64,000 bases of DNA, taken from Thiorhodovibrio winogradskyi (GTDB lineage: Bacteria; Pseudomonadota; Gammaproteobacteria; Chromatiales; Chromatiaceae). Where the stretch lies: contig NZ_CP121472.1 in the NCBI RefSeq assembly GCF_036208045.1, forward strand, positions 3,049,531 through 3,113,530. The letters are read 5' to 3'. Below the pieces are notes generated by a model. That model was not told the origin of the DNA. It saw only the letters and a program-made list of their open reading frames with translations, and ran no database searches. Positions 1 through 64,000 of the stretch are shown one piece after another; the stretch's first letter is position 1; every line of letters begins with the position of its first letter. Both the position numbers and the translations under genes were made by a program.

Positions 1-1
1 C

Positions 2-415
2 ACCATCGAACGGGTGATTTTTTGCAGTGGCAAGCTGTATTTCGACCTGCTCGAGGAACGCCACACCCGGGCGCTTGAAACTGTCGCCATTGTTCGCGTC
101 GAGCAGCTCTACCCCTTTCCCAAGGAGGACTTCGCGGCCACGCTGGCCGATTATGCCCATGTCGATGAATTTATCTGGTGCCAGGAGGAAGCGCAGAACC
201 AAGGCGCCTGGGATCAGATCAAACACCGCTTTCAACCGCTCATCCGCGCCGGCAAAGAAGTCTATTATGTGGGCCGGCCCGCGTCGGCGGCGCCCGCCGT
301 TGGCCATCGGTCAATCCATCTCGAACAGCAGCAGCGGTTGATCGACGAGGCACTCACGGGCCGTGTCAACCCCAGCATGAACCACAACATTGATCGGGTC
401 ATTCCACAACCATGA
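2..415 (+). CDS. sucA: 2-oxoglutarate dehydrogenase E1 component, C-terminal part
   Basis: This is the last 137 codons of the thiamine-diphosphate-dependent E1 subunit of the 2-oxoglutarate dehydrogenase complex (TCA cycle, cytosol). The reading frame is open at the left edge, so the gene begins outside the window. The residues visible are typical of the SucA C-terminus: VEQLYPFP, then [12 protein letters not shown], then [13 protein letters not shown] with HRSIH after it. The stop codon overlaps the next start in an ATGA arrangement, so it is co-transcribed and probably translationally coupled with sucB. Confidence 0.95.
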
Positions 416-1776
416 CGACAGAGGTCCATGTCCCCACGCTTCCGGAGTCGGTCGCTGATGCCACGGTACTCGAGTGGCACAAGGCCGCGGGCGACAGAGT
501 AAGCGCGAACGATATTCTGCTTGAGCTTGAAACCGACAAGGTGGTGCTGGAAGTGCCAGCGCCCTGCGACGGGTTACTGAGTGAAATTCTGGTCCAAGCC
601 GGAGAAACCGTCAGCACCGACAGGCTGCTCGCGCGCATTGAGGAGACAACCACCGACAGGAGCGCGCCGGCGTCGCCCGCAAGCCAGCAGGCCGGAGCCG
701 ATGCGCCTGATACCGGAGAATCTGGAGCCGATTCACCGAGTTCCGCGGCACCTGGTGGAGCCCTCCCAGCTTCCCCAAGCGCGAACCAGCCTCCTGCTGG
801 CGCCGCCGCCCCATCAACCGCCCCGGCAGCCCCAGCGCGGGAAGCGCTCATGGCGCCGGCCGCGCGGCGCCTAATCACCGAGCTCGGGCTCGATGCTGCT
901 GAAATTCCAGGCAGCGGTCGCGACGGGCGTATTCATAAAGCCGACGTTCTGGCCTGGCTGGACCGCCGTGAGGCAGCCGAACCTGAAACAGACGCTGACC
1001 GCGCGGCCTTCAGCACCGAGTTAGCCGGACAGGATACAAGCAGCCACCAGGCGCGGCAGACTGCCTCGTCCGAGCAGCGACCGCAACAGCGCGTCCCAAT
1101 GACCCGGCTGCGCGCGCGCATCGCCGAGCGGCTGCTCGAGGCACAGCGGCAAACAGCGACGCTGACCACCTTCAATCAGGTCGACATGAGCGCCGTGATG
1201 GCCCTGCGCCAGCGCTATCGCACTGACTTCGAGCAGCGCCACGAGGTGCGTCTGGGGATCATGGGTTTTTTCGTCAAGGCAGCGGTCGCGGCACTGCAGC
1301 AGTTTCCGATCATCAATGCCACCATCGACGGCGATGACATCCTCTACCATGGCTTCTACGACATTGGCATCGCCGTCAGCACCGAGCGCGGGCTGGTCGT
1401 ACCCATCCTGCGCGACTGTGATCGCCTGAGTCTAGCCGGCATTGAAACTGGCATTGCCAGCTTTGGCGCCAAGGCCCGTGATGGCAGCCTAAGCTTCGAG
1501 GAACTCACCGGCGGAACCTTCTCCATCACCAACGGCGGGGTCTTTGGCTCCCTGTTGTCAACGCCCATCATCAACCCACCGCAGAGCGCCATCCTCGGGA
1601 TGCACAAGATCGAGGAGCGCCCGGTCGCCATCAAGGGCCACGTCGAGATTCGCCCAATGATGTATCTCGCGCTATCCTACGATCATCGGCTGATTGATGG
1701 ACGCGATGCGGTTCGCTTTTTGGTCGCCATCAAAAACGCCATCGAAGATCCGGCCCGGCTATTGCTGAATCTTTAG
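412..1776 (+). CDS. sucB: Dihydrolipoyllysine-residue succinyltransferase (E2 of 2-oxoglutarate dehydrogenase)
   Basis: E2 core of the 2-oxoglutarate dehydrogenase complex, passing the succinyl group from E1 to CoA. Of 454 residues, about 1-77 form one lipoyl domain with the lipoylated lysine at about residue 43 in [10 protein letters not shown] long Ala/Pro/Ser-rich swinging linker follows (about 80-145), then an E3/E1-binding domain (about 146-182, [14 protein letters not shown]) and the catalytic domain (about 220-454), which ends with the active-site motif [13 protein letters not shown]. The start overlaps the sucA stop by four bases. The E3 gene (lpd) does not follow, so lipoamide dehydrogenase must be encoded elsewhere. 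Confidence 0.96.
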
Positions 1777-1862
1777 CTGACCGACGCCCAGCGCCGACAT
1801 TCTCCCACGCCCAGGGTAACCCTTGCCCGCGAGCGGACTTCTGCAGAGGACCCAAGACGCCA

Positions 1863-2948
1863 ATGAAGGTCATGATCCGAGTCGACCGCGTTGCCGCCAT
1901 TCTTGCCGGCTGCGACTGCTATGGCGATCTCATTGCCGAGGTTGACCCGCGCGAGTTAAACCTCGACGAACGCAATGCCCTCGCGCTCGCCCCCGAACAA
2001 CATGGCGTGACCGACCTCACGGCGCCTTTTCCCAGCCCCGGCACCTACCCGGCTCCGCCGGAGACCGCCACGCCAGATATCCGCGCCTGGCTGCGCTGGC
2101 GCATCAAGTGCGCCTATCTTCACGAGCAGGCTCGGGTCCAGCAGCAAGCCGAGTGGAAGGCGCAAGCTGACGCCTACATCGCTTACTGGATGCAACAACC
2201 CCCCGAGCGTTTTATCCGCAAGGACTGGCCAGCGATCTACTACAGTGCCGCCCTGCCGACTGGAGAGGCAAACAGTCCGACCCTGCCAGAACGAGACGCC
2301 ACGGATGCGCTCGAGCGCATTGAGGCCGCACTGGCCGAGAAGCTCGACCAGGCACGCGAGCTTGCCGAGCAACGCAACCGCGATATGGAAAAACACAAGG
2401 CCCAGTCCGCCGCACGCCGGCAGGCATCCCAGCAGCGCCGCGCCAGGCAGCTTTCCGCTTGGGTCGAGAACCACATGGACGACAACGCCAAGGCCAGATT
2501 CAAACTCAATCTGCTCCCGGAAGATGAAATTCTCGACGCCATTCGCGCCGCCGCTTATCAACCGCTAGACAGCTTCGAGCGGTACCGGAAGATCCGCTTC
2601 GACGACATTACCCATGGCGATCAGTGCATCGACGGCCAGAGTCTTGACTGCGACACCGATGAGTCCAAGCATCTGAGCGCCGAGCAATTCGAGCGTTTCC
2701 GCGCGATCGAGGCGGCCGCGCCCGAGGGCGCCAAGCTCAAGGCCCTGATTCACAGCTGCGCCTGCGAAACCTGCAATGCCGGGACCATCCGTCGCAGCGT
2801 GCAGGTGGTGATTCCAGTCGGCGAGCTACTCTTTAGCCGCGAGTACGCGCTTGATGTGCCCAGCCAGCCGCCCAGCGAGCAGCCAGGCGCCAATCCTCGA
2901 AATAACGAACAACCGAGCCTCGCGCCCAACTCAGTGGCACCGGACTGA
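1863..2948 (+). CDS. Hypothetical protein with central coiled coil
   Basis: I do not recognise this 361-residue protein. It has no signal peptide or membrane segment and is probably cytosolic. Residues about 145-205 are rich in Glu, Gln, Arg and Ala and look like a coiled coil (EKLDQARELAEQRNRDMEKH). Near the C-terminus there is a Cys cluster, CACETCNAG, which could bind a metal; a Pro/Asn-rich tail follows. It starts 86 bp after sucB on the same strand, with AGAGGA about 13 bases before the ATG. Codon use matches the host genes, so recent transfer is not suggested. No function is proposed. Confidence 0.75.
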   Translation: MKVMIRVDRVAAILAGCDCYGDLIAEVDPRELNLDERNALALAPEQHGVTDLTAPFPSPGTYPAPPETATPDIRAWLRWRIKCAYLHEQARVQQQAEWKAQADAYIAYWMQQPPERFIRKDWPAIYYSAALPTGEANSPTLPERDATDALERIEAALAEKLDQARELAEQRNRDMEKHKAQSAARRQASQQRRARQLSAWVENHMDDNAKARFKLNLLPEDEILDAIRAAAYQPLDSFERYRKIRFDDITHGDQCIDGQSLDCDTDESKHLSAEQFERFRAIEAAAPEGAKLKALIHSCACETCNAGTIRRSVQVVIPVGELLFSREYALDVPSQPPSEQPGANPRNNEQPSLAPNSVAPD

Positions 2949-3013
2949 TCCGCTCCAGACTCCGCGCCAAACCCTGGTCCACAGGCACCCCATCCCGCCA
3001 AGGCGATCCTTCC

Positions 3014-4099
3014 ATGGCCCATCTCTACCTTGCCGTCACGGCGCACGGCTATGGGCATCTGGCTCAGGTTGCCCCTGTCATTCATGCCTTGAAGGCACAT
3101 CTGCCCGGGCTGCGCATCAGCCTGCAGGGCAACCTCAAGCCCGAGGTGGTGCGCGCCCGTCTACCGCGAGATGTCGCGCTCATTGCCCATGCCGCCGATG
3201 TCGCCCTGCCGATGGATGGACCGCTAACGGTTCTGTGGGAGCAGGGACTCGCGCTCTATGAAGCCTTCGAGGCGGATTATGACCACCATCTGCGCCATCA
3301 GATGGCCTTGCTGGCCGAGGCGCGCCCGGATCTGGTGCTGGCCGATATTCCCTGGCTCCCACTGGATGCCGCGCGCCGGCTTGGCATCCCGGCAGTGGGA
3401 CTCTGCTCTCTGAACTGGCTGGATATTTTGCGCCAAAGCCCGCTTGGCGATCAGCTCTCCAGCGCACTGGCGGAACGCCTGCACGGCGCTTATGCCGGGG
3501 CCGAACTCTTCATCCGCCCGGCTCCCTCCATGCCCATGCCCTGGCTGCCCAATACCATCGCCGTCGGCCCCCTAGCACAGTTGCACCCGCGCGATCCCCA
3601 AGGGCTGCGCGCGCGCCTGGGATTGGAGCAAGATCAGCGGCTGGTTCTGATGCAATTTGGTGGCACCGGATCGCTGGATATCGATCCCGGCCCCCTGGAG
3701 CGCGCCCACCTGCGCCTCCTAACAGCTGATCCCAAGCTCGCCGACAATCCCATGGTCAGCCGCATTGGGGGTAATGGCCCGGGTATGCTCGAGGCGCTCG
3801 CCTCCTGCGATGCCATGATCACCAAACCGGGCTATGGCAGCTTTAGCGAAGCGGCCTGCCATGGCATTCCGGTGCTCTACGTGCCGCGTGATGGCTGGCC
3901 GGAAACCCAAGCGCTGGTCGACTGGCTGCACCAGCAGATGACAGCGGCTGTCATTGCGCCAGAACAGCTCGCGCGCGGCGACATTCCCGGGCCAATCGCG
4001 GCGCTGCTGGAACAGGCCCGCCTGGACGCCAAACCGCCGGTGGTCCCGACCGGTATCGAGCAGACGCTTGAGCGGCTGCTGCCCTGGCTACAGACTTGA
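3014..4099 (+). CDS. Glycosyltransferase-like protein (GT-B fold, MurG/UGT-like)
   Basis: A 361-residue protein with the layout of a GT-B nucleotide-sugar glycosyltransferase. The N-terminal glycine-containing turn HGYGHLAQVAPVIHAL (about residues 11-26) matches the acceptor-domain loop of MurG and UGT enzymes. The C-terminal half holds TKPGYGSFSEAACHGIPVL (about 271-290), the donor-binding motif in which GSFSEA interacts with the nucleotide sugar. There is no signal peptide or membrane span, so it would be a cytosolic or membrane-peripheral enzyme. Neither donor nor acceptor can be told. It is 65 bp downstream of the unknown gene at 1863 and convergent with argH. Confidence 0.8.
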   Translation: MAHLYLAVTAHGYGHLAQVAPVIHALKAHLPGLRISLQGNLKPEVVRARLPRDVALIAHAADVALPMDGPLTVLWEQGLALYEAFEADYDHHLRHQMALLAEARPDLVLADIPWLPLDAARRLGIPAVGLCSLNWLDILRQSPLGDQLSSALAERLHGAYAGAELFIRPAPSMPMPWLPNTIAVGPLAQLHPRDPQGLRARLGLEQDQRLVLMQFGGTGSLDIDPGPLERAHLRLLTADPKLADNPMVSRIGGNGPGMLEALASCDAMITKPGYGSFSEAACHGIPVLYVPRDGWPETQALVDWLHQQMTAAVIAPEQLARGDIPGPIAALLEQARLDAKPPVVPTGIEQTLERLLPWLQT

Positions 4100-4206
4100 A
4101 CCAGACCTGAACCAGACCTGAGACTGGAAGGGGGGGCGCGCCTGCAATACTGACTGCACCTGGCCCCCGACGCGACCTCCCACCTGTACCAATCGCCGGG
4201 GCAGGC

Positions 4207-5622
4207 TCAGGGCGCTTCTAGCGTTTCACTGGCCGCCAGCGCCTGACGCGCCCGCGCCACCGCCGCGCGCACTTGGCGCGGCGCGGTGCCGCCGAAGTGA
4301 TCACGCGCGGCGACCGAGCCTTCGAGCGTCAGAATCGCGAACACATCCTCGCCAATCGCCGGGGAAAAGCCACGTAACTCGTCTAGGCTCATGTCCGCCA
4401 GATCGCAGCCGCGCTTGACCCCAAGCGCGACCGCGCGCCCAACGATCTCGTGCGCATCGCGAAAAGCCACGCCCTTGCGCACCAGGTAGTCGGCCAGATC
4501 CGTTGCCGTGGTAAAGCCTTGCAGGGCCGCCGCGCGCATGCGCGCGCGATCGCAGGTCAAAGCCGCCATCATGTCGGCAAACACCTTGAGCCCGCCGCGC
4601 AAGGTATCGACAATGTCGAACAGGGGTTCCTTGTCTTCTTGATTGTCTTTGTTATAGGCCAGCGGCTGCGCCTTCATCAGTGTGAGCAGGGCGATCAAGT
4701 GACCAAAGACACGGGCGCTCTTGCCACGCAGGAGCTCGGGCACGTCAGGATTCTTTTTCTGCGGCATGATCGAGGAGCCGGTGCAGAAGGCATCCGCGAG
4801 GGTAATAAAGCCAAACTGCGCCGAAGACCAGATAATCAGTTCTTCCGAAAAACGCGACAGATGCATGCTCAGAATAGCCGCTGCCGCGCTGAATTCGATG
4901 GCGAAATCCCGATCAGAAACCGCATCGAGCGAGTTCGCCGCCGGGCGGTCAAAACCAAGCAGTTGCGCGCTATAGTCGCGGTCGATGGGATAGGTGGTCC
5001 CAGCCAGCGCGGCCGCCCCAAGCGGCATCAGGTTAATGCGCTTGCGCGCGTCGCGCAGACGCTCGAGATCGCGCTCGAGCATCTCATACCAAGCCATCAT
5101 GTGGTGGCCAAAGGTCACCGGCTGCGCCGCCTGCAGGTGAGTAAAGCCGGGCAAGATGGTCTCCGCCTCGCGCTCGGCCAGATCAACCAGCACCCGCTGC
5201 AGCGCGCGAATGGCGTGGCTAATCTCGTCGACCTCCTCGCGCAGCCACAGCCGAATGTCGGTGGCGACCTGATCGTTGCGCGACCGCCCGGTATGCAGCC
5301 GCTTGCCGGCATCGCCAATCTCGGCGGTCAAGGCCGCCTCGATATTCATATGCACATCTTCCAGCGGAACAGACCAGCTAAACTTATTTTGTTCAATGCG
5401 CGTTTTGATGCGCTCAAGACCAGCGACAATGGCCGCGCATTCGCTCTCGCTTAAAATGCCCTGGCGAGCCAGCATGCGCGCATGCGCCTGAGAACCCTGA
5501 ATGTCCTGCCGATACAATCGGCGATCAAAGCCCACCGAGGCGGTAAAGGCCTCGACAAACACATCCGTTGGTTCATTAAAACGCCCTGCCCAGGGCTTTT
5601 GGGTAAACTCTGTCTGCTGCAT
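4207..5622 (-). CDS. argH: Argininosuccinate lyase
   Basis: Splits argininosuccinate into arginine and fumarate, the last step of arginine synthesis; a cytosolic homotetramer. The 471 residues match the usual family length. They contain the fumarase/aspartase superfamily signature [12 protein letters not shown] (about residues 281-292), the N-terminal AGRFNEPTD, the [13 protein letters not shown] substrate loop and the [12 protein letters not shown] segment with the catalytic histidine. It is divergent from algZ with a short gap, the same arrangement as argH-algZ in Pseudomonas. Confidence 0.97.
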
Positions 5623-5736
5623 GAGATCCGCCAGAAGGGAGAATTAGCGAGAATGAAGATCCGGCGCGCGGCCACCGGAAAATCCGCGCGCATCAAGAGG
5701 CGCGAGATTTGGTTACTGAATGGGTACCAATGCGAA

Positions 5737-6906
5737 ATGAGATCCGAGAAGCCAGGGGAAACCAGGACACGCACATCCCCATCAAACCGGCCGAGCAAGG
5801 ACGACATCAGGGGTGCGCGCCATAGGTCCGCCAGTGAAACCAAGCGCGATTCCGAACCGACGGCGCGAGCCAATCTGCTGCCCGATTTCCGCAGCCTGCC
5901 CATGGTGCTGGGAGTGGTGGTCTACGCCGAGCTGCTGGCGATCTTGATCACCCTGACGTCCCCGCAGCCGCTTGCGACATTCTGGACCAGAATGGGGCCT
6001 TTGTCAGTCTTTGTGCAGCTGATCGCCTTGCTTGCCGCGGCCTTGCTGTGCGGCGCCCGGCCAAGTTTGGGGCGCATCGATGCGCGTCTTGGCGCACTCG
6101 GCGCGCTGGTCATGATCATCGGCTCGAGCGCCGCCATCACTGCCGGCGCCGCGCTGCTGGTTCCGCCAGAAATGGCTCAAGGGCTCTATCCCCAGGATGG
6201 ACTTGCCGGGCTCATGATACGCACGCTTTGCATCAGCGCTATCGTCGGAGCCCTGTTCTTGCGCTACCTTTATTTACATCAGCAATGGCGTTCCCAAGTG
6301 GAGGCGGTCGCGAATGCGCGCTTCAAGACCCTGCAGGCGAAGATTCGCCCGCATTTTTTGTTCAATAGCATGAATACCATCGCCAGCCTGACGCGGACCA
6401 ACCCCAAGCTCGCCGAGGAAACAGTGCTCGATTTGGCCGACCTGTTCCGTGCCTCGCTTGCGACGGATGCCGAGTCCGCGACCTTGGGCGAGGAATTCGA
6501 ACTTGCCCGACGTTATTTGAACATCGAACAGCTGCGCCTGGGAGCGCGTATGCGAGTCGACTGGGATGTCGATCAGGTCCCTGGCGAGGCACTACTGCCG
6601 CCCCTGATTCTGCAACCCCTGGTTGAAAACGCCGTCTACCACGGGATTCATCCATCCTTGCATCCGGGTTTCATTCGCATTGGCGCGACCTACCGTCGTG
6701 GGCAAATTCATGTCACCATCGACAACAGCCTGCCGCTGCCCGGAGAGTCCGCTGGAAACCGCCATCGTGGTCATCGCATGGCGATTGCCAATGTCAGTCA
6801 ACGACTGGATGCCATGTTCCCCGGCGCCGCCAGCCTGCGCCACGGCGCCAGGGACCAAAGATATCAAGTGCGATTCGCCTTTCCCCACCCATGGAGACAG
6901 GCATGA
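5737..6906 (+). CDS. algZ: AlgZ/LytS-type membrane sensor histidine kinase
   Basis: Sensor of an AlgZ-AlgR (FimS-AlgR) type two-component pair. With this start the protein has 389 residues. Four hydrophobic segments (from LPMVLGVVVYAELLAIL to TLCISAIVGALFLRYLYL) precede a His_kinase domain of the LytS family, with PHFLFNSMNTIASL holding the histidine and LILQPLVENAVYHG as the N-box. The classical DHp/HATPase arrangement is absent, as is normal for this family. The start is uncertain: an in-frame ATG at 5653 would add 28 residues and has AAGGGA upstream, whereas 5737 has no clear ribosome-binding site. The stop overlaps the algR start (ATGA). Confidence 0.88.
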   Translation: MRSEKPGETRTRTSPSNRPSKDDIRGARHRSASETKRDSEPTARANLLPDFRSLPMVLGVVVYAELLAILITLTSPQPLATFWTRMGPLSVFVQLIALLAAALLCGARPSLGRIDARLGALGALVMIIGSSAAITAGAALLVPPEMAQGLYPQDGLAGLMIRTLCISAIVGALFLRYLYLHQQWRSQVEAVANARFKTLQAKIRPHFLFNSMNTIASLTRTNPKLAEETVLDLADLFRASLATDAESATLGEEFELARRYLNIEQLRLGARMRVDWDVDQVPGEALLPPLILQPLVENAVYHGIHPSLHPGFIRIGATYRRGQIHVTIDNSLPLPGESAGNRHRGHRMAIANVSQRLDAMFPGAASLRHGARDQRYQVRFAFPHPWRQA

Positions 6907-7637
6907 AGATACTCCTTGTCGATGATGAAGCGCATGCACGCGAGCGCCTGCGCCGCCTGATCGCGGAATTGGATGATCACTACCAGGTAGCGGCGGAAGC
7001 GGACAATGGCGCGGATGCGCTGCGTCGCTGCATCGAAACCAACGCGGACCTGGTTCTGCTCGACATTCGCATGCCCGGGATGGATGGACTGAGCGTTGCC
7101 GAGCATCTGGCTCGGCTCAGTCCGCCGCCCGCGGTGATTCTGATCACGGCCTATCCAGAATATGCACTCGAGGCCTTCGAGCATCAGGTCGCCAATTACT
7201 TGGTCAAGCCAGTGCGTGGTGAACGGCTACGTGAGGCGCTCGAGCGACTGCGGGTCACGACCAAAGCACAGCAGCAGCTAGCGGCGGAAGAGGCACCGTC
7301 AGCCCCGCGCCGCCACCTGAGCGCCCAATACCGGGGAGGAGTGCAGACAGTGGCCATTGAGGACATCCTTTTTCTGCAAGCCGAGCAGAAATACGTCACC
7401 GTCTATCATGGCCGCGGCAAAATGCTGCTGGATGAATCCCTGAAAACCCTGGAGCAGGAGTTTCCCGAGCGCTTTCTGCGCATTCACCGCAGCATTCTAG
7501 TGTGCGCCCGACGCCTGATCGGACTTGAGAAAAGCCCGGATGGCGGCATTTTTGCCATACTCGATGGAACCGATCAGCGCCTACCCGTCAGCCGCCGTCA
7601 CCTGCCGAACGTGCGCCGCTTTCTGCGCGCAAACTGA
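6903..7637 (+). CDS. algR: LytTR response regulator, AlgR type
   Basis: A 244-residue DNA-binding response regulator, partner of the sensor immediately upstream. The receiver domain (about 1-115) carries the acidic pair DDEAHARE, the phosphoacceptor aspartate in [11 protein letters not shown], and the conserved Thr/Lys in [13 protein letters not shown] and [12 protein letters not shown]. The C-terminal LytTR domain (about 145-244) shows [17 protein letters not shown] and [11 protein letters not shown] chose the ATG at 6903 because it overlaps the algZ stop and has GGAGAC seven bases upstream; an ATG at 6891 is less likely. In Pseudomonas this regulator sits beside hemC-hemD as here. Confidence 0.92.
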
Positions 7638-7744
7638 AAATAAGGATTATCGCTGCGGTCGCCCCGCGCGAGTCGCTATACTTCACTCCCTGTAGTTCAC
7701 TCCCATTATTTTTTCTTGCCCTTTTGCATCGGATCCCTCCTGTC

Positions 7745-8671
7745 ATGACCGAGACTCTGAAAATCGCTACCCGCAAATCCCCGCTTGCCATGTGGCAGGC
7801 CGAACATGTCACTGCCGCCCTCGGACGGCTCTACCCGGAACTCAGGGTTGAAATCATCGGCATGACCACCCGCGGCGACAAGCTGCTTGATGCGCCCCTG
7901 GCCAAGGTCGGCGGCAAGGGACTGTTCGTGAAAGAGCTCGAGCAAGGCATGCTTGATGGCGATGCGGACATCGCCGTGCATTCAATGAAAGATGTCCCAG
8001 TCGGTTTTCCCGACGGGCTGCACCTGGCAGCCATTCTAGAGCGCGAGAATCCCCACGATGCCTTTGTGTCTCATACCTTCGCGGGCATTGACGACTTGCC
8101 CCAGGGTGCCTGCGTGGGCACGTCCAGTCTCAGGCGCCAATGTCAGCTCACGGCCCGGCGACCGGATTTGCGCATCGAGCCGCTGCGAGGCAATGTCAAT
8201 ACCCGGCTGGCCAAGCTCGATGAGGGCCTTTATGACGCCATTATTCTCGCGGCCGCGGGTTTGATTCGCCTGGACTTTGGCGCGCGCATTCGTGCTGTCT
8301 TGCCGCCGGAGGAAAGTCTGCCCGCCATCGGCCAGGGAGCCATTGGTATCGAGTGCCGCAGCCAGGATGAGCGCGTCAATGCCCTGATCGCCCCCCTGCA
8401 TCACCAAAACACTGCCGAGCGCGTCCTGGCGGAGCGCGCAATGAACGAGCGCCTTGACGGCGGCTGTCAGGTTCCCATCGCCGGCCATGCCATTCACCAG
8501 GACGGGCAGCTGTACCTGCGCGGTCTGGTCGGCACGCCCGATGGTCAACGCATTCTGCGCGCCGAGGAACGCGCCGCCCCCGAGCAAGCCGAGGCCATGG
8601 GACGCCGGGTAGCGGAATCGCTACTCGCCCAGGGCGCCGATGAGATTCTTAGCGCACTGTCCGAAGAATGA
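7745..8671 (+). CDS. hemC: Hydroxymethylbilane synthase (porphobilinogen deaminase)
   Basis: Polymerises four porphobilinogen molecules to hydroxymethylbilane in the tetrapyrrole pathway (haem, sirohaem, cobalamin and, if present, bacteriochlorophyll). Of 308 residues, the N-terminus has [16 protein letters not shown], then [11 protein letters not shown] and [11 protein letters not shown]. The dipyrromethane-cofactor cysteine lies in [11 protein letters not shown] near residue 240. The ATG at 7745 is the natural start; an upstream TTG is ignored. The 107-bp gap after algR has a TATACT-like -10 box at 7677-7682, so hemC may have its own promoter. The stop overlaps hemD by four bases. Confidence 0.97.
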
Positions 8672-9483
8672 CAACCTCTGCCCAAACCCCGAAACCCGGC
8701 GAGATTCCCTGCGATCTAAAGGGCCAGACCATTCTGGTCACGCGTCCGGCGGAGCAAGCAGCGCATCTGTGCGATCTGATCCAACTGGCCAACGGCGCGG
8801 CGCTGCTCTTTCCAACCGTCAAGATTCGCCCATCGGTCCATGCCAGCAAGGCTCAGGACCGGATGCGCGAGCCTTGGAACCTGATGATTTTCATCAGCCG
8901 CAACGCGGTCAATTTCGCGCGAACACTGCTGCCCAACGGACAACTCCCGGCGCCACCTCCCGCCGGCCCACTGATCGCCGCCGTCGGCGCGGCGACCGCC
9001 GCGGCCTTGGACGACGCGGGGCGCCCGCCCGATTTAGTCCCCAGTCAGCACTTCGACAGCGAGGGCTTGCTTGAACTGCCTGAACTCACGAATGTGCGCG
9101 GAGATCGCATCCTGATTGTGCGCGGAGAAGGTGGTCGCCCCATGCTCGGCGACACCCTAAGGCAACGCGGGGCAGAAGTCGTTTACGCAGAGGTCTATTG
9201 TCGCGGTTTACCCGAGAGTGACGCCACGGATCAAATCCCAGCTTGGCATGACAAGCTCGATCTGCTCACCGCCACCAGCGACGAGGTGCTCAATAATCTG
9301 CACCGCCTGGTTCCCGAGTCCGAGCATTCTTGGCTACGCACCCTGCCATTGGCCGTTTACAGCAATCGCACCGCGGCCAGAGCGATGGAACTTGGCTTTC
9401 GCACCGTGGCCGTGGCATCGGAATCAAGCGACCCGGCGCTCATCGATGCCCTATGCCGACTAGTTCAGCGCGCGCCGCGCTGA
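8668..9483 (+). CDS. hemD: Uroporphyrinogen-III synthase
   Basis: Cyclises hydroxymethylbilane to uroporphyrinogen III with inversion of ring D. The family is poorly conserved in sequence; the call rests on length (271 residues), position directly after hemC with an ATGA overlap, and recognisable segments: [10 protein letters not shown] at the start, [39 protein letters not shown] and [13 protein letters not shown]. These match the two-domain HemD fold. The HemX and HemY genes that often follow are absent; the next gene is convergent. Confidence 0.92.
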
Positions 9484-9493
9484 GAAGCCCGCG

Positions 9494-9512
9494 GCCTGGA
9501 ACCATTCCAGGC
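9494..9512. terminator. Perfect hairpin between convergent hemD and cytochrome b genes
   Basis: GCCTGGAA, a three-base loop and TTCCAGGC form an exact 8-bp stem in the 43-bp gap between two converging genes. No run of T follows on either strand, so it may be a weak or factor-dependent bidirectional terminator. Position and symmetry are the only evidence. Confidence 0.45.
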
Positions 9513-9526
9513 ACGCCAACTTGCAG

Positions 9527-10180
9527 CTACCGAATATCTCCCGGCTGGTCCTTGCGCAGATAGGCTTCTTCCTCGGGGCTGAGGTCCACCTCATCAAAAC
9601 CCGTGACCATGGGCATGACATGTTCGCGGAAGGAATGCCCGGTAGTCAGCAGATACACATGGATAAGCACAAACGCCAGAATCATAAAGGCGGCTGCCGT
9701 ATGCACCTGGGCGATACCATTGAGCCAGAGCGGCGCCCCTGGCAGGTTGTGCCAAGCGAAATAGAATAAATACAACAATCCAGTGATCCAGATCGCTGGA
9801 AAAAGCACGATTTTCAGCATCAGATAAGCGAGTGCCTGCAGCGGATTGTGCTTGCGCCAATACGCTTTGCGATAGGGGTGGCGCTCGCCCTTGAAAATAC
9901 CATAGGCATAGTAGCGCATCACACCCCACATCCCCTGCCAGGTCGGAATGAAATGACGCCATGAGCGAGTGGTAAATAACCAAAACACGCTAAAGGCCCA
10001 CAACAGCAGCAGGGTGACAGCCGCGCTGGTATGCAAGGTCACGGCGGTCCCGAAGCTCATTAGATCGTGAAAGCCGTGCACCCCAAAACCTGTCATCAGC
10101 AACACCAGGATTAATATCATTTGCGCCCAGTGCCAGAAGCGCTCGAAAAGACTAAAGATTTTGACCCGATGCATGGCCAT
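9527..10180 (-). CDS. Membrane b-type cytochrome (cytochrome b561 / thiosulfate-reductase cytochrome b family)
   Basis: An integral membrane dihaem cytochrome b of 217 residues that should link the quinone pool to the octaheme cytochrome encoded just upstream. Four to five hydrophobic helices are visible. Histidines placed for haem ligation occur in FERFWHWAQ (about residue 17), VTLHTSAAV (about 50), QVHTAAAFM (about 167) and LIHVYLLTTGH (about 181-190). The ATG shares one base with the stop of the octaheme gene (TGATG), so the two are translationally coupled and probably form a complex. This is the general family of cytochrome b subunits of PhsC, formate dehydrogenase and Ni-Fe hydrogenase; the exact substrate is not visible. 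Confidence 0.85.
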   Translation of the reverse strand: MAMHRVKIFSLFERFWHWAQMILILVLLMTGFGVHGFHDLMSFGTAVTLHTSAAVTLLLLWAFSVFWLFTTRSWRHFIPTWQGMWGVMRYYAYGIFKGERHPYRKAYWRKHNPLQALAYLMLKIVLFPAIWITGLLYLFYFAWHNLPGAPLWLNGIAQVHTAAAFMILAFVLIHVYLLTTGHSFREHVMPMVTGFDEVDLSPEEEAYLRKDQPGDIR

Positions 10181-11862
10181 CAGTGATGTGCTCCCTTGGG
10201 TGAGAAAATGCGAATCAGAGCATGGATGATGATGCCTGCCAGGGTGCCCCCGACCAGCAGGGTGCCGAGAATATTGAGCAAGTCATTATGATCCCGCCCG
10301 GGCAGGTAAATCCCTTCCACCGAGGCCAGTCGGCTGTTTTTGGGCTGATGGCAGTCGCGGCAGTCCAGAGCGTTCTCCTTGGGTGCGACCATGTGGGTGA
10401 TGGGCCACCATGACAGAGTTTCGATAAAGCCGAACTCCCCCGAGTAGTCCAGCCCAAAATCGGCCATCCCCTTGGCGATAGCCGCGCCCATGTCGTAATT
10501 GCCCCAAAACGCAGTCTCATCCTCGCCCCACAGGCTCGCATAGACCAGGGTGCCACGGCCCTTATCATAAGGCTGCCAGGTATGCATGCGTTTAAAGGGC
10601 CAAATTCGGGAGTCGGGATCATCGCGCGAGCCGCTGAAGCCATTGATCTCTATGAACTCGGCATTGGGATCGAACTCCGTATCGATGGTGGTGTAGAGCA
10701 TCTGGCCATCGAACCAGGCATACTCCGGCACCATGTTCTCATCGTAGGTGAAATCGCCCTTGATGGATTTGTAGGTATAGCGATGCACGCCATTGCCCTG
10801 GATATAGCCTTCCTCGTGATAGCCCTCGCCATCGCGGGTTTTGCCAGCCGTGCGCCAATCCCAGTCAACAATGGTCGCCACCCCGCCGCGCGCGATTTTC
10901 GGGATATGGCAGGTTTGACAGGCGACACTCTGCACATGGTCGTTGAGCTTGAAATTAGTCAGTGAATTGACCGGATGCGGCGCCAGCCCATGGCAGGACT
11001 CGCAGGTCGCGACATCGGGTCGTAGTCCAGGCTGGCCCGTCCCCTGCTTGTCCTTGGAAATGACCTGATAGCGACTGCCCGCCCAAACATGCTGATCGGT
11101 CACATGACAAGCCGTGCAAGCAAAGTTCAACCCATCGACACCCATGTGCACATCGAGCGTGCGCGGCGGTTCTTTCAAGGCACTTGAAAGATCACCGTGC
11201 TTCACATTGTCACCACCACCGCCATAAAAATGGCAGGTTCCGCAATTGGCGCGCTGGGGTAAATCAACACTCCGCGCCGCTGCCGCCAAGTCAAGCGGCG
11301 GCTTGCCCTCAAACATGACCGAGCAGGCGGCATTGCCGGCGCTGTTGGGCGTTTTGTAATAGTTGCCGGTGGTCTCATGACAGACCAAACAGTCAATCTT
11401 GGTCTCGTCGGTGAAGTCGAACTGCTCGTCCTTCCAGCCATAGCCGGCGTGACACTGGGCACACATGCCCTCGTTACCACGCGAGTTAGTGCAGAAATTG
11501 TTGATCAAGTACCGCTTGCCCAGTTGCTGGCCGGTGTCGGGGTTCACATAGGACCAGGTCCAATGAATATTCTTCATGAAATGCTGACCCGTCTCGGTAT
11601 GGCAGCCAAGACAGGCCTTGGTCACATCCGAGCCAGTCGCGAAGGGCCCCTTGAGTTCCGGGAATTTGCCATGGTCGGCGGTGCCGCCTTGCAGGGGACC
11701 TGAGATTTGCGCTGAGCGATCAGGATTAATTGGCGGCGTCGGCCAGGTGTCACGCGCCTGAGCGTCGAAGACGCCGAAACCAACTATCAGGTTTATCGCC
11801 AGGATGGCTGGCAGGGTCATTGTCAGCAGCGGTAAGGAAAAAATCATCGCGATCTGTTGCAT
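10180..11862 (-). CDS. Octaheme c-type cytochrome, tetrathionate-reductase (OTR) family, membrane-anchored
   Basis: A periplasmic multihaem cytochrome of 560 residues. Eight CXXCH haem motifs are present in order: CLGCH, CAQCH, CLVCH, CGTCH, CTACH, CESCH, CQTCH and CRDCH. A signal segment (LPLLTMTLPAILAINLIVG) is at the N-terminus, and a C-terminal helix (LLNILGTLLVGGTLAGII) would anchor it to the membrane. The arrangement matches the OTR family, which reduces tetrathionate and nitrogen oxides in vitro. The ATG at 11862 has GGAG eight bases upstream; longer in-frame starts lack this. Physiological direction and substrate are inferred only; sulfur-compound redox chemistry is plausible in this type of organism. 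Confidence 0.88.
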   Translation of the reverse strand: MQQIAMIFSLPLLTMTLPAILAINLIVGFGVFDAQARDTWPTPPINPDRSAQISGPLQGGTADHGKFPELKGPFATGSDVTKACLGCHTETGQHFMKNIHWTWSYVNPDTGQQLGKRYLINNFCTNSRGNEGMCAQCHAGYGWKDEQFDFTDETKIDCLVCHETTGNYYKTPNSAGNAACSVMFEGKPPLDLAAAARSVDLPQRANCGTCHFYGGGGDNVKHGDLSSALKEPPRTLDVHMGVDGLNFACTACHVTDQHVWAGSRYQVISKDKQGTGQPGLRPDVATCESCHGLAPHPVNSLTNFKLNDHVQSVACQTCHIPKIARGGVATIVDWDWRTAGKTRDGEGYHEEGYIQGNGVHRYTYKSIKGDFTYDENMVPEYAWFDGQMLYTTIDTEFDPNAEFIEINGFSGSRDDPDSRIWPFKRMHTWQPYDKGRGTLVYASLWGEDETAFWGNYDMGAAIAKGMADFGLDYSGEFGFIETLSWWPITHMVAPKENALDCRDCHQPKNSRLASVEGIYLPGRDHNDLLNILGTLLVGGTLAGIIIHALIRIFSPKGAHH

Positions 11863-12285
11863 GCCATCGACTCCGAGACAAGACGGGCGTGGGCCGCGGT
11901 AGGATATCCGGCTAACCAGCCGGCGCGCCCCACCAAGCGGACAGCATCGGCGAACAGCGGTTATTTGTCTGTGATTTCGCGCAATTGATCCGGAAATGGC
12001 CGCCGTCGATCGACCAAAAGACAGACTGTTAGGCAGTTGGCAAAACACCCATTCTCTTCTCGCCAATCTGGTCAACATATCCAATACTTTGAGTTAGAAT
12101 AGCCGCAAGGCGACAGCCGAGGTGCCAGAGCATGGGGCCGCACAGGCATCCCCCTCCTGCCTCGCATCCGCGGCGGTTTTGCGGAACAAGATCCTTGCCA
12201 AAATAGGTTCTGGGAACATCAGGTTCTGGTTAATATTTTTTTTATTGTTCCATCAACCCTCAACAGCCTGAGGCCTATCCTCACC
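11863..12285. other. Divergent intergenic region, no gene seen
   Basis: This 423-bp stretch separates the octaheme cytochrome gene from a small + strand ORF. It contains an AT-rich patch around 12230-12250 (TAATATTTTTTTTATTG) that could be part of a promoter. No ORF with a ribosome-binding site and no RNA gene were recognised. Confidence 0.5.
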
Positions 12286-12483
12286 ATGATGACGTCGCGA
12301 CCCAAATCCGCCCTGAGGTCACAGCCCAAGGGACATCGGATTGATCTTTTCAGCGCGCTGCTGTTGTTTGTCGTCATCGCGCTACCTATGTCGCTGCTCT
12401 ACCAGGTCTCGGTGCATTACCTGGGCGACAATCCCGCTGTCGCGGTGGTCGATATGCTCCGCACTAGCGAAACCTCACACTAG
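12286..12483 (+). CDS. Small single-span membrane protein, hypothetical
   Basis: A 65-residue ORF with a basic N-terminus (about 1-20), one hydrophobic helix (about 21-40, LFSALLLFVVIALPMSLLYQ) and a short polar tail. The positive-inside pattern predicts a cytoplasmic N-terminus. There is no strong ribosome-binding site and I recognise no family. It precedes mltD by 45 bp. It could be real or a chance ORF; the membrane-helix pattern is the only argument. Confidence 0.45.
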   Translation: MMTSRPKSALRSQPKGHRIDLFSALLLFVVIALPMSLLYQVSVHYLGDNPAVAVVDMLRTSETSH

Positions 12484-12527
12484 AGGCCGTTGCCCCGGCT
12501 CTGGCCGATGCGAGCCGCCGCACGCAC

Positions 12528-14732
12528 ATGCCCGCCAGCAATAGTTCCAACAACACTCAGGGGCAGCACCGGCTTGCGTTTTTCCGCATCGGCAAATCAC
12601 CAGAGCCGACCCGGCAAGTTCTGTTTGACTCTTTTACACAGGTCTCTGTTGGACTCCGCAACCACGCACACCGACTTGCCGCGACTGTCCTGGCACTGCT
12701 TTTCGCCACCTGGTGGCAGAGCACGCCAGCCTTGCCGGCGGATCCCTTCCCCCGACCAGAGGCACTGCAACCGGCCATTCAGTTCTGGATGCGCATTTAT
12801 TCAGAGTTCGATGTCTCAAGCGGCCTGATTCACGACAGCCGCGATCTCTCCATCTGCTACAGCCCACTGTATCTCAACCAGGGCGCACCGCTCGCTTCGC
12901 AAAATCGCGCGATTGAAGAAACCCTGGATCACTATCGCACTGCCCTGCTGGCACTCGCCGAGGGCAAAAGAGCCGACCTCAGCGTCTTCGAACAGCGCGC
13001 GCTTGCCCCCTGGCGCAGCCGCGGCGGCCAGACCGAAGATCTGCGCGCGGCGGCTGAGCGCGTTCGCTTTCAGCGCGGTCAGGAGGATCGATTTCGCGGC
13101 GGTCTTGAGCGTGCGCAAGCATGGAAACGCCAGATCGAACGCATCTTTGAAGATCGCGGCCTGCCTCTTGGTCTCGCGGCGCTCCCTCATGTGGAGTCGT
13201 CCTATAACCCCAAAGCCATCTCCAAGGTGGGCGCTGCCGGACTGTGGCAGTTCATGCCCGCCACGGCAAGACGTTACATCCGGGTCGATGACGAGGTCGA
13301 CGAGCGCTTCGACGTAATCAAATCGACCCATGCGGCCGCCAATCTGCTGCATCACAATTATTCCGTGCTCGAACGCTGGCCACTCGCCCTAACGGCCTAC
13401 AATCATGGCCTGGCCGGGGTGCGCCGCGCCGCTCGCGCCACCGGCAGCGATGACATCGTGCGTATCATCGCGGAATACCAGGGCGACCGCTTTGGATTCG
13501 CCTCACGCAACTTCTACGTCGCTTTCGTCGCGGCCCACGATCTGGCACAAGCGCCGGATCAGTATTTTCGAACGCTTGATCCGGAGAGTGCGCTTGAGGT
13601 TAGGGTGCCGGCCTATCTGCCCGCGCCGCGCCTGGCGCGCTATCTTGACATCAGCCTGCATGACTTGCGCGCCGTCAATCCCCGCATACATCACGATATC
13701 TGGAACGGTGGCCAGCTCATCGCCCGCGATGCTCGGCTGCGCCTGCCACCCGACATCAAAAAAACCGTCGCCGAGCGCAAGCTTGCGGAATTCGCCGCGC
13801 TCTATGGATTCGACGGGCCTCTGCCGCTGACGCATCACGATCTGAAATATGGAGAATCCCTCTCTGGCATCGCCGCCCGCTTCGGCACCAGCGTGCAAGA
13901 CCTGGTGGCCATCAATGACCTGGATGACGCTCATCAGGTCAAAACCGGCCAACGTCTGCGGGTTCCGCGTGCCGCCGTACCCAACCCCCTAGGTCCAGGC
14001 GCGGCCATGCTGTTACCTGCGCTCTTGGCATCCTCGACAGGCCAGCAAGACAGCCAGACTGATGCGGCTAGCGAACCTCAGACAACTGCCCAAGACCAAA
14101 GCCAAGCAGTCACGCAGGCGGAACCACCCGCGTCCCAGAACCAGAGGTTGCTTGCTGATGGAGCGGAGGATGGCGTGACAGATACCGAGGCGGATCGGAT
14201 AGCGGGCGCGGATGACGATGCCGCCATCGGCAGCTCCCTGGCAGAGCCGCAGCCGGACCTGGCCGCTGATCCGACCGACTACAGTGTCGCGGCCGACGGC
14301 AGCATTGAAATCCAGGCAGCCGAGACGCTGGGGCACTATGCACAATGGCTGGGTGTGGCCGCGCGCGAACTGGGCGAGCGCAACCAGCTCGACCAGGACA
14401 AGCCGCTGATCGTCGGGCGTCGCCTGAACCTGGATTTCGCCCAGGTACCGCCAGAAGGGTTCGAACAGCAGCGCATCACCTACCATCGCAATCGCCAGCT
14501 CGACTATTTCGCCCAGTATCGCATTACCGGTGTGGCCGAGCATCTAATTCGCGAGGGCCAAAGTTTATGGGATCTCGCGGTCAAGACCTACCAGATTCCG
14601 CTGTGGCTGCTGCGGCAATACAATCCGGATGTCGACACCAATGCCGTACTGCGACTTGATCGACCGCTCTACGTTCCCATTGTCGAGGCTCGGCTAGAAT
14701 CCAAGCCCCCATTGACCGCCGCGGAAACCTAA
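12528..14732 (+). CDS. mltD: Membrane-bound lytic murein transglycosylase D with LysM repeats
   Basis: Cleaves peptidoglycan glycan strands in the periplasm. The protein has 734 residues. A long basic N-terminus precedes a hydrophobic export segment at about 47-68. The SLT catalytic domain (about 210-330) carries the catalytic glutamate in PHVESSYNPKA, with GAAGLWQFMPATA and LALTAYNHGL. At least three LysM-like repeats follow: GESLSGIAARFGTSV (about 440), ETLGHYAQWLGVAA (about 600) and GQSLWDLAVKTYQIP (about 680). The last two are separated from the first by a Gln/Ala/Asp-rich linker that is long for MltD. Earlier starts are possible but the export segment supports a start near here. Confidence 0.93.
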   Translation: MPASNSSNNTQGQHRLAFFRIGKSPEPTRQVLFDSFTQVSVGLRNHAHRLAATVLALLFATWWQSTPALPADPFPRPEALQPAIQFWMRIYSEFDVSSGLIHDSRDLSICYSPLYLNQGAPLASQNRAIEETLDHYRTALLALAEGKRADLSVFEQRALAPWRSRGGQTEDLRAAAERVRFQRGQEDRFRGGLERAQAWKRQIERIFEDRGLPLGLAALPHVESSYNPKAISKVGAAGLWQFMPATARRYIRVDDEVDERFDVIKSTHAAANLLHHNYSVLERWPLALTAYNHGLAGVRRAARATGSDDIVRIIAEYQGDRFGFASRNFYVAFVAAHDLAQAPDQYFRTLDPESALEVRVPAYLPAPRLARYLDISLHDLRAVNPRIHHDIWNGGQLIARDARLRLPPDIKKTVAERKLAEFAALYGFDGPLPLTHHDLKYGESLSGIAARFGTSVQDLVAINDLDDAHQVKTGQRLRVPRAAVPNPLGPGAAMLLPALLASSTGQQDSQTDAASEPQTTAQDQSQAVTQAEPPASQNQRLLADGAEDGVTDTEADRIAGADDDAAIGSSLAEPQPDLAADPTDYSVAADGSIEIQAAETLGHYAQWLGVAARELGERNQLDQDKPLIVGRRLNLDFAQVPPEGFEQQRITYHRNRQLDYFAQYRITGVAEHLIREGQSLWDLAVKTYQIPLWLLRQYNPDVDTNAVLRLDRPLYVPIVEARLESKPPLTAAET

Positions 14733-14909
14733 AATGAACCCCAAGCCCAAGTGTGCTACTCACGCCCGCTTCTCCGCGACCGCGGCCATCACCATGGCTG
14801 ACATGGTGATGGCACAGAATGTCTTGGAAAAGGACGAAGAGCACAGGGTTTCTTTTGGCCCAAGGCCACCACCGAGATCATCCGACTCGCCCTTCGCCCT
14901 AAAAAAAAA

Positions 14910-15926
14910 CTACACCATCACCCCCGGCGAGAAGCTGTAGCTGTCCAAAATATTGACATAGTTGGCGCGCTCGAATTCTGCCGGATTGGGGATGGCCAAG
15001 GCGCTCATGCGCCCGCGCATCTCCTCAAGAGAATCGAAACCATGGTCTTCCATCCATTGCTCGAGGCCGCCCAGCAGCGTCTTCATTTCACCAGCGCCTT
15101 TCTTGAGCAGCACGCTGCACAGATGCACCACATCGGCGCCGGCCAGTAGCAGCTTGATGACATCCTCTGGTGTATGGATACCACCTGTAGCGCCGATGGA
15201 CAGGTGATCGATGCGGCCATGCAGAATGGCCACCCAGCGCATGGCGAGCAGCGCCTCGGCGGAAGTGGACGGATGCAGGCTGGGTTGCAGGCGCAGGCTG
15301 TCGATGTTGATGTCGGGCTGATAGAAGCGGTTGAACATGGCCACGCCATCGGCGCCGGCGGCGGCTAGGCGTTGCACCATGTGGCCAACCGAGCTAAAGG
15401 AGGATGACAGCTTCATGTTGACGGGGATCTTGATCTCGCCCTTCAACTGCTTGAGCAGCTCGACATAGCGGTCCTCGACCTGCTGACCACTCTGATTGAT
15501 GTCGGCCGCGATGTAATAAACGTTCAGCTCCAACGCATCGGCGCCGGCCTGTTCGAGCTGCTTACCATGGGCAATCCAGCCGCCAGGGGTAACGCCATTG
15601 AGGCTGGCAATAACCGGGATATCCAGCGCTTCCTTGAGCTTGCGCAGGTTCTCCAGGTACTGATCAAGACCGGTGCTGAACTCCTGCCAGTCGGGCATGA
15701 AGCCATCGTCGGCTTCCGAAAAGCCAGTACCCTGATTGATCAGAAAGCGGTCCATGCCTTCTGACTCGGCGCGGATGGCTTCTTCAAACAGAGAGTACAT
15801 AATCAGCGCCGAGGCGCCAGCATCCTCCAGCTCCTTTGACATATCGACGCTTTTCGATAGCGGCGAGGCCGAGGGCACCAGAGGGTTCTTGAGGGTCATG
15901 CCCAAGTAGGGGGTGGTTAAATCCAT
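14910..15926 (-). CDS. Dihydroorotate dehydrogenase-like flavoprotein linked to nifJ
   Basis: A 338-residue TIM-barrel protein of the dihydroorotate dehydrogenase superfamily. Visible features are the N-terminal LTTPYLGMTLKNPLVPSAS, VIASLNGVTPGGW, LELNVYYIAAD, VNMKLSSSFS for FMN contacts and GATGGIHTPEDVIK near the C-terminal phosphate site. The catalytic base region differs from true PyrD, so it may use another substrate. It lies 110 bp downstream of nifJ on the same strand and is probably co-expressed. The same pairing is known in other genomes, where its role is not settled. Confidence 0.85.
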   Translation of the reverse strand: MDLTTPYLGMTLKNPLVPSASPLSKSVDMSKELEDAGASALIMYSLFEEAIRAESEGMDRFLINQGTGFSEADDGFMPDWQEFSTGLDQYLENLRKLKEALDIPVIASLNGVTPGGWIAHGKQLEQAGADALELNVYYIAADINQSGQQVEDRYVELLKQLKGEIKIPVNMKLSSSFSSVGHMVQRLAAAGADGVAMFNRFYQPDINIDSLRLQPSLHPSTSAEALLAMRWVAILHGRIDHLSIGATGGIHTPEDVIKLLLAGADVVHLCSVLLKKGAGEMKTLLGGLEQWMEDHGFDSLEEMRGRMSALAIPNPAEFERANYVNILDSYSFSPGVMV

Positions 15927-16036
15927 GGTTTTTCTCCGGAAAAATCTGGGTTCTGAATCCTGACGCGACGCCGGATGCGGCCCTGTCTCTGTCGGAGGGG
16001 GGCGACATCCAGCGCCAGAACGGCTTGGGCCTTTGA

Positions 16037-19648
<3,612 letters not shown>

Positions 19649-19819
19649 GATCAGTCTCGAATGCTGGGTTGACAAATTCGATTGATCGGCTCGGCAGCCG
19701 ATTCTTACATTCCGGTTACAAACACCATGAACCGGAGATTGGTTGGGACGCGGGTTAGGCTATAGGAAATCTGACCAAACGCAAGACATGCCCGCACGGC
19801 TGGCCGCCTGGCACAGCCA

Positions 19820-19858
19820 CATCACAATTGGGCATCACAGTCGGGCATCACAGTCGGG
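19820..19858. repeat. Three tandem copies of a 13-bp repeat
   Basis: Units CATCACAATTGGG, CATCACAGTCGGG and CATCACAGTCGGG follow one another without spacers. The last two are identical and the first differs at two positions. This looks like replication slippage in non-coding DNA. Confidence 0.85.
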
Positions 19859-19942
19859 AACACCGATGAAGGTCAGACTCGCTGGAATTCTCTGCTTCCT
19901 TGATTCCTTACTTTAAGCTCCTTCTAGGCGGGTTTGGTCTAT

Positions 19943-19990
19943 GGGGCTCCATTCGGGTGGGGGCTCCATTCGGGGGGCTCCATTTAAGGG
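19943..19990. repeat. Three imperfect copies of a GGGGCTCCATT unit
   Basis: The core GCTCCATT recurs at 19946, 19963 and 19977, each preceded by a run of G. Spacing is 17 and 14 bp, so the copies are imperfect. It is non-coding and close to the other short array upstream of rimI. Confidence 0.75.
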
Positions 19991-20270
19991 ATTCCTTTCA
20001 GCGGGACTCCAGGCAGCGAGAACCCGCTGGACATCGTTCCAAGGACCGCCAAGTGCAACAAGTCCCACTTGCTGGCCGGATCTGTCAGCCGCCCTGCCCC
20101 CGTCCAGAGGTTGCCAATATACCCCGGATGGCGCGGCTTTTGACCCCTCAAATCCCCTTGCCATGAGACAATCCTGCTTTGACATGACTCGCGTCAGTAT
20201 TCGCGCGCGCGGCGCCCGCGCCCTCTGGGTTACAGTTCGCGATCAGCGGCCGCCGCACCACTTGTCCTCC

Positions 20271-20762
20271 ATGCAGGCACCAGCAACAACTCTCACTGCC
20301 CCTTGTCCGGACGCCGGCCTGTCCCTGCGCCGCATGCGCATGCACGACCTCGACGCCGTACTCAGCGTCGAGCGCGCCGCTTATCACAGCCCCTGGACCG
20401 AAGGCATCTTCCAGGATTCCCTGGCTGCTGGGCATTATTGCCTGGTGCTTGAGCAGCCCGTCTCGGACCAACTCATCGGCCATGGCGTCATGATGCTGGT
20501 GCTCGACGAATGCCATCTGCTCAATGTCTGCATCCATCCAAGCCACCAGCGCCGGGGACTCGGACGCCTCCTACTCAGACGTCTGCTCGCCATTGCCCGC
20601 AAGCGCCAGGCTGCATCGGCTTTTCTCGAGGTACGCGCATCCAACCAGGCCGCCCTCGCCCTCTACCAAGCTGAAGGTTTCAACGAAATCGGCCTGCGTC
20701 GCGGCTATTATCCGGCAGCCAAAGGGCGTGAAGATGCCATCGTCATGGGCTGCGCGCTCTGA
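20271..20762 (+). CDS. rimI: Ribosomal-protein-alanine N-acetyltransferase
   Basis: A GNAT-family acetyltransferase that acetylates the N-terminus of ribosomal protein S18 in Escherichia coli; S18 itself is encoded at 24059-24283. The 163 residues show the RimI pattern: LRRMRMHDLDAVLSVE, the AYHSPWTEG segment, the acetyl-CoA loop HPSHQRRGLGRLLLRRLL (about 96-113), FLEVRASNQAAL and GLRRGYYPAAKGREDA. The ATG at 20271 gives the usual family length; the frame stays open far upstream across the repeat region, which I regard as non-coding. Confidence 0.92.
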   Translation: MQAPATTLTAPCPDAGLSLRRMRMHDLDAVLSVERAAYHSPWTEGIFQDSLAAGHYCLVLEQPVSDQLIGHGVMMLVLDECHLLNVCIHPSHQRRGLGRLLLRRLLAIARKRQAASAFLEVRASNQAALALYQAEGFNEIGLRRGYYPAAKGREDAIVMGCAL

Positions 20763-20957
20763 GTTGTCCAAACCAGCACTCCACCTGATGAACAGTTGGA
20801 TTGACAGCAACTCCAGCGCTGTTGCCGTTGCAGATCATCCAGAGAGAGGTGCCGATGGGTTTGGCCGCGAGTGGCCCGGCTGTAGTATGCTCGCCTGCAT
20901 TGGCGCCTACCTCAGGGAGCGCCCCACCAAGAACCTTGCCTGAACGGATAAGAAAAC

Positions 20958-22022
20958 GTGACTGAACTCAAAAACGATGTCTTCCTGCGCGCCCTGCTGC
21001 GCGAACCCGTCGATTACACTCCCGTCTGGATGATGCGCCAGGCCGGGCGCTATCTGCCCGAGTATCGCGAGACCCGCGCCAAGGCGGGCAGTTTCATGGA
21101 TCTGTGCCGCGACCCAGAACTGGCCTGCGAGGTAACCCTGCAACCACTCGAGCGCTTTCCACTAGATGCGGCCATCCTGTTCTCGGATATTCTCACCATC
21201 CCCGATGCCATGGGCCTTGGGCTCTATTTCAGCGAGGGCGAGGGGCCAGGCTTCGAGCGGCCGGTACGAAGTAAGGAGGACATTGAGCGCATCAAGGTAC
21301 CGGATCCCGAGCAGGAACTGCGCTATGTGATGGACGCGGTGGCGCTGATCCGCCAGGAACTGCACGGGCGGGTGCCGCTGATCGGTTTCTCCGGCGCACC
21401 CTGGACCTTGGCCACTTACATGATCGAGGGCGGCAGCACCAAGAATTTCGCGCTGACCAAGGCGATGATGTTTGACCGCCCCGAGTTGATGCATGCCCTG
21501 CTTGGCAAGATTGCGGACACTGTGACCCTGTATCTCAATGCCCAGATCGCATGCGGCGCTCAAGCGGCGATGATTTTCGACACCTGGGGTGGCGTACTGT
21601 CGCCGGCGGATTTCCGCGAGTTCTCTTTGCGCTACATGGAGCGCATCGTAGAGGGTCTGACGCGCGAGGCGGATGGGCGGCGCGTGCCTGTGATCCTGTT
21701 CGCCAAGGGTGGCGGTCAATGGCTCGACCGTATGGCCGAGACAGGTTGCGATGCCTTGGGTGTCGATTGGACCACGGATCTGGCCGATGCCCGCCGGCTG
21801 GTCAAAGACAAGGTCGCGCTGCAAGGCAACCTCGACCCATGCATCCTTTACGCATCCCCCGAGCGCATTGAACGCGAAGTCGGCCGAGTATTGGCAAGTT
21901 ACGGCAGCGGTTCAGGGCATGTGTTCAATCTTGGTCACGGCATTCATCCCGATGTCAACCCCGAGCATGCCGCGGCCATGGTAAAGGCCGTGCATCAGCT
22001 CAGCCGGCCTTATCACGCATGA
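20958..22022 (+). CDS. hemE: Uroporphyrinogen decarboxylase
   Basis: Decarboxylates the four acetate groups of uroporphyrinogen III to give coproporphyrinogen III, directly using the product of the HemD enzyme. The 354 residues are of normal length. The N-terminal signature [19 protein letters not shown] holds the substrate-binding arginines, [14 protein letters not shown] holds the catalytic aspartate, and [17 protein letters not shown] and [16 protein letters not shown] follow. It is a single-gene unit here, 195 bp after rimI. Confidence 0.97.
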
Positions 22023-22167
22023 ACACAGTTCATAGGGGTTGATGCGAGCATTCCCTCGACATCGCGCATCAACCCAGACCCACGATTGTTCGGCGGAAAT
22101 CCGCCATTTGGCCACCAAGCTAATCCGCCAAAACCCTGCGTGATCAGTTGATTGCTTGATCAGCTGT

Positions 22168-22464
22168 TCAGGCAAGGGTACCTATCACAACAATGCCGGC
22201 GTAAATCGCAAACAGAGGAGCGGTCAGCACCAGGACGGCAACGCTGAAGATTCGACCCGCGGGATGTGTTGCCACAGCTAATCCAGAAAGGATCAATGCC
22301 ACCGCACCCACCGCAAACCCAGAGAAAAACAACCCTTTGATACAGTCGGTTTGGCAGGACCGATCTTCAATGGGCACTCCAGACAACAGTGTATAGGTGA
22401 TAAACAAGGTCAAGGCCCAGCCGATCATCGCCAGGACAAGGGCGATGGGTGCGGTTATTTTCAT
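22168..22464 (-). CDS. Small membrane protein with three predicted helices, hypothetical
   Basis: A 98-residue protein with hydrophobic segments at about 5-29, 43-66 and 72-95. A polar loop between the first two carries two cysteines (RSCQTDCIKG) that could form a disulfide. The ATG at 22464 has GGAGG ten bases upstream, which decides this start over longer frames. It begins 47 bp after the membrane protein gene upstream on the same strand, so the two may be co-transcribed. Function is unknown. Confidence 0.7.
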   Translation of the reverse strand: MKITAPIALVLAMIGWALTLFITYTLLSGVPIEDRSCQTDCIKGLFFSGFAVGAVALILSGLAVATHPAGRIFSVAVLVLTAPLFAIYAGIVVIGTLA

Positions 22465-22511
22465 GATCAGGTGTCCTCCAATGATGCAGGTATGCAGGTA
22501 ATGCAATCGTC

Positions 22512-23294
22512 TCAAATGACCGAGGTCGTGCCATTGTGAGCGCCAGGCGGTCGCCTTTGCAACAGGCAGATACCCGATGACAAAGCGTCGGGCCAGCACC
22601 AGATTTGTCCGAAACCCGCAGGTAGAATCTCGAGGACGCCGGAACGGCTTAAGCACTCAACCAAGGAGGTCGCGTCAGGCGCAAGCAATACCCCGGCCCC
22701 AAACAACCCCAGCAGCAGCACGGACGCGGGCCAGGCACGAAGGCTGACTGGCTTCAGCGCGGTTCCAAACGAACGTTTGACGCGATTACCGAGCAAGTCG
22801 ACGCTGGCAATTTCATCCAGCACCAGATGGGTGAGGTACCCCAGCAGCACAAAGCCGCCAACTAGCCAACTGAATGCGGGCTCGAAATCCAGCCAACGAT
22901 GGGCCAGAATCACCGCGAAGAGCGCGATGGAAACAGCCATCAGCAGTGAATGAAAGAGCCCGCGATGAACAGTCAGCCGGGCGAAAAAAAGCCGCAGCGG
23001 AAAATAGACGAACAGCCATAGCACAGCCCAAATCAGCGCGAGTTCAAACAGCCGAAACTTCTCCCTCAGGCTGGTTGCGATCACGAAACCAAGCACCAAG
23101 CCCAGGAGCGCGAAAAACGCGCGCACGGGATGCGAATCGTCAGCATCGATATCCGGTGCCAGACTGGCCGCCACGCCCAGCACCAGCAACCATTGGGTCT
23201 GACCAAAGTCGGTCAGCCCCTGGGTGTGAACGCTCAGCGCGGCCGTGCCGACCACAGCTGTTCCAACCCCAAGATGCGTCTGAAAATTCGCCAT
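22512..23294 (-). CDS. YdjM-family membrane-bound putative metal-dependent hydrolase
   Basis: A 260-residue polytopic membrane protein of the YdjM family (the LexA-regulated group in E. coli). Conserved polar residues lie between helices: ANFQTHLGVG at the start, LAPDIDADDSHP (about 45-56), LTVHRGLFHSLL (about 107-118) and GYLTHLVLDEIAS (about 152-164). These His and Asp residues are the proposed metal ligands. No LexA box is evident upstream. The actual substrate of this family is not established. Confidence 0.8.
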   Translation of the reverse strand: MANFQTHLGVGTAVVGTAALSVHTQGLTDFGQTQWLLVLGVAASLAPDIDADDSHPVRAFFALLGLVLGFVIATSLREKFRLFELALIWAVLWLFVYFPLRLFFARLTVHRGLFHSLLMAVSIALFAVILAHRWLDFEPAFSWLVGGFVLLGYLTHLVLDEIASVDLLGNRVKRSFGTALKPVSLRAWPASVLLLGLFGAGVLLAPDATSLVECLSRSGVLEILPAGFGQIWCWPDALSSGICLLQRRPPGAHNGTTSVI

Positions 23295-23482
23295 CGGCTT
23301 GCCAGGCACGCTCGCTTGAGATTGAACCGAATGACCGGTGTCGCACCGGAATATGCACAGACTCCCAGCCCTAGCCGTTCATGCGCCAGCGGCTCTTAGG
23401 TAACAAAAGGCAAGGTGGCGTCCCTGCCCGGCAACATCCTTAAGGCGGAAATCCCCTTGAGAATAATGCGCTTGGCTGGGTA

Positions 23483-23935
23483 TCAATCCGCGGCTACCAC
23501 CTCAATGATGACGTTGGAATCCAGGTCGGCGTGCAGGCGAAGATTGACACTGAACTCGCCGACAGCACGCAGGGGCCCATCGGGGAGACGCACCTCGCTG
23601 CGCATAATCTCGACCTCGGCCGCACTGCTGACCGCCTCGGCAATATCAGCCGTGCCAACCGAACCGAACAATCGGCCCTCATCGCCGGCCTTGCGCCCGA
23701 TGGTCACACGCAGACCATCGAGTTTGGCCTTGCGCGCCTCCGCTGCCGCAAGTGCATCGGCGGCTTCGCGCTCCAGCTCGGCACGACGTTCCTCGAAGGC
23801 TTTGAGATTCTCGGCCGTCGCAGCAACGGCAAAACCACCTGGAAGGAGATAATTGCGCCCATATCCGGGCCGCACGGAAACCTTATCGCCGAGCGCACCC
23901 AGGCCGACGACTTTTTTGAGCAAAATGACATCCAC
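23483..23935 (-). CDS. rplI: 50S ribosomal protein L9
   Basis: A 150-residue large-subunit protein. The N-terminal domain shows MDVILLKKVVGLGALGDKV and GYGRNYLLPGGFA, the rRNA-binding part; a long central helix rich in Glu and Ala (about 42-75) connects to the C-terminal domain with GRLFGSVGTADIAEAV. It is the last gene of the rpsF-rpsR-rplI operon. Confidence 0.98.
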   Translation of the reverse strand: MDVILLKKVVGLGALGDKVSVRPGYGRNYLLPGGFAVAATAENLKAFEERRAELEREAADALAAAEARKAKLDGLRVTIGRKAGDEGRLFGSVGTADIAEAVSSAAEVEIMRSEVRLPDGPLRAVGEFSVNLRLHADLDSNVIIEVVAAD

Positions 23936-24058
23936 AACAGATTCCTCTTAAATGAACGGGCGCAAGCCGTCGCGGCGCACACTGTAATGGTGAGTCTCCA
24001 CCCCTCAGGCTGAATACCTTGGGAATCACAGTGAAGCAACCCGCGTCCACTCGCCTGA

Positions 24059-24283
24059 TCAGTGGCCGTCGGTGTAAGGCAGAAGCGCGAGATACCGGGC
24101 GCGCTTAATCGCGACAGCGAGCTGGCGCTGATAACGCGCCGAGGTACCGGTAATGCGGCTGGGAACAATCTTGCCGGATTCGCTGATAAAAGACTTGAGC
24201 AAATTCAGATCTTTATAATCGATTTCCGCAATTCCTTCGGCGGTGAAACGGCAATAGCGCTTACGGCGAAAAAAACGGGACAT
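24059..24283 (-). CDS. rpsR: 30S ribosomal protein S18
   Basis: A 74-residue small-subunit protein that pairs with S6 on the platform of the 30S subunit. Diagnostic segments are [27 protein letters not shown] and [29 protein letters not shown]. It stands between rpsF and rplI. The priB gene found between rpsF and rpsR in enteric bacteria is absent; the 208-bp gap upstream has no ORF. Confidence 0.98.
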
Positions 24284-24491
24284 AACAAAATCCTCGTGAC
24301 CAATGGGGGGGCGATCACTGTCCGATGATCGCTTTAAAATTTCAACACCTAGACGTTTATCGCCTAGATCTTCATGACCGGGATAGGCAATCCCTAAAGA
24401 TCCTTAGGGCGTCGATGATGTGGGACTGAAGAAGCATGGGAAGCGCCGTGATCGGCAAACAAACCAGAACATCTGAGCACTGTTGCTGCTG

Positions 24492-24908
24492 CTACTCCTC
24501 TTCCTCTTCCTCTTCGTTTTCATCATCTGACATTTCGCCGCGGCGGGGCCGACGCTCCGAACGCTCGTCGCCCTGGTCAGGCGAGTCTTCATTACCCTTG
24601 GCGAGAGAGGAGACCTCGGTCACGGGACCATCGCGCTTGACGACCATGTTGCGCATGATGGCGTCGTTATAGCGAAAGGTGTTGACAAGCTCATCAAGCG
24701 CTTCCTGGTCGCACTCAATGTTCATCAGGACATAGTGCGCTTTATGCACTTTATTGATGGGATAGGCGAGCTGACGCCTGCCCCAATCTTCCAGCCGATG
24801 GATTTGGCCGCCGCGGCTCTCAATACCGCCACGGTAGCGCTCGATCATGGCCGGAACCTGTTCGCTCTGGCTTGGATGAACAAGAAAAACTACTTCATAA
24901 TGTCGCAT
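24492..24908 (-). CDS. rpsF: 30S ribosomal protein S6
   Basis: A 138-residue small-subunit protein; [18 protein letters not shown] opens the ferredoxin-like fold, followed by [20 protein letters not shown]. The C-terminal tail is long and ends in a run of glutamates, as in proteins modified by RimK-type glutamylation, although here the glutamates are encoded. It is the first gene of the rpsF-rpsR-rplI operon. A roughly 115-nt leader separates it from the predicted promoter; such leaders often bind the S6-S18 complex for feedback control, but I could not confirm the structure. Confidence 0.97.
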
Positions 24909-25025
24909 GAAAGCTCCTCATGGATAGGAAGCCTCCCGTCTCCATCCATGGACCTGGCACAAAGCCACGTCCAAATCTGGACCGGTGAGGCAAGGAGTGA
25001 TCGCTTAAATTCAGCAAAGCCGTGC

Positions 25026-25054
25026 ATTATGGCTGCTTTATGTCAGACTGTAAA
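25026..25054 (-). promoter_or_regulatory. Predicted sigma-70 promoter of the rpsF operon
   Basis: On the minus strand, TTTACA (-35, 25049-25054) and CATAAT (-10, 25026-25031) are separated by exactly 17 bases. It faces rpsF, about 118 bp upstream of its start. Match to consensus and position are the evidence. Confidence 0.6.
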
Positions 25055-25183
25055 TGAGGTTTTTTATCGCCCTGGCGCTAGATGATCGAGCAGCGTCAGA
25101 GCACATTGGCGCACTCTCCCGGAGTATCATGAGCCGGCGGCACAAGAATACCCCCCAAACCCCAAAGCATCCTCCTTCAGACC

Positions 25184-25690
25184 ATGGCCAAAGTCCTGTT
25201 GAGCGCGATCACCAGCCTGTTTCTTGGCGGCTGCCTGGCCTCTTCGCCCCAGATCCACTCACAGGAGTCCTATCGCGGCCCTCTGATCGCCGCCATCGCA
25301 CCCATCGGCGGCCAAGTCGATCAGGTGACCGGATGGGTCTTGCGCCACAAAGTTGAACAAGGACTGGCAGAACAGATTCGTGCCGCGGCAATTTTTTCAG
25401 CCGTGGAGGAAATCCCCTCGGCCTCGGCGCCAAACGAGGCCGAAATCATCATCGAGCCGAGCTTTTTGCAGCAAGCCGGTCTCACCCGGTCCCATAAGGA
25501 CAAATCCGAACTCGCCGTCCATCTGAACGTGCGTAGAAAAACAACTGGAGTGGTCGCACTCGATCAGGATTATCGCGTCCCCTGCCCTTCATGCGCGCTT
25601 GGCAGAGTGGATCCACAGGCCATGCAGGCGCTGACCAAGGCGATCAATACCGACTTGAAGCGAGAATTTGGCAGGCGCCCCGCAGGCTAG
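25184..25690 (+). CDS. Predicted lipoprotein, hypothetical
   Basis: A 168-residue exported protein. The N-terminus has a short signal segment ending in the lipobox LFLGGC, so the mature protein would start at the cysteine near residue 17 and be lipid-anchored. The rest is a small mixed domain containing PCPSCALGRVDP, a CXXC-like pair that may be redox-active or structural. It converges with the flavoprotein gene at 25774. I do not recognise the family. Confidence 0.75.
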   Translation: MAKVLLSAITSLFLGGCLASSPQIHSQESYRGPLIAAIAPIGGQVDQVTGWVLRHKVEQGLAEQIRAAAIFSAVEEIPSASAPNEAEIIIEPSFLQQAGLTRSHKDKSELAVHLNVRRKTTGVVALDQDYRVPCPSCALGRVDPQAMQALTKAINTDLKREFGRRPAG

Positions 25691-25773
25691 CGGGCAGGAC
25701 ATTGAACAGGGCTAACTGGGGGGAAGGTTGTGTTGCAACTAGATGTTCGCTCGCCGGTGGTTCGATAAAGGCC

Positions 25774-26907
25774 TTAGCGGTATTGGCGCAGGTAGTTCCA
25801 TTCGTAAAAACGCTTCATCCAATGAAAAACGCGGGAATTTGGCAGAACCAGATTATGTTTTTCGTTGCGCGCCACCAACATCGCCTGGTCGTTTGCGTCA
25901 AGAATGCACAGCAACTCGACTTTAAACCCGACCCGCGGTGACTCACCACGCAGCTCGGCAACCAGATTGCGAGCGGCGGCCCGGGCTTGAAGATCGGCCA
26001 TGTGAGCTTGCTTGGGCATCCAATCCGGGCCCGGGAAACTACCGGAATCACCCGCGACATAGACGCGCTCGACGCCGGGCACCCGACACTGGGCATCGGC
26101 CTGCAGCAATCCGCCGGGGGAGCGCGGCAGCGAGCTGTTGTCAAACCAGGCATTCCCCGTCATACCGGGCATGAAAACAATCATATCGGCATCGAAACTG
26201 CCGCCCTCGGTTGTGACCTGACGTTCGCTAAAGCCCTTGAGTGCCTGACCCAGGTGGGTTTCGATGCCGACGCGCGCCATTTGCGCGAGCAGTTTGTCCA
26301 CCGCCTTGGGCCCAAGCCGATTACCCGGCCGGGGAGCTGGTGTGAAAAACACCAAACGAAATCGATCCCGACGTCCCTCGGCGCGCAACTGGCGGTCGAG
26401 CCCGAACAGGAACTCAAAAATCGGCCCGCCGCGCATGGACGCAGGTTCCTTGGGGTTGCCGGAAAAGCCCATGGCCACAGTGCCGCCATCCATGGCCTTG
26501 AGCCGTTCACGGATCTTCTCGGCCGCGGCGATCCCCTCGCAGGGTGTGATGGCATGCTCTATGCCAGGCAGCTTTTTGATGAAGCGCCCGCCACTGGCAA
26601 TGATCAGACCATCATTTTCGACTGGACCAGCCGTGGTTTCGAGTATCCGACCATTATCATTCAGCCCGGTGGCCTCGGCGGCATGGTGAGTCGCGCGCAT
26701 GCGCCTAAAAAATGGCCGCAGATCAATGCGCAGTTGCTCGGCCGTGCGCAATCCGGAAGGAATCCAGATAAGCCCGGGCAGATAGACGAATTCCGGCCTC
26801 GGACTTACCAGGGTAATGTCGGCATCGATCACGGACTTCCGCAACCATTGTGTCGCGGTCAGTGCACCGAAGCCCGAACCAACAATAGTGATGCGTTTCG
26901 CTGCCAT
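25774..26907 (-). CDS. FAD-dependent oxidoreductase of the NDH-2 / sulfide:quinone reductase superfamily
   Basis: A 377-residue two-dinucleotide-domain flavoprotein. The FAD-binding Rossmann motif VGSGFGALTATQWL opens the protein, PGLIWIPSGLR and LIIASGGRFIKKLPG follow, and YVAGDSGSFPGPDWMPKQAH is the second FAD contact. The C-terminal stretch MKRFYEWNYLRQYR is amphipathic and may bind the membrane. Only three cysteines are present (about 123, 274 and 334), so the cysteine pair used by classical sulfide:quinone reductases near positions 160 and 356 is not obvious. A quinone reductase of unknown donor is the safest description. Confidence 0.82.
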   Translation of the reverse strand: MAAKRITIVGSGFGALTATQWLRKSVIDADITLVSPRPEFVYLPGLIWIPSGLRTAEQLRIDLRPFFRRMRATHHAAEATGLNDNGRILETTAGPVENDGLIIASGGRFIKKLPGIEHAITPCEGIAAAEKIRERLKAMDGGTVAMGFSGNPKEPASMRGGPIFEFLFGLDRQLRAEGRRDRFRLVFFTPAPRPGNRLGPKAVDKLLAQMARVGIETHLGQALKGFSERQVTTEGGSFDADMIVFMPGMTGNAWFDNSSLPRSPGGLLQADAQCRVPGVERVYVAGDSGSFPGPDWMPKQAHMADLQARAAARNLVAELRGESPRVGFKVELLCILDANDQAMLVARNEKHNLVLPNSRVFHWMKRFYEWNYLRQYR

Positions 26908-26946
26908 GGTGAGGGCCTGTCAGTCCAGAGTCTAGATGTCTCGGGC

Positions 26947-27288
26947 TCAAGCGTCTGGCGATTCGTCCAGCTCGCCCGACTTTGCCGTCTCGGCCAACTC
27001 GGCCTCAAAGGCGAGGTTGACACGATCACGCAATTCTTTACCAGGTTTAAAATGTGGCACATGCTTGCCCGAGAGCGCAACCGAATCTCCGGTTTTAGGA
27101 TTACGCCCCACCCGCGGCGGACGATAGTGCAGGGAAAAGCTCCCAAAACCGCGAATTTCAATACGCTCGCCAGAGGCAAGGGCGGTACTCATGCATTCAA
27201 GGATGCAGCGCACCGCAAGCTCCACGTCCTTGTAGGCCAGGTGGTTCTGTCCGGCGGACAGAGCCTCAATCAGCTCGGATTTCATCAT
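26947..27288 (-). CDS. ihfB: Integration host factor subunit beta
   Basis: A 113-residue DNA-bending protein of the HU/IHF family. [11 protein letters not shown] at the start matches the beta subunit, [25 protein letters not shown] contains the DNA-intercalating arm with the conserved proline, and [13 protein letters not shown] follows. The C-terminal acidic extension after about residue 95 is longer than in E. coli. It stands downstream of rpsA as in most gammaproteobacteria. Confidence 0.97.
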
Positions 27289-27391
27289 AGCGGGTGATCT
27301 TCCGTCCTTGGCGGGGGCAGCCCAGATGACTGGGCTCCACCGCCCACCACAGTCGCCAAAACAGGGAATGAGGCCGGGGCATCTAGTGGCA

Positions 27392-29071
27392 TCAATCCCT
27401 CTGGGCTTCCTCCATCTGCTGTTTCAGGATGTCGCCAAGTGTTGCGGTACCTGCCTGGGCCTCGCTAGCGTAGCCCTTGATGGCCGCCTGCTCATCGGCG
27501 GCATCCTTGGCCTTGATCGACAAGGAAATGGTGCGGTTCTTGCGGTCCACGCCGACAAACTTGGCCTCGACCTCTTCATCGGGCTTGAGCACCGAGCGCG
27601 CATCCTCGATCCGGTCACGCGAAATCTCGGAGGCACGCAGATAGCCCTCGACGCCCTCGGCCAAAGCGATGGTCGCGCCCTTGGCGTCGACCTCAAGAAC
27701 CTTGCCCTTAACAATGCTGCCTTTTTCGTGCAGGGCCACAAAGCTGGAGAAGGGGTCTTTATCGAGTTGCTTGACGCCAAGAGAGATACGCTCGCGCTCC
27801 GGGTCGACCGAGAGCACGACGGTTTCGAGCACATCGCCTTTCTTATAGTTACGCAGCGAATCCTCGCCGGATTCGTCCCAGGAGATGTCGGAGAGATGCA
27901 CCAAGCCATCGATACCGCCGTCAAGCCCGATAAAAATACCAAAGTCGGTAATGGACTTAATCTGGCCGCTAACGTGATCACCCTTCTTGTGGGTGGCCGA
28001 GAACTCATCCCAGGGATTGGTCTGGCACTGCTTGATGCCAAGGGAGATGCGCCGACGCTCCTCGTCGATGTCGAGCACCATGACCTCGACCTCGTCGCCC
28101 AGGGAGACCACCTTGCTTGGATGGATGTTCTTATTGGTCCAGTCCATCTCGGAGACGTGCACCAAGCCCTCGACCCCCTCCTCGATCTCTACGAAGCAGC
28201 CGTAGTCGGCGATGTTGGTCACCTTGCCGAACACGCGGGTACTCTCCGGATAGCGCCGCGCGATATTGACCCAAGGATCCTCGCCCATTTGCTTGAGTCC
28301 CAGGGAGACGCGCTGGCGGTCACGGTCGAACTTGAGCACCTTGACCATGACCTCCTGGCCAATCTCGACCACCTCGGAGGGATGCTTGACGCGCCGCCAG
28401 GCCATGTCGGTGATGTGCAGCAGGCCGTCGATACCGCCGAGATCCAGGAAGGCACCGTAATCGGTCAGGTTCTTGACCACACCCATTAGCTCGACGCCTT
28501 CCTCGAGCTTGTCGAGCAACGCATCGCGCTCGGCGCTGTACTCTTCCTCGACCACGGCGCGGCGCGAGACCACCACGTTATTGCGGCGGCGATCCAGCTT
28601 GATGACCTTGAACTCCAGGTCCTTGCCTTCCAGATAGGCGGTGTCGCGCACCGGGCGCACATCGACCAGGGAGCCAGGCAAGAAGGCCCGCACGCTGCCG
28701 AGCTCGACCGTGAAACCGCCCTTGACCTTGCCGTTGATCATGCCAGTGACGGTGGCGCCATCCTCGAAGGCTGTCTCGAGCGTATCCCAGGCGGCAAAGC
28801 GCTTGGCCTTTTCACGCGACAGACGGGTGACACCGAAGCCATCCTCGACCGCGTCGAGCGCGACCTGGACATCGTCACCAATGGCAACCTCAAGTTCGCC
28901 CTCGGGTGACAGAAACTGGCTGCGAGGGATGATCCCCTCGGACTTGAGGCCGGCATTGACGATCACCGAATCTCCGGTGATGTCGACGACCTGCCCGGTG
29001 ATGATGGTACCGGGCTGGAGTTGGGTGTTGTTCAGGCTCTCTTCAAAGAGGTCGGCAAAGCTTTCGGTCAT
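27392..29071 (-). CDS. rpsA: 30S ribosomal protein S1
   Basis: A 559-residue mRNA-binding ribosomal protein with six S1 (OB-fold) motifs. The first two bind the ribosome and the last four bind RNA; motifs such as [20 protein letters not shown] and [20 protein letters not shown] recur. The start [13 protein letters not shown] at 29071 is the family start; a frame extending to 29143 is discounted. There is no strong Shine-Dalgarno sequence, which is normal for rpsA. A terminator-like hairpin upstream separates it from cmk. Confidence 0.98.
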
Positions 29072-29154
29072 GAGCGTGGAAGTTCCCGGCGTTCTCGCCT
29101 CGCTCCGGCGGTTGATCGATTTGATGCGAATCAACACGTTCACGGAGGGTTAGG

Positions 29155-29188
29155 TTAAAAAAACAAGCCGGCGGATGCGGCCGCCGGC
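29155..29188 (-). terminator. Rho-independent terminator after cmk
   Basis: On the minus strand a perfect 9-bp GC stem (AGCCGGCGG with CCGCCGGCT, six-base loop; 29165-29188) is followed by TTGTTTTTTAA. It lies between cmk and rpsA and would end cmk transcripts or attenuate reading into rpsA. Confidence 0.8.
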
Positions 29189-29235
29189 TACCTTTGCGAC
29201 GATTTGTGTTTACATCACAGTCAAACATTAGCGAA

Positions 29236-29979
29236 TCAGGTGATCAGCCAAGGCAGGGAGCGACGCACCGCATCCATCACAGAGTTGAAGACGGCGTCAA
29301 TCGACATCCTCGTCGTATCCATGACCACGGCATCATCAGCCGCGACCAGGGGACTCAGCGCCCGCTGCTGATCACGCTGGTCGCGCTCGCGCAAATCATC
29401 GGTCAAGTCGACTAGATTAGCATCCACACCTTTGTCATTCAACTGTTTATAGCGCCGGTTCGCGCGCTCCTTTAGGCTCGCGTCCAGATAGAACTTGAGC
29501 GGTGCGGATGCGAAGACCACTGTGCCCATGTCACGACCGTCCGCCACCAACCCGGGTGGGCGGACGGCATTGCGCTGCCAGTCAAGCATGGCAGCACGCA
29601 CAGGCGCATGGCGAGCCACCCGCGAGGCGGCGGCGGCGGCGGTTTCAGTGCGAATCGCGGATGAAATATCGTCACCTTCCAGCAGCAGGCGCTGCCCGGC
29701 AAAACGCAGATCAAGCCGCCCCGCCAGTTGGCCGAGTGCCTCGCCATCATCGAGATCGACGCCTGCCGCCATGGCGGCATGACCAAGCCCACGATACAGA
29801 GCGCCACTGTCCAACAAATGCCAACCCAAGCGTTCCGCCAGCTTGGCGGCGATGGTGCCCTTACCGCAACCTGATGGCCCGTCGATTGTGATGACTGGTG
29901 TGATGACCGGCGTAATGACCGGTGTAATAACGGAGGTGCCAGCAGGCACTGCTGATGATTTGTCCTCGGATGACATCAT
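29236..29979 (-). CDS. cmk: Cytidylate kinase with N-terminal VITP repeat
   Basis: Phosphorylates CMP and dCMP using ATP. With the ATG at 29979 the protein has 247 residues, against about 225 for the usual enzyme. The P-loop is IDGPSGCGKGTIAAKLAE, and the CMP-binding part shows LDSGALYRGL, VADGRDMGTVVF and REDQRD-like RERDQRDQQRA. The extra length lies before the P-loop: the beta-1 strand VIT is preceded by three further VITP units made by a 12-bp tandem repeat. The frame stays open upstream over the end of aroA, but that part is not coding. Confidence 0.94.
   Translation of the reverse strand: MMSSEDKSSAVPAGTSVITPVITPVITPVITIDGPSGCGKGTIAAKLAERLGWHLLDSGALYRGLGHAAMAAGVDLDDGEALGQLAGRLDLRFAGQRLLLEGDDISSAIRTETAAAAASRVARHAPVRAAMLDWQRNAVRPPGLVADGRDMGTVVFASAPLKFYLDASLKERANRRYKQLNDKGVDANLVDLTDDLRERDQRDQQRALSPLVAADDAVVMDTTRMSIDAVFNSVMDAVRRSLPWLIT
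29887..29931 (-). repeat. 12-bp tandem repeat coding (VITP)3VIT in cmk
   Basis: Read on the minus strand, 15 codons spell Val-Ile-Thr-Pro three times, then Val-Ile-Thr running into the P-loop. The DNA units differ only at a few third positions. In-frame slippage of the beta-1 strand codons explains it. Confidence 0.9.
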
Positions 29980-30025
29980 TGGCTGAGTGGTCTGACGAAG
30001 GTTAAGCCCCCTGGATCGGCAGGCA

Positions 30026-31363
30026 TTAGTCGTAGCGCTCCACAATTTCCAGACCCGCCTCGGCGGCCAGTGCGGCATAACGCGGGAAAGAGGTGTTGAC
30101 ATTGGCACAGTTTCGCACCTCGATTGGCGCGGACGCCCGCAGCGCCGCCATCGCGAACGCCATGGCCACGCGGTGGTCGCCATGACTATCAACACTCCCG
30201 CCCTGAAATGCATTGCCCAAAGAGGATCCGCCCAGAATGCGCATCCCATCCGGCAGCGGCTCAGCCTCGACTCCCAGCGCTTGGAGCCCCTTTGCCATGC
30301 TCTGGATGCGGTCGCTTTCCTTGACCCGCAGTTCCTCGGCCCCGCGCAACAGGGTTTCCCCCTCGGCACAGGCCGCGGCGATAAAAATCGCCGGGAACTC
30401 ATCGATCGCCAGCGGCACCAGCTCCGTTGGAATCCGAATGCCTTTCAAGGCGGCGGCGCGCACATGCAAATCGGCCACCGGCTCACCGCCCTGCTCGCGC
30501 GGGTTAAGCAAGTCGATCTCGGCGCCCATGGCCTTGAGAATCTCGATCACCCCGGTGCGGGTGGGATTCACTCCCACGCCTGTCAAGGTCAGGTCACTGT
30601 CAGCGGCGATACTGGCCCCGATCAGAAAAAAGGCCGCGGAAGAAATATCACCTGGCACGGCAATAGTGCCGCCGCTCAGACGTTGCCCGCCCCGCACGCA
30701 AATACAAGCACCATCCTGGTGGACGGCATAACCGAAAGCACGCAGCATCCGCTCGGTATGGTCACGGGTGGGCGCCGGCTCAATCACACAAGTCTCGCCC
30801 TGGGCGTAGAGACCGGCGAGCAGCACACTTGACTTGACCTGTGCGCTGGCCACCGGCATCGCATAGCGGATGCCGCGCAGCCCTTCGGCCGCTTGCAGCA
30901 GCAGCGGCGCAGTCCCCTCGGCGCTGGTGGTGATGCGCGCGCCCATCTCGGCCAAGGGCTCTGTCACGCGCCGCATGGGCCGCCGCGTCAGCGAGGGGTC
31001 ACCGACAAGTTCACTCGCGAAGTACTGGCCACTCAGCAGCCCGGTCAGCAGCCGCATGGATGTCCCGGAGTTGCCCATGTCAAGCGGCGCCCGCGCTGGT
31101 CGCAGGCCATGCAGGCCAACGCCCCGCACCAGCAACTGCCCCAGATCCGGCCCCTCGATCACGACTCCAAGCTGACGAAATGCCTTGAGCGTGGCGAGAC
31201 TGTCGGCTCCTTCAAGAAAACCCGAGATACGACTTTCACCATCCGCGATGGCGCTCAACATCACTGCCCGGTGGGAAATGGATTTATCACCAGGCACGGC
31301 AATGCGCCCCGTGAGTTTTCCGCCCGGCATCAGATCGAAGCGCAATTCATGCTGAGCTGTCAC
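30026..31363 (-). CDS. aroA: 3-phosphoshikimate 1-carboxyvinyltransferase (EPSP synthase)
   Basis: Joins phosphoenolpyruvate and shikimate 3-phosphate in aromatic amino-acid synthesis. From the proposed GTG start the protein has 445 residues. Signatures are PGDKSISHRAVMLSAIADG (about 23-41), LDMGNSGTSMRLLTGLLSGQ (about 91-110) and RVKESDRIQSM with DHRVAMAFAMAAL near the end. AAGGAG lies 11 bases before the GTG at 31363. An ATG at 31447 in the same frame is an alternative but adds 28 residues foreign to the family. It precedes cmk by 46 bp, the usual aroA-cmk-rpsA-ihfB order. Confidence 0.95.
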   Translation of the reverse strand: MTAQHELRFDLMPGGKLTGRIAVPGDKSISHRAVMLSAIADGESRISGFLEGADSLATLKAFRQLGVVIEGPDLGQLLVRGVGLHGLRPARAPLDMGNSGTSMRLLTGLLSGQYFASELVGDPSLTRRPMRRVTEPLAEMGARITTSAEGTAPLLLQAAEGLRGIRYAMPVASAQVKSSVLLAGLYAQGETCVIEPAPTRDHTERMLRAFGYAVHQDGACICVRGGQRLSGGTIAVPGDISSAAFFLIGASIAADSDLTLTGVGVNPTRTGVIEILKAMGAEIDLLNPREQGGEPVADLHVRAAALKGIRIPTELVPLAIDEFPAIFIAAACAEGETLLRGAEELRVKESDRIQSMAKGLQALGVEAEPLPDGMRILGGSSLGNAFQGGSVDSHGDHRVAMAFAMAALRASAPIEVRNCANVNTSFPRYAALAAEAGLEIVERYD

Positions 31364-31700
31364 TACGATGGCGCTCCTTGAATGTGCATCCAGAGGCAAG
31401 ATCCTGGATGATGAAATTGCTGTTTCACGGTTCTTTTTGTCCTGCATCAGCACCCCGAAGGATGAAAATGCGGTTTCAGGGTCAGTTTCCGGGTCAACAA
31501 GTTGCCTAAGCGCCCATGCACAGGTGGATGTCACCCTTGGCGAGGCTCCAACCCGGCAAAAATAGCGGAATACCCGCGTGCTGTAAACGCGCACCGCCGC
31601 CAAAGGCATTTGACCACCGCGACCGGGCAGTCCCAGCCATACCTGCTAAGATGCGAGCAGAGGACCGCGACCGCGGCAACACCCAATTAACTAGCACCCC
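31364..31700. other. Divergent intergenic region, no gene seen
   Basis: This 337-bp gap lies between aroA and the divergent gene at 31785. It has a near-repeat, GTTTCAGGGTCAGTTTCCGGGTC, at about 31471-31493 in two halves, but no ORF or RNA gene that I can support. Confidence 0.5.
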
Positions 31701-31784
31701 ATGGATTTCAGACGACCGATGTATAGATCTCGCCCTCGACCACAGGCCATAGCACTCCCACGACCAAACGCGACATTGCCAAAC

Positions 31785-32231
31785 ATGGCACTGCCGCTCA
31801 TCCTTGGCCTGCTCGGTTTTGCATCCATCTCGGATGCCGAGAAGCCACCCGCGCCAACGCGCCTGACACTTGTGTGCGTCGAGCAACCCGCGCGACAGGT
31901 CACCTTCGACGGGGAAGGTCAGGTCAAGTACACAGAAATCGCGCCTGAGCACCAAGATCCCGTCACCCTGACCCTGATCAAGATTGCCCCCGGCGAGGAT
32001 TACGAGATCGAGCCCGCGCGCATTGAAAGCAGCGCGGACTGGCTCAATCGCACCCGGGCTCTGTGGTCACGCGGAAACCAGGTTGCTGCCGACAACGGTC
32101 GCCTGCGCATTGATCTGGTCAAGAACCGACTCTTTATCACCGAGGCCAAGACCGACGGCAACGCGGATTTTCGCCGTTTTGATTGCGAAGATGTCGCCAC
32201 CGATTCGCCAGATAGCCACGGGAGTGAGTAG
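31785..32231 (+). CDS. Small exported protein, hypothetical
   Basis: From the ATG at 31785 this gives 148 residues beginning with a signal-like segment MALPLILGLLGFASISDA; an ATG at 31701 would add 28 mostly basic residues and hide it. The mature part is rich in beta-strand pattern, with two cysteines far apart (LVCVEQ and RFDCED) that could pair in the periplasm. It ends 21 bp before rnt on the same strand. No family recognised. Confidence 0.65.
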   Translation: MALPLILGLLGFASISDAEKPPAPTRLTLVCVEQPARQVTFDGEGQVKYTEIAPEHQDPVTLTLIKIAPGEDYEIEPARIESSADWLNRTRALWSRGNQVAADNGRLRIDLVKNRLFITEAKTDGNADFRRFDCEDVATDSPDSHGSE

Positions 32232-32252
32232 CGCCAGTCGCGGCCCGCACCC

Positions 32253-32882
32253 ATGGACTCCGAACACCAGGATCAAAGCCCAATCGCCCACCGCTTTCGC
32301 GGTTTTTTACCCGTGGTGGTCGATGTGGAAACCGCCGGCTTCGACCACCAACGCCATGCCCTGCTTGAGATCGCGGCCATCATCATCCAGATGAATGACC
32401 AAGGTTGGCTTGAGCCCGGGCCAACCATCGCCTGCCATGTGCTGCCCTTTCACAATGCCGAACTCGATCCGCGGGCACTTGCCTTTAATAAGATCGATCC
32501 CTATCACCCCTTTCGCGACGCTGTCGCCGAGAGCGACGCACTGAAGCAGATCTTGAATCCGGTGCGCAAGGCCGTCAGGACCAATGCCTGCAACCGCGCC
32601 ATTTTAGTCGGCCACAACGCACATTTCGACCTTGGCTTCCTGAAAGCCGCCGTCGAGCGCACCGGATTCAAGCGCAATCCGTTTCATGCCTTCAGCGTTT
32701 TCGACACTGTTTCCTTGGCGGGGCTTGCCTACGGCCAGACGGTTCTCGCCAAGGCGGCCCGCGCCGCCGGACTTGACTGGGACGACAGCGAGGCCCACTC
32801 GGCCATCTACGACGCCGAGCAAACTGCCCGATTATTTTGCCGCATTCTCAACCAATGCCACGAACGTGGCTTGCCCCTATAA
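32253..32882 (+). CDS. rnt: Ribonuclease T
   Basis: A 3'-5' exoribonuclease that trims the 3' ends of tRNA and other stable RNAs; a homodimer of the DEDDh exonuclease family. The 209 residues contain all DEDDh motifs: Exo [13 protein letters not shown] (about 20-31), Exo [14 protein letters not shown] (about 121-132) and Exo [16 protein letters not shown] (about 180-192) with catalytic His and Asp. Confidence 0.95.
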
Positions 32883-32949
32883 ACACAGGCGAGCAAGCCA
32901 AGCCCCCTTCGCGGCCGCTTCCGGCGCCTGCTTGAAGACAGCGCGTTGA

Positions 32950-33282
32950 TCAGCCGGCCTCGGGCTGTTTGGCCGCCGCTGCTTCCATCATCGACTTGAG
33001 CTCGCCGGACTGATGCAGCTCGAGGGTGATATCACAACCGCCGATGAGTTCACCATCGACGTATATCTGCGGGAAGGTCGGCCAATCCGCGTAGCGCGGC
33101 AGATGTTCGAAAATATCCGGGTCCTGCAGCACGTTGACGAAAGCAAAAGGCACACCGCAATCAGAGAGCGCCTGAGCCGCGCGCATGGAAAAGCCACATT
33201 GTGGAAATTGTGGCGTTCCCTTCATGTAGATCACCACCGGATTACCCTTCACCTGCTGATCGATTCGTTCTAGCACATCCAT
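32950..33282 (-). CDS. grxD: Monothiol glutaredoxin
   Basis: A 110-residue glutaredoxin of the Grx4 type, which carries a [2Fe-2S] cluster at a dimer interface and takes part in iron-sulfur delivery. The CGFS active site is seen in TPQFPQCGFSMRAAQ (about 22-36), followed by NVLQDPDIFEHL, the cis-proline motif WPTFPQIYVDGELIGGCDI. The ATG at 33282 matches the family start. It is followed downstream only by the convergent rnt. Confidence 0.95.
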   Translation of the reverse strand: MDVLERIDQQVKGNPVVIYMKGTPQFPQCGFSMRAAQALSDCGVPFAFVNVLQDPDIFEHLPRYADWPTFPQIYVDGELIGGCDITLELHQSGELKSMMEAAAAKQPEAG

Positions 33283-33370
33283 CCCGAGCACCTCGTTGCA
33301 ATGAATAACGGGGTCAGAGGTCGGGCCAACTGTTCGATGAATCAAGCCACGTGATTTTGGTTGCGCAACA

Positions 33371-33679
33371 TCATGACCGCCAAAGCGCGTCAAAAAGTCC
33401 CGTGGTCCGCTCGACTCGGCGCGCGCAGGCCGAGGCAATGTCGCTTGGCTCAGCCATGATAGCGACCTGCTGTTTGCCCCTGGTGATGCCGGTGTAGAGC
33501 AATTCACGGGTAAGCATTGGGCTGTCGTTTTCTGGCATGACGAGCAGGTCGCTATCGAATTCGCTACCCTGGCTTTTGTGAATGGTCATGGCGAAGACGG
33601 TCTCGTGTGCTGGAAGGCGGGCCGGCAGCAGGCGACGCACGCCCTCGGGGGTTCGCAGCCAGAAACCCAGCGCGCCCCA
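33371..33679 (-). pseudogene. recD: recD remnant, 3' end only
   Basis: About 102 codons match the C-terminus of RecD, the 5'-3' helicase subunit of exonuclease V. Visible are PARLPAHETVFAMTIHKSQG (helicase motif V-like), SEFDSDLLVMPEN, and SPMLTRELLYTGITRGKQQV (motif VI). Everything before WGALGFWLRTPEG is missing, including the Walker A motif. The frame is preceded directly by the start of recC in another frame, so no working RecD can be made from here. Confidence 0.85.
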
Positions 33680-33732
33680 CGCGCGACCGCGGCACGCAGA
33701 GGTTGCAGGCTCATGCGGCCTCCGTGTGGCCG

Positions 33733-33942
33733 GTTGCGAACAAGCCCGTTACGCACAGCCAGTTGCTGCGACAGCCTGCGCGCCATGCCTTGGTTGGGCA
33801 CCACGATGAGGTCCGGCTCGAAAGGATCGCCGCGGGCCGCTCTGTCACCGGGAGTCAATTTCCCGGCCAGTTCCCCAGCAAGCGCATCGACAAGCGTCTC
33901 GACAAGCGTCTCGAGTCGATTGGAATGGATTACCTGAAGCAT
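33733..33942 (-). pseudogene. recC: recC remnant, 5' end only
   Basis: About 70 codons match the N-terminus of RecC, the recognition subunit of exonuclease V: MLQVIHSNRLETL, then DPFEPDLIVVPNQGMARRLS. RecC normally has over 1000 residues; here homology stops near RNGLVRN and the sequence passes within about 55 bp into the recD tail in a different frame. The order recC start then recD end agrees with one internal deletion of a recC-recB-recD operon. Confidence 0.8.
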
Positions 33943-34033
33943 TGGCTCAGTCTGTGCCCGTGGCATGCATGACTCGATTGACAGGCAAGGACCTACCTGA
34001 GGCATTGTTCGCGCGACTGTCGTTGACACTGCG

Positions 34034-34456
34034 TCACTGAGGGTAAACCTCTTTGGGATCAAACACCTGCTCACCCAGGTCGATCAGGCGGTTCTGTTCG
34101 ATCTTGCGGAAGAAACAACTGCGTTTTCCCGTGTGGCAAGCCGCCCCGCCAATCTGCTCGACCTTAAGCAGCAGGGCGTCGCCATCGCAGTCCAGATAGA
34201 TGCCCCGGACCTTCTGCAGATGACCGCTTTCCTCGCCCTTGTGCCAGAGTTTCTGGCGCGAGCGGCTCCAGTAAACCGCCTCGCCCAACTCGAGTGTCTT
34301 GGCCAGCGACTCCTGGTTCATGTTGGCCACCATCAGAACCTCCCCGCTGTCGGCATCCTGGGCAATGGCGGTGATCAACCCCTTCCCTTTGGCAAAATCC
34401 AGGGCGTTTTCGAGTTCGCCGCTTAACAACTTGGCTTGACTCTCTGGTTCAGGCAT
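34034..34456 (-). CDS. hisI: Phosphoribosyl-AMP cyclohydrolase
   Basis: Opens the purine ring of phosphoribosyl-AMP, the third step of histidine synthesis; a zinc enzyme. The 140 residues show [40 protein letters not shown], the metal site [13 protein letters not shown] and the cysteine-containing [11 protein letters not shown]. It is the stand-alone form, without a fused HisE domain. It lies 60 bp downstream of rlmD and just upstream of the recC scar. Confidence 0.95.
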
Positions 34457-34516
34457 TGCATGACACTCGCATTGTGATTGAGGAAGTCTCGCGCCCGGCA
34501 TCCCGCGGCCGAGCAC

Positions 34517-35860
34517 TCAGCGCTCGAACACGGCCATGGACTCAACATGGGCTGTATGCGGAAACATATCCATGACGCCGGCGGCCAGCGGACGGAAGCC
34601 GTGACGCTCGCTCAGATACCCGGCATCGCGCGCGAGCGTGCCGGGATAACAAGACACATAGACTAAACGGCGAATACCAGTCGCGACCAGTGCGTCAAGT
34701 ACCTGCAAGGCGCCGCTGCGGGGTGGATCAATGAGCGCGAGATCAAACCTCTGCCGCATCCAGGCCCAGTGTCCAGTCAAATCCTGATCCGAAGAGTCAC
34801 TGTAAAGATCGGCCTGCTCGAAGCGCACGCGGCTGTCATCGAGCCCATTGCGCCGGGCATTGGCCCGCGCCCGCCCGACCAGGCCTCCATCCCCTTCAAC
34901 ACCCAACACAAAGGCACAACGACGCGCGATGGGCAGGGTAAAATTGCCAAGCCCACAAAACAAGTCCAACACCCGATCATCCAGACCGGGATCGAGTTGT
35001 TCGAGCGCGCGCGCGACCATCAGGCGGTTGAGTTCCAGATTGACCTGGGTGAAATCATTGGGCTCGAAGGCCAGAGTGACATCCTCGGCGGGCAAGGCGT
35101 AGGTCAGTCCCACCTGCTGGCCTGGCAGGGGTTCCACGCTGTCAAGACCGCCGGGCTGGAGATAGACATGCAGGCCAGTACGGGCACCGAAGGCTTGCAG
35201 CAGGTCAATATCAGCCAGCGTCGGCGGCTCGAGCACACGAAAGACCAGCACAACAGGATCATCGCCTTGCGCCATCTCGACCTGGGCGACCTGCTCGCGA
35301 ATGCTGAGCTGTCCAATGAGCTCGGCCAGCTCTGTCAGACGCCCGCCAACAGCCGGGTGCAGCACCTCGCAGCGACTCAGATCAGCAATGAAAGACGAGC
35401 CGCGCTCCCGAAAGCCGACCAGCACCCGCCCTTTTTTCGCCACATAGCGCACACCCAGTCGGGCCTTGCGCCTGTAGCCCCAATGCCCGGCCACCAGCGG
35501 CGGCAACCAGGTTTCGGGCCGCACCTTGCCGATGCGCTGCAAGACCTCGGCAAGGATGTCCTGCTTCATGCCAATCTGCGCCACCGGGGCCAGATGCTGC
35601 AGCGCGCAGCCGCCGCAGAGGCCAAAGTGAGGACAGCGCGGCGTGACGCGATCGGCGGCGGCGCTGAGCACCTCGACAACCTCGGCCTCATCGTAGCGGC
35701 GCTGACGGCGCGTCAGGCGCAGCCGCACCCGCTCACCAGCGAGAGCACCGGCGACGAACACGGCTTTTCCGTCGACATGAGTCACACCACGACCATCGTG
35801 ACTCAAACCAGTGATTTCGGCTTCGAAGGGCTCTCGCGGTAGCGGTTTTTTCTTGCTCAA
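34517..35860 (-). CDS. rlmD: 23S rRNA (uracil-1939-C5)-methyltransferase
   Basis: Methylates U1939 of 23S rRNA. From the proposed TTG start the protein has 447 residues. It has an N-terminal TRAM domain (FEAEITGLSHDGRGV), the iron-sulfur cysteines CPHFGLCGGC, the SAM-binding LDLFCGLGNFTLPIA and the nucleophile motif YVSCYPGTLARDAGYL. The start is uncertain: the frame continues to 35995, overlapping the end of cysM, and no clear ribosome-binding site is seen. The TTG at 35860 gives MSKKKPLPREP, a typical start for this family. Confidence 0.93.
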   Translation of the reverse strand: MSKKKPLPREPFEAEITGLSHDGRGVTHVDGKAVFVAGALAGERVRLRLTRRQRRYDEAEVVEVLSAAADRVTPRCPHFGLCGGCALQHLAPVAQIGMKQDILAEVLQRIGKVRPETWLPPLVAGHWGYRRKARLGVRYVAKKGRVLVGFRERGSSFIADLSRCEVLHPAVGGRLTELAELIGQLSIREQVAQVEMAQGDDPVVLVFRVLEPPTLADIDLLQAFGARTGLHVYLQPGGLDSVEPLPGQQVGLTYALPAEDVTLAFEPNDFTQVNLELNRLMVARALEQLDPGLDDRVLDLFCGLGNFTLPIARRCAFVLGVEGDGGLVGRARANARRNGLDDSRVRFEQADLYSDSSDQDLTGHWAWMRQRFDLALIDPPRSGALQVLDALVATGIRRLVYVSCYPGTLARDAGYLSERHGFRPLAAGVMDMFPHTAHVESMAVFER

Positions 35861-35933
35861 ATCTCTGGCTTCGCTTGGATGTTTCGGTTGTTTGCCCGCC
35901 TCAGGGGCAGGGTCGCGCGGACTCCGACCGCCA

Positions 35934-36830
35934 TCAGGCCGGAAAAACGCCGGTGGAGAGGTAGCGATCACCACGATCACAGATAATGACCACAATCACG
36001 GCATCCCGCTGCTCGCGCGCGAGCTTGAGCGCCGCGGCGACCGCGCCACCCGAGGAGATGCCGGCAAAGATGCCCTCCTCCGCCGCCAGCCGACGCGTGG
36101 TTTCCTCGGCCTCGGTCTGGGAGACATCAAGAATTCGGTCAACACCGGCGGGGTCGTAGATCTTGGGCAGGTAGTCCGCCGGCCAGCGCCGGATGCCGGG
36201 GATGCTGGAGCCATCTTCTGGCTGCACGCCAACAATGCACACCTTCGGGTTGCGCTGCTTGAGGTAACGGCTGACGCCCATGATGGTGCCCGTGGTCCCC
36301 ATGGCGCTGACGAAGTGGGTCACCCTGCCCTGGGTGTCGCGCCAAATCTCGGGGCCCGTGGTCTCGTAATGCGCCTCGGGATTATCCGGATTGGAGAACT
36401 GATCCAGTCGCACGCCCTCCCCGCCCGCTTCCAGCGCGCGCGCCAGATCAATGGCTGCCTCCATGCTGCCTTCCCGGGGCGTGAGGCGAATCTCGGCGCC
36501 AAAGGCGGCCATGGACTGGCGCCGCTCGACGCTCATGTTCTCGGGCATGATCAGCAGCATGCGATAGCCTTTAATGGCAGCCGCCATGGCCAGTGCAATG
36601 CCGGTATTACCGCTGGTGGCCTCGATCAGGGTATCGCCAGGTTTGATGCGGCCGCGATGCTCGGCGCGCTGAATCATGTTCAGTGCGGCGCGGTCCTTCA
36701 CCGAGCCGGCGGGATTTTGGCCCTCCAGCTTGGCGAGGATGCGATTGCTGGTCTCCCCCGGCAGCCGTTGCAGACGCACCAATGGGGTGTTGCCGATGAG
36801 GGATTCGATGCTTGGGTCGTTCATTGCCAC
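35934..36830 (-). CDS. cysM: Cysteine synthase B (O-acetylserine sulfhydrylase)
   Basis: PLP enzyme making cysteine from O-acetylserine and sulfide or S-sulfocysteine from thiosulfate. The 298 residues agree with CysM rather than CysK. The PLP lysine lies in NPAGSVKDRAAL (about 36-47), followed by EATSGNTGIALAMAAA, the phosphate loop GTTGTIMGVSRYL and GISSGGAVAAALKLA. Thiosulfate use would fit a sulfur-oxidising host. Confidence 0.95.
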   Translation of the reverse strand: MAMNDPSIESLIGNTPLVRLQRLPGETSNRILAKLEGQNPAGSVKDRAALNMIQRAEHRGRIKPGDTLIEATSGNTGIALAMAAAIKGYRMLLIMPENMSVERRQSMAAFGAEIRLTPREGSMEAAIDLARALEAGGEGVRLDQFSNPDNPEAHYETTGPEIWRDTQGRVTHFVSAMGTTGTIMGVSRYLKQRNPKVCIVGVQPEDGSSIPGIRRWPADYLPKIYDPAGVDRILDVSQTEAEETTRRLAAEEGIFAGISSGGAVAAALKLAREQRDAVIVVIICDRGDRYLSTGVFPA

Positions 36831-36832
36831 TC

Positions 36833-39511
36833 CTACAACACCTTCGACACCTGCTTGACGCTGGGGTCGAGCCTGTCGCTTTCGATGCTAAACCCGAGCG
36901 ATTTGACCAGCGCCAGCATGCGGGTGTTGGCCGAGAGCACCTCCCCGTCCATGATGCGCAGGCCCTTGGCGCGGGCGTTACTCATCAGCGAGCGCATTAG
37001 GCGCGCGCCGATGCCGCGATTGCGCCAAGCATCTGATACCACAATGGCGAACTCGCAGGTATCGCCACCCGGGCGGGACATATAGCGCGCCACCCCAACC
37101 TCGACCTCCTGGCCCTGATCCACCACCACACCGATCAGTGCCATCTCGCGGTCATAGTCGATTTGGGTAAAGCGCACCAGCATCTCGGGCGTCAGCTCCT
37201 TGATGGCCTGCATGAAGCGGAAATACTTGGTCTGCTCCGAGAGGCCGCGCACAAAGTCCTGCTCCATCTGCGCGTCCTCGGGGCGGATGGGGCGGATGGT
37301 GAGATCCGTGCCATCCGGCAGGGGCACGCGCTCGATCAAGTGCTGGGGATAGGGGTGAATGGCCATGTGCCCGTAGACTGGCATCTGCGGCGGACGGTAG
37401 GTGACCTGAATGCGCGCATCCACCGCGATGACGTCCAGATCATTGCCAATCAGTGGGTTGATTTCCAGCTCGATCACCTCGGCCAGCTCGCACACCATCT
37501 CGGAGACGCGCTGCAGGATGCGCGCCAACGCCTGGCGGTTCATCGGCGGCATGTTGCCGAAAGCCCCCATTAGGCGCGCCACCCGAGTGTGCTCGACCAT
37601 GGTCTGGATGATGAAGGCATTGAGCGGCGGCAGGCCCAGCGCGCGATCAGCGAGCACGTCGGTGTCGGTGCCGCCAGCGCCGAAGCTGATCACAGGTCCA
37701 AAGATGGGATCGCGCGCCACCCGCACCATGAGTTCGCGCGCGGCGCGGGTGGGGATCATGTGCTCGACCGTCACCCCTTCGATCTTGGCCTCGGGGCGCA
37801 GGCTGCGCGCGCGCTCGGTCAGCTCGATGTAGGCACGGCGCACGCTCTGGGCGTCGGTGAGGTTCAGGCGCACGCCATCGACATCGGACTTGTAGCGAAT
37901 GTCCGGCGAGTTAATTTTCATCACCACCGGGAAGGACAGCGCCTCGGCGGCAATCAGCGCTTCGTTTGGCGAGCGCGCCAGCACCGTCTGGGTGGTGGGG
38001 ATGCGAAAGGCGGCCAGAATCGCCTTGGCCTCGATGGTACCGAGCGTCTTGCGCCCCTCGGCCATCACGCCTTCGATGATCAGACGCGCGCCCTCGACAT
38101 CGGGCATGAGTTGCTGGGACAGCGGCCCGGGGGATTGCATTAGGAGCTTTTGGTTGCGCTGCTGGCGGCCGAGGAAAGACAGCGCCTCAGCGGCGGCCTC
38201 GGGCAGGTCATAGTGCGGCAGACCGTGTTCGGAGAAGAGCGCATGCGCCTCGGCCACCCGGGTCGCGCCCATCCAACAGGCCAGCACCGGCTTGCGCGTC
38301 TTGGCGGCAGCCTCAATCACCTCGCGCGCCACCGCGGTTGGGTCAACGCTGGCCACGGGCGCAAGAATCGCCAGCACACCATCGACATTGGCATCGGCCA
38401 AGCAGGCGCGCAAGGCCCCGCCATAGCGTGCTGCGGGGGCATCGCCAATGACATCAATAGGATTGCCATGCGACCAGTGCTCGGGCAGCAGTTTTTCCAG
38501 CTCGGCGCGGGTCTCATCGCTCAAGGTCGCCAGGCTCAGTCCCAACTCCACCGCGCGGTCCGCCGCCAGCACGCCCGGCCCGCCGCCATTGGTGACAATG
38601 GCGATGCGATGGCCGCTGATGCGCCGCCCGGCGCCGAACACCTGGGCGGCGGCGAAGAGTTGATCGAGCGTGTCGACCTGCACCGCCCCACCGCGCTCCA
38701 TCACCGCGCGAAATACCTCGGTTGAGCCCACCCAGGCACCAGTATGCGACTTGGCCGCGCGCGAGCCTGCCGGATGGCGCCCGGTCTTGACCACCACCAC
38801 GGGTTTGAGCCGCGCGGCCGCGCGCAGCCCGCTCATGAAGCGGCGCGCATCACGAATGCCCTCGACATAGAGCAAAATGCTGTGGGTTTGGGCATCGAGC
38901 GCCAGGTAATCGAGCACATCGCCAAAGTCCACATCCGCCGCCGCGCCCAGGGACACCACCGCCGAGTAGCCAATGCGCCGCGGTCCAGCCCAATCGAGCA
39001 TGGCGGTGCAGACCGCACCTGACTGGGACACCAGGGCGACGTGGCCGGGCAGCGCCTGCTCATGGCCAAAGGTGGCGTTCAGCCCGTGCGATGGGCGCAT
39101 CACCCCCAGGCAATTTGGCCCCAGCACCCGCACCCGATTGCGCCGCGCGGCTTCCACCAGCTTCTCCTGCAAGGCGGCGCCGCGCTCGCCGCGCTCGGCA
39201 AAACCAGCCGAATGCACCACGGCGGCACGCACCCCGGCCTCGCCGCATTGATCAAGAATCCCGGCCACCTTCTCCGCCGGGGTGGCGATCAGCGCCAACT
39301 CGACATGTTTATCGAGCGCCGCCAGATTGGGATAACAGCGTTCGCCCCCTACCTGTTCATATTTGGGATTAATCGGATAGCATCCGCTCTTGAAGCCGCC
39401 GGCAAGCAGATTGCGAAACACCATGCCAGCAACCGAGCCCTCGCGGTCGCTGGCGCCAAAGACGGCCACGGCACTGGGCACGAATAATTGATCGACATCT
39501 GATAGGCGCAT
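36833..39511 (-). CDS. patZ: Acyl-CoA synthetase-like / GNAT protein lysine acetyltransferase (Pat type)
   Basis: An 892-residue fusion like Salmonella Pat / E. coli PatZ, which acetylates and inactivates acetyl-CoA synthetase and other enzymes. Residues about 1-460 form the CoA-binding and ligase-CoA domains of NDP-forming acyl-CoA synthetases (VAVFGASDREGSVAG, CLGVMRPSHGLNATFG), about 480-690 an ATP-grasp domain (VVMKINSPDIRYKSDVDGV), and about 725-892 a GNAT domain with SDAWRNRGIGARLMRSLMSN. The catalytic histidine around NATFGHEQ is hard to judge by eye. It begins two bases upstream of the cysM start region and is divergent from a deacetylase-family gene. Confidence 0.9.
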   Translation of the reverse strand: MRLSDVDQLFVPSAVAVFGASDREGSVAGMVFRNLLAGGFKSGCYPINPKYEQVGGERCYPNLAALDKHVELALIATPAEKVAGILDQCGEAGVRAAVVHSAGFAERGERGAALQEKLVEAARRNRVRVLGPNCLGVMRPSHGLNATFGHEQALPGHVALVSQSGAVCTAMLDWAGPRRIGYSAVVSLGAAADVDFGDVLDYLALDAQTHSILLYVEGIRDARRFMSGLRAAARLKPVVVVKTGRHPAGSRAAKSHTGAWVGSTEVFRAVMERGGAVQVDTLDQLFAAAQVFGAGRRISGHRIAIVTNGGGPGVLAADRAVELGLSLATLSDETRAELEKLLPEHWSHGNPIDVIGDAPAARYGGALRACLADANVDGVLAILAPVASVDPTAVAREVIEAAAKTRKPVLACWMGATRVAEAHALFSEHGLPHYDLPEAAAEALSFLGRQQRNQKLLMQSPGPLSQQLMPDVEGARLIIEGVMAEGRKTLGTIEAKAILAAFRIPTTQTVLARSPNEALIAAEALSFPVVMKINSPDIRYKSDVDGVRLNLTDAQSVRRAYIELTERARSLRPEAKIEGVTVEHMIPTRAARELMVRVARDPIFGPVISFGAGGTDTDVLADRALGLPPLNAFIIQTMVEHTRVARLMGAFGNMPPMNRQALARILQRVSEMVCELAEVIELEINPLIGNDLDVIAVDARIQVTYRPPQMPVYGHMAIHPYPQHLIERVPLPDGTDLTIRPIRPEDAQMEQDFVRGLSEQTKYFRFMQAIKELTPEMLVRFTQIDYDREMALIGVVVDQGQEVEVGVARYMSRPGGDTCEFAIVVSDAWRNRGIGARLMRSLMSNARAKGLRIMDGEVLSANTRMLALVKSLGFSIESDRLDPSVKQVSKVL

Positions 39512-39561
39512 GGATAAGGTGCCCTCTTGGACCTGGACGCAGGTCGTTAGTTAGTGGATAA

Positions 39562-40506
39562 ATGACCCACCCAATGAATCTAGCCTACATCTCCCATCCC
39601 GACTGCCTGGATCACCGCATGGGCGCGCACCATGTGGAAGTACCCGAGCGCCTGCACGCGATCACCGACCGGCTGATCGCCTCCGGCATTGAAATGCTGC
39701 TGACCCATTATGACGCGCCACTCGCCGAGCGCGAAGCCCTGCTGCGGGTGCATGATGCCGAGTACGTCGAAATGATTTTCGCCAACGCGCCCACCGCAAG
39801 CGATGTGCTTACCTGGGTCGATGGCGATACCGCCATGAGCGCCGGCACCCTGAAGGCCGCCCTGCGCGCCGCCGGAGCCGCCATGCTCGGGGTCGACCTG
39901 GTGATGACCGACAAGCACCATGCCGCCTTCTGCGCCGTGCGCCCGCCAGGGCACCACGCCGAGCGCCACCAGGCGATGGGCTTTTGCTTCTTCAACAATG
40001 TCGCCGTGGGCGCCGCCCATGCGTTGGCGGAACATGATATCCAGCGCATCGCCATTGTCGATTTCGATGTCCATCATGGCAATGGCACCGAGGATATTTT
40101 TGCCGGCGATGAGCGCGTGCTCTTTTGTTCAAGCTTTCAGCACCCTTTCTACCCCGGCTCGGGCGCCAACAGCCAGGCGCCCAATGTGCTCAACCTGCCG
40201 CTGCCCGCGCGCACCGACGGCGCGGCCTACCGCGCGGCGGTCGAGCAAGGCTGGCTAGCCCGCCTGGATGACTTCAAGCCCGAGCTGATCATGATTTCCG
40301 CCGGCTTCGACGGTCATGCCGAGGATGACATGGCGCATTTCATGCTGCGCGAGCCGGACTATGCCTGGATCACCCGCGAACTGCACGACCTTGCAGCACG
40401 CCACGCGCAAGACCGGGTCGTCTCCGTACTGGAAGGTGGATACGCCCTCTCCGCCCTTGGGCGCTCAGTCGGCACCCACATCGATGAGCTGATTGGGCAT
40501 GGCTGA
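39562..40506 (+). CDS. Histone-deacetylase-family (AcuC/HdaH-type) deacetylase
   Basis: A zinc-dependent deacetylase of the class II histone-deacetylase family, 314 residues. The catalytic pattern is complete: RPPGHHAERHQAMGFCFFNN with the tandem His, IVDFDVHHGNGTEDIF with the Asp and His zinc ligands, ISAGFDGHAEDDMAHF with the second Asp, and VLEGGYALSALG at the end. The substrate could be acetyl-lysine, acetoin-related compounds or acetylpolyamines. It is divergent from the Pat-type acetyltransferase. An ATG at 39574 is an alternative start. Confidence 0.9.
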   Translation: MTHPMNLAYISHPDCLDHRMGAHHVEVPERLHAITDRLIASGIEMLLTHYDAPLAEREALLRVHDAEYVEMIFANAPTASDVLTWVDGDTAMSAGTLKAALRAAGAAMLGVDLVMTDKHHAAFCAVRPPGHHAERHQAMGFCFFNNVAVGAAHALAEHDIQRIAIVDFDVHHGNGTEDIFAGDERVLFCSSFQHPFYPGSGANSQAPNVLNLPLPARTDGAAYRAAVEQGWLARLDDFKPELIMISAGFDGHAEDDMAHFMLREPDYAWITRELHDLAARHAQDRVVSVLEGGYALSALGRSVGTHIDELIGHG

Positions 40507-41168
40507 CGCTGTGCCATGGATGTCTTGCTCAAGGCAGCCGGTCAGGTGACCGCAACGATGCTGATTAAAGCGCTTGTCTACAAAAGCTATCAAATAAGCC
40601 TCACCACAGCGCACATGCCACCTAATCGCATTCACTTTGACGTCGTTTGTTCAGGCAAGCACAGTAAATCGTTCCCAAAAGCGTTCCCTGGAAGTTTCCG
40701 CCGTTGATTTGATGCTCTGGCATGTGCTACTTTCCGAATCGAAAGACAAAAGGTGTTAGTTCTCGGTCACACCGTTACCCATAAGTCCGGCGGCTTCGTT
40801 CGCAGTGCAGCGCAAGTGCTTGATCTAGCGTGGCGGACCAGGGTCTTGCGACATGCAGGCGGGCCTCGCGCCCCTCTGATCGGTCGAGACTCACCGGTTT
40901 ATCGGTAATGGTATGAGTTCTCGGTGGGGCCATAGCGTCCGGCACGAATCCACCAACGGCGCTAGACAGAATCCATACTATTGGAGATAGGCAGAATCTG
41001 TCCAGCACACCCGACCAACATTCTGTCTAGTTAACTGTTGAACTAATCCGCTCCGCGGAGCTTCCGGACCTACCGGCCCCAACCCACACCTGCCACTGAC
41101 AGCGCAATTGCACATTGTCGCCCACACTGAAGATGACCCAATCAGGGTCGTTGACAGAGGGTCTGACG
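40507..41168. other. Intergenic region at the left flank of the IS91-like element
   Basis: No supportable gene in 662 bp. Short frames on both strands lack family motifs. A few local inverted repeats built on AGACAGAAT/ATTCTGTCT occur at about 40967-41030 and may mark a mobile-element end or a regulator site. The left end of the IS91-like element should lie somewhere here but I could not fix it. Confidence 0.45.
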
Positions 41169-41727
41169 ATGACCGCATTACGCCAACGTATGATTGCCGC
41201 CATGCAGATGCATGGCTTCTCCCCGCGCACCCACCAGAGCTACCTCGCCGCGGTGCGCGATCTCGCCAAATTTACCCACCGCGCGCCTGACACCTTGATG
41301 CCGGATGATGTGCAGGGCTACTTCGAGCACTTGGTGCGCGAGCGTGGGCTCGCCCCGGCGAGCGTGCGCCTGTTCTACCATGGCATCCGCTTTTTCTACC
41401 TCCAGGTGCTCAACTGGCCGGCGGTGGACCTGGCCGTCACCCTGCCCAAGCGCCCTCAACGCATACCCGAGTTGCTCACGCGCGTAGAGGTGGCGGCCAT
41501 CCTGGGCGCCTGCGCGGACGTGCGCCATCACATGATGCTCAGCCTCTGCTATGGCTGCGGGCTGCGCCTGAACGAAGTGCTGGCGGTTCGCGTTGGCGAT
41601 ATCGATGGGGAGCGCCGGCTGTTGCGCATTGAACAGGGCAAGGGCGCCAAGGACCGCATGGTCCCGCTCTCGCCGACCTTGTTGGCGCAACTGCGCGCGT
41701 ATTGGCGCGCCTATCGCCCGGGCGCGC
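41169..41727 (+). pseudogene. Tyrosine recombinase, C-terminus deleted
   Basis: About 186 codons match the N-terminal SAM-like domain and first part of the catalytic domain of XerD-like phage integrases: HGFSPRTHQSYLAAVRDLAK, RLFYHGIRFFYLQVLNW, and CYGCGLRLNEVLAVRVGDID with the first catalytic arginine. GKGAKDRMVPLSP follows with the lysine. The HxxR and tyrosine part is lost where the sequence joins the transposase. It lacks the extra motif expected of integron integrases, so it is not IntI. Confidence 0.82.
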
Positions 41728-42639
41728 CAGCGCGCGGCCTTGCTGCCGGTGACCTATCACCATCTGGTCTTCACGCTGCCGTCCGCCCTCAATGGCTGGA
41801 TCGAGGTCCATCCCAAACAGCTCTATGATCTGCTGTTCGAGACGGTCTGGGCCACATTGTCCGCCTTCGGTGCCAACCCCAAGCGATTGAATGGACAACT
41901 GGGGATGACCGCCGTGCTCCATACCTGGGGACAGACGCTCACCCGGCATGTGCATCTGCATTGCCTGGTGCCCGGCGGGGCATTCTCCGCCACCGGCCAG
42001 TGGCATCCCGCGAAAAGCACCTACCTGTTCCCGGTGCGGGCGCTCTCGCGTCACGTGCGTGGCGGCTTCGTCAGTCGTCTGCGCCAGGCCGTCGCGGCCG
42101 GAGAAATGTGCCGGCTAGCCGATCCACGCGAGATCGACCGCATGCTCGATACTCTGATGGGCACCGAGTGGGTGGTCTACTCCAAGCCCTGCCTGGCGCG
42201 CGGCGACACCGTCGTCGACTACCTTGGGCGCTACAGCCATCGCACAGCGCTGAGCGACAGCCGTCTGCTCAGCTTTGATGGCGAGTCCGTTGAACTCAGC
42301 TACAAGGACTACCGCGATGGCGACCAGCGCAAAGTCATGACCCTCTCCGGTGAGGAACTGTTGCGCCGCTTCCTCCTCCATGTGCTACCAAAGGGCTTCA
42401 TGCGCGTGCGCCATTTCGGCTTCCTGGCCAATCGTTGTCGTGCTCAGCGCTTGCCGGCCATCCGCGCGGCGATCGGCGCGGTGCAAGCGCGTCCTGTTGC
42501 AATCATGCCAACTGAACCGGGCACCACCGGGCATCCGCAACCTTCCAAGCCGTTTGATGGTTTTCCCTGCCCGAGCTGTCGCGGCGGTCGATTGCGGGTG
42601 CGAACCGCCTTGGCTCCCAAAGGTCGCGATGGAGGATAG
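41728..42639 (+). pseudogene. IS91-family transposase, N-terminal zinc finger deleted
   Basis: About 303 codons match the HUH (Y2) rolling-circle transposase of IS91. The core is present: HHLVFTLPSALNGW, the HUH motif in RHVHLHCLVPGG, and the paired tyrosines in DYLGRYSHRTALSD (Tyr-x3-Tyr). The cysteine-rich N-terminal segment expected before QRAALLPVTYHH is absent, and no start codon with a ribosome-binding site precedes the frame. A C-terminal CPSCRGGRL motif remains. Confidence 0.85.
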
Positions 42640-42894
42640 CGTGCGCCACTAACCCGCAATCCGCGAAAGATCAGCAGCGCGATCTTCAGGCTCGACACCG
42701 GGCTTGCGTCCGCGCTCGCCTTGCGTTCAGAAATCGACTAAACTCAGTGCAAGTACACGCCATTTTTCGCCCTCGGAGCCCGACAGATGCCGCTTTTCTC
42801 CTCCCGCAGCCTCCCGTTGCGCTGCTTCGGCGCCAGCTCTACCGCCAGCCGCCGGGCTCTGACCAATACAATCCCCTTACCATACGCGCCCCGT

Positions 42895-42911
42895 CTCTCC
42901 GCGCCGGAGAG
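42895..42911. repeat. Hairpin near the right end of the IS91-like element
   Basis: CTCTCCG, a three-base loop and CGGAGAG form a perfect 7-bp stem, 21 bp before the first attC box. IS91-type elements carry hairpins near their termini, so it may be part of an end; it could also act as a terminator, but no T-run follows. Confidence 0.5.
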
Positions 42912-42932
42912 CAGGTGCTAGGATCGGATTAG

Positions 42933-43026
42933 TCCAACAGACATTTATCCATCGGGCGCTCTAGAGTTCAGCGCAAGATCGGACTCACCGCTGAGCGCCC
43001 GATGGATAAATGCTTAATAGTTAGGC
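42933..43026 (+). other. attC site 1
   Basis: The outer boxes are GTCCAAC (42933-42939) and GTTAGGC (43020-43026), which fit the RYYYAAC and GTTRRRY rules. Inside, CATTTATCCATCGGGCGCT (42942-42960) and its exact complement (42994-43012) form a 19-bp stem with a 33-base middle. The gene that would belong to this attC has been replaced by the IS91-like element. It differs in sequence from the other attC sites here. Confidence 0.75.
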
Positions 43027-43045
43027 ATACAAAAAAGGAGATGAA

Positions 43046-43387
43046 ATGAAAAATCAACTTATGGCTATCGCATTGGGCGCGGCTCTTTCTGTCGTCGCAT
43101 TACAAGCAAATGCAGAAACGTATAGCGCACAGCATGAAAACGTAAAAAAGCTTTTTCAAAGCAACGAAGAAAAAACGGCTAAAGATGCGGTTTGGACTTC
43201 CCGAGATATTTTTAAGGTGGGCGTAATCAATGAAGGAAGCCGGAGAGACGGCTACGCCGATTATGTGTGCCAAGTGCTGTATGACTATGGCTTCAAAGGC
43301 AAGAAGGTCTGGGTTCAGGTAATTGATATTGTGAAGCTTACCCGCAACGGGGATTGGGTGAAGCTTGGTGAGTCACATTGCCAATAA
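43046..43387 (+). CDS. Small exported protein, integron cassette gene
   Basis: A 113-residue protein with a clear signal peptide, cleaved after ALQANAETY or near it (about residue 23). The mature part is polar with two cysteines (DYVCQVL and ESHCQ) that may form a disulfide. Ribosome-binding site AAGGAG lies seven bases before the ATG. It is AT-richer than chromosomal neighbours and sits between attC 1 and a GCCTAAC box just after the stop, the layout of an integron cassette. No family recognised. Confidence 0.8.
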   Translation: MKNQLMAIALGAALSVVALQANAETYSAQHENVKKLFQSNEEKTAKDAVWTSRDIFKVGVINEGSRRDGYADYVCQVLYDYGFKGKKVWVQVIDIVKLTRNGDWVKLGESHCQ

Positions 43388-43388
43388 T

Positions 43389-43453
43389 GCCTAACAATTA
43401 AAGGGGCCAGGGTAGGATTTTTTCCCAGACAGGGAATCAACTCTGAATCAATC
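43389..43453 (+). repeat. attC-proximal repeat element, copy 1
   Basis: Begins with a GCCTAAC box at 43389-43395, continues with AATTAAAGGGGCCAGGG and ends with AATC just before the GCCTAAC box of attC 2. The 65 bp align along their whole length with 62330-62392, with many identical positions. The element is thus bracketed by two copies of the attC R'' box. Confidence 0.7.
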
Positions 43454-43517
43454 GCCTAACGATGGCCTCCAGTCCGACCGCTCGCTTCGCTCGCAGCGGC
43501 TGAGGCTAGCGTTAGGA
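43454..43517 (+). other. attC site 2
   Basis: Outer boxes GCCTAAC (43454-43460) and GTTAGGA (43511-43517). The inner arms GGCCTCCAGTCCGACCGCT and AGCGGCTGAGGC pair imperfectly around CGCTTCGCTCGC, as expected for an attC folded as a hairpin. It is close in sequence to attC 7 at 62393, differing at roughly ten of 64 positions. Confidence 0.85.
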
Positions 43518-43523
43518 CCTGAG

Positions 43524-44114
43524 ATGAATAGCGACGAAGATATGGATGAACGGACAACCGCCGACCTTCTTGAGGCGCTCGATAGCGACTATCAGAGATG
43601 CTATCAGCAGATCATTACGCGCCTTGATGAAGGAGAACGGGATGAAAAAGGCAACATCTCCGCAGATTACGAGTTTGAAGCCAGACAATTGATACGGGCA
43701 GCCTTCGCGTATATTGAAGGTGCAGTATTTGTAATCAAAATTGAAGCTTCATTTAACTGCGAAGAAAAGGGAATTGAACTTACTCCCCAGCAGCACCATT
43801 TTATATTCGAGGCTGACTTTGACCTAAATGATAAGGGTGAGGTAGTGCAAAAGCCCGCAAAGATTCCTCTCGCCAAGAACATACGCTTTGCGTTTTCCGT
43901 TTTTGCTCAGGCCAACGGTATCAAGCCAACACTGGACGTCGGGTCAGAGTGGTGGTCGAAACTTCAAGAATCTATCAGAGTCAGAGACCGTCTCACTCAT
44001 CCTAGGTCGCCATCGGACTTGGATGTTTCTCCAAGTGAGGTTATTTCAACAGTTGTAGCTAAGTCCGGTTTTGATGAGGCTTTACATGCGCTTATTTCTG
44101 CAAGCAAGGCCTAA
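43524..44114 (+). CDS. Hypothetical protein, integron cassette gene
   Basis: A 196-residue acidic soluble protein with no signal or membrane segment. The start ATG at 43524 is seven bases after the R' box of attC 2. The stop TAA lies inside the following GCCTAAC box (44109-44115), a common cassette feature. Segments such as RQLIRAAFAYIEGAVFVIKI and RVRDRLTHPRSPSDLDV resemble small helical domains of HEPN-like or RiboL-PSP-HEPN proteins, with RxxxxH-like RDRLTH, but this is only a suggestion. Confidence 0.75.
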   Translation: MNSDEDMDERTTADLLEALDSDYQRCYQQIITRLDEGERDEKGNISADYEFEARQLIRAAFAYIEGAVFVIKIEASFNCEEKGIELTPQQHHFIFEADFDLNDKGEVVQKPAKIPLAKNIRFAFSVFAQANGIKPTLDVGSEWWSKLQESIRVRDRLTHPRSPSDLDVSPSEVISTVVAKSGFDEALHALISASKA

Positions 44115-44170
44115 CGAATAAGAATCAAAGAGAATCAAAGGAATCGAAGGGGCCAGGGTGGAGTCCCGGG
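44109..44170 (+). repeat. attC-proximal repeat element, copy 2 (5' part)
   Basis: After the GCCTAAC box that holds the stop of the preceding gene come degenerate GAATCAAAG units, then AAGGGGCCAGGGTGGAG, the same core as copy 1. It does not continue to an attC; other DNA follows, including a transposase remnant, and the attC body that should follow the box is missing. Confidence 0.6.
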
Positions 44171-44484
44171 GACATATTTGGTCCGCCCCGCGATGCAAGA
44201 GGAAAATCGCCATTAGCAGAAGGAAACGTTGCGGCCATATATCCGGCATCGATGTCGGGACGCATTGCGGTCCCCGTGCCCTAATGGAATTCGCGTACCT
44301 CGCCGTCCTCAATCAGTATATCAGTCTCAGCTTAAGCTGGCTGCTGTCCCCGTCAGGTTTTCAGCGAGGCGGTCGTGCCTTTCATGCCATTACAGTGACT
44401 TTCTCTCTTCGCAACTCGTGGTGTGGAACTCGGTTGATGCCCGATCAGGGCGGATTAATCGGAATGGTTCGTGGCCGATAGGCG
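44171..44484. other. Cassette-array spacer without identifiable gene
   Basis: About 310 bp between a repeat element and an IS110-like fragment. Open frames of 76-107 codons exist on both strands but have no ribosome-binding site and no motif I know. It may be debris of an inserted element. Confidence 0.4.
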
Positions 44485-44598
44485 TTACACAGTAACAGCC
44501 GCAGGCTTTGCCAGCGCGCCGAGCGCTGCATCGAAGGCCTTTCCGGTGGTCATCACCGCCCAGGCGATGCGCACGAGCTTGTTGGCCATCGCACGAAA
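44485..44598 (-). pseudogene. Transposase 3' fragment, probably IS110 family
   Basis: The last 37 codons and stop of a transposase: RAMANKLVRIAWAVMTTG followed by KAFDAALGALAKP. The pattern MANKxxRIAWAV near the C-terminus is typical of IS110 (Transposase_20) proteins. The rest of the gene is absent; a 13-bp direct repeat of CGAAAACCGGGAC (44594-44619) lies at the broken end. Confidence 0.6.
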
Positions 44599-44739
44599 AC
44601 CGGGACCGAAAACCGGGACAGACCACGTTTAATTGCGTGAGATTAAGAATCGCCTAACACGCCCATAAAGCCGAGGCCATACTGCGCATCGCCCTTAGAG
44701 CAGGAGATTAGGGGGCAGACCACGATTTTCAATTCAATC
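44594..44739 (+). repeat. Second repeat family next to GCCTAAC boxes
   Basis: GGGACAGACCACG at 44615-44627 and GGGGCAGACCACG at 44712-44724 each lead after a short AT-rich stretch into AATCGCCTAAC, at 44652-44658 and 44740-44746 respectively. The first of these boxes is an orphan: no complete attC follows it. The same arrangement as the other repeat family, with different core sequence. Confidence 0.6.
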
Positions 44740-44836
44740 GCCTAACGAGCCGGTCAAACCGACCCCGCGCGGCCGGCATCGTGAGCTAATCTCAAACGTG
44801 GTGCCGCGCGCGGGTCGGCTTACCGCGACGTTAGGC
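44740..44836 (+). other. attC site 3
   Basis: Outer boxes GCCTAAC (44740-44746) and GTTAGGC (44830-44836), 97 bp apart in total. Inner arms GCCGGTCAAACCGACCCCGC and GCGCGCGGGTCGGCTT pair imperfectly. It directly precedes a toxin-antitoxin cassette. Confidence 0.8.
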
Positions 44837-44867
44837 CAGATAGGCTACATCAGACGATGATGAATAA

Positions 44868-45092
44868 ATGAACACAAAACAACTGATCAATGAAGCGGTA
44901 TCACTGCCAGTAGAAGAACGAGCCTTGGTGATAGATTCGCTCTTGCGGAGTCTGAACCAGCCAGAATCAGATATAGACAAAATATGGGCTAAAGAAGCAA
45001 AGCGTCGCCTTAATGAACTTAGGTCTGGTCGAGTGAAAGCAATACAAGGGGAGGAAGTCTTTAAAAAGGTGTGGGATAGGTTTGAAAAATGA
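44868..45092 (+). CDS. Addiction-module antitoxin component
   Basis: A 74-residue protein of the TIGR02574 / Unstab_antitox family: NEAVSLPVEERALVIDSLL followed by a charged C-terminus (KAIQGEEVFKKVWDRFEK) that should bind the toxin. The start is 31 bp after attC 3. Its stop overlaps the toxin start in ATGA fashion, giving translational coupling typical of toxin-antitoxin operons. AT-rich codon use differs from the host chromosome. Confidence 0.85.
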   Translation: MNTKQLINEAVSLPVEERALVIDSLLRSLNQPESDIDKIWAKEAKRRLNELRSGRVKAIQGEEVFKKVWDRFEK

Positions 45093-45334
45093 ACTTTTCT
45101 TTTCACCAGGAAGCAGAGAAAGAACTCAATGAGGCAATAGATTATTACGAAGATATTGAGCCAGGACTGGGATATGATTTCGCGTTGGAAGTTCGTTCAG
45201 CAATCGATCGGTTGGTCGATTTCCCAAAGGCATGGGCTGTTCTAGATAGCGATGTCAGAAGATCTTTGGTAAAACAATCTAACGGGTCAGGTTCGGTTTT
45301 TTTAAGACCGAATCTAATCCTTCAATTCGCCTAA
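45089..45334 (+). pseudogene. ParE/RelE-family toxin, C-terminus replaced
   Basis: The first 62 or so codons match ParE-type toxins: FSFHQEAEKELNEAIDYYED, GLGYDFALEVRSAIDRL and WAVLDSDVRRSLV. From about residue 64 the frame runs into a repeat element (NGSGSVFLRPNLILQFA) and stops in the next attC box. The C-terminal strands with the family residues are missing, so toxicity is probably lost while the antitoxin remains intact. Confidence 0.8.
45277..45328 (+). repeat. attC-proximal repeat element, copy 3
   Basis: Starts with the box-like ATCTAAC (45277-45283), then GGGTCAGGTTCGG, an internal hairpin of TTCGGT and ACCGAA, and ends with CAATTC before GCCTAAC of attC 4. It lies inside the damaged toxin gene and supplies its false C-terminus. 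Confidence 0.65.
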
Positions 45335-45400
45335 CACGGTGCTCCAGTCGACGCCGGTTTGGCTCTCGCTCAACCGGCTCGACTGAGCATGTCGTTAGGC
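45329..45400 (+). other. attC site 4
   Basis: Outer boxes GCCTAAC (45329-45335) and GTTAGGC (45394-45400), 72 bp. Inner arms GCTCCAGTCGACGCCGGTT and AACCGGCTCGACTGAGC pair with a bulge around TGGCTCTCGCTC. The toxin frame ends inside the first box. Confidence 0.87.
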
Positions 45401-45427
45401 AGAAGAATTACTAATTAAAAAAAGTAA

Positions 45428-45667
45428 ATGAACATCAAATTCTCTCGACATGCGACGAGAAGAGCAAAGCTCTACAAAATTCCTGAAAATGTTATTCGTG
45501 AAATTCTGTCGGATATTGCTTTATCTGACGGTGAACATGAAATTATCAAAAATGTCACTGGGTTCAGATATCCAATAAAAACAGTTGTGACTGTCGAAGG
45601 CGTCAAGATCACTGTGATTACAAATTATCCGCTGAAGAAAGGCAAAACAGATGAACGTTCACTATGA
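45428..45667 (+). CDS. DUF4258 domain protein, cassette gene
   Basis: A 79-residue protein beginning FSRHATRRAKLYKIPENVI, the N-terminal pattern of DUF4258 proteins with conserved His and Arg. GFRYPIKTVVTVEGVKITVIT forms the beta-strand part. It overlaps the following DUF2283 gene by 17 bases. Pairs of this kind often behave like toxin-antitoxin modules in gene neighbourhoods; DUF4258 has a RelE-like size, but no activity is proven here. Confidence 0.8.
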   Translation: MNIKFSRHATRRAKLYKIPENVIREILSDIALSDGEHEIIKNVTGFRYPIKTVVTVEGVKITVITNYPLKKGKTDERSL

Positions 45668-45878
45668 TGAATTAGTTGATGCGCTATATTTAAAGCTTGG
45701 TGATGATGAGCCAGATGGAGTTATTGAAATTGCAGAAGGAGTAAATATTGATACAACTGCTGGGGGTAAACTTGCAGGTATCGAAATATTAGAAGCATCG
45801 AAAAAAATCAACATGAACACTATCTTGTCTTACACGCTTGAATTAGATCACGATTTATTAGCAAAGAAAATCGCCTAA
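45651..45878 (+). CDS. DUF2283 domain protein, cassette gene
   Basis: A 75-residue protein of the DUF2283 family: HYDELVDALYLKLGDDEP, then GVNIDTTAGGKLAGIEILEASKK. Its ATG lies inside the end of the DUF4258 gene, so the two are translated together. The stop TAA falls in the GCCTAAC box of attC 5. It would be the antitoxin-like partner if the pair is an addiction module. Confidence 0.85.
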   Translation: MNVHYDELVDALYLKLGDDEPDGVIEIAEGVNIDTTAGGKLAGIEILEASKKINMNTILSYTLELDHDLLAKKIA

Positions 45879-45938
45879 CGAGTTGCTCCAGCCGAAGCCG
45901 GTTTCGCTCAACCGGCTCGGCTGAGCTTGGCGTTAGAG
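45873..45938 (+). other. attC site 5
   Basis: Outer boxes GCCTAAC (45873-45879) and GTTAGAG (45932-45938; last base deviates from the rule). Inner arms GCTCCAGCCGAAGCCGGTTT and CAACCGGCTCGGCTGAGC pair well around CGCT. It is very like attC 4. Confidence 0.85.
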
Positions 45939-45958
45939 CTGGTAAAGAGTCGAAATAT

Positions 45959-46134
45959 ATATCTGAAATTACACGTTTTTACGGAATCATCATTAAGCTT
46001 TATTTTTTGGCGATCATCCGCCACCACACTTTCACGCCGTTTATGGAGAGCACAACGCTATCTTCAACATAGAAACTTTGGAGATGATTGAGGGCAACCT
46101 TCCCTCAAGAGCACGAAAGCTCGTAATGGAGTGA
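45959..46134 (+). pseudogene. DUF4160 gene remnant, no start and one frameshift
   Basis: Translation in two frames gives EITRFYGIIIKLYF and then GDHPPPHFHAVYGEH with FNIETLEMIEGNLPSRARKL, a nearly complete DUF4160 protein. A run of six T at 46003-46008, two more than expected, separates the frames. The start codon appears mutated (ATA where ATG would be expected at 45959) and the tryptophan after the last glutamate is replaced by a stop. The DUF2442 partner that often follows is absent. Confidence 0.7.
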
Positions 46135-46138
46135 GTAT

Positions 46139-46198
46139 GCTTAACTGTCCAGCCCGACCCTTCGCTTAGCTCGCGGCGGCTAAGGCTGGCGTAAGCAG
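46139..46198 (+). other. attC site 6, degenerate
   Basis: GCTTAAC (46139-46145) fits the first box. The far box is GTAAGCA, missing one T. Between them CCAGCCCGACCCTTCGCTTAGC and CGGCGGCTAAGGCTGG show the usual arms. It is probably an inactive or decaying site. Confidence 0.6.
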
Positions 46199-46222
46199 GC
46201 ACAGAGAACGGAGCAGAGACAA

Positions 46223-46466
46223 TTGAAGCGCAGAGTTTATGTTGGAAACTTCTGTCATTAGTTATTTGCCTGCACAGCCGAGCAAAACCATTATCGGTGT
46301 TGCTCACCAACAAATAACATCAGCATGGTGGGATCAACGGAGTGACTATGACTTGTTCGTGTCGGAGTTGGTATTACGGGAATGCGCTGCTGGTGACCCT
46401 AACGCAGCTCAAAGACGTTTGGCAAGAGTCGAAAGCATTCCGCTTTTAGTTGCAACAGAAGAGTCT
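46223..46466 (+). pseudogene. PIN-domain protein remnant, truncated
   Basis: ETSVISYLPAQPSKTIIGV and WWDQRSDYDLFVSELVLREC match the N-terminal half of PIN-domain toxins, with the first conserved Asp/Glu region. The natural start KRRVYVETS is broken by one extra G at about 46244; an ATG at 46239 could restart the frame. Homology stops near LLVATEE at about 46460, where the 3' end of darP begins, so at least the second half and any attC are lost. Confidence 0.65.
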
Positions 46467-47024
46467 TCAAGCGGATCGCACCAGTTCCCGCAGATATCGA
46501 AACAGCTTGCGCGGCCCGTCGGGTCGGCCGCGTTCCGCGTCCCGTTGCGCGACGCGGATTAGGGCACGCAGGGGCTGGCGTTCAGCCTGCGGATAGTCCA
46601 CCACGAACTCACCCAGCGCCGTGTCGCCCTCGGCAATCAAACGCTCGCGCCAACGCTCAAGCTGATGGTGCATGGCGTTCTCGGCCCGCTCCACCTGCTC
46701 GCGTTTGGCCAGCAGCGCCTTGAGCGGTTCCTGGTCCAGACGCGCCAGGCAGTTAGCGATGCGCTTGTAGTGCCGCGCCAGGGCGCGCTTATCCTTGATG
46801 CGCGAGGTTTCATTGATGGCTTCCCAGGTCTTGGCGTCCAGCGCCAATTGCTCGAGTTCCGCGCGCGGCAGACTCAGCAGTTGTTTCGCCAACTCCTGCA
46901 GCCCGTGATGCTCGCGCTTGACGGCGCTTTTGCTTGGACCATCTTCACTGTCATCGGATGCCGCAGCATCGCCGTGGATTGCATCCAAGTCGAAATACTC
47001 GTTACTCACTGACTTTCTGCGCAT
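46467..47024 (-). CDS. darP: Ribosome-associated protein DarP (YjgA)
   Basis: A 185-residue protein of the DUF615 family, involved in late assembly of the 50S subunit. KSVSNEYFDLDAI at the start, LPRAELEQLALDAKTWEAI and the C-terminal RQPLRALIRVAQRDAERGRP are characteristic. The ATG at 47024 lies inside the end of recJ, overlapping by 23 bases. The integron-type array ends directly at its stop codon. Confidence 0.93.
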   Translation of the reverse strand: MRRKSVSNEYFDLDAIHGDAAASDDSEDGPSKSAVKREHHGLQELAKQLLSLPRAELEQLALDAKTWEAINETSRIKDKRALARHYKRIANCLARLDQEPLKALLAKREQVERAENAMHHQLERWRERLIAEGDTALGEFVVDYPQAERQPLRALIRVAQRDAERGRPDGPRKLFRYLRELVRSA

Positions 47025-48759
47025 GCTCAAGCATGAGTTGCGGATGCCTCAACCCGCGATAATCGTTCACGTCCAGACGATAGGCCAGATGCGCGCGTTT
47101 GCCCAGCCCGCGCTTGCAGACGGCAAGATTAAAGCCAATGGCATCAATGGCGATGCCATCGGCGGTCTGGGCGCGCAGTTTCAAATGCTGGTCCTTGAGC
47201 ACCCGCACCTCCGAGATAGCAAACTCCCCATCGAACACCGGCTCGGGAAACCCCTTGCCCCAAGGCGCGGCGACGCGCAGGGCCTCGGCGGTCTCGAGCG
47301 ACAATAGCGCACTGGCCAACTCGCCGTCGGAAAGAATTTCCCGCTCTTGCGGCGCGACGCCAAGCTCGTCGGCCACGGCGGAAAAAAAGGCCGCGCGGAA
47401 GGTTTCCAGATGCTCCGCCGCCATGGTCACGCCAGCGGCCATGGCATGACCACCGAAGCGCTCCATCAGGCCGGGATGACGGTGGTCGATGGCGGCGAGC
47501 AGATCGCGCAGATGCAGTCCTTCGACCGAGCGCGCCGAGCCGCGCAACTGGCCATCGTCGGCGCGGGCGAAGACGATCACCGGCCGATGATAGTGGTCTT
47601 TCAGACGCGAGGCGACGATACCAATAACGCCCTGGTGCCAGTCCTCACCAAAGAGGCACAGCCCTGGCGGCAGCGCGTCCCCTTCCAGACTCAGGCGTTC
47701 GACCAGGGTTTCCGCATCCTGGCGCATCTCGGCTTCCAGCTCGCGCCGCTGGCGGTTGAGCGCATCCAGCTCGCGCGCAAGCCGCATGGCGCGCACCGGA
47801 TCGGCGGTGACCAAACATTCCACGCCAACGGACATGTCCTCCAGTCGCCCGGCGGCATTCAGGCGCGGGCCGGCCACGAAGCCGAGATCGCGCGCCGTGA
47901 CCTGCTCAATGCGCCGCCCGCCGATTTCAAGCAGGGCGCGCAAGCCGGGCCGGCAGCGGCCATGGCGAATGCGCTTGAGACCCTGCTCGACCAGAATGCG
48001 ATTATTGTGGTCCAGCAGGACCACATCAGCCACGGTGCCGAGCGCGACCAGGTCGAGCAATTCAGCCAGGTTGGGTTCCGGACGACGCTGGTCGAACCAG
48101 CCGCGCGCGCGCAGGCGGGTGCGGGTCGCGGCCAGCAGGTAGAAGATGACTCCTACCCCGGCCAGCGCCTTGCTCGGAAAATCACAGCCCACTTGATTGG
48201 GATTGACAATGGCCGCCGCAGCTGGCAATCGCTCTCCCGGCAGGTGATGATCGGTGATCAGCACCGGAATGCCGAGCGCATTGGCGCGCTCCACGCCGGC
48301 CAGGCTGGCGATACCATTGTCCACCGTGATGATCAACTCGGGCGCGCGCGCGGCGGCGGCATCGACCACGGCGGGACTGAGCCCATAGCCGTCGGCAAAA
48401 CGGCTGGGGGTGAGATGATCGACCGCCCCGGCGCCCAGCGCGCGCAGCCCAAGCAGGGCAACGGCGGACCCGGTCGCGCCGTCGGCGTCATAGTCGCCGA
48501 CCACCAATATGCGACGCTGATCGGTCACCGCTTGCGCCAGCAGCTCGGCTGCCGCCTCCATCCCCAGCAGCCCATCGACCGGATGCAGGTCCGCGAGCGC
48601 CTGCCCCTGATCACGACAGGCGCCGCGGTTGCGGTAAAGCGAGCGCAGCAGACTGGGCAATTCTCGCGGCACTCCAGCGCCATCCATGCGGCGGCGGATG
48701 CGCACCGGCAGACCTGTGGCCGATGGCGGGGAAGGACGACGGGGACTCGGGTTTGGCAT
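47002..48759 (-). CDS. recJ: Single-stranded-DNA-specific exonuclease RecJ
   Basis: A 5'-3' single-strand exonuclease of the DHH phosphoesterase family, used in recombination and mismatch repair. The 585 residues show motif I VVGDYDADGATGSAVALL, motif II IITVDNGIAS, motif III ITDHHLPGERLPAA and the DHHA1 part with MERFGGHAMAAGVTM. Because recC and recD are broken in this window, RecJ may matter more for end processing in the RecFOR pathway. An ATG six bases upstream is an alternative start. Confidence 0.97.
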   Translation of the reverse strand: MPNPSPRRPSPPSATGLPVRIRRRMDGAGVPRELPSLLRSLYRNRGACRDQGQALADLHPVDGLLGMEAAAELLAQAVTDQRRILVVGDYDADGATGSAVALLGLRALGAGAVDHLTPSRFADGYGLSPAVVDAAAARAPELIITVDNGIASLAGVERANALGIPVLITDHHLPGERLPAAAAIVNPNQVGCDFPSKALAGVGVIFYLLAATRTRLRARGWFDQRRPEPNLAELLDLVALGTVADVVLLDHNNRILVEQGLKRIRHGRCRPGLRALLEIGGRRIEQVTARDLGFVAGPRLNAAGRLEDMSVGVECLVTADPVRAMRLARELDALNRQRRELEAEMRQDAETLVERLSLEGDALPPGLCLFGEDWHQGVIGIVASRLKDHYHRPVIVFARADDGQLRGSARSVEGLHLRDLLAAIDHRHPGLMERFGGHAMAAGVTMAAEHLETFRAAFFSAVADELGVAPQEREILSDGELASALLSLETAEALRVAAPWGKGFPEPVFDGEFAISEVRVLKDQHLKLRAQTADGIAIDAIGFNLAVCKRGLGKRAHLAYRLDVNDYRGLRHPQLMLEHAQKVSE

Positions 48760-48925
48760 GACCACAGGGTATCATGACTCGGATCATCGACGGGGCAAGC
48801 GACACGGCCGGTGAGACGGCTGGGGAGGCGGCCGGCGGAACGACAGGGCGGGAAGGCGGACAGACAGATAGCAGGAAAGGCAACGGGTCTTGCACGAACG
48901 CGGTGCCGGGCGCATTTACTGGGGC

Positions 48926-49789
48926 ATGAAATGGATCATTGGCTCCCTGCTAACCCTCGCGATACTGGCAACCGCCAGCTGTGCCTGGCTCGGTACAACC
49001 TGGAGCCACCCCAAAGACGCAGCGACCGCCGCCGCTTCGCTGTCCGAGGCGCCTTTGTCCGAGCCTCCTCAATCCGAAAAGATCCAAGTCAGCGCGCAGC
49101 AACTCGAACTGGCCGTCGGGCCCCCGCTCGAATACCGAACCTTCAAACCCAAAAGCACACACGCGCCACATCAGTCCAGACGAGTCGGCCACAAACCCTG
49201 GGTCATTCTGGCTCATGGCTTTCTGCGCGACCAGCGCCACATGCAAGGGCTGGCCATGGCACTGGCAGAGGCGGGTTTTCCCGTTGCCACCCTGAACTCG
49301 CGCCACGACTCGCCCATCTCTGGCGGCCATGTCGCCCATGGTCGGGACATGATCGCACTGGCGCGAGAACTCGGCACCGAGCGCGTGATTTACGCAGGCT
49401 TTTCCGCCGGCGGACTGGCGGCCCTGCTGGCCGCGAGCTCCGACCCAAAGGCGAGCGGACTGCTTACGCTCGATCTGGTCGACAGCCAGGGTCTCGGGCG
49501 CCAAGCCGCCAAAAGTCTCGGGGTGCCGCTGATCGCACTGACGGGCGCGCCCAGCAACTGCAATGCCAACAACAATACCTCCCCCATTTACCAGAGCGCC
49601 TCCGCCATCAGCCTGACGCGGATTCCTCAAGCCAGCCACTGCGATTTTGAAGCACCCAGCGATTGGCTATGCCGCCTGGTCTGCCAACAACCGTCCCGGC
49701 AGACCAAGGAGCAGGCCGAGCCAAGCAGACTTCAGCAGGACATCATCCAAAGTGCCGTTGCCGGCATCCGCCAATTGGCTGACTCATGA
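48926..49789 (+). CDS. Exported alpha/beta hydrolase family protein
   Basis: A 287-residue protein with an N-terminal hydrophobic segment (KWIIGSLLTLAILATASCA) that may be a signal peptide or a weak lipobox at the cysteine. The hydrolase core has VILAHGFLRDQRHMQGLAMA, the nucleophile elbow YAGFSAGGLAALLAA with Ser, and the late histidine in QASHCDFE. It resembles dienelactone-hydrolase-like chlorophyllase/lipase relatives; the substrate is unknown. An upstream start at 48890 is also possible. It overlaps the end of the lipocalin gene by six bases on the opposite strand. Confidence 0.8.
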   Translation: MKWIIGSLLTLAILATASCAWLGTTWSHPKDAATAAASLSEAPLSEPPQSEKIQVSAQQLELAVGPPLEYRTFKPKSTHAPHQSRRVGHKPWVILAHGFLRDQRHMQGLAMALAEAGFPVATLNSRHDSPISGGHVAHGRDMIALARELGTERVIYAGFSAGGLAALLAASSDPKASGLLTLDLVDSQGLGRQAAKSLGVPLIALTGAPSNCNANNNTSPIYQSASAISLTRIPQASHCDFEAPSDWLCRLVCQQPSRQTKEQAEPSRLQQDIIQSAVAGIRQLADS

Positions 49790-50497
49790 TCTAGAGGATG
49801 GGGGCTCACCAAGCCCCGGGGCGCGAGCATCGCCGTCGCCGGTTGCCTCCAACCCCGCCGCATCCTGGCGCGTGCGCAAAAAACTCGCCGCCGGAAAACC
49901 CTTGTCGCCAAATTCGCTCAACCAGCGATCCACCAGGGCATCCTTCGCCAGCGGATCGCGCGCCAAGACCCAAGCGCGAGTCTTGGTGGGCTGACCGATG
50001 AGCGCATAGTCATAGTCGGCGCCCAGGCCGATGATCCAATAATCATCCCAGAACACATAAACCCCATAGAGCATGCGGAAGCTGATTTGCAACCGCGCGT
50101 TGCGACCATAGTCCAACACCCGCGCCACCCCCTTGGCCTCGCTAATGCGCCCATCGCGGTAGCGGCAGCGGTTGCTGACATGCACCATGCCGTCTTCGCC
50201 AAGACGGTAATCGGCGACCACGTTATCGACACAGCGGCGCTCGGTAAAATAAGGCAGCCGCGCCATCTCATACCAGCGCCCCATGAAGCGCGGCAGGTCG
50301 ACCCGATCCACGGTCGAGGGCGCGGTGAGATACACCTTGGGCTTGCGCAGTTCGGTGCTGACAATGACATCCGCCCCATCGGCATCGCGCCGATGGGGCG
50401 GAGCGGCATAAATATCGCGCTCGCGCGCGAGGGCACCGCGACCCGCCCGGCGTCGAACCTGGGTTTTACCCCCATCGGAGTGTCCGGAAGACTTCAT
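49784..50497 (-). CDS. Lipocalin-family protein (Blc-like)
   Basis: A 237-residue protein. The lipocalin fold starts at about residue 62 with DLPRFMGRWYEMARLP, the family GxW motif, followed by FTERRCVDNVVADYRL, a second cysteine in VSNRCRYRDG, and YDYALIGQPTKTRAWVLAR. Blc binds lysophospholipids at the outer membrane in E. coli. Here the first 60 residues are basic and lack an export signal, so the true start or localisation is uncertain. Confidence 0.85.
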   Translation of the reverse strand: MKSSGHSDGGKTQVRRRAGRGALARERDIYAAPPHRRDADGADVIVSTELRKPKVYLTAPSTVDRVDLPRFMGRWYEMARLPYFTERRCVDNVVADYRLGEDGMVHVSNRCRYRDGRISEAKGVARVLDYGRNARLQISFRMLYGVYVFWDDYWIIGLGADYDYALIGQPTKTRAWVLARDPLAKDALVDRWLSEFGDKGFPAASFLRTRQDAAGLEATGDGDARAPGLGEPPSSRS

Positions 50498-50637
50498 ATC
50501 CCTCTCTGCAAACGGTTCTTAAAAAAACGCCGCTGAAAACGCGGGCGATCATCCGGGTGGCGGGCCGGGTATCGAGCCAAGTATCAGGCCAATCTTCGCT
50601 ATACTAGCGGATTTTTGCCGCCACCGATGGCCGAACC

Positions 50638-51690
50638 ATGAGTTACGCAACCGACGATCTGCGCATCCGCGACATTACCGAGGTGATCGCGCCCGAGGAA
50701 CTGCATCGGCAGTTTCCCATTACCGAGGAGGTGGCGGAGAGCGTTTGTCGCACCCGCGCCGAGATTCAACGCATTTTGCACGGCGAGGACGACCGCCTGC
50801 TGGTGGTCGCGGGCCCTTGCTCCGTGCACGATCCCAATGCCGCGCTGGAATATGGCGAGCGGCTGCTGGCCGCGCGCCAGGAGCTGGCGGAGCATCTGCT
50901 GGTGGTGATGCGGGTGTATTTCGAAAAACCCCGCACCACGGTCGGCTGGAAAGGCCTGATCAACGACCCGGACCTGGACAACAGCTTCGCCATCAACAAG
51001 GGCCTGGGGTTGGCGCGCAAGCTGCTCATCGACCTCAACCGCCTGGGGATACCCGGCGGGACCGAATTTCTCGATCTGATCAGCCCCCAGTACGTTGCCG
51101 ATCTGGTGAGCTGGGGCGCCATCGGCGCGCGCACCACGGAGAGCCAGGGCCACCGCGAGCTGGCCTCGGGTCTCTCCTGTCCGGTCGGCTTCAAGAATGC
51201 CACCGACGGCAGCGTGAAAGTCGCCATCGACGCCATTCACGCCGCGGCCCGTCCGCATGTGTTCATGTCCGTGACCAAACAGGGGCACTCGGCCATCTTT
51301 AGCACCGCTGGCAACGAGGACACCCACATTATCCTGCGCGGCGGCGGCCGCCCAAACTACGACACTGAAAGCGTGAAAATCGCCGCCGATGCCATTATCG
51401 AATCCGGCATCGCGCCCAAGATCATGATCGACTTTAGCCACGCCAACAGCCGTAAAAAGCCCGAGAACCAAGTCCAGGTCTGCAACGATGTGGCGCGTCA
51501 GATCGCCCGCGGCAATGCGCACATCATGGGCGCCATGATCGAGAGTCACCTGGTCGGTGGCCGCCAGGATCTGACCGCCGCACGGGATCTGGTCTACGGC
51601 CAAAGTATCACCGACGGTTGCGTGTCATGGGACCAGACCCTGCCAATGCTGCATGAACTGGCCAATGCGGTGGAGCAACGGCGGGCCTAG
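50638..51690 (+). CDS. aroG: 3-deoxy-7-phosphoheptulonate synthase (DAHP synthase, class I)
   Basis: First step of the shikimate pathway, joining phosphoenolpyruvate and erythrose 4-phosphate. The 350 residues match the AroF/G/H type: VVAGPCSVHDPNAALEY, YFEKPRTTVGWKGLINDP, TEFLDLISPQYVADLVSWGA, GFKNATDGSVKVA and IMIDFSHANSRKKPENQ with metal ligands. The symbol is given for the family; which amino acid controls it cannot be read with certainty. A TATACT-like box is at 50595-50600. Confidence 0.94.
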   Translation: MSYATDDLRIRDITEVIAPEELHRQFPITEEVAESVCRTRAEIQRILHGEDDRLLVVAGPCSVHDPNAALEYGERLLAARQELAEHLLVVMRVYFEKPRTTVGWKGLINDPDLDNSFAINKGLGLARKLLIDLNRLGIPGGTEFLDLISPQYVADLVSWGAIGARTTESQGHRELASGLSCPVGFKNATDGSVKVAIDAIHAAARPHVFMSVTKQGHSAIFSTAGNEDTHIILRGGGRPNYDTESVKIAADAIIESGIAPKIMIDFSHANSRKKPENQVQVCNDVARQIARGNAHIMGAMIESHLVGGRQDLTAARDLVYGQSITDGCVSWDQTLPMLHELANAVEQRRA

Positions 51691-51932
51691 AACGCTGGTT
51701 CCGGTGCGGATTCAGGCGCACCGTGCCATTGCGACGGGCAGCAACCAGATCCGCCATCGCGCTGGCCATGCCGCCAAGAAGCATTAGAATCAGGCGCGGC
51801 CCGGGCACCAAAGGCTGCCGCCTGATGCCTCTGCCCCTTGAGTTCCCCCAGTCGATGCATACCTTTTAGGTCAACCTGTCCTTTTAGCTCAGCTTATCCA
51901 TCCCTGCACGACAACGACTTTGGAGGTCCATC

Positions 51933-52514
51933 ATGGCACACGAACTCCCCGCCCTGCCTTACGCGAAGAACGCCCTCGAGCCCGTCATTTCGGCCGAGAC
52001 CATCGACTTTCACTATGGCAAGCATCATCAGACCTATGTCACCAACCTCAACAACCTGATCAAGGGCACGGAATTCGAGAGCCTTTCGCTCGAAGACATT
52101 ATCAAGAAGGCCTCGGGCGGCATCTTCAACAACGCCGCCCAGGTGTGGAACCACAGCTTCTATTGGAACTGCCTCAGCCCAACGGGTGGTGGCACGCCCA
52201 GCGGCGCCCTGGCCGATGCCATCAATGCCAAGTTTGGCGGTTTCGAAGACTTCAAGAAAGATTTCTCGGCCTCCGCGGCCGGTAACTTCGGCTCCGGCTG
52301 GACCTGGCTGGTCAAGAATGCCGATGGCAGTGTGGAGATCATGAACACCTCCAATGCCGCCACCCCCATGACCGAGGGCAAGACCGCCCTGCTGACCGTT
52401 GACGTGTGGGAGCATGCCTACTACATCGACTATCGCAACGCGCGGCCCAAATATCTCGAGGCAATTTGGGACAAGATTGACTGGGATTTTGTCAGTCAGA
52501 ATTTCACGGGCTAA
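51933..52514 (+). CDS. sodB: Superoxide dismutase, iron type
   Basis: Converts superoxide to oxygen and peroxide in the cytosol. The 193 residues are of SodB length. Metal ligands are in [10 protein letters not shown] (His), [12 protein letters not shown] (His), and [20 protein letters not shown] (Asp and His). [11 protein letters not shown] and the Gln/Gly pattern favour iron over manganese. The ribosome-binding site GGAGG is eight bases before the ATG. Confidence 0.96.
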
Positions 52515-52679
52515 CGCGCGTCCTTTCTGACGTTGGCAAAACTGGTCATCGGCGAATTTCTCGCCAGACCAGAGTAAGCGGAGAAGGCAAGGCAGAGCAC
52601 TCCAGGATTGTCCTCGGCTCCTTCTCCGCGCTCTGGCTTCAGCATGGGGCTTCAGCATGGGCGCGGACAGTCAATCGCC

Positions 52680-53471
52680 TCAGTCGCTACCGAGTCTAGC
52701 CTGCCGTCCCGGCCAGTCAATCCAATACAGGTGACTCCAACCCTTGCCCGTCACATAGAGCCGTCTCTGATCCGCATCCCAGGCAATCCCATTGAGCACG
52801 AACTCTTCTCCGGTCTGACCACTGCGCTGAACGGCCTCGGTCAGGTCCAGCCACTGCCGCACCACACCCGTATCTGGGTCGATCACAGCAATGCGGTGGC
52901 TTTTCCAAACATTTGCCAACAAGACGTCATCCACCCATTCAAGCTCGTTAAGGTGACGGACATCTTGCCCCTGGTCAACGGCGGTCACTGTCCGGAGTGG
53001 CTCGAAGGTATTTGGATCACGGAAGGTCAAGCGTGCGCTCCCATCGCTGGTTACCATGCGCTGTCCATGGCAGGCAATGCCCCAGCCCTGACCTTGATAC
53101 CGAAAGTCGCCGATCTTGCCTAGGGTGACAGGGTCATAACGCAGAGCCAAGCCACTGGTCCAGGTGAGTTGCACCACCTCATCCCCACACAGATCGGCTC
53201 CCTCGGCAAATAAACGCGGCGCTAGCCAGCGCACGGCGAGCTTTTCCCCGCTGGCAAGTTCGGTGATCAGCAGCCGCGATTGGCCGCGCAGACCCGTGCT
53301 CTCATAGAGTCGCCCCCGGTACAGAAAGAGCCCCTGGGTAAAAAGGCCTTGGTCATGGGGAAAATCACCCAGGATTCTCGGCGCCAGAACCGGCGCCGTT
53401 TCGGCAATAACAGGACCGACCTGGCTTACAAGCCAGGGTAACAAGGCGCAACAGAGCGAGAAGAGAGGCAG
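52680..53471 (-). CDS. Glutaminyl-peptide cyclotransferase, exported
   Basis: Forms N-terminal pyroglutamate on exported proteins; the bacterial family is a five-bladed beta-propeller. From the ATG at 53471 the protein has 263 residues, with an N-terminal signal (LFSLCCALLPWLVSQVG). Typical segments are PHDQGLFTQGLFLYRGRLYE with STGLRGQS following, LNELEWVDDVLLANVWKS and GIAWDADQRRLYVTGK. The frame is open to 53528 but the signal supports the shorter form. Confidence 0.88.
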   Translation of the reverse strand: MPLFSLCCALLPWLVSQVGPVIAETAPVLAPRILGDFPHDQGLFTQGLFLYRGRLYESTGLRGQSRLLITELASGEKLAVRWLAPRLFAEGADLCGDEVVQLTWTSGLALRYDPVTLGKIGDFRYQGQGWGIACHGQRMVTSDGSARLTFRDPNTFEPLRTVTAVDQGQDVRHLNELEWVDDVLLANVWKSHRIAVIDPDTGVVRQWLDLTEAVQRSGQTGEEFVLNGIAWDADQRRLYVTGKGWSHLYWIDWPGRQARLGSD

Positions 53472-53705
53472 CATATCCAGTGTCTCGCGGTGGCTCGCCG
53501 CAGCCAGGACGAGTTTGTCTGTGACCAAACCACCCGGCCGCGCCGGCCGCGCTTGGCCCGATACAGCGCTTGGTCGGCGGCTTATTGGCGCAAGCTTAGG
53601 CGATCAGATGCCGGCTGCCAACACGCATGGCTGGCAAAAAGCGACCCGGCGCCCATTCAGGCTATACTCGCGTCTTCAACCGCCCCCTCATCCATGGAGA
53701 ACCTC

Positions 53706-54644
53706 ATGCCAGTTGTATCCGGTCAAGAGCCCGTCGGCCTGCCCAACACAGCTCCCAAGAAGGCCAGCCGCGCGGCAAAAGACTTACCCAAGGCGCTCGA
53801 TGCCCCGCGCGCGCGCTTCGCCAGCCAAGGTCTGCCAGAACTCAATTACTACGTCGATGGTCCGGCCAATGCCGAGCCTGTCCTGTTGCTGCACAGCATC
53901 AACGCCGCGCCCAGTGCCTTCGAAATGAAACCGCTGTTCGATCATTACCGCGCCAACCGGCGCGTCTATGCGCTCGAGCTACCCGGATTTGGCTTTTCTG
54001 ATCGCGGCAAACGCGTCTACTCCCCTGAACTCTACGCGGACGTGATTCGCGCCTTTCTGACCGAGGTTGTCCGCGCACCCGCCGACGTCATCTGTTACTC
54101 CTTGAGTTCTGAATTCGCCGCCCGCGCCGCCTTGCAGGCACCCGCGGCCTTTCGCCGTCTGGTGCTACTCTCGCCCACCGGCTTCTCGCCACGGCGCCTG
54201 CCAAGCGCCGAGGCGGGTCGGCGTTTGCATCGGCTGTTTAATCTGCCTGGATTTGGTCCGGCGCTCTACGCGCTGGTGACCACCCGCCCGAGCGTGCGTT
54301 ACTTCATGAAACTCAGCTTTGTCACCTCCCCGCCCGAGGAGCTGATCGACTACGCCTACGCCACCGCGCATCAGCCCGGCGCCCGCCATGCACCTTTTTA
54401 TTTTTTATCTGGCCAACTCTTCACTCCGAACCCCGTCGAGCAGCTCTACGCCAAGCTCGAGCTGCCAGTGCTGGTGATTCATGATCGCGATGCCAACGTG
54501 AATTTCGACCTACTACCCGCCCTGATCGAAAAACACGGCAACTGGCAGGCGACCAGGGTCGAACCAACCCTAGGCATGCCCCAATGGGAGCAACCGGTAA
54601 AGACCATCGCCGCCATTGATGCCTTCTGGCAGGCGCACGCCTGA
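53706..54644 (+). CDS. Alpha/beta hydrolase fold protein
   Basis: A 312-residue cytosolic hydrolase. PVLLLHSINAAPSAFEM forms the oxyanion region, ALELPGFGFSDRGKRVY follows, and CYSLSSEFAARAAL stands where the nucleophile elbow is expected (YSLSSE in place of GxSxG), so catalysis may be altered. VIHDRDANVNFDLL could hold the acid; the C-terminal histidine usually found is not obvious (LGMPQWEQP). The start is taken at 53706, because GGAG lies six bases before it; 53694 is possible. A TATACT box lies at 53663. Confidence 0.8.
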   Translation: MPVVSGQEPVGLPNTAPKKASRAAKDLPKALDAPRARFASQGLPELNYYVDGPANAEPVLLLHSINAAPSAFEMKPLFDHYRANRRVYALELPGFGFSDRGKRVYSPELYADVIRAFLTEVVRAPADVICYSLSSEFAARAALQAPAAFRRLVLLSPTGFSPRRLPSAEAGRRLHRLFNLPGFGPALYALVTTRPSVRYFMKLSFVTSPPEELIDYAYATAHQPGARHAPFYFLSGQLFTPNPVEQLYAKLELPVLVIHDRDANVNFDLLPALIEKHGNWQATRVEPTLGMPQWEQPVKTIAAIDAFWQAHA

Positions 54645-54858
54645 TGCACCGCGCCAAGAGCGACGCCTCGGCAAGACCCGGCGCCGGTGCTTTCTTGATC
54701 GACCAGAAAGCCATTAGAATCGCCGCTGGCCTGGCACCTTGCGATTGGAACCGGCGCTCGCGCCCTTGCTGCTTGGGCGCGCTTGGCGCCACCCCTTTCG
54801 CATCGCAGGCATAGTCTGCCATTGGCTCTATTCATCTTCCCAGCCGACGGTTTTTTGC

Positions 54859-56343
54859 GTGGAATCTTTTCAGCTCGACATCGATAACGCGCGCCCCGGA
54901 CCCTGCCACCTGGCGTCGGCGTCCCAAGAGCCGCGCCAGGACTGGACACCCGCCGCCAAAGCTGTGATGAAACAGCTCCAGGATCGGTTGGCGCGGGATA
55001 TCGCTCGCCTGCCGCTCGGGCGCACCCAGGCAGGACCCCATGCGCTCACCTCGCTGATTCTCGAGCTACCACGGCGGCCCAATGCCATCGCTCAGCTGCC
55101 CGGAACGCAGTTTCAACTGCTGCATCCGCAAGGCGATGGTCTGCGCGCGGGTTATGGTTTGGCGGCGCAATGGGAAGCGCAGGGATCGGATCGCCTGAGC
55201 ACTCTCGCCAGAGTCACGCGTGAGTGGCCGGCGTGCTGGGAACAAGGGGATCCTGACGGCACAGGTCTGCGGGCCTTTGCGCTACTTGGCTTTGCCGCCG
55301 CTCCCGAGCCAGCGCTCACCCCGGAAGAGCATCTCCCCAACGCCTTGCTCTGGGTTCCGGATATCGCCCTGCGGCAGACCGAGGAGCAAGCCGCGCTCAT
55401 TTTCAGCGCCCAACAGCAGCAAGGGCGCGCTAGCGTACATGCGCGCTGGCATCGGCTGCTTGAAGACCTGATCCCGGGGCTCTTTGCCCCACCGCGCCGG
55501 CCGGCACTGGTCACCCGCGTGGCGGCCGAATTCACCGAGCCAGAGCAAAGCCAGTGGGCGCGCCTGGTCGAGCAAGCACTCGAGTGCATTCATGCCGAGA
55601 ACTTGCAAAAAGTTGTCCTCTCGCGCCGACTGGGCGTGAAGGGCAGCCGGTCTTTCGATATCGCGCGCCTGCTCGACGTGCTGGCCGCCGTGTTTCCGTC
55701 CTGCCAGATCATCAATCTGCGCCGCGGCGACCAAAGCTTTGTCGCCGCCACCCCCGAGCGCCTGCTTCATCTGCGCGACGGACGCGTCGCGGTCGATGCC
55801 ATCGCCGGCACCACCAGCCACTCTGATTGCGAGGACCGCAACCTGGCCCTGGGCGAGGAATTGCTGCGCTCGGAGAAGAATCTGCGTGAGCACGGCTTTG
55901 TGGTCGAGGCCGTTGCCCAGGCATTGGCTTCCAGCTGTCGCTCCATCAAGATCCCCAGGCAACCGCGACTCATGCGACTGCGCAATGCACAGCATCTGTG
56001 GAGTCCCATCACGGCTGAAATCAACCCGGGCACCGGTCTGTTCAACCTGGCCGAACAACTCCACCCCACGCCGGCCACCAATGGCCAGCCCCGACTGGCA
56101 GCGCACCAGTGGCTGCGGGCACAGGAGCCTTTCTCTCGCGGCTGGTACACCGGTGCGGCTGGTTTTATCGAACCCGACAACAGCGGTGAACTTTGGGTGT
56201 TGTTACGCTGTGCGCGCATCCGCGGCAAACAAGCCGAGCTTTTTGCCGGCGCTGGCATCGTCGCCGGCTCCGACCCAGGGGCGGAATGGGAGGAGACCGA
56301 AACCAAACTGGCCGCCATGCTCACGGCGCTTAGGTTCGCGTGA
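54859..56343 (+). CDS. menF: Isochorismate synthase
   Basis: Converts chorismate to isochorismate, the entry to menaquinone synthesis. The C-terminal chorismate-binding domain is clear: KVVLSRRLGVKG, FVAATPERLLHLRDGRVAVD, AIAGTTSHSDCEDRN, ELLRSEKNLREHGFVVEAV and GWYTGAAGFIEPDNSGE. From the GTG at 54859 it has 494 residues. This start is uncertain, as the frame continues upstream to 54739 with a TTG. The stop overlaps menD by four bases. Confidence 0.92.
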   Translation: MESFQLDIDNARPGPCHLASASQEPRQDWTPAAKAVMKQLQDRLARDIARLPLGRTQAGPHALTSLILELPRRPNAIAQLPGTQFQLLHPQGDGLRAGYGLAAQWEAQGSDRLSTLARVTREWPACWEQGDPDGTGLRAFALLGFAAAPEPALTPEEHLPNALLWVPDIALRQTEEQAALIFSAQQQQGRASVHARWHRLLEDLIPGLFAPPRRPALVTRVAAEFTEPEQSQWARLVEQALECIHAENLQKVVLSRRLGVKGSRSFDIARLLDVLAAVFPSCQIINLRRGDQSFVAATPERLLHLRDGRVAVDAIAGTTSHSDCEDRNLALGEELLRSEKNLREHGFVVEAVAQALASSCRSIKIPRQPRLMRLRNAQHLWSPITAEINPGTGLFNLAEQLHPTPATNGQPRLAAHQWLRAQEPFSRGWYTGAAGFIEPDNSGELWVLLRCARIRGKQAELFAGAGIVAGSDPGAEWEETETKLAAMLTALRFA

Positions 56344-58145
56344 ACCTAGTATCAGCCCCGATGGATGAAGACATCGGCTGCCTGAACTTGCGCTGGTCGC
56401 TGGCGCTCCTTGATGGATTGATCCAGGGCGGACTGCGGCAACTGGTCCTCTCCCCTGGCTCGCGCTCCACCCCGGTGGTGCTGGCCGCGCAGCAACGCCC
56501 CGAGCTCAGCCTGACACCCATTCTCGACGAGCGCAGCGCGGCATTCTTTGCCCTTGGCCTCGCCCGTGCCAGCGGCGCGCCTATCGGTTTGCTGGCCACT
56601 TCTGGCAGCGCGCCGGCGCACTGGTATCCCGCGGTGATCGAGGCCGCCCACTGGGGTCTTGCGCTGGTCTTGCTCTCCGCCGACCGCCCGCCGCTGTCGC
56701 GCAATACCGGCGCCAGTCAGACCATCGATCAGACACGGCTGTTCGGCGCCTTTGTGCGCGAGTTTCATGACATCGGCTTGCCGCATGCCGATGCCAACAG
56801 CCTGAAGGCCGTGCGCGCCCTGGGCTTGCACATGCTTCTGCGCAACCGGGGCAGGCGGGCCGGCCCCCTGCATATCAATCTGCCCTTCAAGGAACCCCTG
56901 ATTCCCGCCGGTGACTGCCTGCCTGGGGAACCACAAGCGCAGGCTTTGCAATGGCCCTTCTTGCTCGGCACTCCAAAGGCGACAAAGCACCCGCCCGGCT
57001 TGAGCAACCAAGACCGCAACCAGGCCAGCATAGAGCCACCATCGGGTCGCGGGCTCATTCTTTGCGGACCCGCCAGCGCGGGTGACGCCAAGGATGCACG
57101 GGCACTTCTCGCCTGCGCGGCGCGCCTTGGCCTGCCGCTGCTCGCCGATCCGCTCTCGGGCGTGCGTTTTCCTTGCCCGCCCGATCAGCCACTCGCCGAG
57201 CCACCGGACGAGACGCTCCAAGCCTGCGTGATACGCCATTATGACGCCCTGCTACGCAACACAGATGTAGCCAACGCGCTCAAACCCGATTGGATTCTGC
57301 GCTTTGGGCTGGCGCCCGTTTCCAAAAGTCTTGGCCAATGGCTCGCCGGCATACCCAGCTGGGTGGTGAACACAGGAGAGCACTGGTGCGACCCAAACCA
57401 GGATGCTTGCGGACTGATCCAGGCAACGCCCGAGGAACTGGCCAGCACCCTCGCCAGTGGGCCGGTCTCCCGCCAACCCGACGCCGACTGGATCAATCTC
57501 TGGCACCTTGCCGAAGAGCAAATCCAAACACTTGCCAATACCCACCTGAAAAAGGGCTCCTGGTGCGAGGCCCAGTTTATCCAGCAATTGCTGCAAGCCA
57601 TTCCGCCCGGTGAAGGGCTGCTGTGCGCCAATTCCCTGCCCATCCGACAACTCGATACCTGGTCCTACTCGCGCCAAGAGCCACTTTGGCTGTTTGGCAA
57701 CCGCGGTGTCAGCGGCATTGACGGTCAACTCTCAACCCTAGCCGGGCTCAATGCCGCTGGCACGCCCACCTGGGGACTGCTTGGGGATCTGTCGTTCTGC
57801 CATGATCTGAGCGGACTCCTGCTGGTCGGCGAGCTGCAACGTCCGGTGGTTGTGATCAACAATGGCGGCGGGCGGATCTTCGATTACCTGCCCCAGCGTG
57901 GCTTGGCCGACTTTGAACGTTACTGGCGCACACCAGTGACGCCGGACCTGGGCGCGCTGGCCCGATCTTTTGGGCTGGCCCACCAGTTGGTCCGCAACGC
58001 ACATGACGCCACCGAGGCTCTAAGCGGGCCATTGACACCCCGCCTGATTGAAGTCCAAATCGACGCCGAGCACAGCCGCCATTTTCATCTCGGGTTCTGG
58101 CAAGCGGTGGCGCGGACCCCTGTCAGCGGCCAGCCCGCGCCCTGA
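56340..58145 (+). CDS. menD: 2-succinyl-5-enolpyruvyl-6-hydroxy-3-cyclohexene-1-carboxylate synthase
   Basis: A thiamine-diphosphate enzyme joining isochorismate with 2-oxoglutarate. The 601 residues have the three-domain ThDP layout: QLVLSPGSRSTPVVLAAQQR and ILDERSAAFFALGLAR with the catalytic Glu, GLLATSGSAPAHWYPAVIEA, and near the C-terminus LFGNRGVSGIDGQLSTLAG with DLSFCHDLSGL and INNGGGRIFDYLPQ for Mg/ThDP. The GTG start overlaps the menF stop (GTGA), indicating translational coupling. Confidence 0.96.
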   Translation: MNLVSAPMDEDIGCLNLRWSLALLDGLIQGGLRQLVLSPGSRSTPVVLAAQQRPELSLTPILDERSAAFFALGLARASGAPIGLLATSGSAPAHWYPAVIEAAHWGLALVLLSADRPPLSRNTGASQTIDQTRLFGAFVREFHDIGLPHADANSLKAVRALGLHMLLRNRGRRAGPLHINLPFKEPLIPAGDCLPGEPQAQALQWPFLLGTPKATKHPPGLSNQDRNQASIEPPSGRGLILCGPASAGDAKDARALLACAARLGLPLLADPLSGVRFPCPPDQPLAEPPDETLQACVIRHYDALLRNTDVANALKPDWILRFGLAPVSKSLGQWLAGIPSWVVNTGEHWCDPNQDACGLIQATPEELASTLASGPVSRQPDADWINLWHLAEEQIQTLANTHLKKGSWCEAQFIQQLLQAIPPGEGLLCANSLPIRQLDTWSYSRQEPLWLFGNRGVSGIDGQLSTLAGLNAAGTPTWGLLGDLSFCHDLSGLLLVGELQRPVVVINNGGGRIFDYLPQRGLADFERYWRTPVTPDLGALARSFGLAHQLVRNAHDATEALSGPLTPRLIEVQIDAEHSRHFHLGFWQAVARTPVSGQPAP

Positions 58146-58239
58146 CTCGTGGACCAATGAGAATCTAAACCCAAATTTGGGCTAAAATCTCAAGGCGATT
58201 TCCTAGACCCACATCTCCCAACTCCAAAAGAGCCAAGCT

Positions 58240-59109
58240 TTGAGCACCCATCGCCATTCCGCCCCCCATGAGACCAATCCCGCCTCGGCCGTGATCTGGC
58301 AACAGCCAGAAGGGCTCGACTACCAGGACATTCTCTACCACCAGGCCGAGGGCATCGCCAAGCTGACCATCAACCGGCCCGAGGTGCGCAATGCCTTCCG
58401 CCCCGAGACCATCCGCGAGCTGATCGACGCCTTTCATCGCGCCCAGCATGATCCGAACATCGGTGTGATCATCCTGACCGGGGCCGGGGATCTGGCCTTT
58501 TCCTCCGGCGGCGATCAGCGCATCCGCGGCGATGGCGGCTATCGCGACCATGCCGGGGCCGAGCATTTGAATGTGCTCGACTTGCAGCGCCAGATCCGCA
58601 CCCTGCCCAAGCCGGTGGTGGCCATGGTGGCCGGTTACGCCATCGGCGGCGGCCATGTGCTGCATCTGGTCTGCGACCTGACCATCTCCGCCGACAATGC
58701 CCGCTTCGGTCAGACCGGCCCACGCGTCGGCAGCTTCGATGCCGGCTTTGGCGCCGGGCTGATGGCGCGCAACGTCGGCATCAAAAAGGCCAAGGAAATC
58801 TGGTTTCTGTGTCGCCAGTACGACGCCCAGGAAGCCCTGGCCATGGGGCTGGTCAATACCGTGGTGCCGCTGGCCGAGCTTGAGGCCGTCACCCTCGACT
58901 GGTGCCGGCAAATGCTGCGCCACTCGCCGACCGCGCTGCGAGTGCTCAAGGCATCCTTCAATGCCGATACCGATGGCCTGGCCGGCATTCAGGAACTGGC
59001 CGGCAATGCCACCGGGCTTTATTATCAGACGCCCGAGGCGCAGGAAGGCCGCAATGCCTATCTGGAGAAACGCCCGCCGGATTTTTCCCGCTTTCCGCGC
59101 CGTGCCTGA
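58240..59109 (+). CDS. menB: 1,4-dihydroxy-2-naphthoyl-CoA synthase
   Basis: Crotonase-fold enzyme that closes the naphthoate ring. The 289 residues show [16 protein letters not shown], the MenB-specific [18 protein letters not shown] loop, [19 protein letters not shown] and [20 protein letters not shown]. The start is TTG at 58240; no in-frame ATG occurs before the core domain, so a rare start is required. No clear ribosome-binding site is seen. It is 94 bp after menD. Confidence 0.95.
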
Positions 59110-59187
59110 GCCTTCTGACCTGGCGGCACGCGCCCGCGCCAGAGAAAGCCTGATCCCCCGCAGTCCATTCCCGAGACCAAGCGCGCC

Positions 59188-60117
59188 ATGAACTCCTCCA
59201 CCCTCGCCCTGACCCGCTGGGAACGGCTGCGCCGCCAAGGCGAGCGTTGGATCAGCGCCGCGCGCCCGCGTACCTTGTTTCTGGCCGTCTCCCCGGTGGT
59301 CGCGGGCATTGCCCTGGCCTGGTTCGAGAGCGGTCAGCTGGCTTTCTGGACCGCCTTGGGGACTCTCGTCGGCGCCACGGCGATTCAGATCGGCACCAAC
59401 CTGCACAATGACGCCGCCGACTTCGAGCGCGGCACCGACACCCCGGATCGCCTGGGCCCACCGCGCGCCTCGGCTCAGGGCTGGTTCACCCCGGCGCAAG
59501 TCAAGGGCGCCGCCCATCTGGCCTTCTTGGTCGCCTTTCTGGTCGGCCTGCTGCTGGTGGTGCGCGGCGGCTGGCCCATCTTGCTGTTGGGTCTGGCCGC
59601 CATTGTGGCTGGCTATGCCTACACCAGCGGACCGCGCCCCATTGCCTATGGTCCCTATGGCGAGCTCTTCGTGCTGGCGTTTTTTGGCGTCGCCGCCACG
59701 GCCGGCAGCTTCTACTTGCAAAGCCTGCACCTGAGCGCCTCCTCGTTGTTGCTCGGCCTGGCGTGCGGCCTGCCGGCGGCAGCGGTGCTCTTGCTCAACA
59801 ATTACCGCGACTTCGACACCGACGCCCGCGCCGGGCGCCGCACCCTGAATCATCTGCTCGGCAAAGCCCGCGCGCGGGTGCTTTACGCGGGGCTGCTGCT
59901 CGGCTGTCTGCCACTGTTCCTGCTCAGCGCCCCGCTCGCGCATTCCTGGCCGGCGCTTCTTGCCCTGCCACTGGCCGCGCGCCTCATTCGCCGCCTGTTC
60001 CAAGGCGCCCAGGGCCGCGCGCTCAACGCGCTGCTCGGGCAGACCGCGCTCTACCAAGTCGCACTGGTCCTGTTGCTGAGTCTTGGTCTGGCCTGGGGTC
60101 TGGCCTGGCCGCGTTAG
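59188..60117 (+). CDS. menA: 1,4-dihydroxy-2-naphthoate polyprenyltransferase
   Basis: Membrane prenyltransferase of the UbiA family that attaches the isoprenoid tail, giving demethylmenaquinone. The 309 residues form eight or nine helices. The two Asp-rich motifs are NLHNDAADFERGTDTPDR (about 71-88) and NNYRDFDTDARAGRRTL (about 205-221), which bind Mg-diphosphate. It starts 78 bp after menB. Confidence 0.95.
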   Translation: MNSSTLALTRWERLRRQGERWISAARPRTLFLAVSPVVAGIALAWFESGQLAFWTALGTLVGATAIQIGTNLHNDAADFERGTDTPDRLGPPRASAQGWFTPAQVKGAAHLAFLVAFLVGLLLVVRGGWPILLLGLAAIVAGYAYTSGPRPIAYGPYGELFVLAFFGVAATAGSFYLQSLHLSASSLLLGLACGLPAAAVLLLNNYRDFDTDARAGRRTLNHLLGKARARVLYAGLLLGCLPLFLLSAPLAHSWPALLALPLAARLIRRLFQGAQGRALNALLGQTALYQVALVLLLSLGLAWGLAWPR

Positions 60118-60156
60118 CCGATGCGCGCCTGGTGCTTGGGGCCAGCAACCCAGACC

Positions 60157-61398
60157 ATGGAGCAAAGGTCGGCGCCACTGCGGCTTATTCCCTACCGCCT
60201 GCCGTTGCGTCGCCCCTGGCGCAGTGCCCATGGCGAACTGAATGACCGCCAGGGCTGGCTGGTCACTGCCGGTCGCGGACCCCATCGCGGCCATGGCGAT
60301 TGCGCCCCCTTGCCGGACGCGGGCACCGAAACCCTGGAGAACGCCGCCGCCCGGCTCGCGCACTGGCAAGCCCGCGCCCACGACCAATCCGATCAGCAAC
60401 TGCTCGACGCCCTGCGCGCGGCTTCGCCAAGCCCGACACCAGCCGCCGACGCCGCGGTGGAAACTGCCTTGCTTGACCAGCGCGCCAGAGCAGCCGGGCT
60501 GCCGCTAAGAGCCCTGCTGCATCCCACCGCGGCCAAGGTCGTCCATGTCCCGGTCAATGCCGCGCTTGGTACGCTGATCGCGTGCACGCCGCGGATGCTG
60601 CAACAGGCCGCGCGGCAGGGCTTTCGCGTGGTCAAGCTCAAGGTCGGCACCGCCCCACTGGAAGCCGAGCTCGCGCATCTGCGCACCTTGCTGGCGGCCG
60701 CGCCCCATACCTGCCAGTTGCGCCTGGATGCCAACGGGGCCTGGGATCTGCCCGACGCGCACCGTTTTCTCGCCGCGCTGGAGCACCTCCCTCCGCAACC
60801 CAACACCGGCATCCCGATTATTGAATCCCTGGAAGAACCCCTGCGTCAGCCGCGCGATGAGGCGCTGGCCCAACTGCAAGCCGCCACCTCCATCCCACTA
60901 GCGCTGGACGAGTCCCTGCCCCAGCATCCCTGGCCGACCGACGCCAGCCAATTCCCAGTGCGGCGCATCATCCTCAAGCCCGGCGTGCTCGGCGGCCTGC
61001 GCCCCAGTCTTGACCGCGCGCGCCTGGCACTGACCGCCGGCATCCAACCCCTGGTCACCAGCCTGATCGACTCCGCCGCCGGTATTTGGGCCGCCGCCGA
61101 GCTCGCCGCGGCCATCACCGCGCTCAGTCGCGAGATTCCAGAAGGCGCCGACTGCCACAACCTCTGCCAAGGGCTCGCGACGGCGGATTGGCTCGCCGCC
61201 GATCTCGGCCAACCACCGTCGCTGAGCGACGGGCGCTTGCGGCTGTCCGCTCGGCCGGGCAGCGGTTTCCTGCCTTTCGGCAAGGGCGATGGCGCCACCG
61301 ATCCCCATGTCCATGCCCATGCCGGTGACGCTGCCGATCTCGGTGCCGGCGCCTGTGACGATGCCGGCGCAAATGCCGATCTTGGCCCTCCGGCATGA
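60157..61398 (+). CDS. menC: o-Succinylbenzoate synthase
   Basis: Enolase-superfamily dehydratase of the menaquinone pathway. From the ATG at 60157 the protein has 413 residues; an ATG at 60121 adds twelve. The catalytic lysine pair is in RVVKLKVGTAPLE, metal ligands in LRLDANGAWDL, PIIESLEEPL and LALDESLPQHP, and the distal lysine in IILKPGVLGGL. The last 35 or so residues are low-complexity His/Ala/Asp (DPHVHAHAGDAADLGAG) and exceed the family length. The stop overlaps menH in an ATGA. Confidence 0.92.
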   Translation: MEQRSAPLRLIPYRLPLRRPWRSAHGELNDRQGWLVTAGRGPHRGHGDCAPLPDAGTETLENAAARLAHWQARAHDQSDQQLLDALRAASPSPTPAADAAVETALLDQRARAAGLPLRALLHPTAAKVVHVPVNAALGTLIACTPRMLQQAARQGFRVVKLKVGTAPLEAELAHLRTLLAAAPHTCQLRLDANGAWDLPDAHRFLAALEHLPPQPNTGIPIIESLEEPLRQPRDEALAQLQAATSIPLALDESLPQHPWPTDASQFPVRRIILKPGVLGGLRPSLDRARLALTAGIQPLVTSLIDSAAGIWAAAELAAAITALSREIPEGADCHNLCQGLATADWLAADLGQPPSLSDGRLRLSARPGSGFLPFGKGDGATDPHVHAHAGDAADLGAGACDDAGANADLGPPA

Positions 61399-62156
61399 CC
61401 CCCGGCTATTGCGCTCAAAGGCTTGGCGGAGACAGCGCATCGCCGCGCTGGCTGCTGCTCCATGGCTTCACCGGCAGTCACGCGGACTGGCGCGACACCT
61501 GGCCCGAAACCCGTCCGGCCCTGGCCCTGGACCTGCCAGGTCATGGCCAAAGCCCCGACCCTGAGGGCGATTTCACGGCGGAAATCGCCCGTCTGCTTGC
61601 CGCCCTGCCACCCAGCATCGAGAAAATCGCCGGCTACTCCCTCGGCGGGCGCATCGCCCTCGCGCTCATGGCCGCCGCGCCCGAGCATTTCCGCGCGCTC
61701 ATCATCGTCTCCACCCATCCCGGCCTCACCAATGCCGCGGAACGCGCGACCCGTTGCCGGCAAGACCAGTATTGGATCAACATGCTACGAAACCATGGGA
61801 TCAAGCGCTTTGCCGCCGCCTGGCAGCGCCAACCCTTGTTCCACGCCCAACACCTGCGCGCGCCCCAAGCCGTTGCCGAGCAACACCGTCGCCGGCTCGC
61901 GCAGCGCCCGGAAGGGCTCGCCCAGGCGCTGGCCTGCTTCGGCCTCGGGCGAATGCCACCCACCTGGGATGCCCTTCGAACTTACCAGGGCCATCTGCAC
62001 TGGATCAGCGGCGCGCTGGATGAAAAATTCCGCGACCTCGGCGAGCGCGTGCGCGCCCCGCGCCCTGCCACCACCCACGACATCCTGCCCGAGTGTGGCC
62101 ACAACCCCTTGCTCGAAATGCCGCAAGGGCTCAAGGCTCGGCTGGCGGGACCATGA
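61395..62156 (+). CDS. menH: 2-succinyl-6-hydroxy-2,4-cyclohexadiene-1-carboxylate synthase
   Basis: Alpha/beta-hydrolase-fold lyase removing pyruvate from the MenD product. The 253 residues have LLLHGFTGSHADWRD for the oxyanion region, LALDLPGHGQSPD, the nucleophile motif IAGYSLGGRIALALMA, and the histidine in PECGHNPLLEMP. It ends the cluster menF-D-B-A-C-H. menE, menI and the final methyltransferase gene are not in this window. Confidence 0.92.
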   Translation: MTPGYCAQRLGGDSASPRWLLLHGFTGSHADWRDTWPETRPALALDLPGHGQSPDPEGDFTAEIARLLAALPPSIEKIAGYSLGGRIALALMAAAPEHFRALIIVSTHPGLTNAAERATRCRQDQYWINMLRNHGIKRFAAAWQRQPLFHAQHLRAPQAVAEQHRRRLAQRPEGLAQALACFGLGRMPPTWDALRTYQGHLHWISGALDEKFRDLGERVRAPRPATTHDILPECGHNPLLEMPQGLKARLAGP

Positions 62157-62159
62157 GCG

Positions 62160-62300
62160 TTAGAGCAATCCGTCCAGCGGACTGCGCACCCCCTGCCCGC
62201 CGCGATTGAGCACATGGGTGTAGATCATGGTGGTTGACACATCCGCGTGCCCCAATAGTTCCTGTACCGTGCGAATGTCATAGCCGGACTCCAGCAAATA
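62160..62300 (-). pseudogene. intI: Integron integrase (intI) remnant, 3' end only
   Basis: On the minus strand 45 codons and a stop read [20 protein letters not shown] followed by [20 protein letters not shown] and LDGLL. This is the C-terminal end of a tyrosine recombinase with the catalytic Tyr in MIYTHV. The tail HVLNRGGxGVxSPLD is characteristic of integron integrases. The frame meets a stop and repeat DNA at 62301, so the N-terminal five-sixths and attI are gone. The stop lies four bases after the menH stop region. Its direction, away from the adjacent attC, is that of an integron. Confidence 0.85.
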
Positions 62301-62392
62301 AAATTAAAGGAATAAAATTAAAGTGAATTAAAGGAATTAAAGGGGTCTGGATGGAATTGTTTTCCAGCCTGTAAATCAACTCGCATTCAATT
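62301..62392 (+). repeat. attC-proximal repeat element, copy 4
   Basis: Starts with four degenerate AATTAAAGG units, then GGGGTCTGGATGGAATTG, and ends with CATTCAATT before GCCTAAC of attC 7. From 62330 on it aligns with copy 1 at 43396-43453. It replaces the 5' part of intI. Confidence 0.7.
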
Positions 62393-62456
62393 GCCTAACG
62401 CTGGCCTTCAGTCCGACCGCTCGCTTCGCTCGCGGTGGCTGAGGCTGGAGTTAGAT
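62393..62456 (+). other. attC site 7, next to the intI remnant
   Basis: Outer boxes GCCTAAC (62393-62399) and GTTAGAT (62450-62456). The inner arms GGCCTTCAGTCCGACCGCTC and GCGGTGGCTGAGGC enclose GCTTCGCTC. It is the near twin of attC 2 in the array 19 kb to the left. Confidence 0.85.
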
Positions 62457-62630
62457 ATCCAGTGTCCTTGGCCTCGTGAGTGGAAAAAGAATTTGAGCCT
62501 TACGCATTTAACCTTTTGTAATCTAACCCGCCAAACGCGCAGCTGCCGGCTCTTCCCGCACGATTCAAGTCACGATATTCGCTGAGCAGTTCGCACATCA
62601 CCCGCGGTTTACTATAGGAGAACACCACGA
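62457..62630. other. Spacer between attC 7 and the RiPP precursor gene
   Basis: No gene seen in these 174 bp. A GGAG at 62617-62620 serves as the ribosome-binding site for the ATG at 62631. Confidence 0.5.
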
Positions 62631-62910
62631 ATGACCAACCCGACAATATCAACAACTCATCGCCAAGTGCTGGGCCGACGAGGCCTTTAAGCAGCGGCTC
62701 TTGGCCGACCTGGCCGAAACCCTCAAAGACGAGGGGATGGAAGTGCCCGAGGGCATTCGAGTGCAGGTAGTGGAGAACACGGCACAGGTCTTTAATCTGG
62801 TGATTCCCGCCCGGCCTACAGAGCTCTCAGATAAAGAGTTGGAAGTAGTGGGTGGGGGGTTTTTCCATGGCCGTCTGGCTAACGGTTTTTATTGCGGCAT
62901 ATCGATATGA
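62631..62910 (+). pseudogene. NHLP-type RiPP precursor peptide gene with N-terminal frameshift
   Basis: ATG at 62631 with GGAG ten bases upstream gives MTNP, then shifts frame; read in the next frame the sequence is QYQQLIAKCWADEAFKQRLL, AEGMEVPEGIRV-like EGMEVPEGIRVQVVENT, VFNLVIPARPTELSDKELE and VVGGG. This is the nitrile-hydratase-like (NHLP) leader of ribosomally made peptides with its double-glycine cleavage site. The core would be FFHGRLANGFYCGISI. One extra base near 62643 breaks the frame; a TTG at 62701 could restart a shortened form. No modifying enzyme or transporter gene is seen nearby. Confidence 0.75.
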
Positions 62911-63424
62911 TACAGACACGAGGATAGGTGACAATAGCTTTTGCTACACCTTCAAAGATTTGTTTTCATAGTCGCTTTCCAGATTGGCATTAATCATCGG
63001 TTAATTTACCCACCCTAGCCGCATTTCTGACTTTCGCGTAATATGCTAAGTTTATGATAGTAAATGTCTTGTAAACAAATACGGATAAAGGTTTTGGACC
63101 AAGGGATGATCACGGCCGATCAATGAATCTCCGAATTGAGAGCGCCAAGCGACAGAAGACACTTATAAAGATCGCGACTACTATTCTGTTACATTGCTCA
63201 CCATGGTGTTCCTGATCGTCGTTACGACGCTGGTGTCTACAATCCCGACAAATCCGACAAAGATCCCGCATCAATGGCGCCGGGCATTTGGCATCGCTCT
63301 GCTGGAGGTCTTCGTTGATGGCCCATGGCTCTCTGACATGGGCCTAATGCAACTGAGCGCACAAAATGCCCGTGTTTTCGGTTAGGCTTGATCCTTAAAG
63401 ACTGCTTCACGCCCACTCACCACC
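62911..63424. other. AT-richer intergenic region, no gene supported
   Basis: A 514-bp stretch. An open frame at 63194-63385 (63 codons) has no ribosome-binding site or known motif. A GTTAGGC at 63381-63387 and GCCTAA about 40 bases before it resemble attC boxes but the spacing is too short and no arms are seen. Confidence 0.45.
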
Positions 63425-64000
63425 ATGCACATCGCCAACCCCATGTACGACACCGTCTTCAAGTACCTACTTGAGGACAATGCGCTGGCCAAACTGCTGA
63501 TCGGCACCATCCTGCAAGAGGAGATCCTCAGCCTGGAGTTCTGCCCACAGGAGCGCACCCAGGAGATCGAGCGCGCAGGCAAACGGGGGATGACTGTCTA
63601 TCGCATGGACTTCGCCGCGCGCGTGCGCAATGTCGAGGGCGTCGAGCGCCAGGTGCTGATTGAGCTGCAAAAGGCCAAGTTCGCCACCGATATCCTGCGC
63701 TTTCGCCGCTATCTGAGCGGCCAGTATCGCGACCCGGATAATATCCGCCTCATTGAGCGCGATGATGGCAAGCTGGCACGCGAGGGCATTCCCATTCTGA
63801 CCATCTATTTCCTCGGCCATGCGCTCGACCATACTGAAGCTCCGGTCGTTCGCGTGCGCCGCGACTGCGTTGATCTCGCCTCCGGACAATCGCTGGAACG
63901 CCCCGAGCCCTTTATCGAAAGCCTGACGCATGACAGCTATGTGATTCAGATCCCCAAGCTCAAGGATCAGCCGCGCAACGCCATTGAAGAGATGCTGCAA
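63425..64000 (+). CDS. PD-(D/E)XK nuclease family transposase / Rpn-like protein, 5' part
   Basis: The frame is open to the right edge: 192 codons are visible, beginning MHIANPMYDTVFKYLLED. The nuclease-core pattern is MDFAARVRNVEGVERQVLIE with LQKAKF after it, where Asp and the Glu-x-Gln/Lys group fit the PD-(D/E)XK fold. KYLLEDNALAKLLIGTIL and YRMDFA are typical of PDDEXK_2 / Rpn recombination-promoting proteins, which are often spread by mobile elements. The 3' end lies outside the window. Confidence 0.82.
   Translation, partial: MHIANPMYDTVFKYLLEDNALAKLLIGTILQEEILSLEFCPQERTQEIERAGKRGMTVYRMDFAARVRNVEGVERQVLIELQKAKFATDILRFRRYLSGQYRDPDNIRLIERDDGKLAREGIPILTIYFLGHALDHTEAPVVRVRRDCVDLASGQSLERPEPFIESLTHDSYVIQIPKLKDQPRNAIEEMLQ

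Follow-up and report, generated by a model that had tools for sequence, protein, structure and literature searches.

Integron attC sites are defined by R''...R' boxes, complementary arms and an IntI crossover at G|TT, and enzymes of the IS200/IS605 type cleave and rejoin single strands at the left end. Homogeneous attC families are known from the VCR-like arrays of chromosomal integrons, and mobile elements inserted whole into attC are represented by the IS1111-attC elements and the group IIC-attC introns (group IIC introns have been reported with integrons, PMC7923331). Short non-coding repeats tied to Y1 transposases include REP and REPIN sequences with RAYT of groups 2-3, and the TIRYT or TIRtron class, whose terminal repeats carry the motif GGGGWSAS (Di Nocera 2013, PMC3733652). 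The TIRYT repeats have been assigned mostly to subclass 2.1, and RAYT group 1 is equivalent to TnpA_REP subclass 2.1 (Quentin 2018, PMC6006769). Integrons are not mentioned in the main text of either of these two papers, and in the open-access text of the literature we found no report of an attC associated with RAYT, REP or TIRYT.

We analyzed a stretch of 64,000 nucleotides from the Thiorhodovibrio winogradskyi genome (the window), in which a short element recurrently precedes attC sites (Table 1). We regard it as shown that the TIRYT-type end repeat and the attC behind it make up a composite module, with the outer end of the repeat as the place where new DNA is attached. As in the VCR-like arrays, a homogeneous attC family lies behind unrelated genes throughout the genome, but the homogeneous unit here begins 47-60 nt before R'', at a transposase end. 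Whereas the IS1111-attC elements and group IIC-attC introns insert whole into attC, the associated part here is a short non-coding end repeat outside R'' that leaves the attC complete. The resemblance to REP, REPIN and RAYT of groups 2-3 does not extend to a GTAG tag or a standard REP hairpin, and the transposase is multi-copy. The closest match is the TIRYT/TIRtron class, with which the system shares a Y1 HUH transposase (NHVH, YIELNP), an upstream GGGGWSAS-like repeat and dispersed single and dimeric copies; it differs in the several transposase copies per genome, the main core that often reads GGGGCCAGG and the fusion of a subset of the repeats to attC. Each of the components is known; for the repeat-attC fusion and the role of its breakpoint we found no precedent in the open-access papers searched.

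Table 1. Repeat elements, attC sites and the IntI remnant in the window
Feature	Position	Strand	Description	Basis
R'' box GCCTAAC before copy 1	43389-43395	+	Immediately 3' of the stop of ORF 43046-43387	Direct reading
Copy 1	43396-43453	+	Left-end repeat AATTAAAGGGGCCAGG and spacer ending AATCAATC	Direct reading; pattern AAAGGGGYCWGG..GCCTAAC
attC type A fused to copy 1	43454-43516	+	GATGGCCTCCAGTCCGACC...	97% identity over 63 nt to attC query
Copy 2	44109-44163	+	R'' GCCTAAC, then left-end-only repeat (AATCAAAG.. AATCAAAG.. AATCGAAGGGGCCAGGG)	Direct reading
Second-family repeat abutting R'' and truncated attC	44615-44658	+	Repeat GGGACAGACCACG; attC ACGCCCATAAAGCCG...	
Diverged second-family repeat abutting full attC	44711-44836	+	Repeat GGGGGCAGACCACGATTTTCAATTCAATC; R'' 44740-44746, R' about 44830-44836	Direct reading; locus L047
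Copy 3	45277-45328	+	Diverged left-end repeat closing truncated ParE-like ORF (45089-45334)	
attC type B fused to copy 3	45329-45400	+	ACGGTGCTCCAG...	
Adjacent attC without any element	45873-45938	+	Internal comparison	Direct reading
IntI C-terminal remnant	62166-62300	-	Model positions 271-315; cut exactly at copy 4 left edge	TIGR02249
Copy 4	62301-62392	+	Stacked partial left ends (AAATTAAAGG.. units), then full element ending CATTCAATT	
attC type A fused to copy 4	62393-62454	+		94% identity to attC query

Copies 1 and 4 represent one element of 58-65 nt that stops exactly at the attC R'' box GCCTAAC. The first-pass annotation of the window had attributed a GGGGYCWGG core and a TCAATY end to four copies; both features are present in copies 1 and 4 (cores at 43400-43413 and 62339-62352; TCAATY abutting GCCTAAC at 43448-43460 and 62387-62399), with the full element of copy 4 occupying 62335-62392, but the core of copy 3 has diverged to TCTAACGGGTCAGGTTCGG, and copy 2 (about 44120-44163) consists solely of a left half, inserted behind the R'' box at 44109-44115 and with no R'' directly behind it. 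The claim that three copies are preceded by an R'' box holds for copies 1 and 2 alone, because the ATCTAAC in front of copy 3 is a variant of the element's own start (ATCAAAC/AATCAAAG), so that this copy is not bracketed. The motif TCAATYGCCTAAC, with up to two mismatches, occurs seven times in the window compared to 1.8 expected, a number that no shuffled sequence reached, and 12 of its 13 exact genome-wide occurrences close such an element. The annotation had overlooked two places at which a second repeat family meets attC (44615-44658 and about 44711-44746).

The left half of the element (GAATTAAAGGGGYCWGG) is a repeat found genome-wide: the core has 52 matches, compared to 3 for a reversed control, with dispersed copies outside transposase genes. 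In a genome-wide pattern search, the core followed by GCCTAAC was found 7 times and the reversed pattern not at all. Among the 64 cores in loci fetched by the core alone, GCCTAAC lies within 75 nt downstream in 13, compared to 0.4 expected, and GTTAGGC in none, indicating that the junction is real and strand-specific. A majority of copies away from attC boxes, which the annotation had named as the finding that would speak against its interpretation, is indeed observed, with no R'' box within 75 nt downstream in 51 of the 64 cores, yet the junction is about 30-fold over chance. Hence the core-R'' junction is orientation-specific and non-random although most core copies lie elsewhere. The part behind the element has R''...R' boxes, and the sequence becomes variable right after the IntI crossover, as befits a complete attC. 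The genome contains 16 related attCs, 12 of which have the element or its right part directly upstream, and two full-length IntI genes (5320942-5321883 and 1987596-1988537) along with remnants.

The annotation was right in seeing a small mobile-element repeat with a link to attC R'' boxes, and the Y1 or RAYT gene for which it had suggested a search is present and preceded by the same left end. For the Y1 genes at 213774 and 4412430, the distance from the start of AATTAAAGGGGYCAGG to the transposase domain is 77-80 nt, and the same left end is located in front of the Y1 gene at 4402323. It likewise precedes Y1 genes in Allochromatium warmingii (L209/L235) and, in a diverged form, in Lamprobacter (L220); both organisms carry relatives of the first Y1 gene whose left end is identical or similar. 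Two other Y1 subfamilies bear their own motifs at the equivalent place (GGGGACAGTATACTTAATTC and CGGGACAGACCACG). In the genus g59, a Y1 gene lies between two inverted copies of GGGAAAAGGGGTCAGAGCC, and the attC modules of this genus begin with the same GGAAAAGGGG; in genome G059, inverted GGGGTCAGAGCC repeats border a Y1 gene (L228) at either end. In both lineages, then, the modules share their left edge with the local transposase.

The Y1 genes match PF01797 and contain NHVH/NHLH and YIELNP/YVELNP motifs in all three subfamilies, that is, the HUH and Y1 motifs of the TnpA_REP class (Y---NP). The outer left edge of the repeat reads GAATTAAAGG/GGAAAAGG; as for GGGGWSAS, the GGGGTCAG and GGGGACAG variants fit, and GGGGCCAGG and CGGGACAG, which are frequent, depart from the strict motif. 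Instead of the GTAG/GTGG located 5' of a stable hairpin in classical REP, the repeat starts with GAATTAAAGGGG or GGAAAAGGGG, and the hairpin is weak or absent. An inverted repeat is present at both gene ends in G059 L228 and in two of the four third-subfamily genes; the second repeat family (GGGACAGACCACG) belongs to four Y1 genes in this genome, with an inverted copy downstream of two. For the type-1 transposase genes of this genome, among them the one at 4412430 with an open frame of 255 aa, no inverted right end was detected within 900 nt downstream, so that the evidence for TIRYT membership of the type-1 gene is supportive but incomplete and its mobility is putative. A further repeat family (TAGGTTGGG...CCCAAC) is located upstream of another Y1 gene in the g59 genus (L227) and also right behind a cassette gene (L140), at the same point as the left end.

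The composition of the module is best seen in the genus g59, where 68 of the 74 type-I attCs carry a 47-nt element. Upstream of the element, modules resemble one another no more than background (mean pairwise identity 0.26-0.30); the value rises sharply over two or three bases at GGAAAAGGGG and remains high across the element (0.64-0.89) and the attC (0.85-0.98). The upstream DNA of the 68 modules falls into 50 unrelated clusters, and on the right side the flanks become variable immediately after the IntI crossover. The distances between elements correlate with those between attCs (r = 0.29, with none of 500 permutations as high; r = 0.33, with 8 of 500 permutations, when only modules with distinct upstream DNA are considered). 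Within a type, the spacing between the element and R'' is constant, and the element type mostly follows the attC type. The identity jump on the left, the distance correlation and the variable right flanks indicate that the element and the attC are inherited as a unit and that the joint is the outer edge of the element; because most of the compared copies come from two g59 genomes, the independent events are fewer than the copies. Bracketing by R'' boxes is not the rule, with an R''-like box within 60 nt upstream in 8 of 65 g59 modules, compared to 1 of 65 in the next 60 nt. About nine type-I attCs of G059 (L154, L177, L178, L181, L184, L194 and others) share a leader, GGCGCGTCCCTGCGCCGCTTATTGGGGAGCTAACC..., and the crossover box CGATAAGC; this leader to the right of the attC is either a repeated cassette start or another element.

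Insertion history was judged by comparison of paralogs. A radC-like gene is cut mid-gene at the element edge and has about 11 uncut paralogs. One gene ends in a module in L196 and runs three codons further and into another attC in L190; L164 and L150 have a gene in common up to the edge, followed by a module in one and by an attC holding a repeat dimer in the other; L178 and L140 share 97.7% identity as far as the edge, beyond which they carry different repeats. Copies 3 and 4 of the window agree, with a ParE-like ORF and intI, respectively, stopping at the element. Copy 4, said in the annotation to replace part of intI, abuts an IntI remnant that ends at 62300; the toxin gene thought to be destroyed by copy 3 is truncated, but its assignment depends on a weak Pfam match (model positions 2-48 of 89, E 0.005, below the cut-off). 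Among the paralogs compared, only left-edge breaks were observed, and no empty site with both flanks continuous. The attC of L150 (G114) that holds the repeat dimer (GGGGTCAGGTCTTGA...TCAAGACCTGACCCC) is of type I, and the dimer takes the place of part of its 5' half.

The explanation that we prefer, at about even chances, is that the terminal repeat of a TIRYT-type Y1 transposase has become fused 5' of attC and that its outer end serves as the joint to new DNA, most likely through the transposase. The repeat of the multi-copy Y1 (HUH) TIRYT transposases (RAYT group 1, TnpA_REP subclass 2.1) and the attC are passed on as one module of about 110-150 bp, with the normal IntI crossover point as its right edge and a left edge that joins new upstream DNA: whole or truncated genes, intI, half-attCs and other repeats. 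The resident transposase would cut and rejoin single strands at the outer end of the repeat, in the manner of IS200/IS605; such joining would place an attC behind a new gene and so make or remake a cassette that IntI could then move. From the edge identity in two lineages and the enzyme class, with its IS200/IS605-like left-end cleavage, we infer that the transposase performs the joining and still does so. The right flanks follow the IntI crossover, and IntI alone could therefore account for the spread of complete cassettes; the breaks at the edge could arise via other illegitimate recombination at hairpins. A broader version, under which the Y1 transposase and its end repeat are a cassette-making machine that attaches a ready-made attC behind arbitrary genes by strand transfer at the outer end, seems rather unlikely to us. 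That new genes are joined at this outer edge hints at how gene cassettes arise. What is attached to the genes has a distinct outer boundary characteristic of transposases resident in the same genomes, which makes a concrete enzyme and breakpoint testable for cassette formation; a class of terminal repeats that has received little study thereby gains a definite genomic partner.

The main rival is passive carriage, under which the repeat came to lie beside attC in a few old events and the attC so extended was multiplied by IntI and some attC-attaching process, the transposase having been uninvolved since. The joint inheritance of element and attC, the right edges at IntI crossovers and the tracking of attC type by element type are all compatible with this scenario, which we regard as possible if doubtful: it leaves unexplained why at least two repeat families are joined to about eight attC types in several genera, and why the breaks in genes, intI and attCs fall precisely at the transposase end. 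The two attC-linked families would fit with independent insertions, in which the single-strand-folding R'' boxes and loops of attC are repeatedly targeted by Y1 repeats, as would the half-attCs directly upstream of modules (a designation that rests on the R'' box and its context, no intact version having been found among the sequences compared), the repeat dimer within the attC of L150 and the location of copies 1 and 2 immediately after an R'' box. That R'' boxes simply received insertions time and again, as proposed in the annotation, is nevertheless improbable, considering that the element and attC sequences co-vary with a constant spacing to R'' within a type, that most modules lack R'' on their left, and that no clean site consisting of a 5' half, a module and a 3' half was found among the sequences compared; the element and the following attC are instead inherited as one unit.

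Cassette relics, the other origin considered in the annotation, would make the stretch between two R'' boxes the remainder of a small cassette that lost its gene. Tandem element-GCCTAAC-element-GCCTAAC units occur at 5326762-5326890, and modules that lack a gene follow immediately on another attC at 5326954 and in L190; both look the part, but most copies are unbracketed, and the same left end precedes transposase genes and sits at many sites without attC (besides those in this genome, about 9 of 30 in G059), neither of which a nested relic would explain; we consider this reading very improbable. The same low probability applies to a regulatory role, that is, a hairpin repeat kept beside attC as an aid to transcription termination or attC folding. 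The position of the element is constant and, on folding, some copies can form a hairpin, such as the predicted GCCTGG-N13-CCAGGC, but the predicted structures are weak and differ between types, no T-run follows the element, and the repeat is equally common away from attC. The element was also considered as a promoter or terminator and rejected, with a conserved -10 and a T-run both absent, and so was pairing of the g59 element (GGGTCG) with attC (CGACCC), where the changes, judged by eye, are not compensatory.

Across the Chromatiaceae, a family of purple sulfur bacteria, the AAAGGGGYCWGG-GCCTAAC junction is present in 12 of 194 genomes from six genera, at about 50 places, compared to 1 for the reversed control, and behind almost every copy inspected lies an attC, of several types. 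The second repeat family, which is TIRYT-like (GGGACAGACCACG), abuts R'' in 10 of the 194 genomes, again with several attC types and none in the control, and in none of about 270 genomes sampled from the class outside the family. Database-wide, the exact pattern was detected only in A. warmingii and Lamprobacter modestohalophilus, plus one stray match without attC.

Stacked partial left ends occur in A. warmingii (L102), at 62301-62334 of the window and at 5326692-5326760 of G000 (AATTAAAGGCAT three times; GAATTAAAGG repeats), giving the impression that additional ends were attached to those already present, either at their edge or slightly within it. The segment 40957-43026 of the window shares 89-96% identity with the beginning of the cassette array located at genome positions 5322438-5325036; the initial 80 bases of the segment also occur next to intI in several other integron loci and are likely the attI region, and an ORF for a Y2 (IS91-like) transposase (41593-42636) lies between this likely attI stretch and the first cassette. 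The cassette array of the window (40957-46195) has no adjacent intI, and an IntI C-terminal remnant is located about 16-21 kb away, so that the two look as if they were parts of one split integron.

Follow-up and report, generated by a model that had tools for sequence, protein, structure and literature searches.

A probably dead NHLP-leader RiPP precursor gene beside an integron remnant in Thiorhodovibrio winogradskyi

Results

An NHLP-family leader and a short variable core

The window analysed here is a stretch of 64,000 nucleotides from Thiorhodovibrio winogradskyi (assembly GCF_036208045.1, contig NZ_CP121472.1, positions 3,049,531 to 3,113,530). Near its right-hand end lie, in this order, the remnant of an integron integrase gene (intI), the 3' tail of a cassette, an attC site, and a gene whose product carries a nitrile-hydratase-like leader (NHLP; Table 1). 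The leader matches the profile TIGR03793 at E 1e-24, well over the cut-off of 50.9 bits, and it is the top of nine rows in a genome-wide NHLP leader search. It ends in VVGGG and runs into a core of 16 residues, FFHGRLANGFYCGISI, in which one residue is Cys and four are aromatic, closed by a TGA at 62908-62910. The initial annotation had proposed both an NHLP-leader RiPP precursor and this layout, with "several" aromatics, and both are borne out. Among 12 members of the subfamily the cores that follow Gly-Gly differ in sequence. By its leader profile and by the variable core after Gly-Gly, the gene is a predicted RiPP precursor of the NHLP family.

Could it be a fragment of a nitrile hydratase alpha subunit instead, and no RiPP precursor? 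The profile PF02979 (NHase_alpha) does score 41.2 bits, above its cut-off of 27.2; such a match is to be expected, since NHLP leaders and nitrile hydratase alpha are described as homologous families in PMC2887384. However, TIGR01323 reaches only 40.1 bits against a cut-off of 249.85, while TIGR03793 gives 86.1, and the Gly-Gly end with its short variable core is as in the NHLP peptides of that same paper. The profile scores contradict a hydratase fragment, which we regard as extremely improbable. Between 62000 and 63500 there were no Rfam matches.

Table 1. Coordinates of the features discussed. Plain numbers are window positions; C1 and L numbers refer to the contig and to extracted loci.
Feature	Position	Strand	Basis or remark
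intI C-terminal remnant	62146..62299 (coding part 62160-62297)	-	TIGR02249 77.9 bits, profile 272-315 of 315
Cassette 3' tail, repeat preceding attC sites in genome	62333..62392	+	62333-62454 recurs
attC, R'' GCCTAAC, R' GTTAGAT	62393..62456	+	own-genome attC family; 90.4 bits, model R1 (built with this site included); bottom-strand fold z -2.07
Upstream region common with relatives, ribosome-binding site AGGAG 62616-62620	62595..62626	+	79% identity to L074 10123-10180 from 62595; alignment
Apparent lesion 1: ACG at family start-codon position	62627..62629	+	ATG in 18, TTG in 1 of 19 relatives
Short out-of-frame ORF from ATG 62631	62631..62690	+	read directly
Apparent lesion 2: net one-base deficit, exact base unfixed by alignment	62639..62642	+	19 of 19 relatives one base longer
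NHLP leader coding region, frame 1	62650..62859	+	TIGR03793 86.1 bits; dN/dS 0.13-0.21 against 11 relatives
Core region and stop codon	62860..62910	+	read directly; relatives' cores differ
Nif11-type precursor	C1:1759411-1759760 (L111:4175-4761 with attC)	-	3' attC 1759174-1759251, 25.3 bits, 160 bases after gene
Nif11-type precursor	C1:1976754-1977170 (L040:489-1171 with attC)	-	3' attC 1976488-1976565, 30.8 bits, 189 bases after gene
Third Nif11 gene	C1:1981349-1981632 (in L040:5349-5851)	-	follows motif-found attC, array of intact intI at 1987596
attC-model matches in second array	43451-43520, 44737-44839, 45326-45403, 45870-45941, 46130-46199		

Loss of the start codon and of the frame

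The 5' end of the gene was aligned with those of 19 relatives, which together with the window make up 20 of 32 rows in all; the rows set aside are three duplicates, two contig-edge pieces, two fragments from the own genome and five sequences from the LanM cluster, which belong to another subfamily. L077 and L081, both among the 19, have almost the same sequence and come from two genomes. At the family start position one relative (L018) has TTG, all others have ATG, and the window reads ACG; a few bases further on, the window falls one base short of every relative. Read from this alignment, the gene appears to have lost both its start codon and its frame, and as it stands would not be an intact translatable gene. 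The ribosome-binding site, which had been called intact, is indeed kept in the closest relatives. The ATG at 62631, taken before as the start, is made up of bases that once belonged to codons two and three of the gene, and opens 19 codons only before a TAA at 62688-62690; the family start lies upstream of it. As for the single-base shift earlier placed near 62643, a one-base deficit does exist, located at about 62639-62642, and the second lesion, that of the start codon, had gone unnoticed.

Over 69 leader codons the dN/dS values of the window against 11 relatives (Table 1) may be set beside 0.16-0.46 in the six pairs formed by four of those relatives. In the window one of 27 invariant leader sites has changed, with Leu in place of Pro at 62710. 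The leader frame still appears to bear the mark of past selection and, because dN/dS is low and 26 of the 27 invariant sites are kept, the leader would have been under selection until lately and the inactivation would be recent.

Partner genes in relatives and in the own genome

Matches to the precursor at E<=1e-6 were found in 12 of the 146 genomes of the family, the own genome (G000) included. Subfamily precursors adjoin NHLP export genes in G028 and G076, both of the same genus, and in G021 and G107. These export genes exceed the cut-offs of TIGR03794, TIGR03796 and TIGR03797 in G028 and of TIGR03794 and TIGR03797 in G107, and were recognised by similarity in G076 and G021. Over 508 residues the exporters of G028 and G076 share 98% identity, and identity to that of G021 is 76%. 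Further genes lie close to the precursors: a radical SAM gene stands beside the precursor in G076 (TIGR04064, 387 bits with a cut-off of 518.7; PapB family, 264.9 with a cut-off of 340, hence below both), genes for a TOMM cyclodehydratase and for a dehydrogenase of SagB type, both above their cut-offs, accompany it in G107, and a methyltransferase gene adjoins it in G021. G028 has intact subfamily precursors without an evident maturase close by. In these intact relatives, as gene context and established knowledge of the TIGR03793/03794/03796/03797 systems suggest, a maturase such as the radical SAM of G076 or the cyclodehydratase and dehydrogenase of G107 would recognise the leader, the variable core would be modified, and a peptidase-containing ABC exporter would cut after Gly-Gly and export the product.

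Two side observations concern these loci. The match of the G076 exporter ORF (L074:15124-19001) ends after residue 508, as if the gene had been deleted or frameshifted into a second ABC gene. In G028, reverse-transcriptase-like fragments lie beside NHLP precursors with variable cores at L071:9759-10100 and L072:9107-9712; the L072 fragment matches group II intron reverse transcriptase (best match) and RVT_1, and the L071 fragment, without a profile match, was judged by eye. As a source of the variation in the cores, a diversity-generating retroelement is conceivable.

The own genome holds one TIGR03796 exporter over cut-off. At 44% identity to the subfamily exporter it is a paralogue from another NHLP system, and the subfamily's own exporter is absent. 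No match to the radical SAM of G076 was seen at E<=1e-40 in seven genomes other than G076, nor in the own genome, which presents no cognate pair of maturase and exporter at these levels. Within the window, profile searches found no NHLP exporter and no second NHLP or Nif11 leader. The initial annotation had left open whether NHLP leaders and maturases occur elsewhere in the genome, and they do. A RiPP region at C1:1551-1582 kb (L009:11722-19780, L014:6377-14861) contains a LanM gene with five tandem NHLP precursors, a YcaO gene, an NHLP ABC pair (TIGR03796 and TIGR03797), a radical SAM gene and two Nif11 precursors. The window gene lies 1.5 Mb from the other NHLP and Nif11 precursors, LanM, YcaO and radical SAM of this genome. 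Two further members of its leader subfamily, at C1:1714055 and 1727198, are 5'-truncated fragments.

A dead gene or a live orphan?

We take the window gene to be an NHLP RiPP precursor that has lost its partners and has recently died, and give this reading a probability of roughly 0.8. The subfamily exporter is gone from the genome, the precursor has lost its start codon and frame, and the inactivation would be recent. Because the start is lost, the frame broken and the own exporter absent, death is favoured over service from afar, and the fragmentary state of the two other subfamily members would speak for it as well. Against it stand the low dN/dS and a leader frame that is intact over 69 codons; a sequence error or an unusual start may be at play.

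If so, the gene could be a live orphan, its lesions being sequence errors or bypassed by another start (e.g., TTG 62701), with the peptide served by an enzyme encoded far away and by the exporter paralogue. The open leader frame and its 26 kept sites fit with this, as does the presence of LanM, YcaO, radical SAM and an NHLP exporter in the genome; the second, complete NHLP/LanM/YcaO region might serve the window precursor, and precursors distant from their enzymes are described in PMC2887384. However, the window departs from the relatives at two separate places within 16 bases, the start codon being one of these, a start at TTG 62701 would cost the leader its first quarter and has no purine-rich site in view before it, and the subfamily exporter is missing from the genome. 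We consider a live orphan unlikely. Orphan state alone is no sign of death, since G028 has intact precursors without an evident maturase. The earlier alternative, an orphan served from afar or a dead gene, was right; of its two branches, the two lesions and the missing exporter favour the dead gene and disfavour distant service.

The integron remnant and its attC site

The DNA of the intI remnant is 94% identical to the intact intI region at C1:5320942-5321883. That an integron remnant adjoins the gene had been recognised before, and the attC site had been overlooked. Copies of the segment 62333-62454, which takes in the attC, stand at several places in the genome, complete or almost so and 75-88% identical. 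Eleven of 13 extracted own-genome sequences were aligned and a covariance model was built from them; with scores for 150 of 6240 candidates, it finds at least 27 sites in the genome at E<=1. A second attC sequence type has the same ends and arm motifs, and in the alignment no pairs (0) had changed on both sides. We conclude that the attC at 62393-62456 is genuine. The precursor lies directly 3' of this last attC of a decayed integron, at the next cassette position, so that on its 5' side it is flanked as a cassette would be, by an attC and the intI remnant.

The 3' side is different: model and motif scans of 62460-63430 found no attC. A repeat finder returned one weak inverted repeat only in 62280-63430, blastn of 62840-63430 against 21 loci from relatives or the own genome found no homology, and a whole-genome search with the same segment gave two weak matches within the own genome, each some 70 bases long. 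At the men locus of the same-genus genomes G028 and G076, genes resembling bchI and bchD (by eye) come after menH, with no attC by motif, and neither the integron remnant nor the precursor stands at this site there.

Was the precursor, then, captured as a second-position cassette whose own attC was lost later? The same decay would have removed most of intI and the gene of the first cassette, and such an origin is compatible with a dead gene. The gene comes after a genuine attC, on that side of the intI remnant where cassettes lie and in cassette orientation, and three Nif11-type precursors of the same genome stand at attC sites and are oriented likewise, two of them with a 3' attC (Table 1). 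Yet no attC follows the window gene, 168 bases separate the attC from the start position, and near the relatives no attC-model match was seen in 27 loci, except at an own-genome Nif11 gene (L111); a loose motif scan gave scattered matches in some loci, which we take as chance. We hold a cassette origin to be rather improbable.

Nif11-type precursors at attC sites of the same genome

The three Nif11-type genes, here named by their positions as the 1759, 1976 and 1981 genes, are intact. They score 23.9, 16.7 and 25.9 bits, respectively, with the Nif11 model, all under its cut-off of 32.3. The 1759 and 1976 genes each carry a 3' attC of their own, on the strand of the gene. Aligned with each other, the 1759 and 1981 genes show 67% identity, with a common leader and differing cores; their GC contents are 0.41 and 0.36, where the window has 0.61. 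Neither has a relative at E<=1e-6 among the 209 genomes of the order besides the own one (210 in total), and the two proteins (MQT...) had no relatives in viral contigs and none in plasmids, where one of the two was searched. Their AT-richness, lack of relatives and differing cores would fit with imported cassettes. The 1976 gene is 46% identical to a chromosomal precursor of the same genome.

For a tally of precursors we counted 15 (eight of the nine NHLP-search rows, the ninth being a Nif11 gene, and all seven Nif11-search rows). Three of the 15, namely the window gene and the 1759 and 1976 genes, have a model-found attC on their own strand at a distance of no more than 300 bases; the 1981 gene, whose attC is motif-found, counts as a miss. 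Without the window gene the count is 2/14, and random placement of the eight corresponding loci gives at least two in 0.07% of 200,000 trials, a post hoc statistic that leaves aside a possible preference of integrons for small genes. As a separate observation, the same block of insertion-sequence-like ORFs lies near both intact intI copies (L037:4798-6946, L040:6168-8316).

Discussion

The gene shares with the NHLP systems (TIGR03793; PMC2887384) its nitrile-hydratase-like leader, Gly-Gly and variable core, and its relatives adjoin TIGR03794/03796/03797 export genes; it differs from them by the lost start and frame, the absent cognate exporter, and the adjoining attC and intI remnant. That paper already describes, for the family, cores that vary, genomes with several precursors and precursors located far from their enzymes, and the window precursor is a new dead member of this family. 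On our preferred reading it would be an ordinary, recently dead NHLP precursor that shows how loss of an exporter orphans precursors. Nif11-leader precursors (TIGR03798) are alike in having a leader, Gly-Gly and a variable core, and in this genome three of them stand at attC sites; they belong to another leader family, and those three are intact.

Compared with chromosomal integron cassettes, the window gene has an attC of the own-genome family and an intI remnant on the expected side, in the expected orientation, but it is without a 3' attC, and RiPP content of cassettes was not found in the literature searched. Integrons are gene-shuffling elements best known for the spread of drug resistance. 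The Nif11-type precursors with a 3' attC suggest that integrons can also carry substrates of peptide-modifying enzymes. We tentatively propose, as a possibility that we hold to be rather improbable, that this bacterium keeps orphan RiPP precursors as cassettes in its integrons and reshuffles them there, for maturases and exporters encoded elsewhere, the window NHLP gene being a dead member of that library. If true, a fixed leader with a variable core would make an exchangeable library of peptide substrates for maturases and exporters, and cassette-borne precursors would allow peptides to be swapped without moving whole gene clusters. No account of integron cassettes that hold RiPP precursors came up in the literature searched, outside which most subscription papers lie, and within it such cassettes appear to be undescribed. 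The initial annotation had the RiPP precursor, the frameshift and the integron remnant; its interpretation lacked the RiPP precursors that stand at other attC sites of the genome.

Two other features of the region are recorded here in their own right. Just to the right of the window lie Wadjet JetB, JetC and JetD genes (L013:5880-11549), with no JetA among the ORFs inspected. A second cassette array, at 43396-46199 of the window, has five attC-model matches (Table 1), and to its left lies a tyrosine recombinase gene (C1:3090723-3091235).
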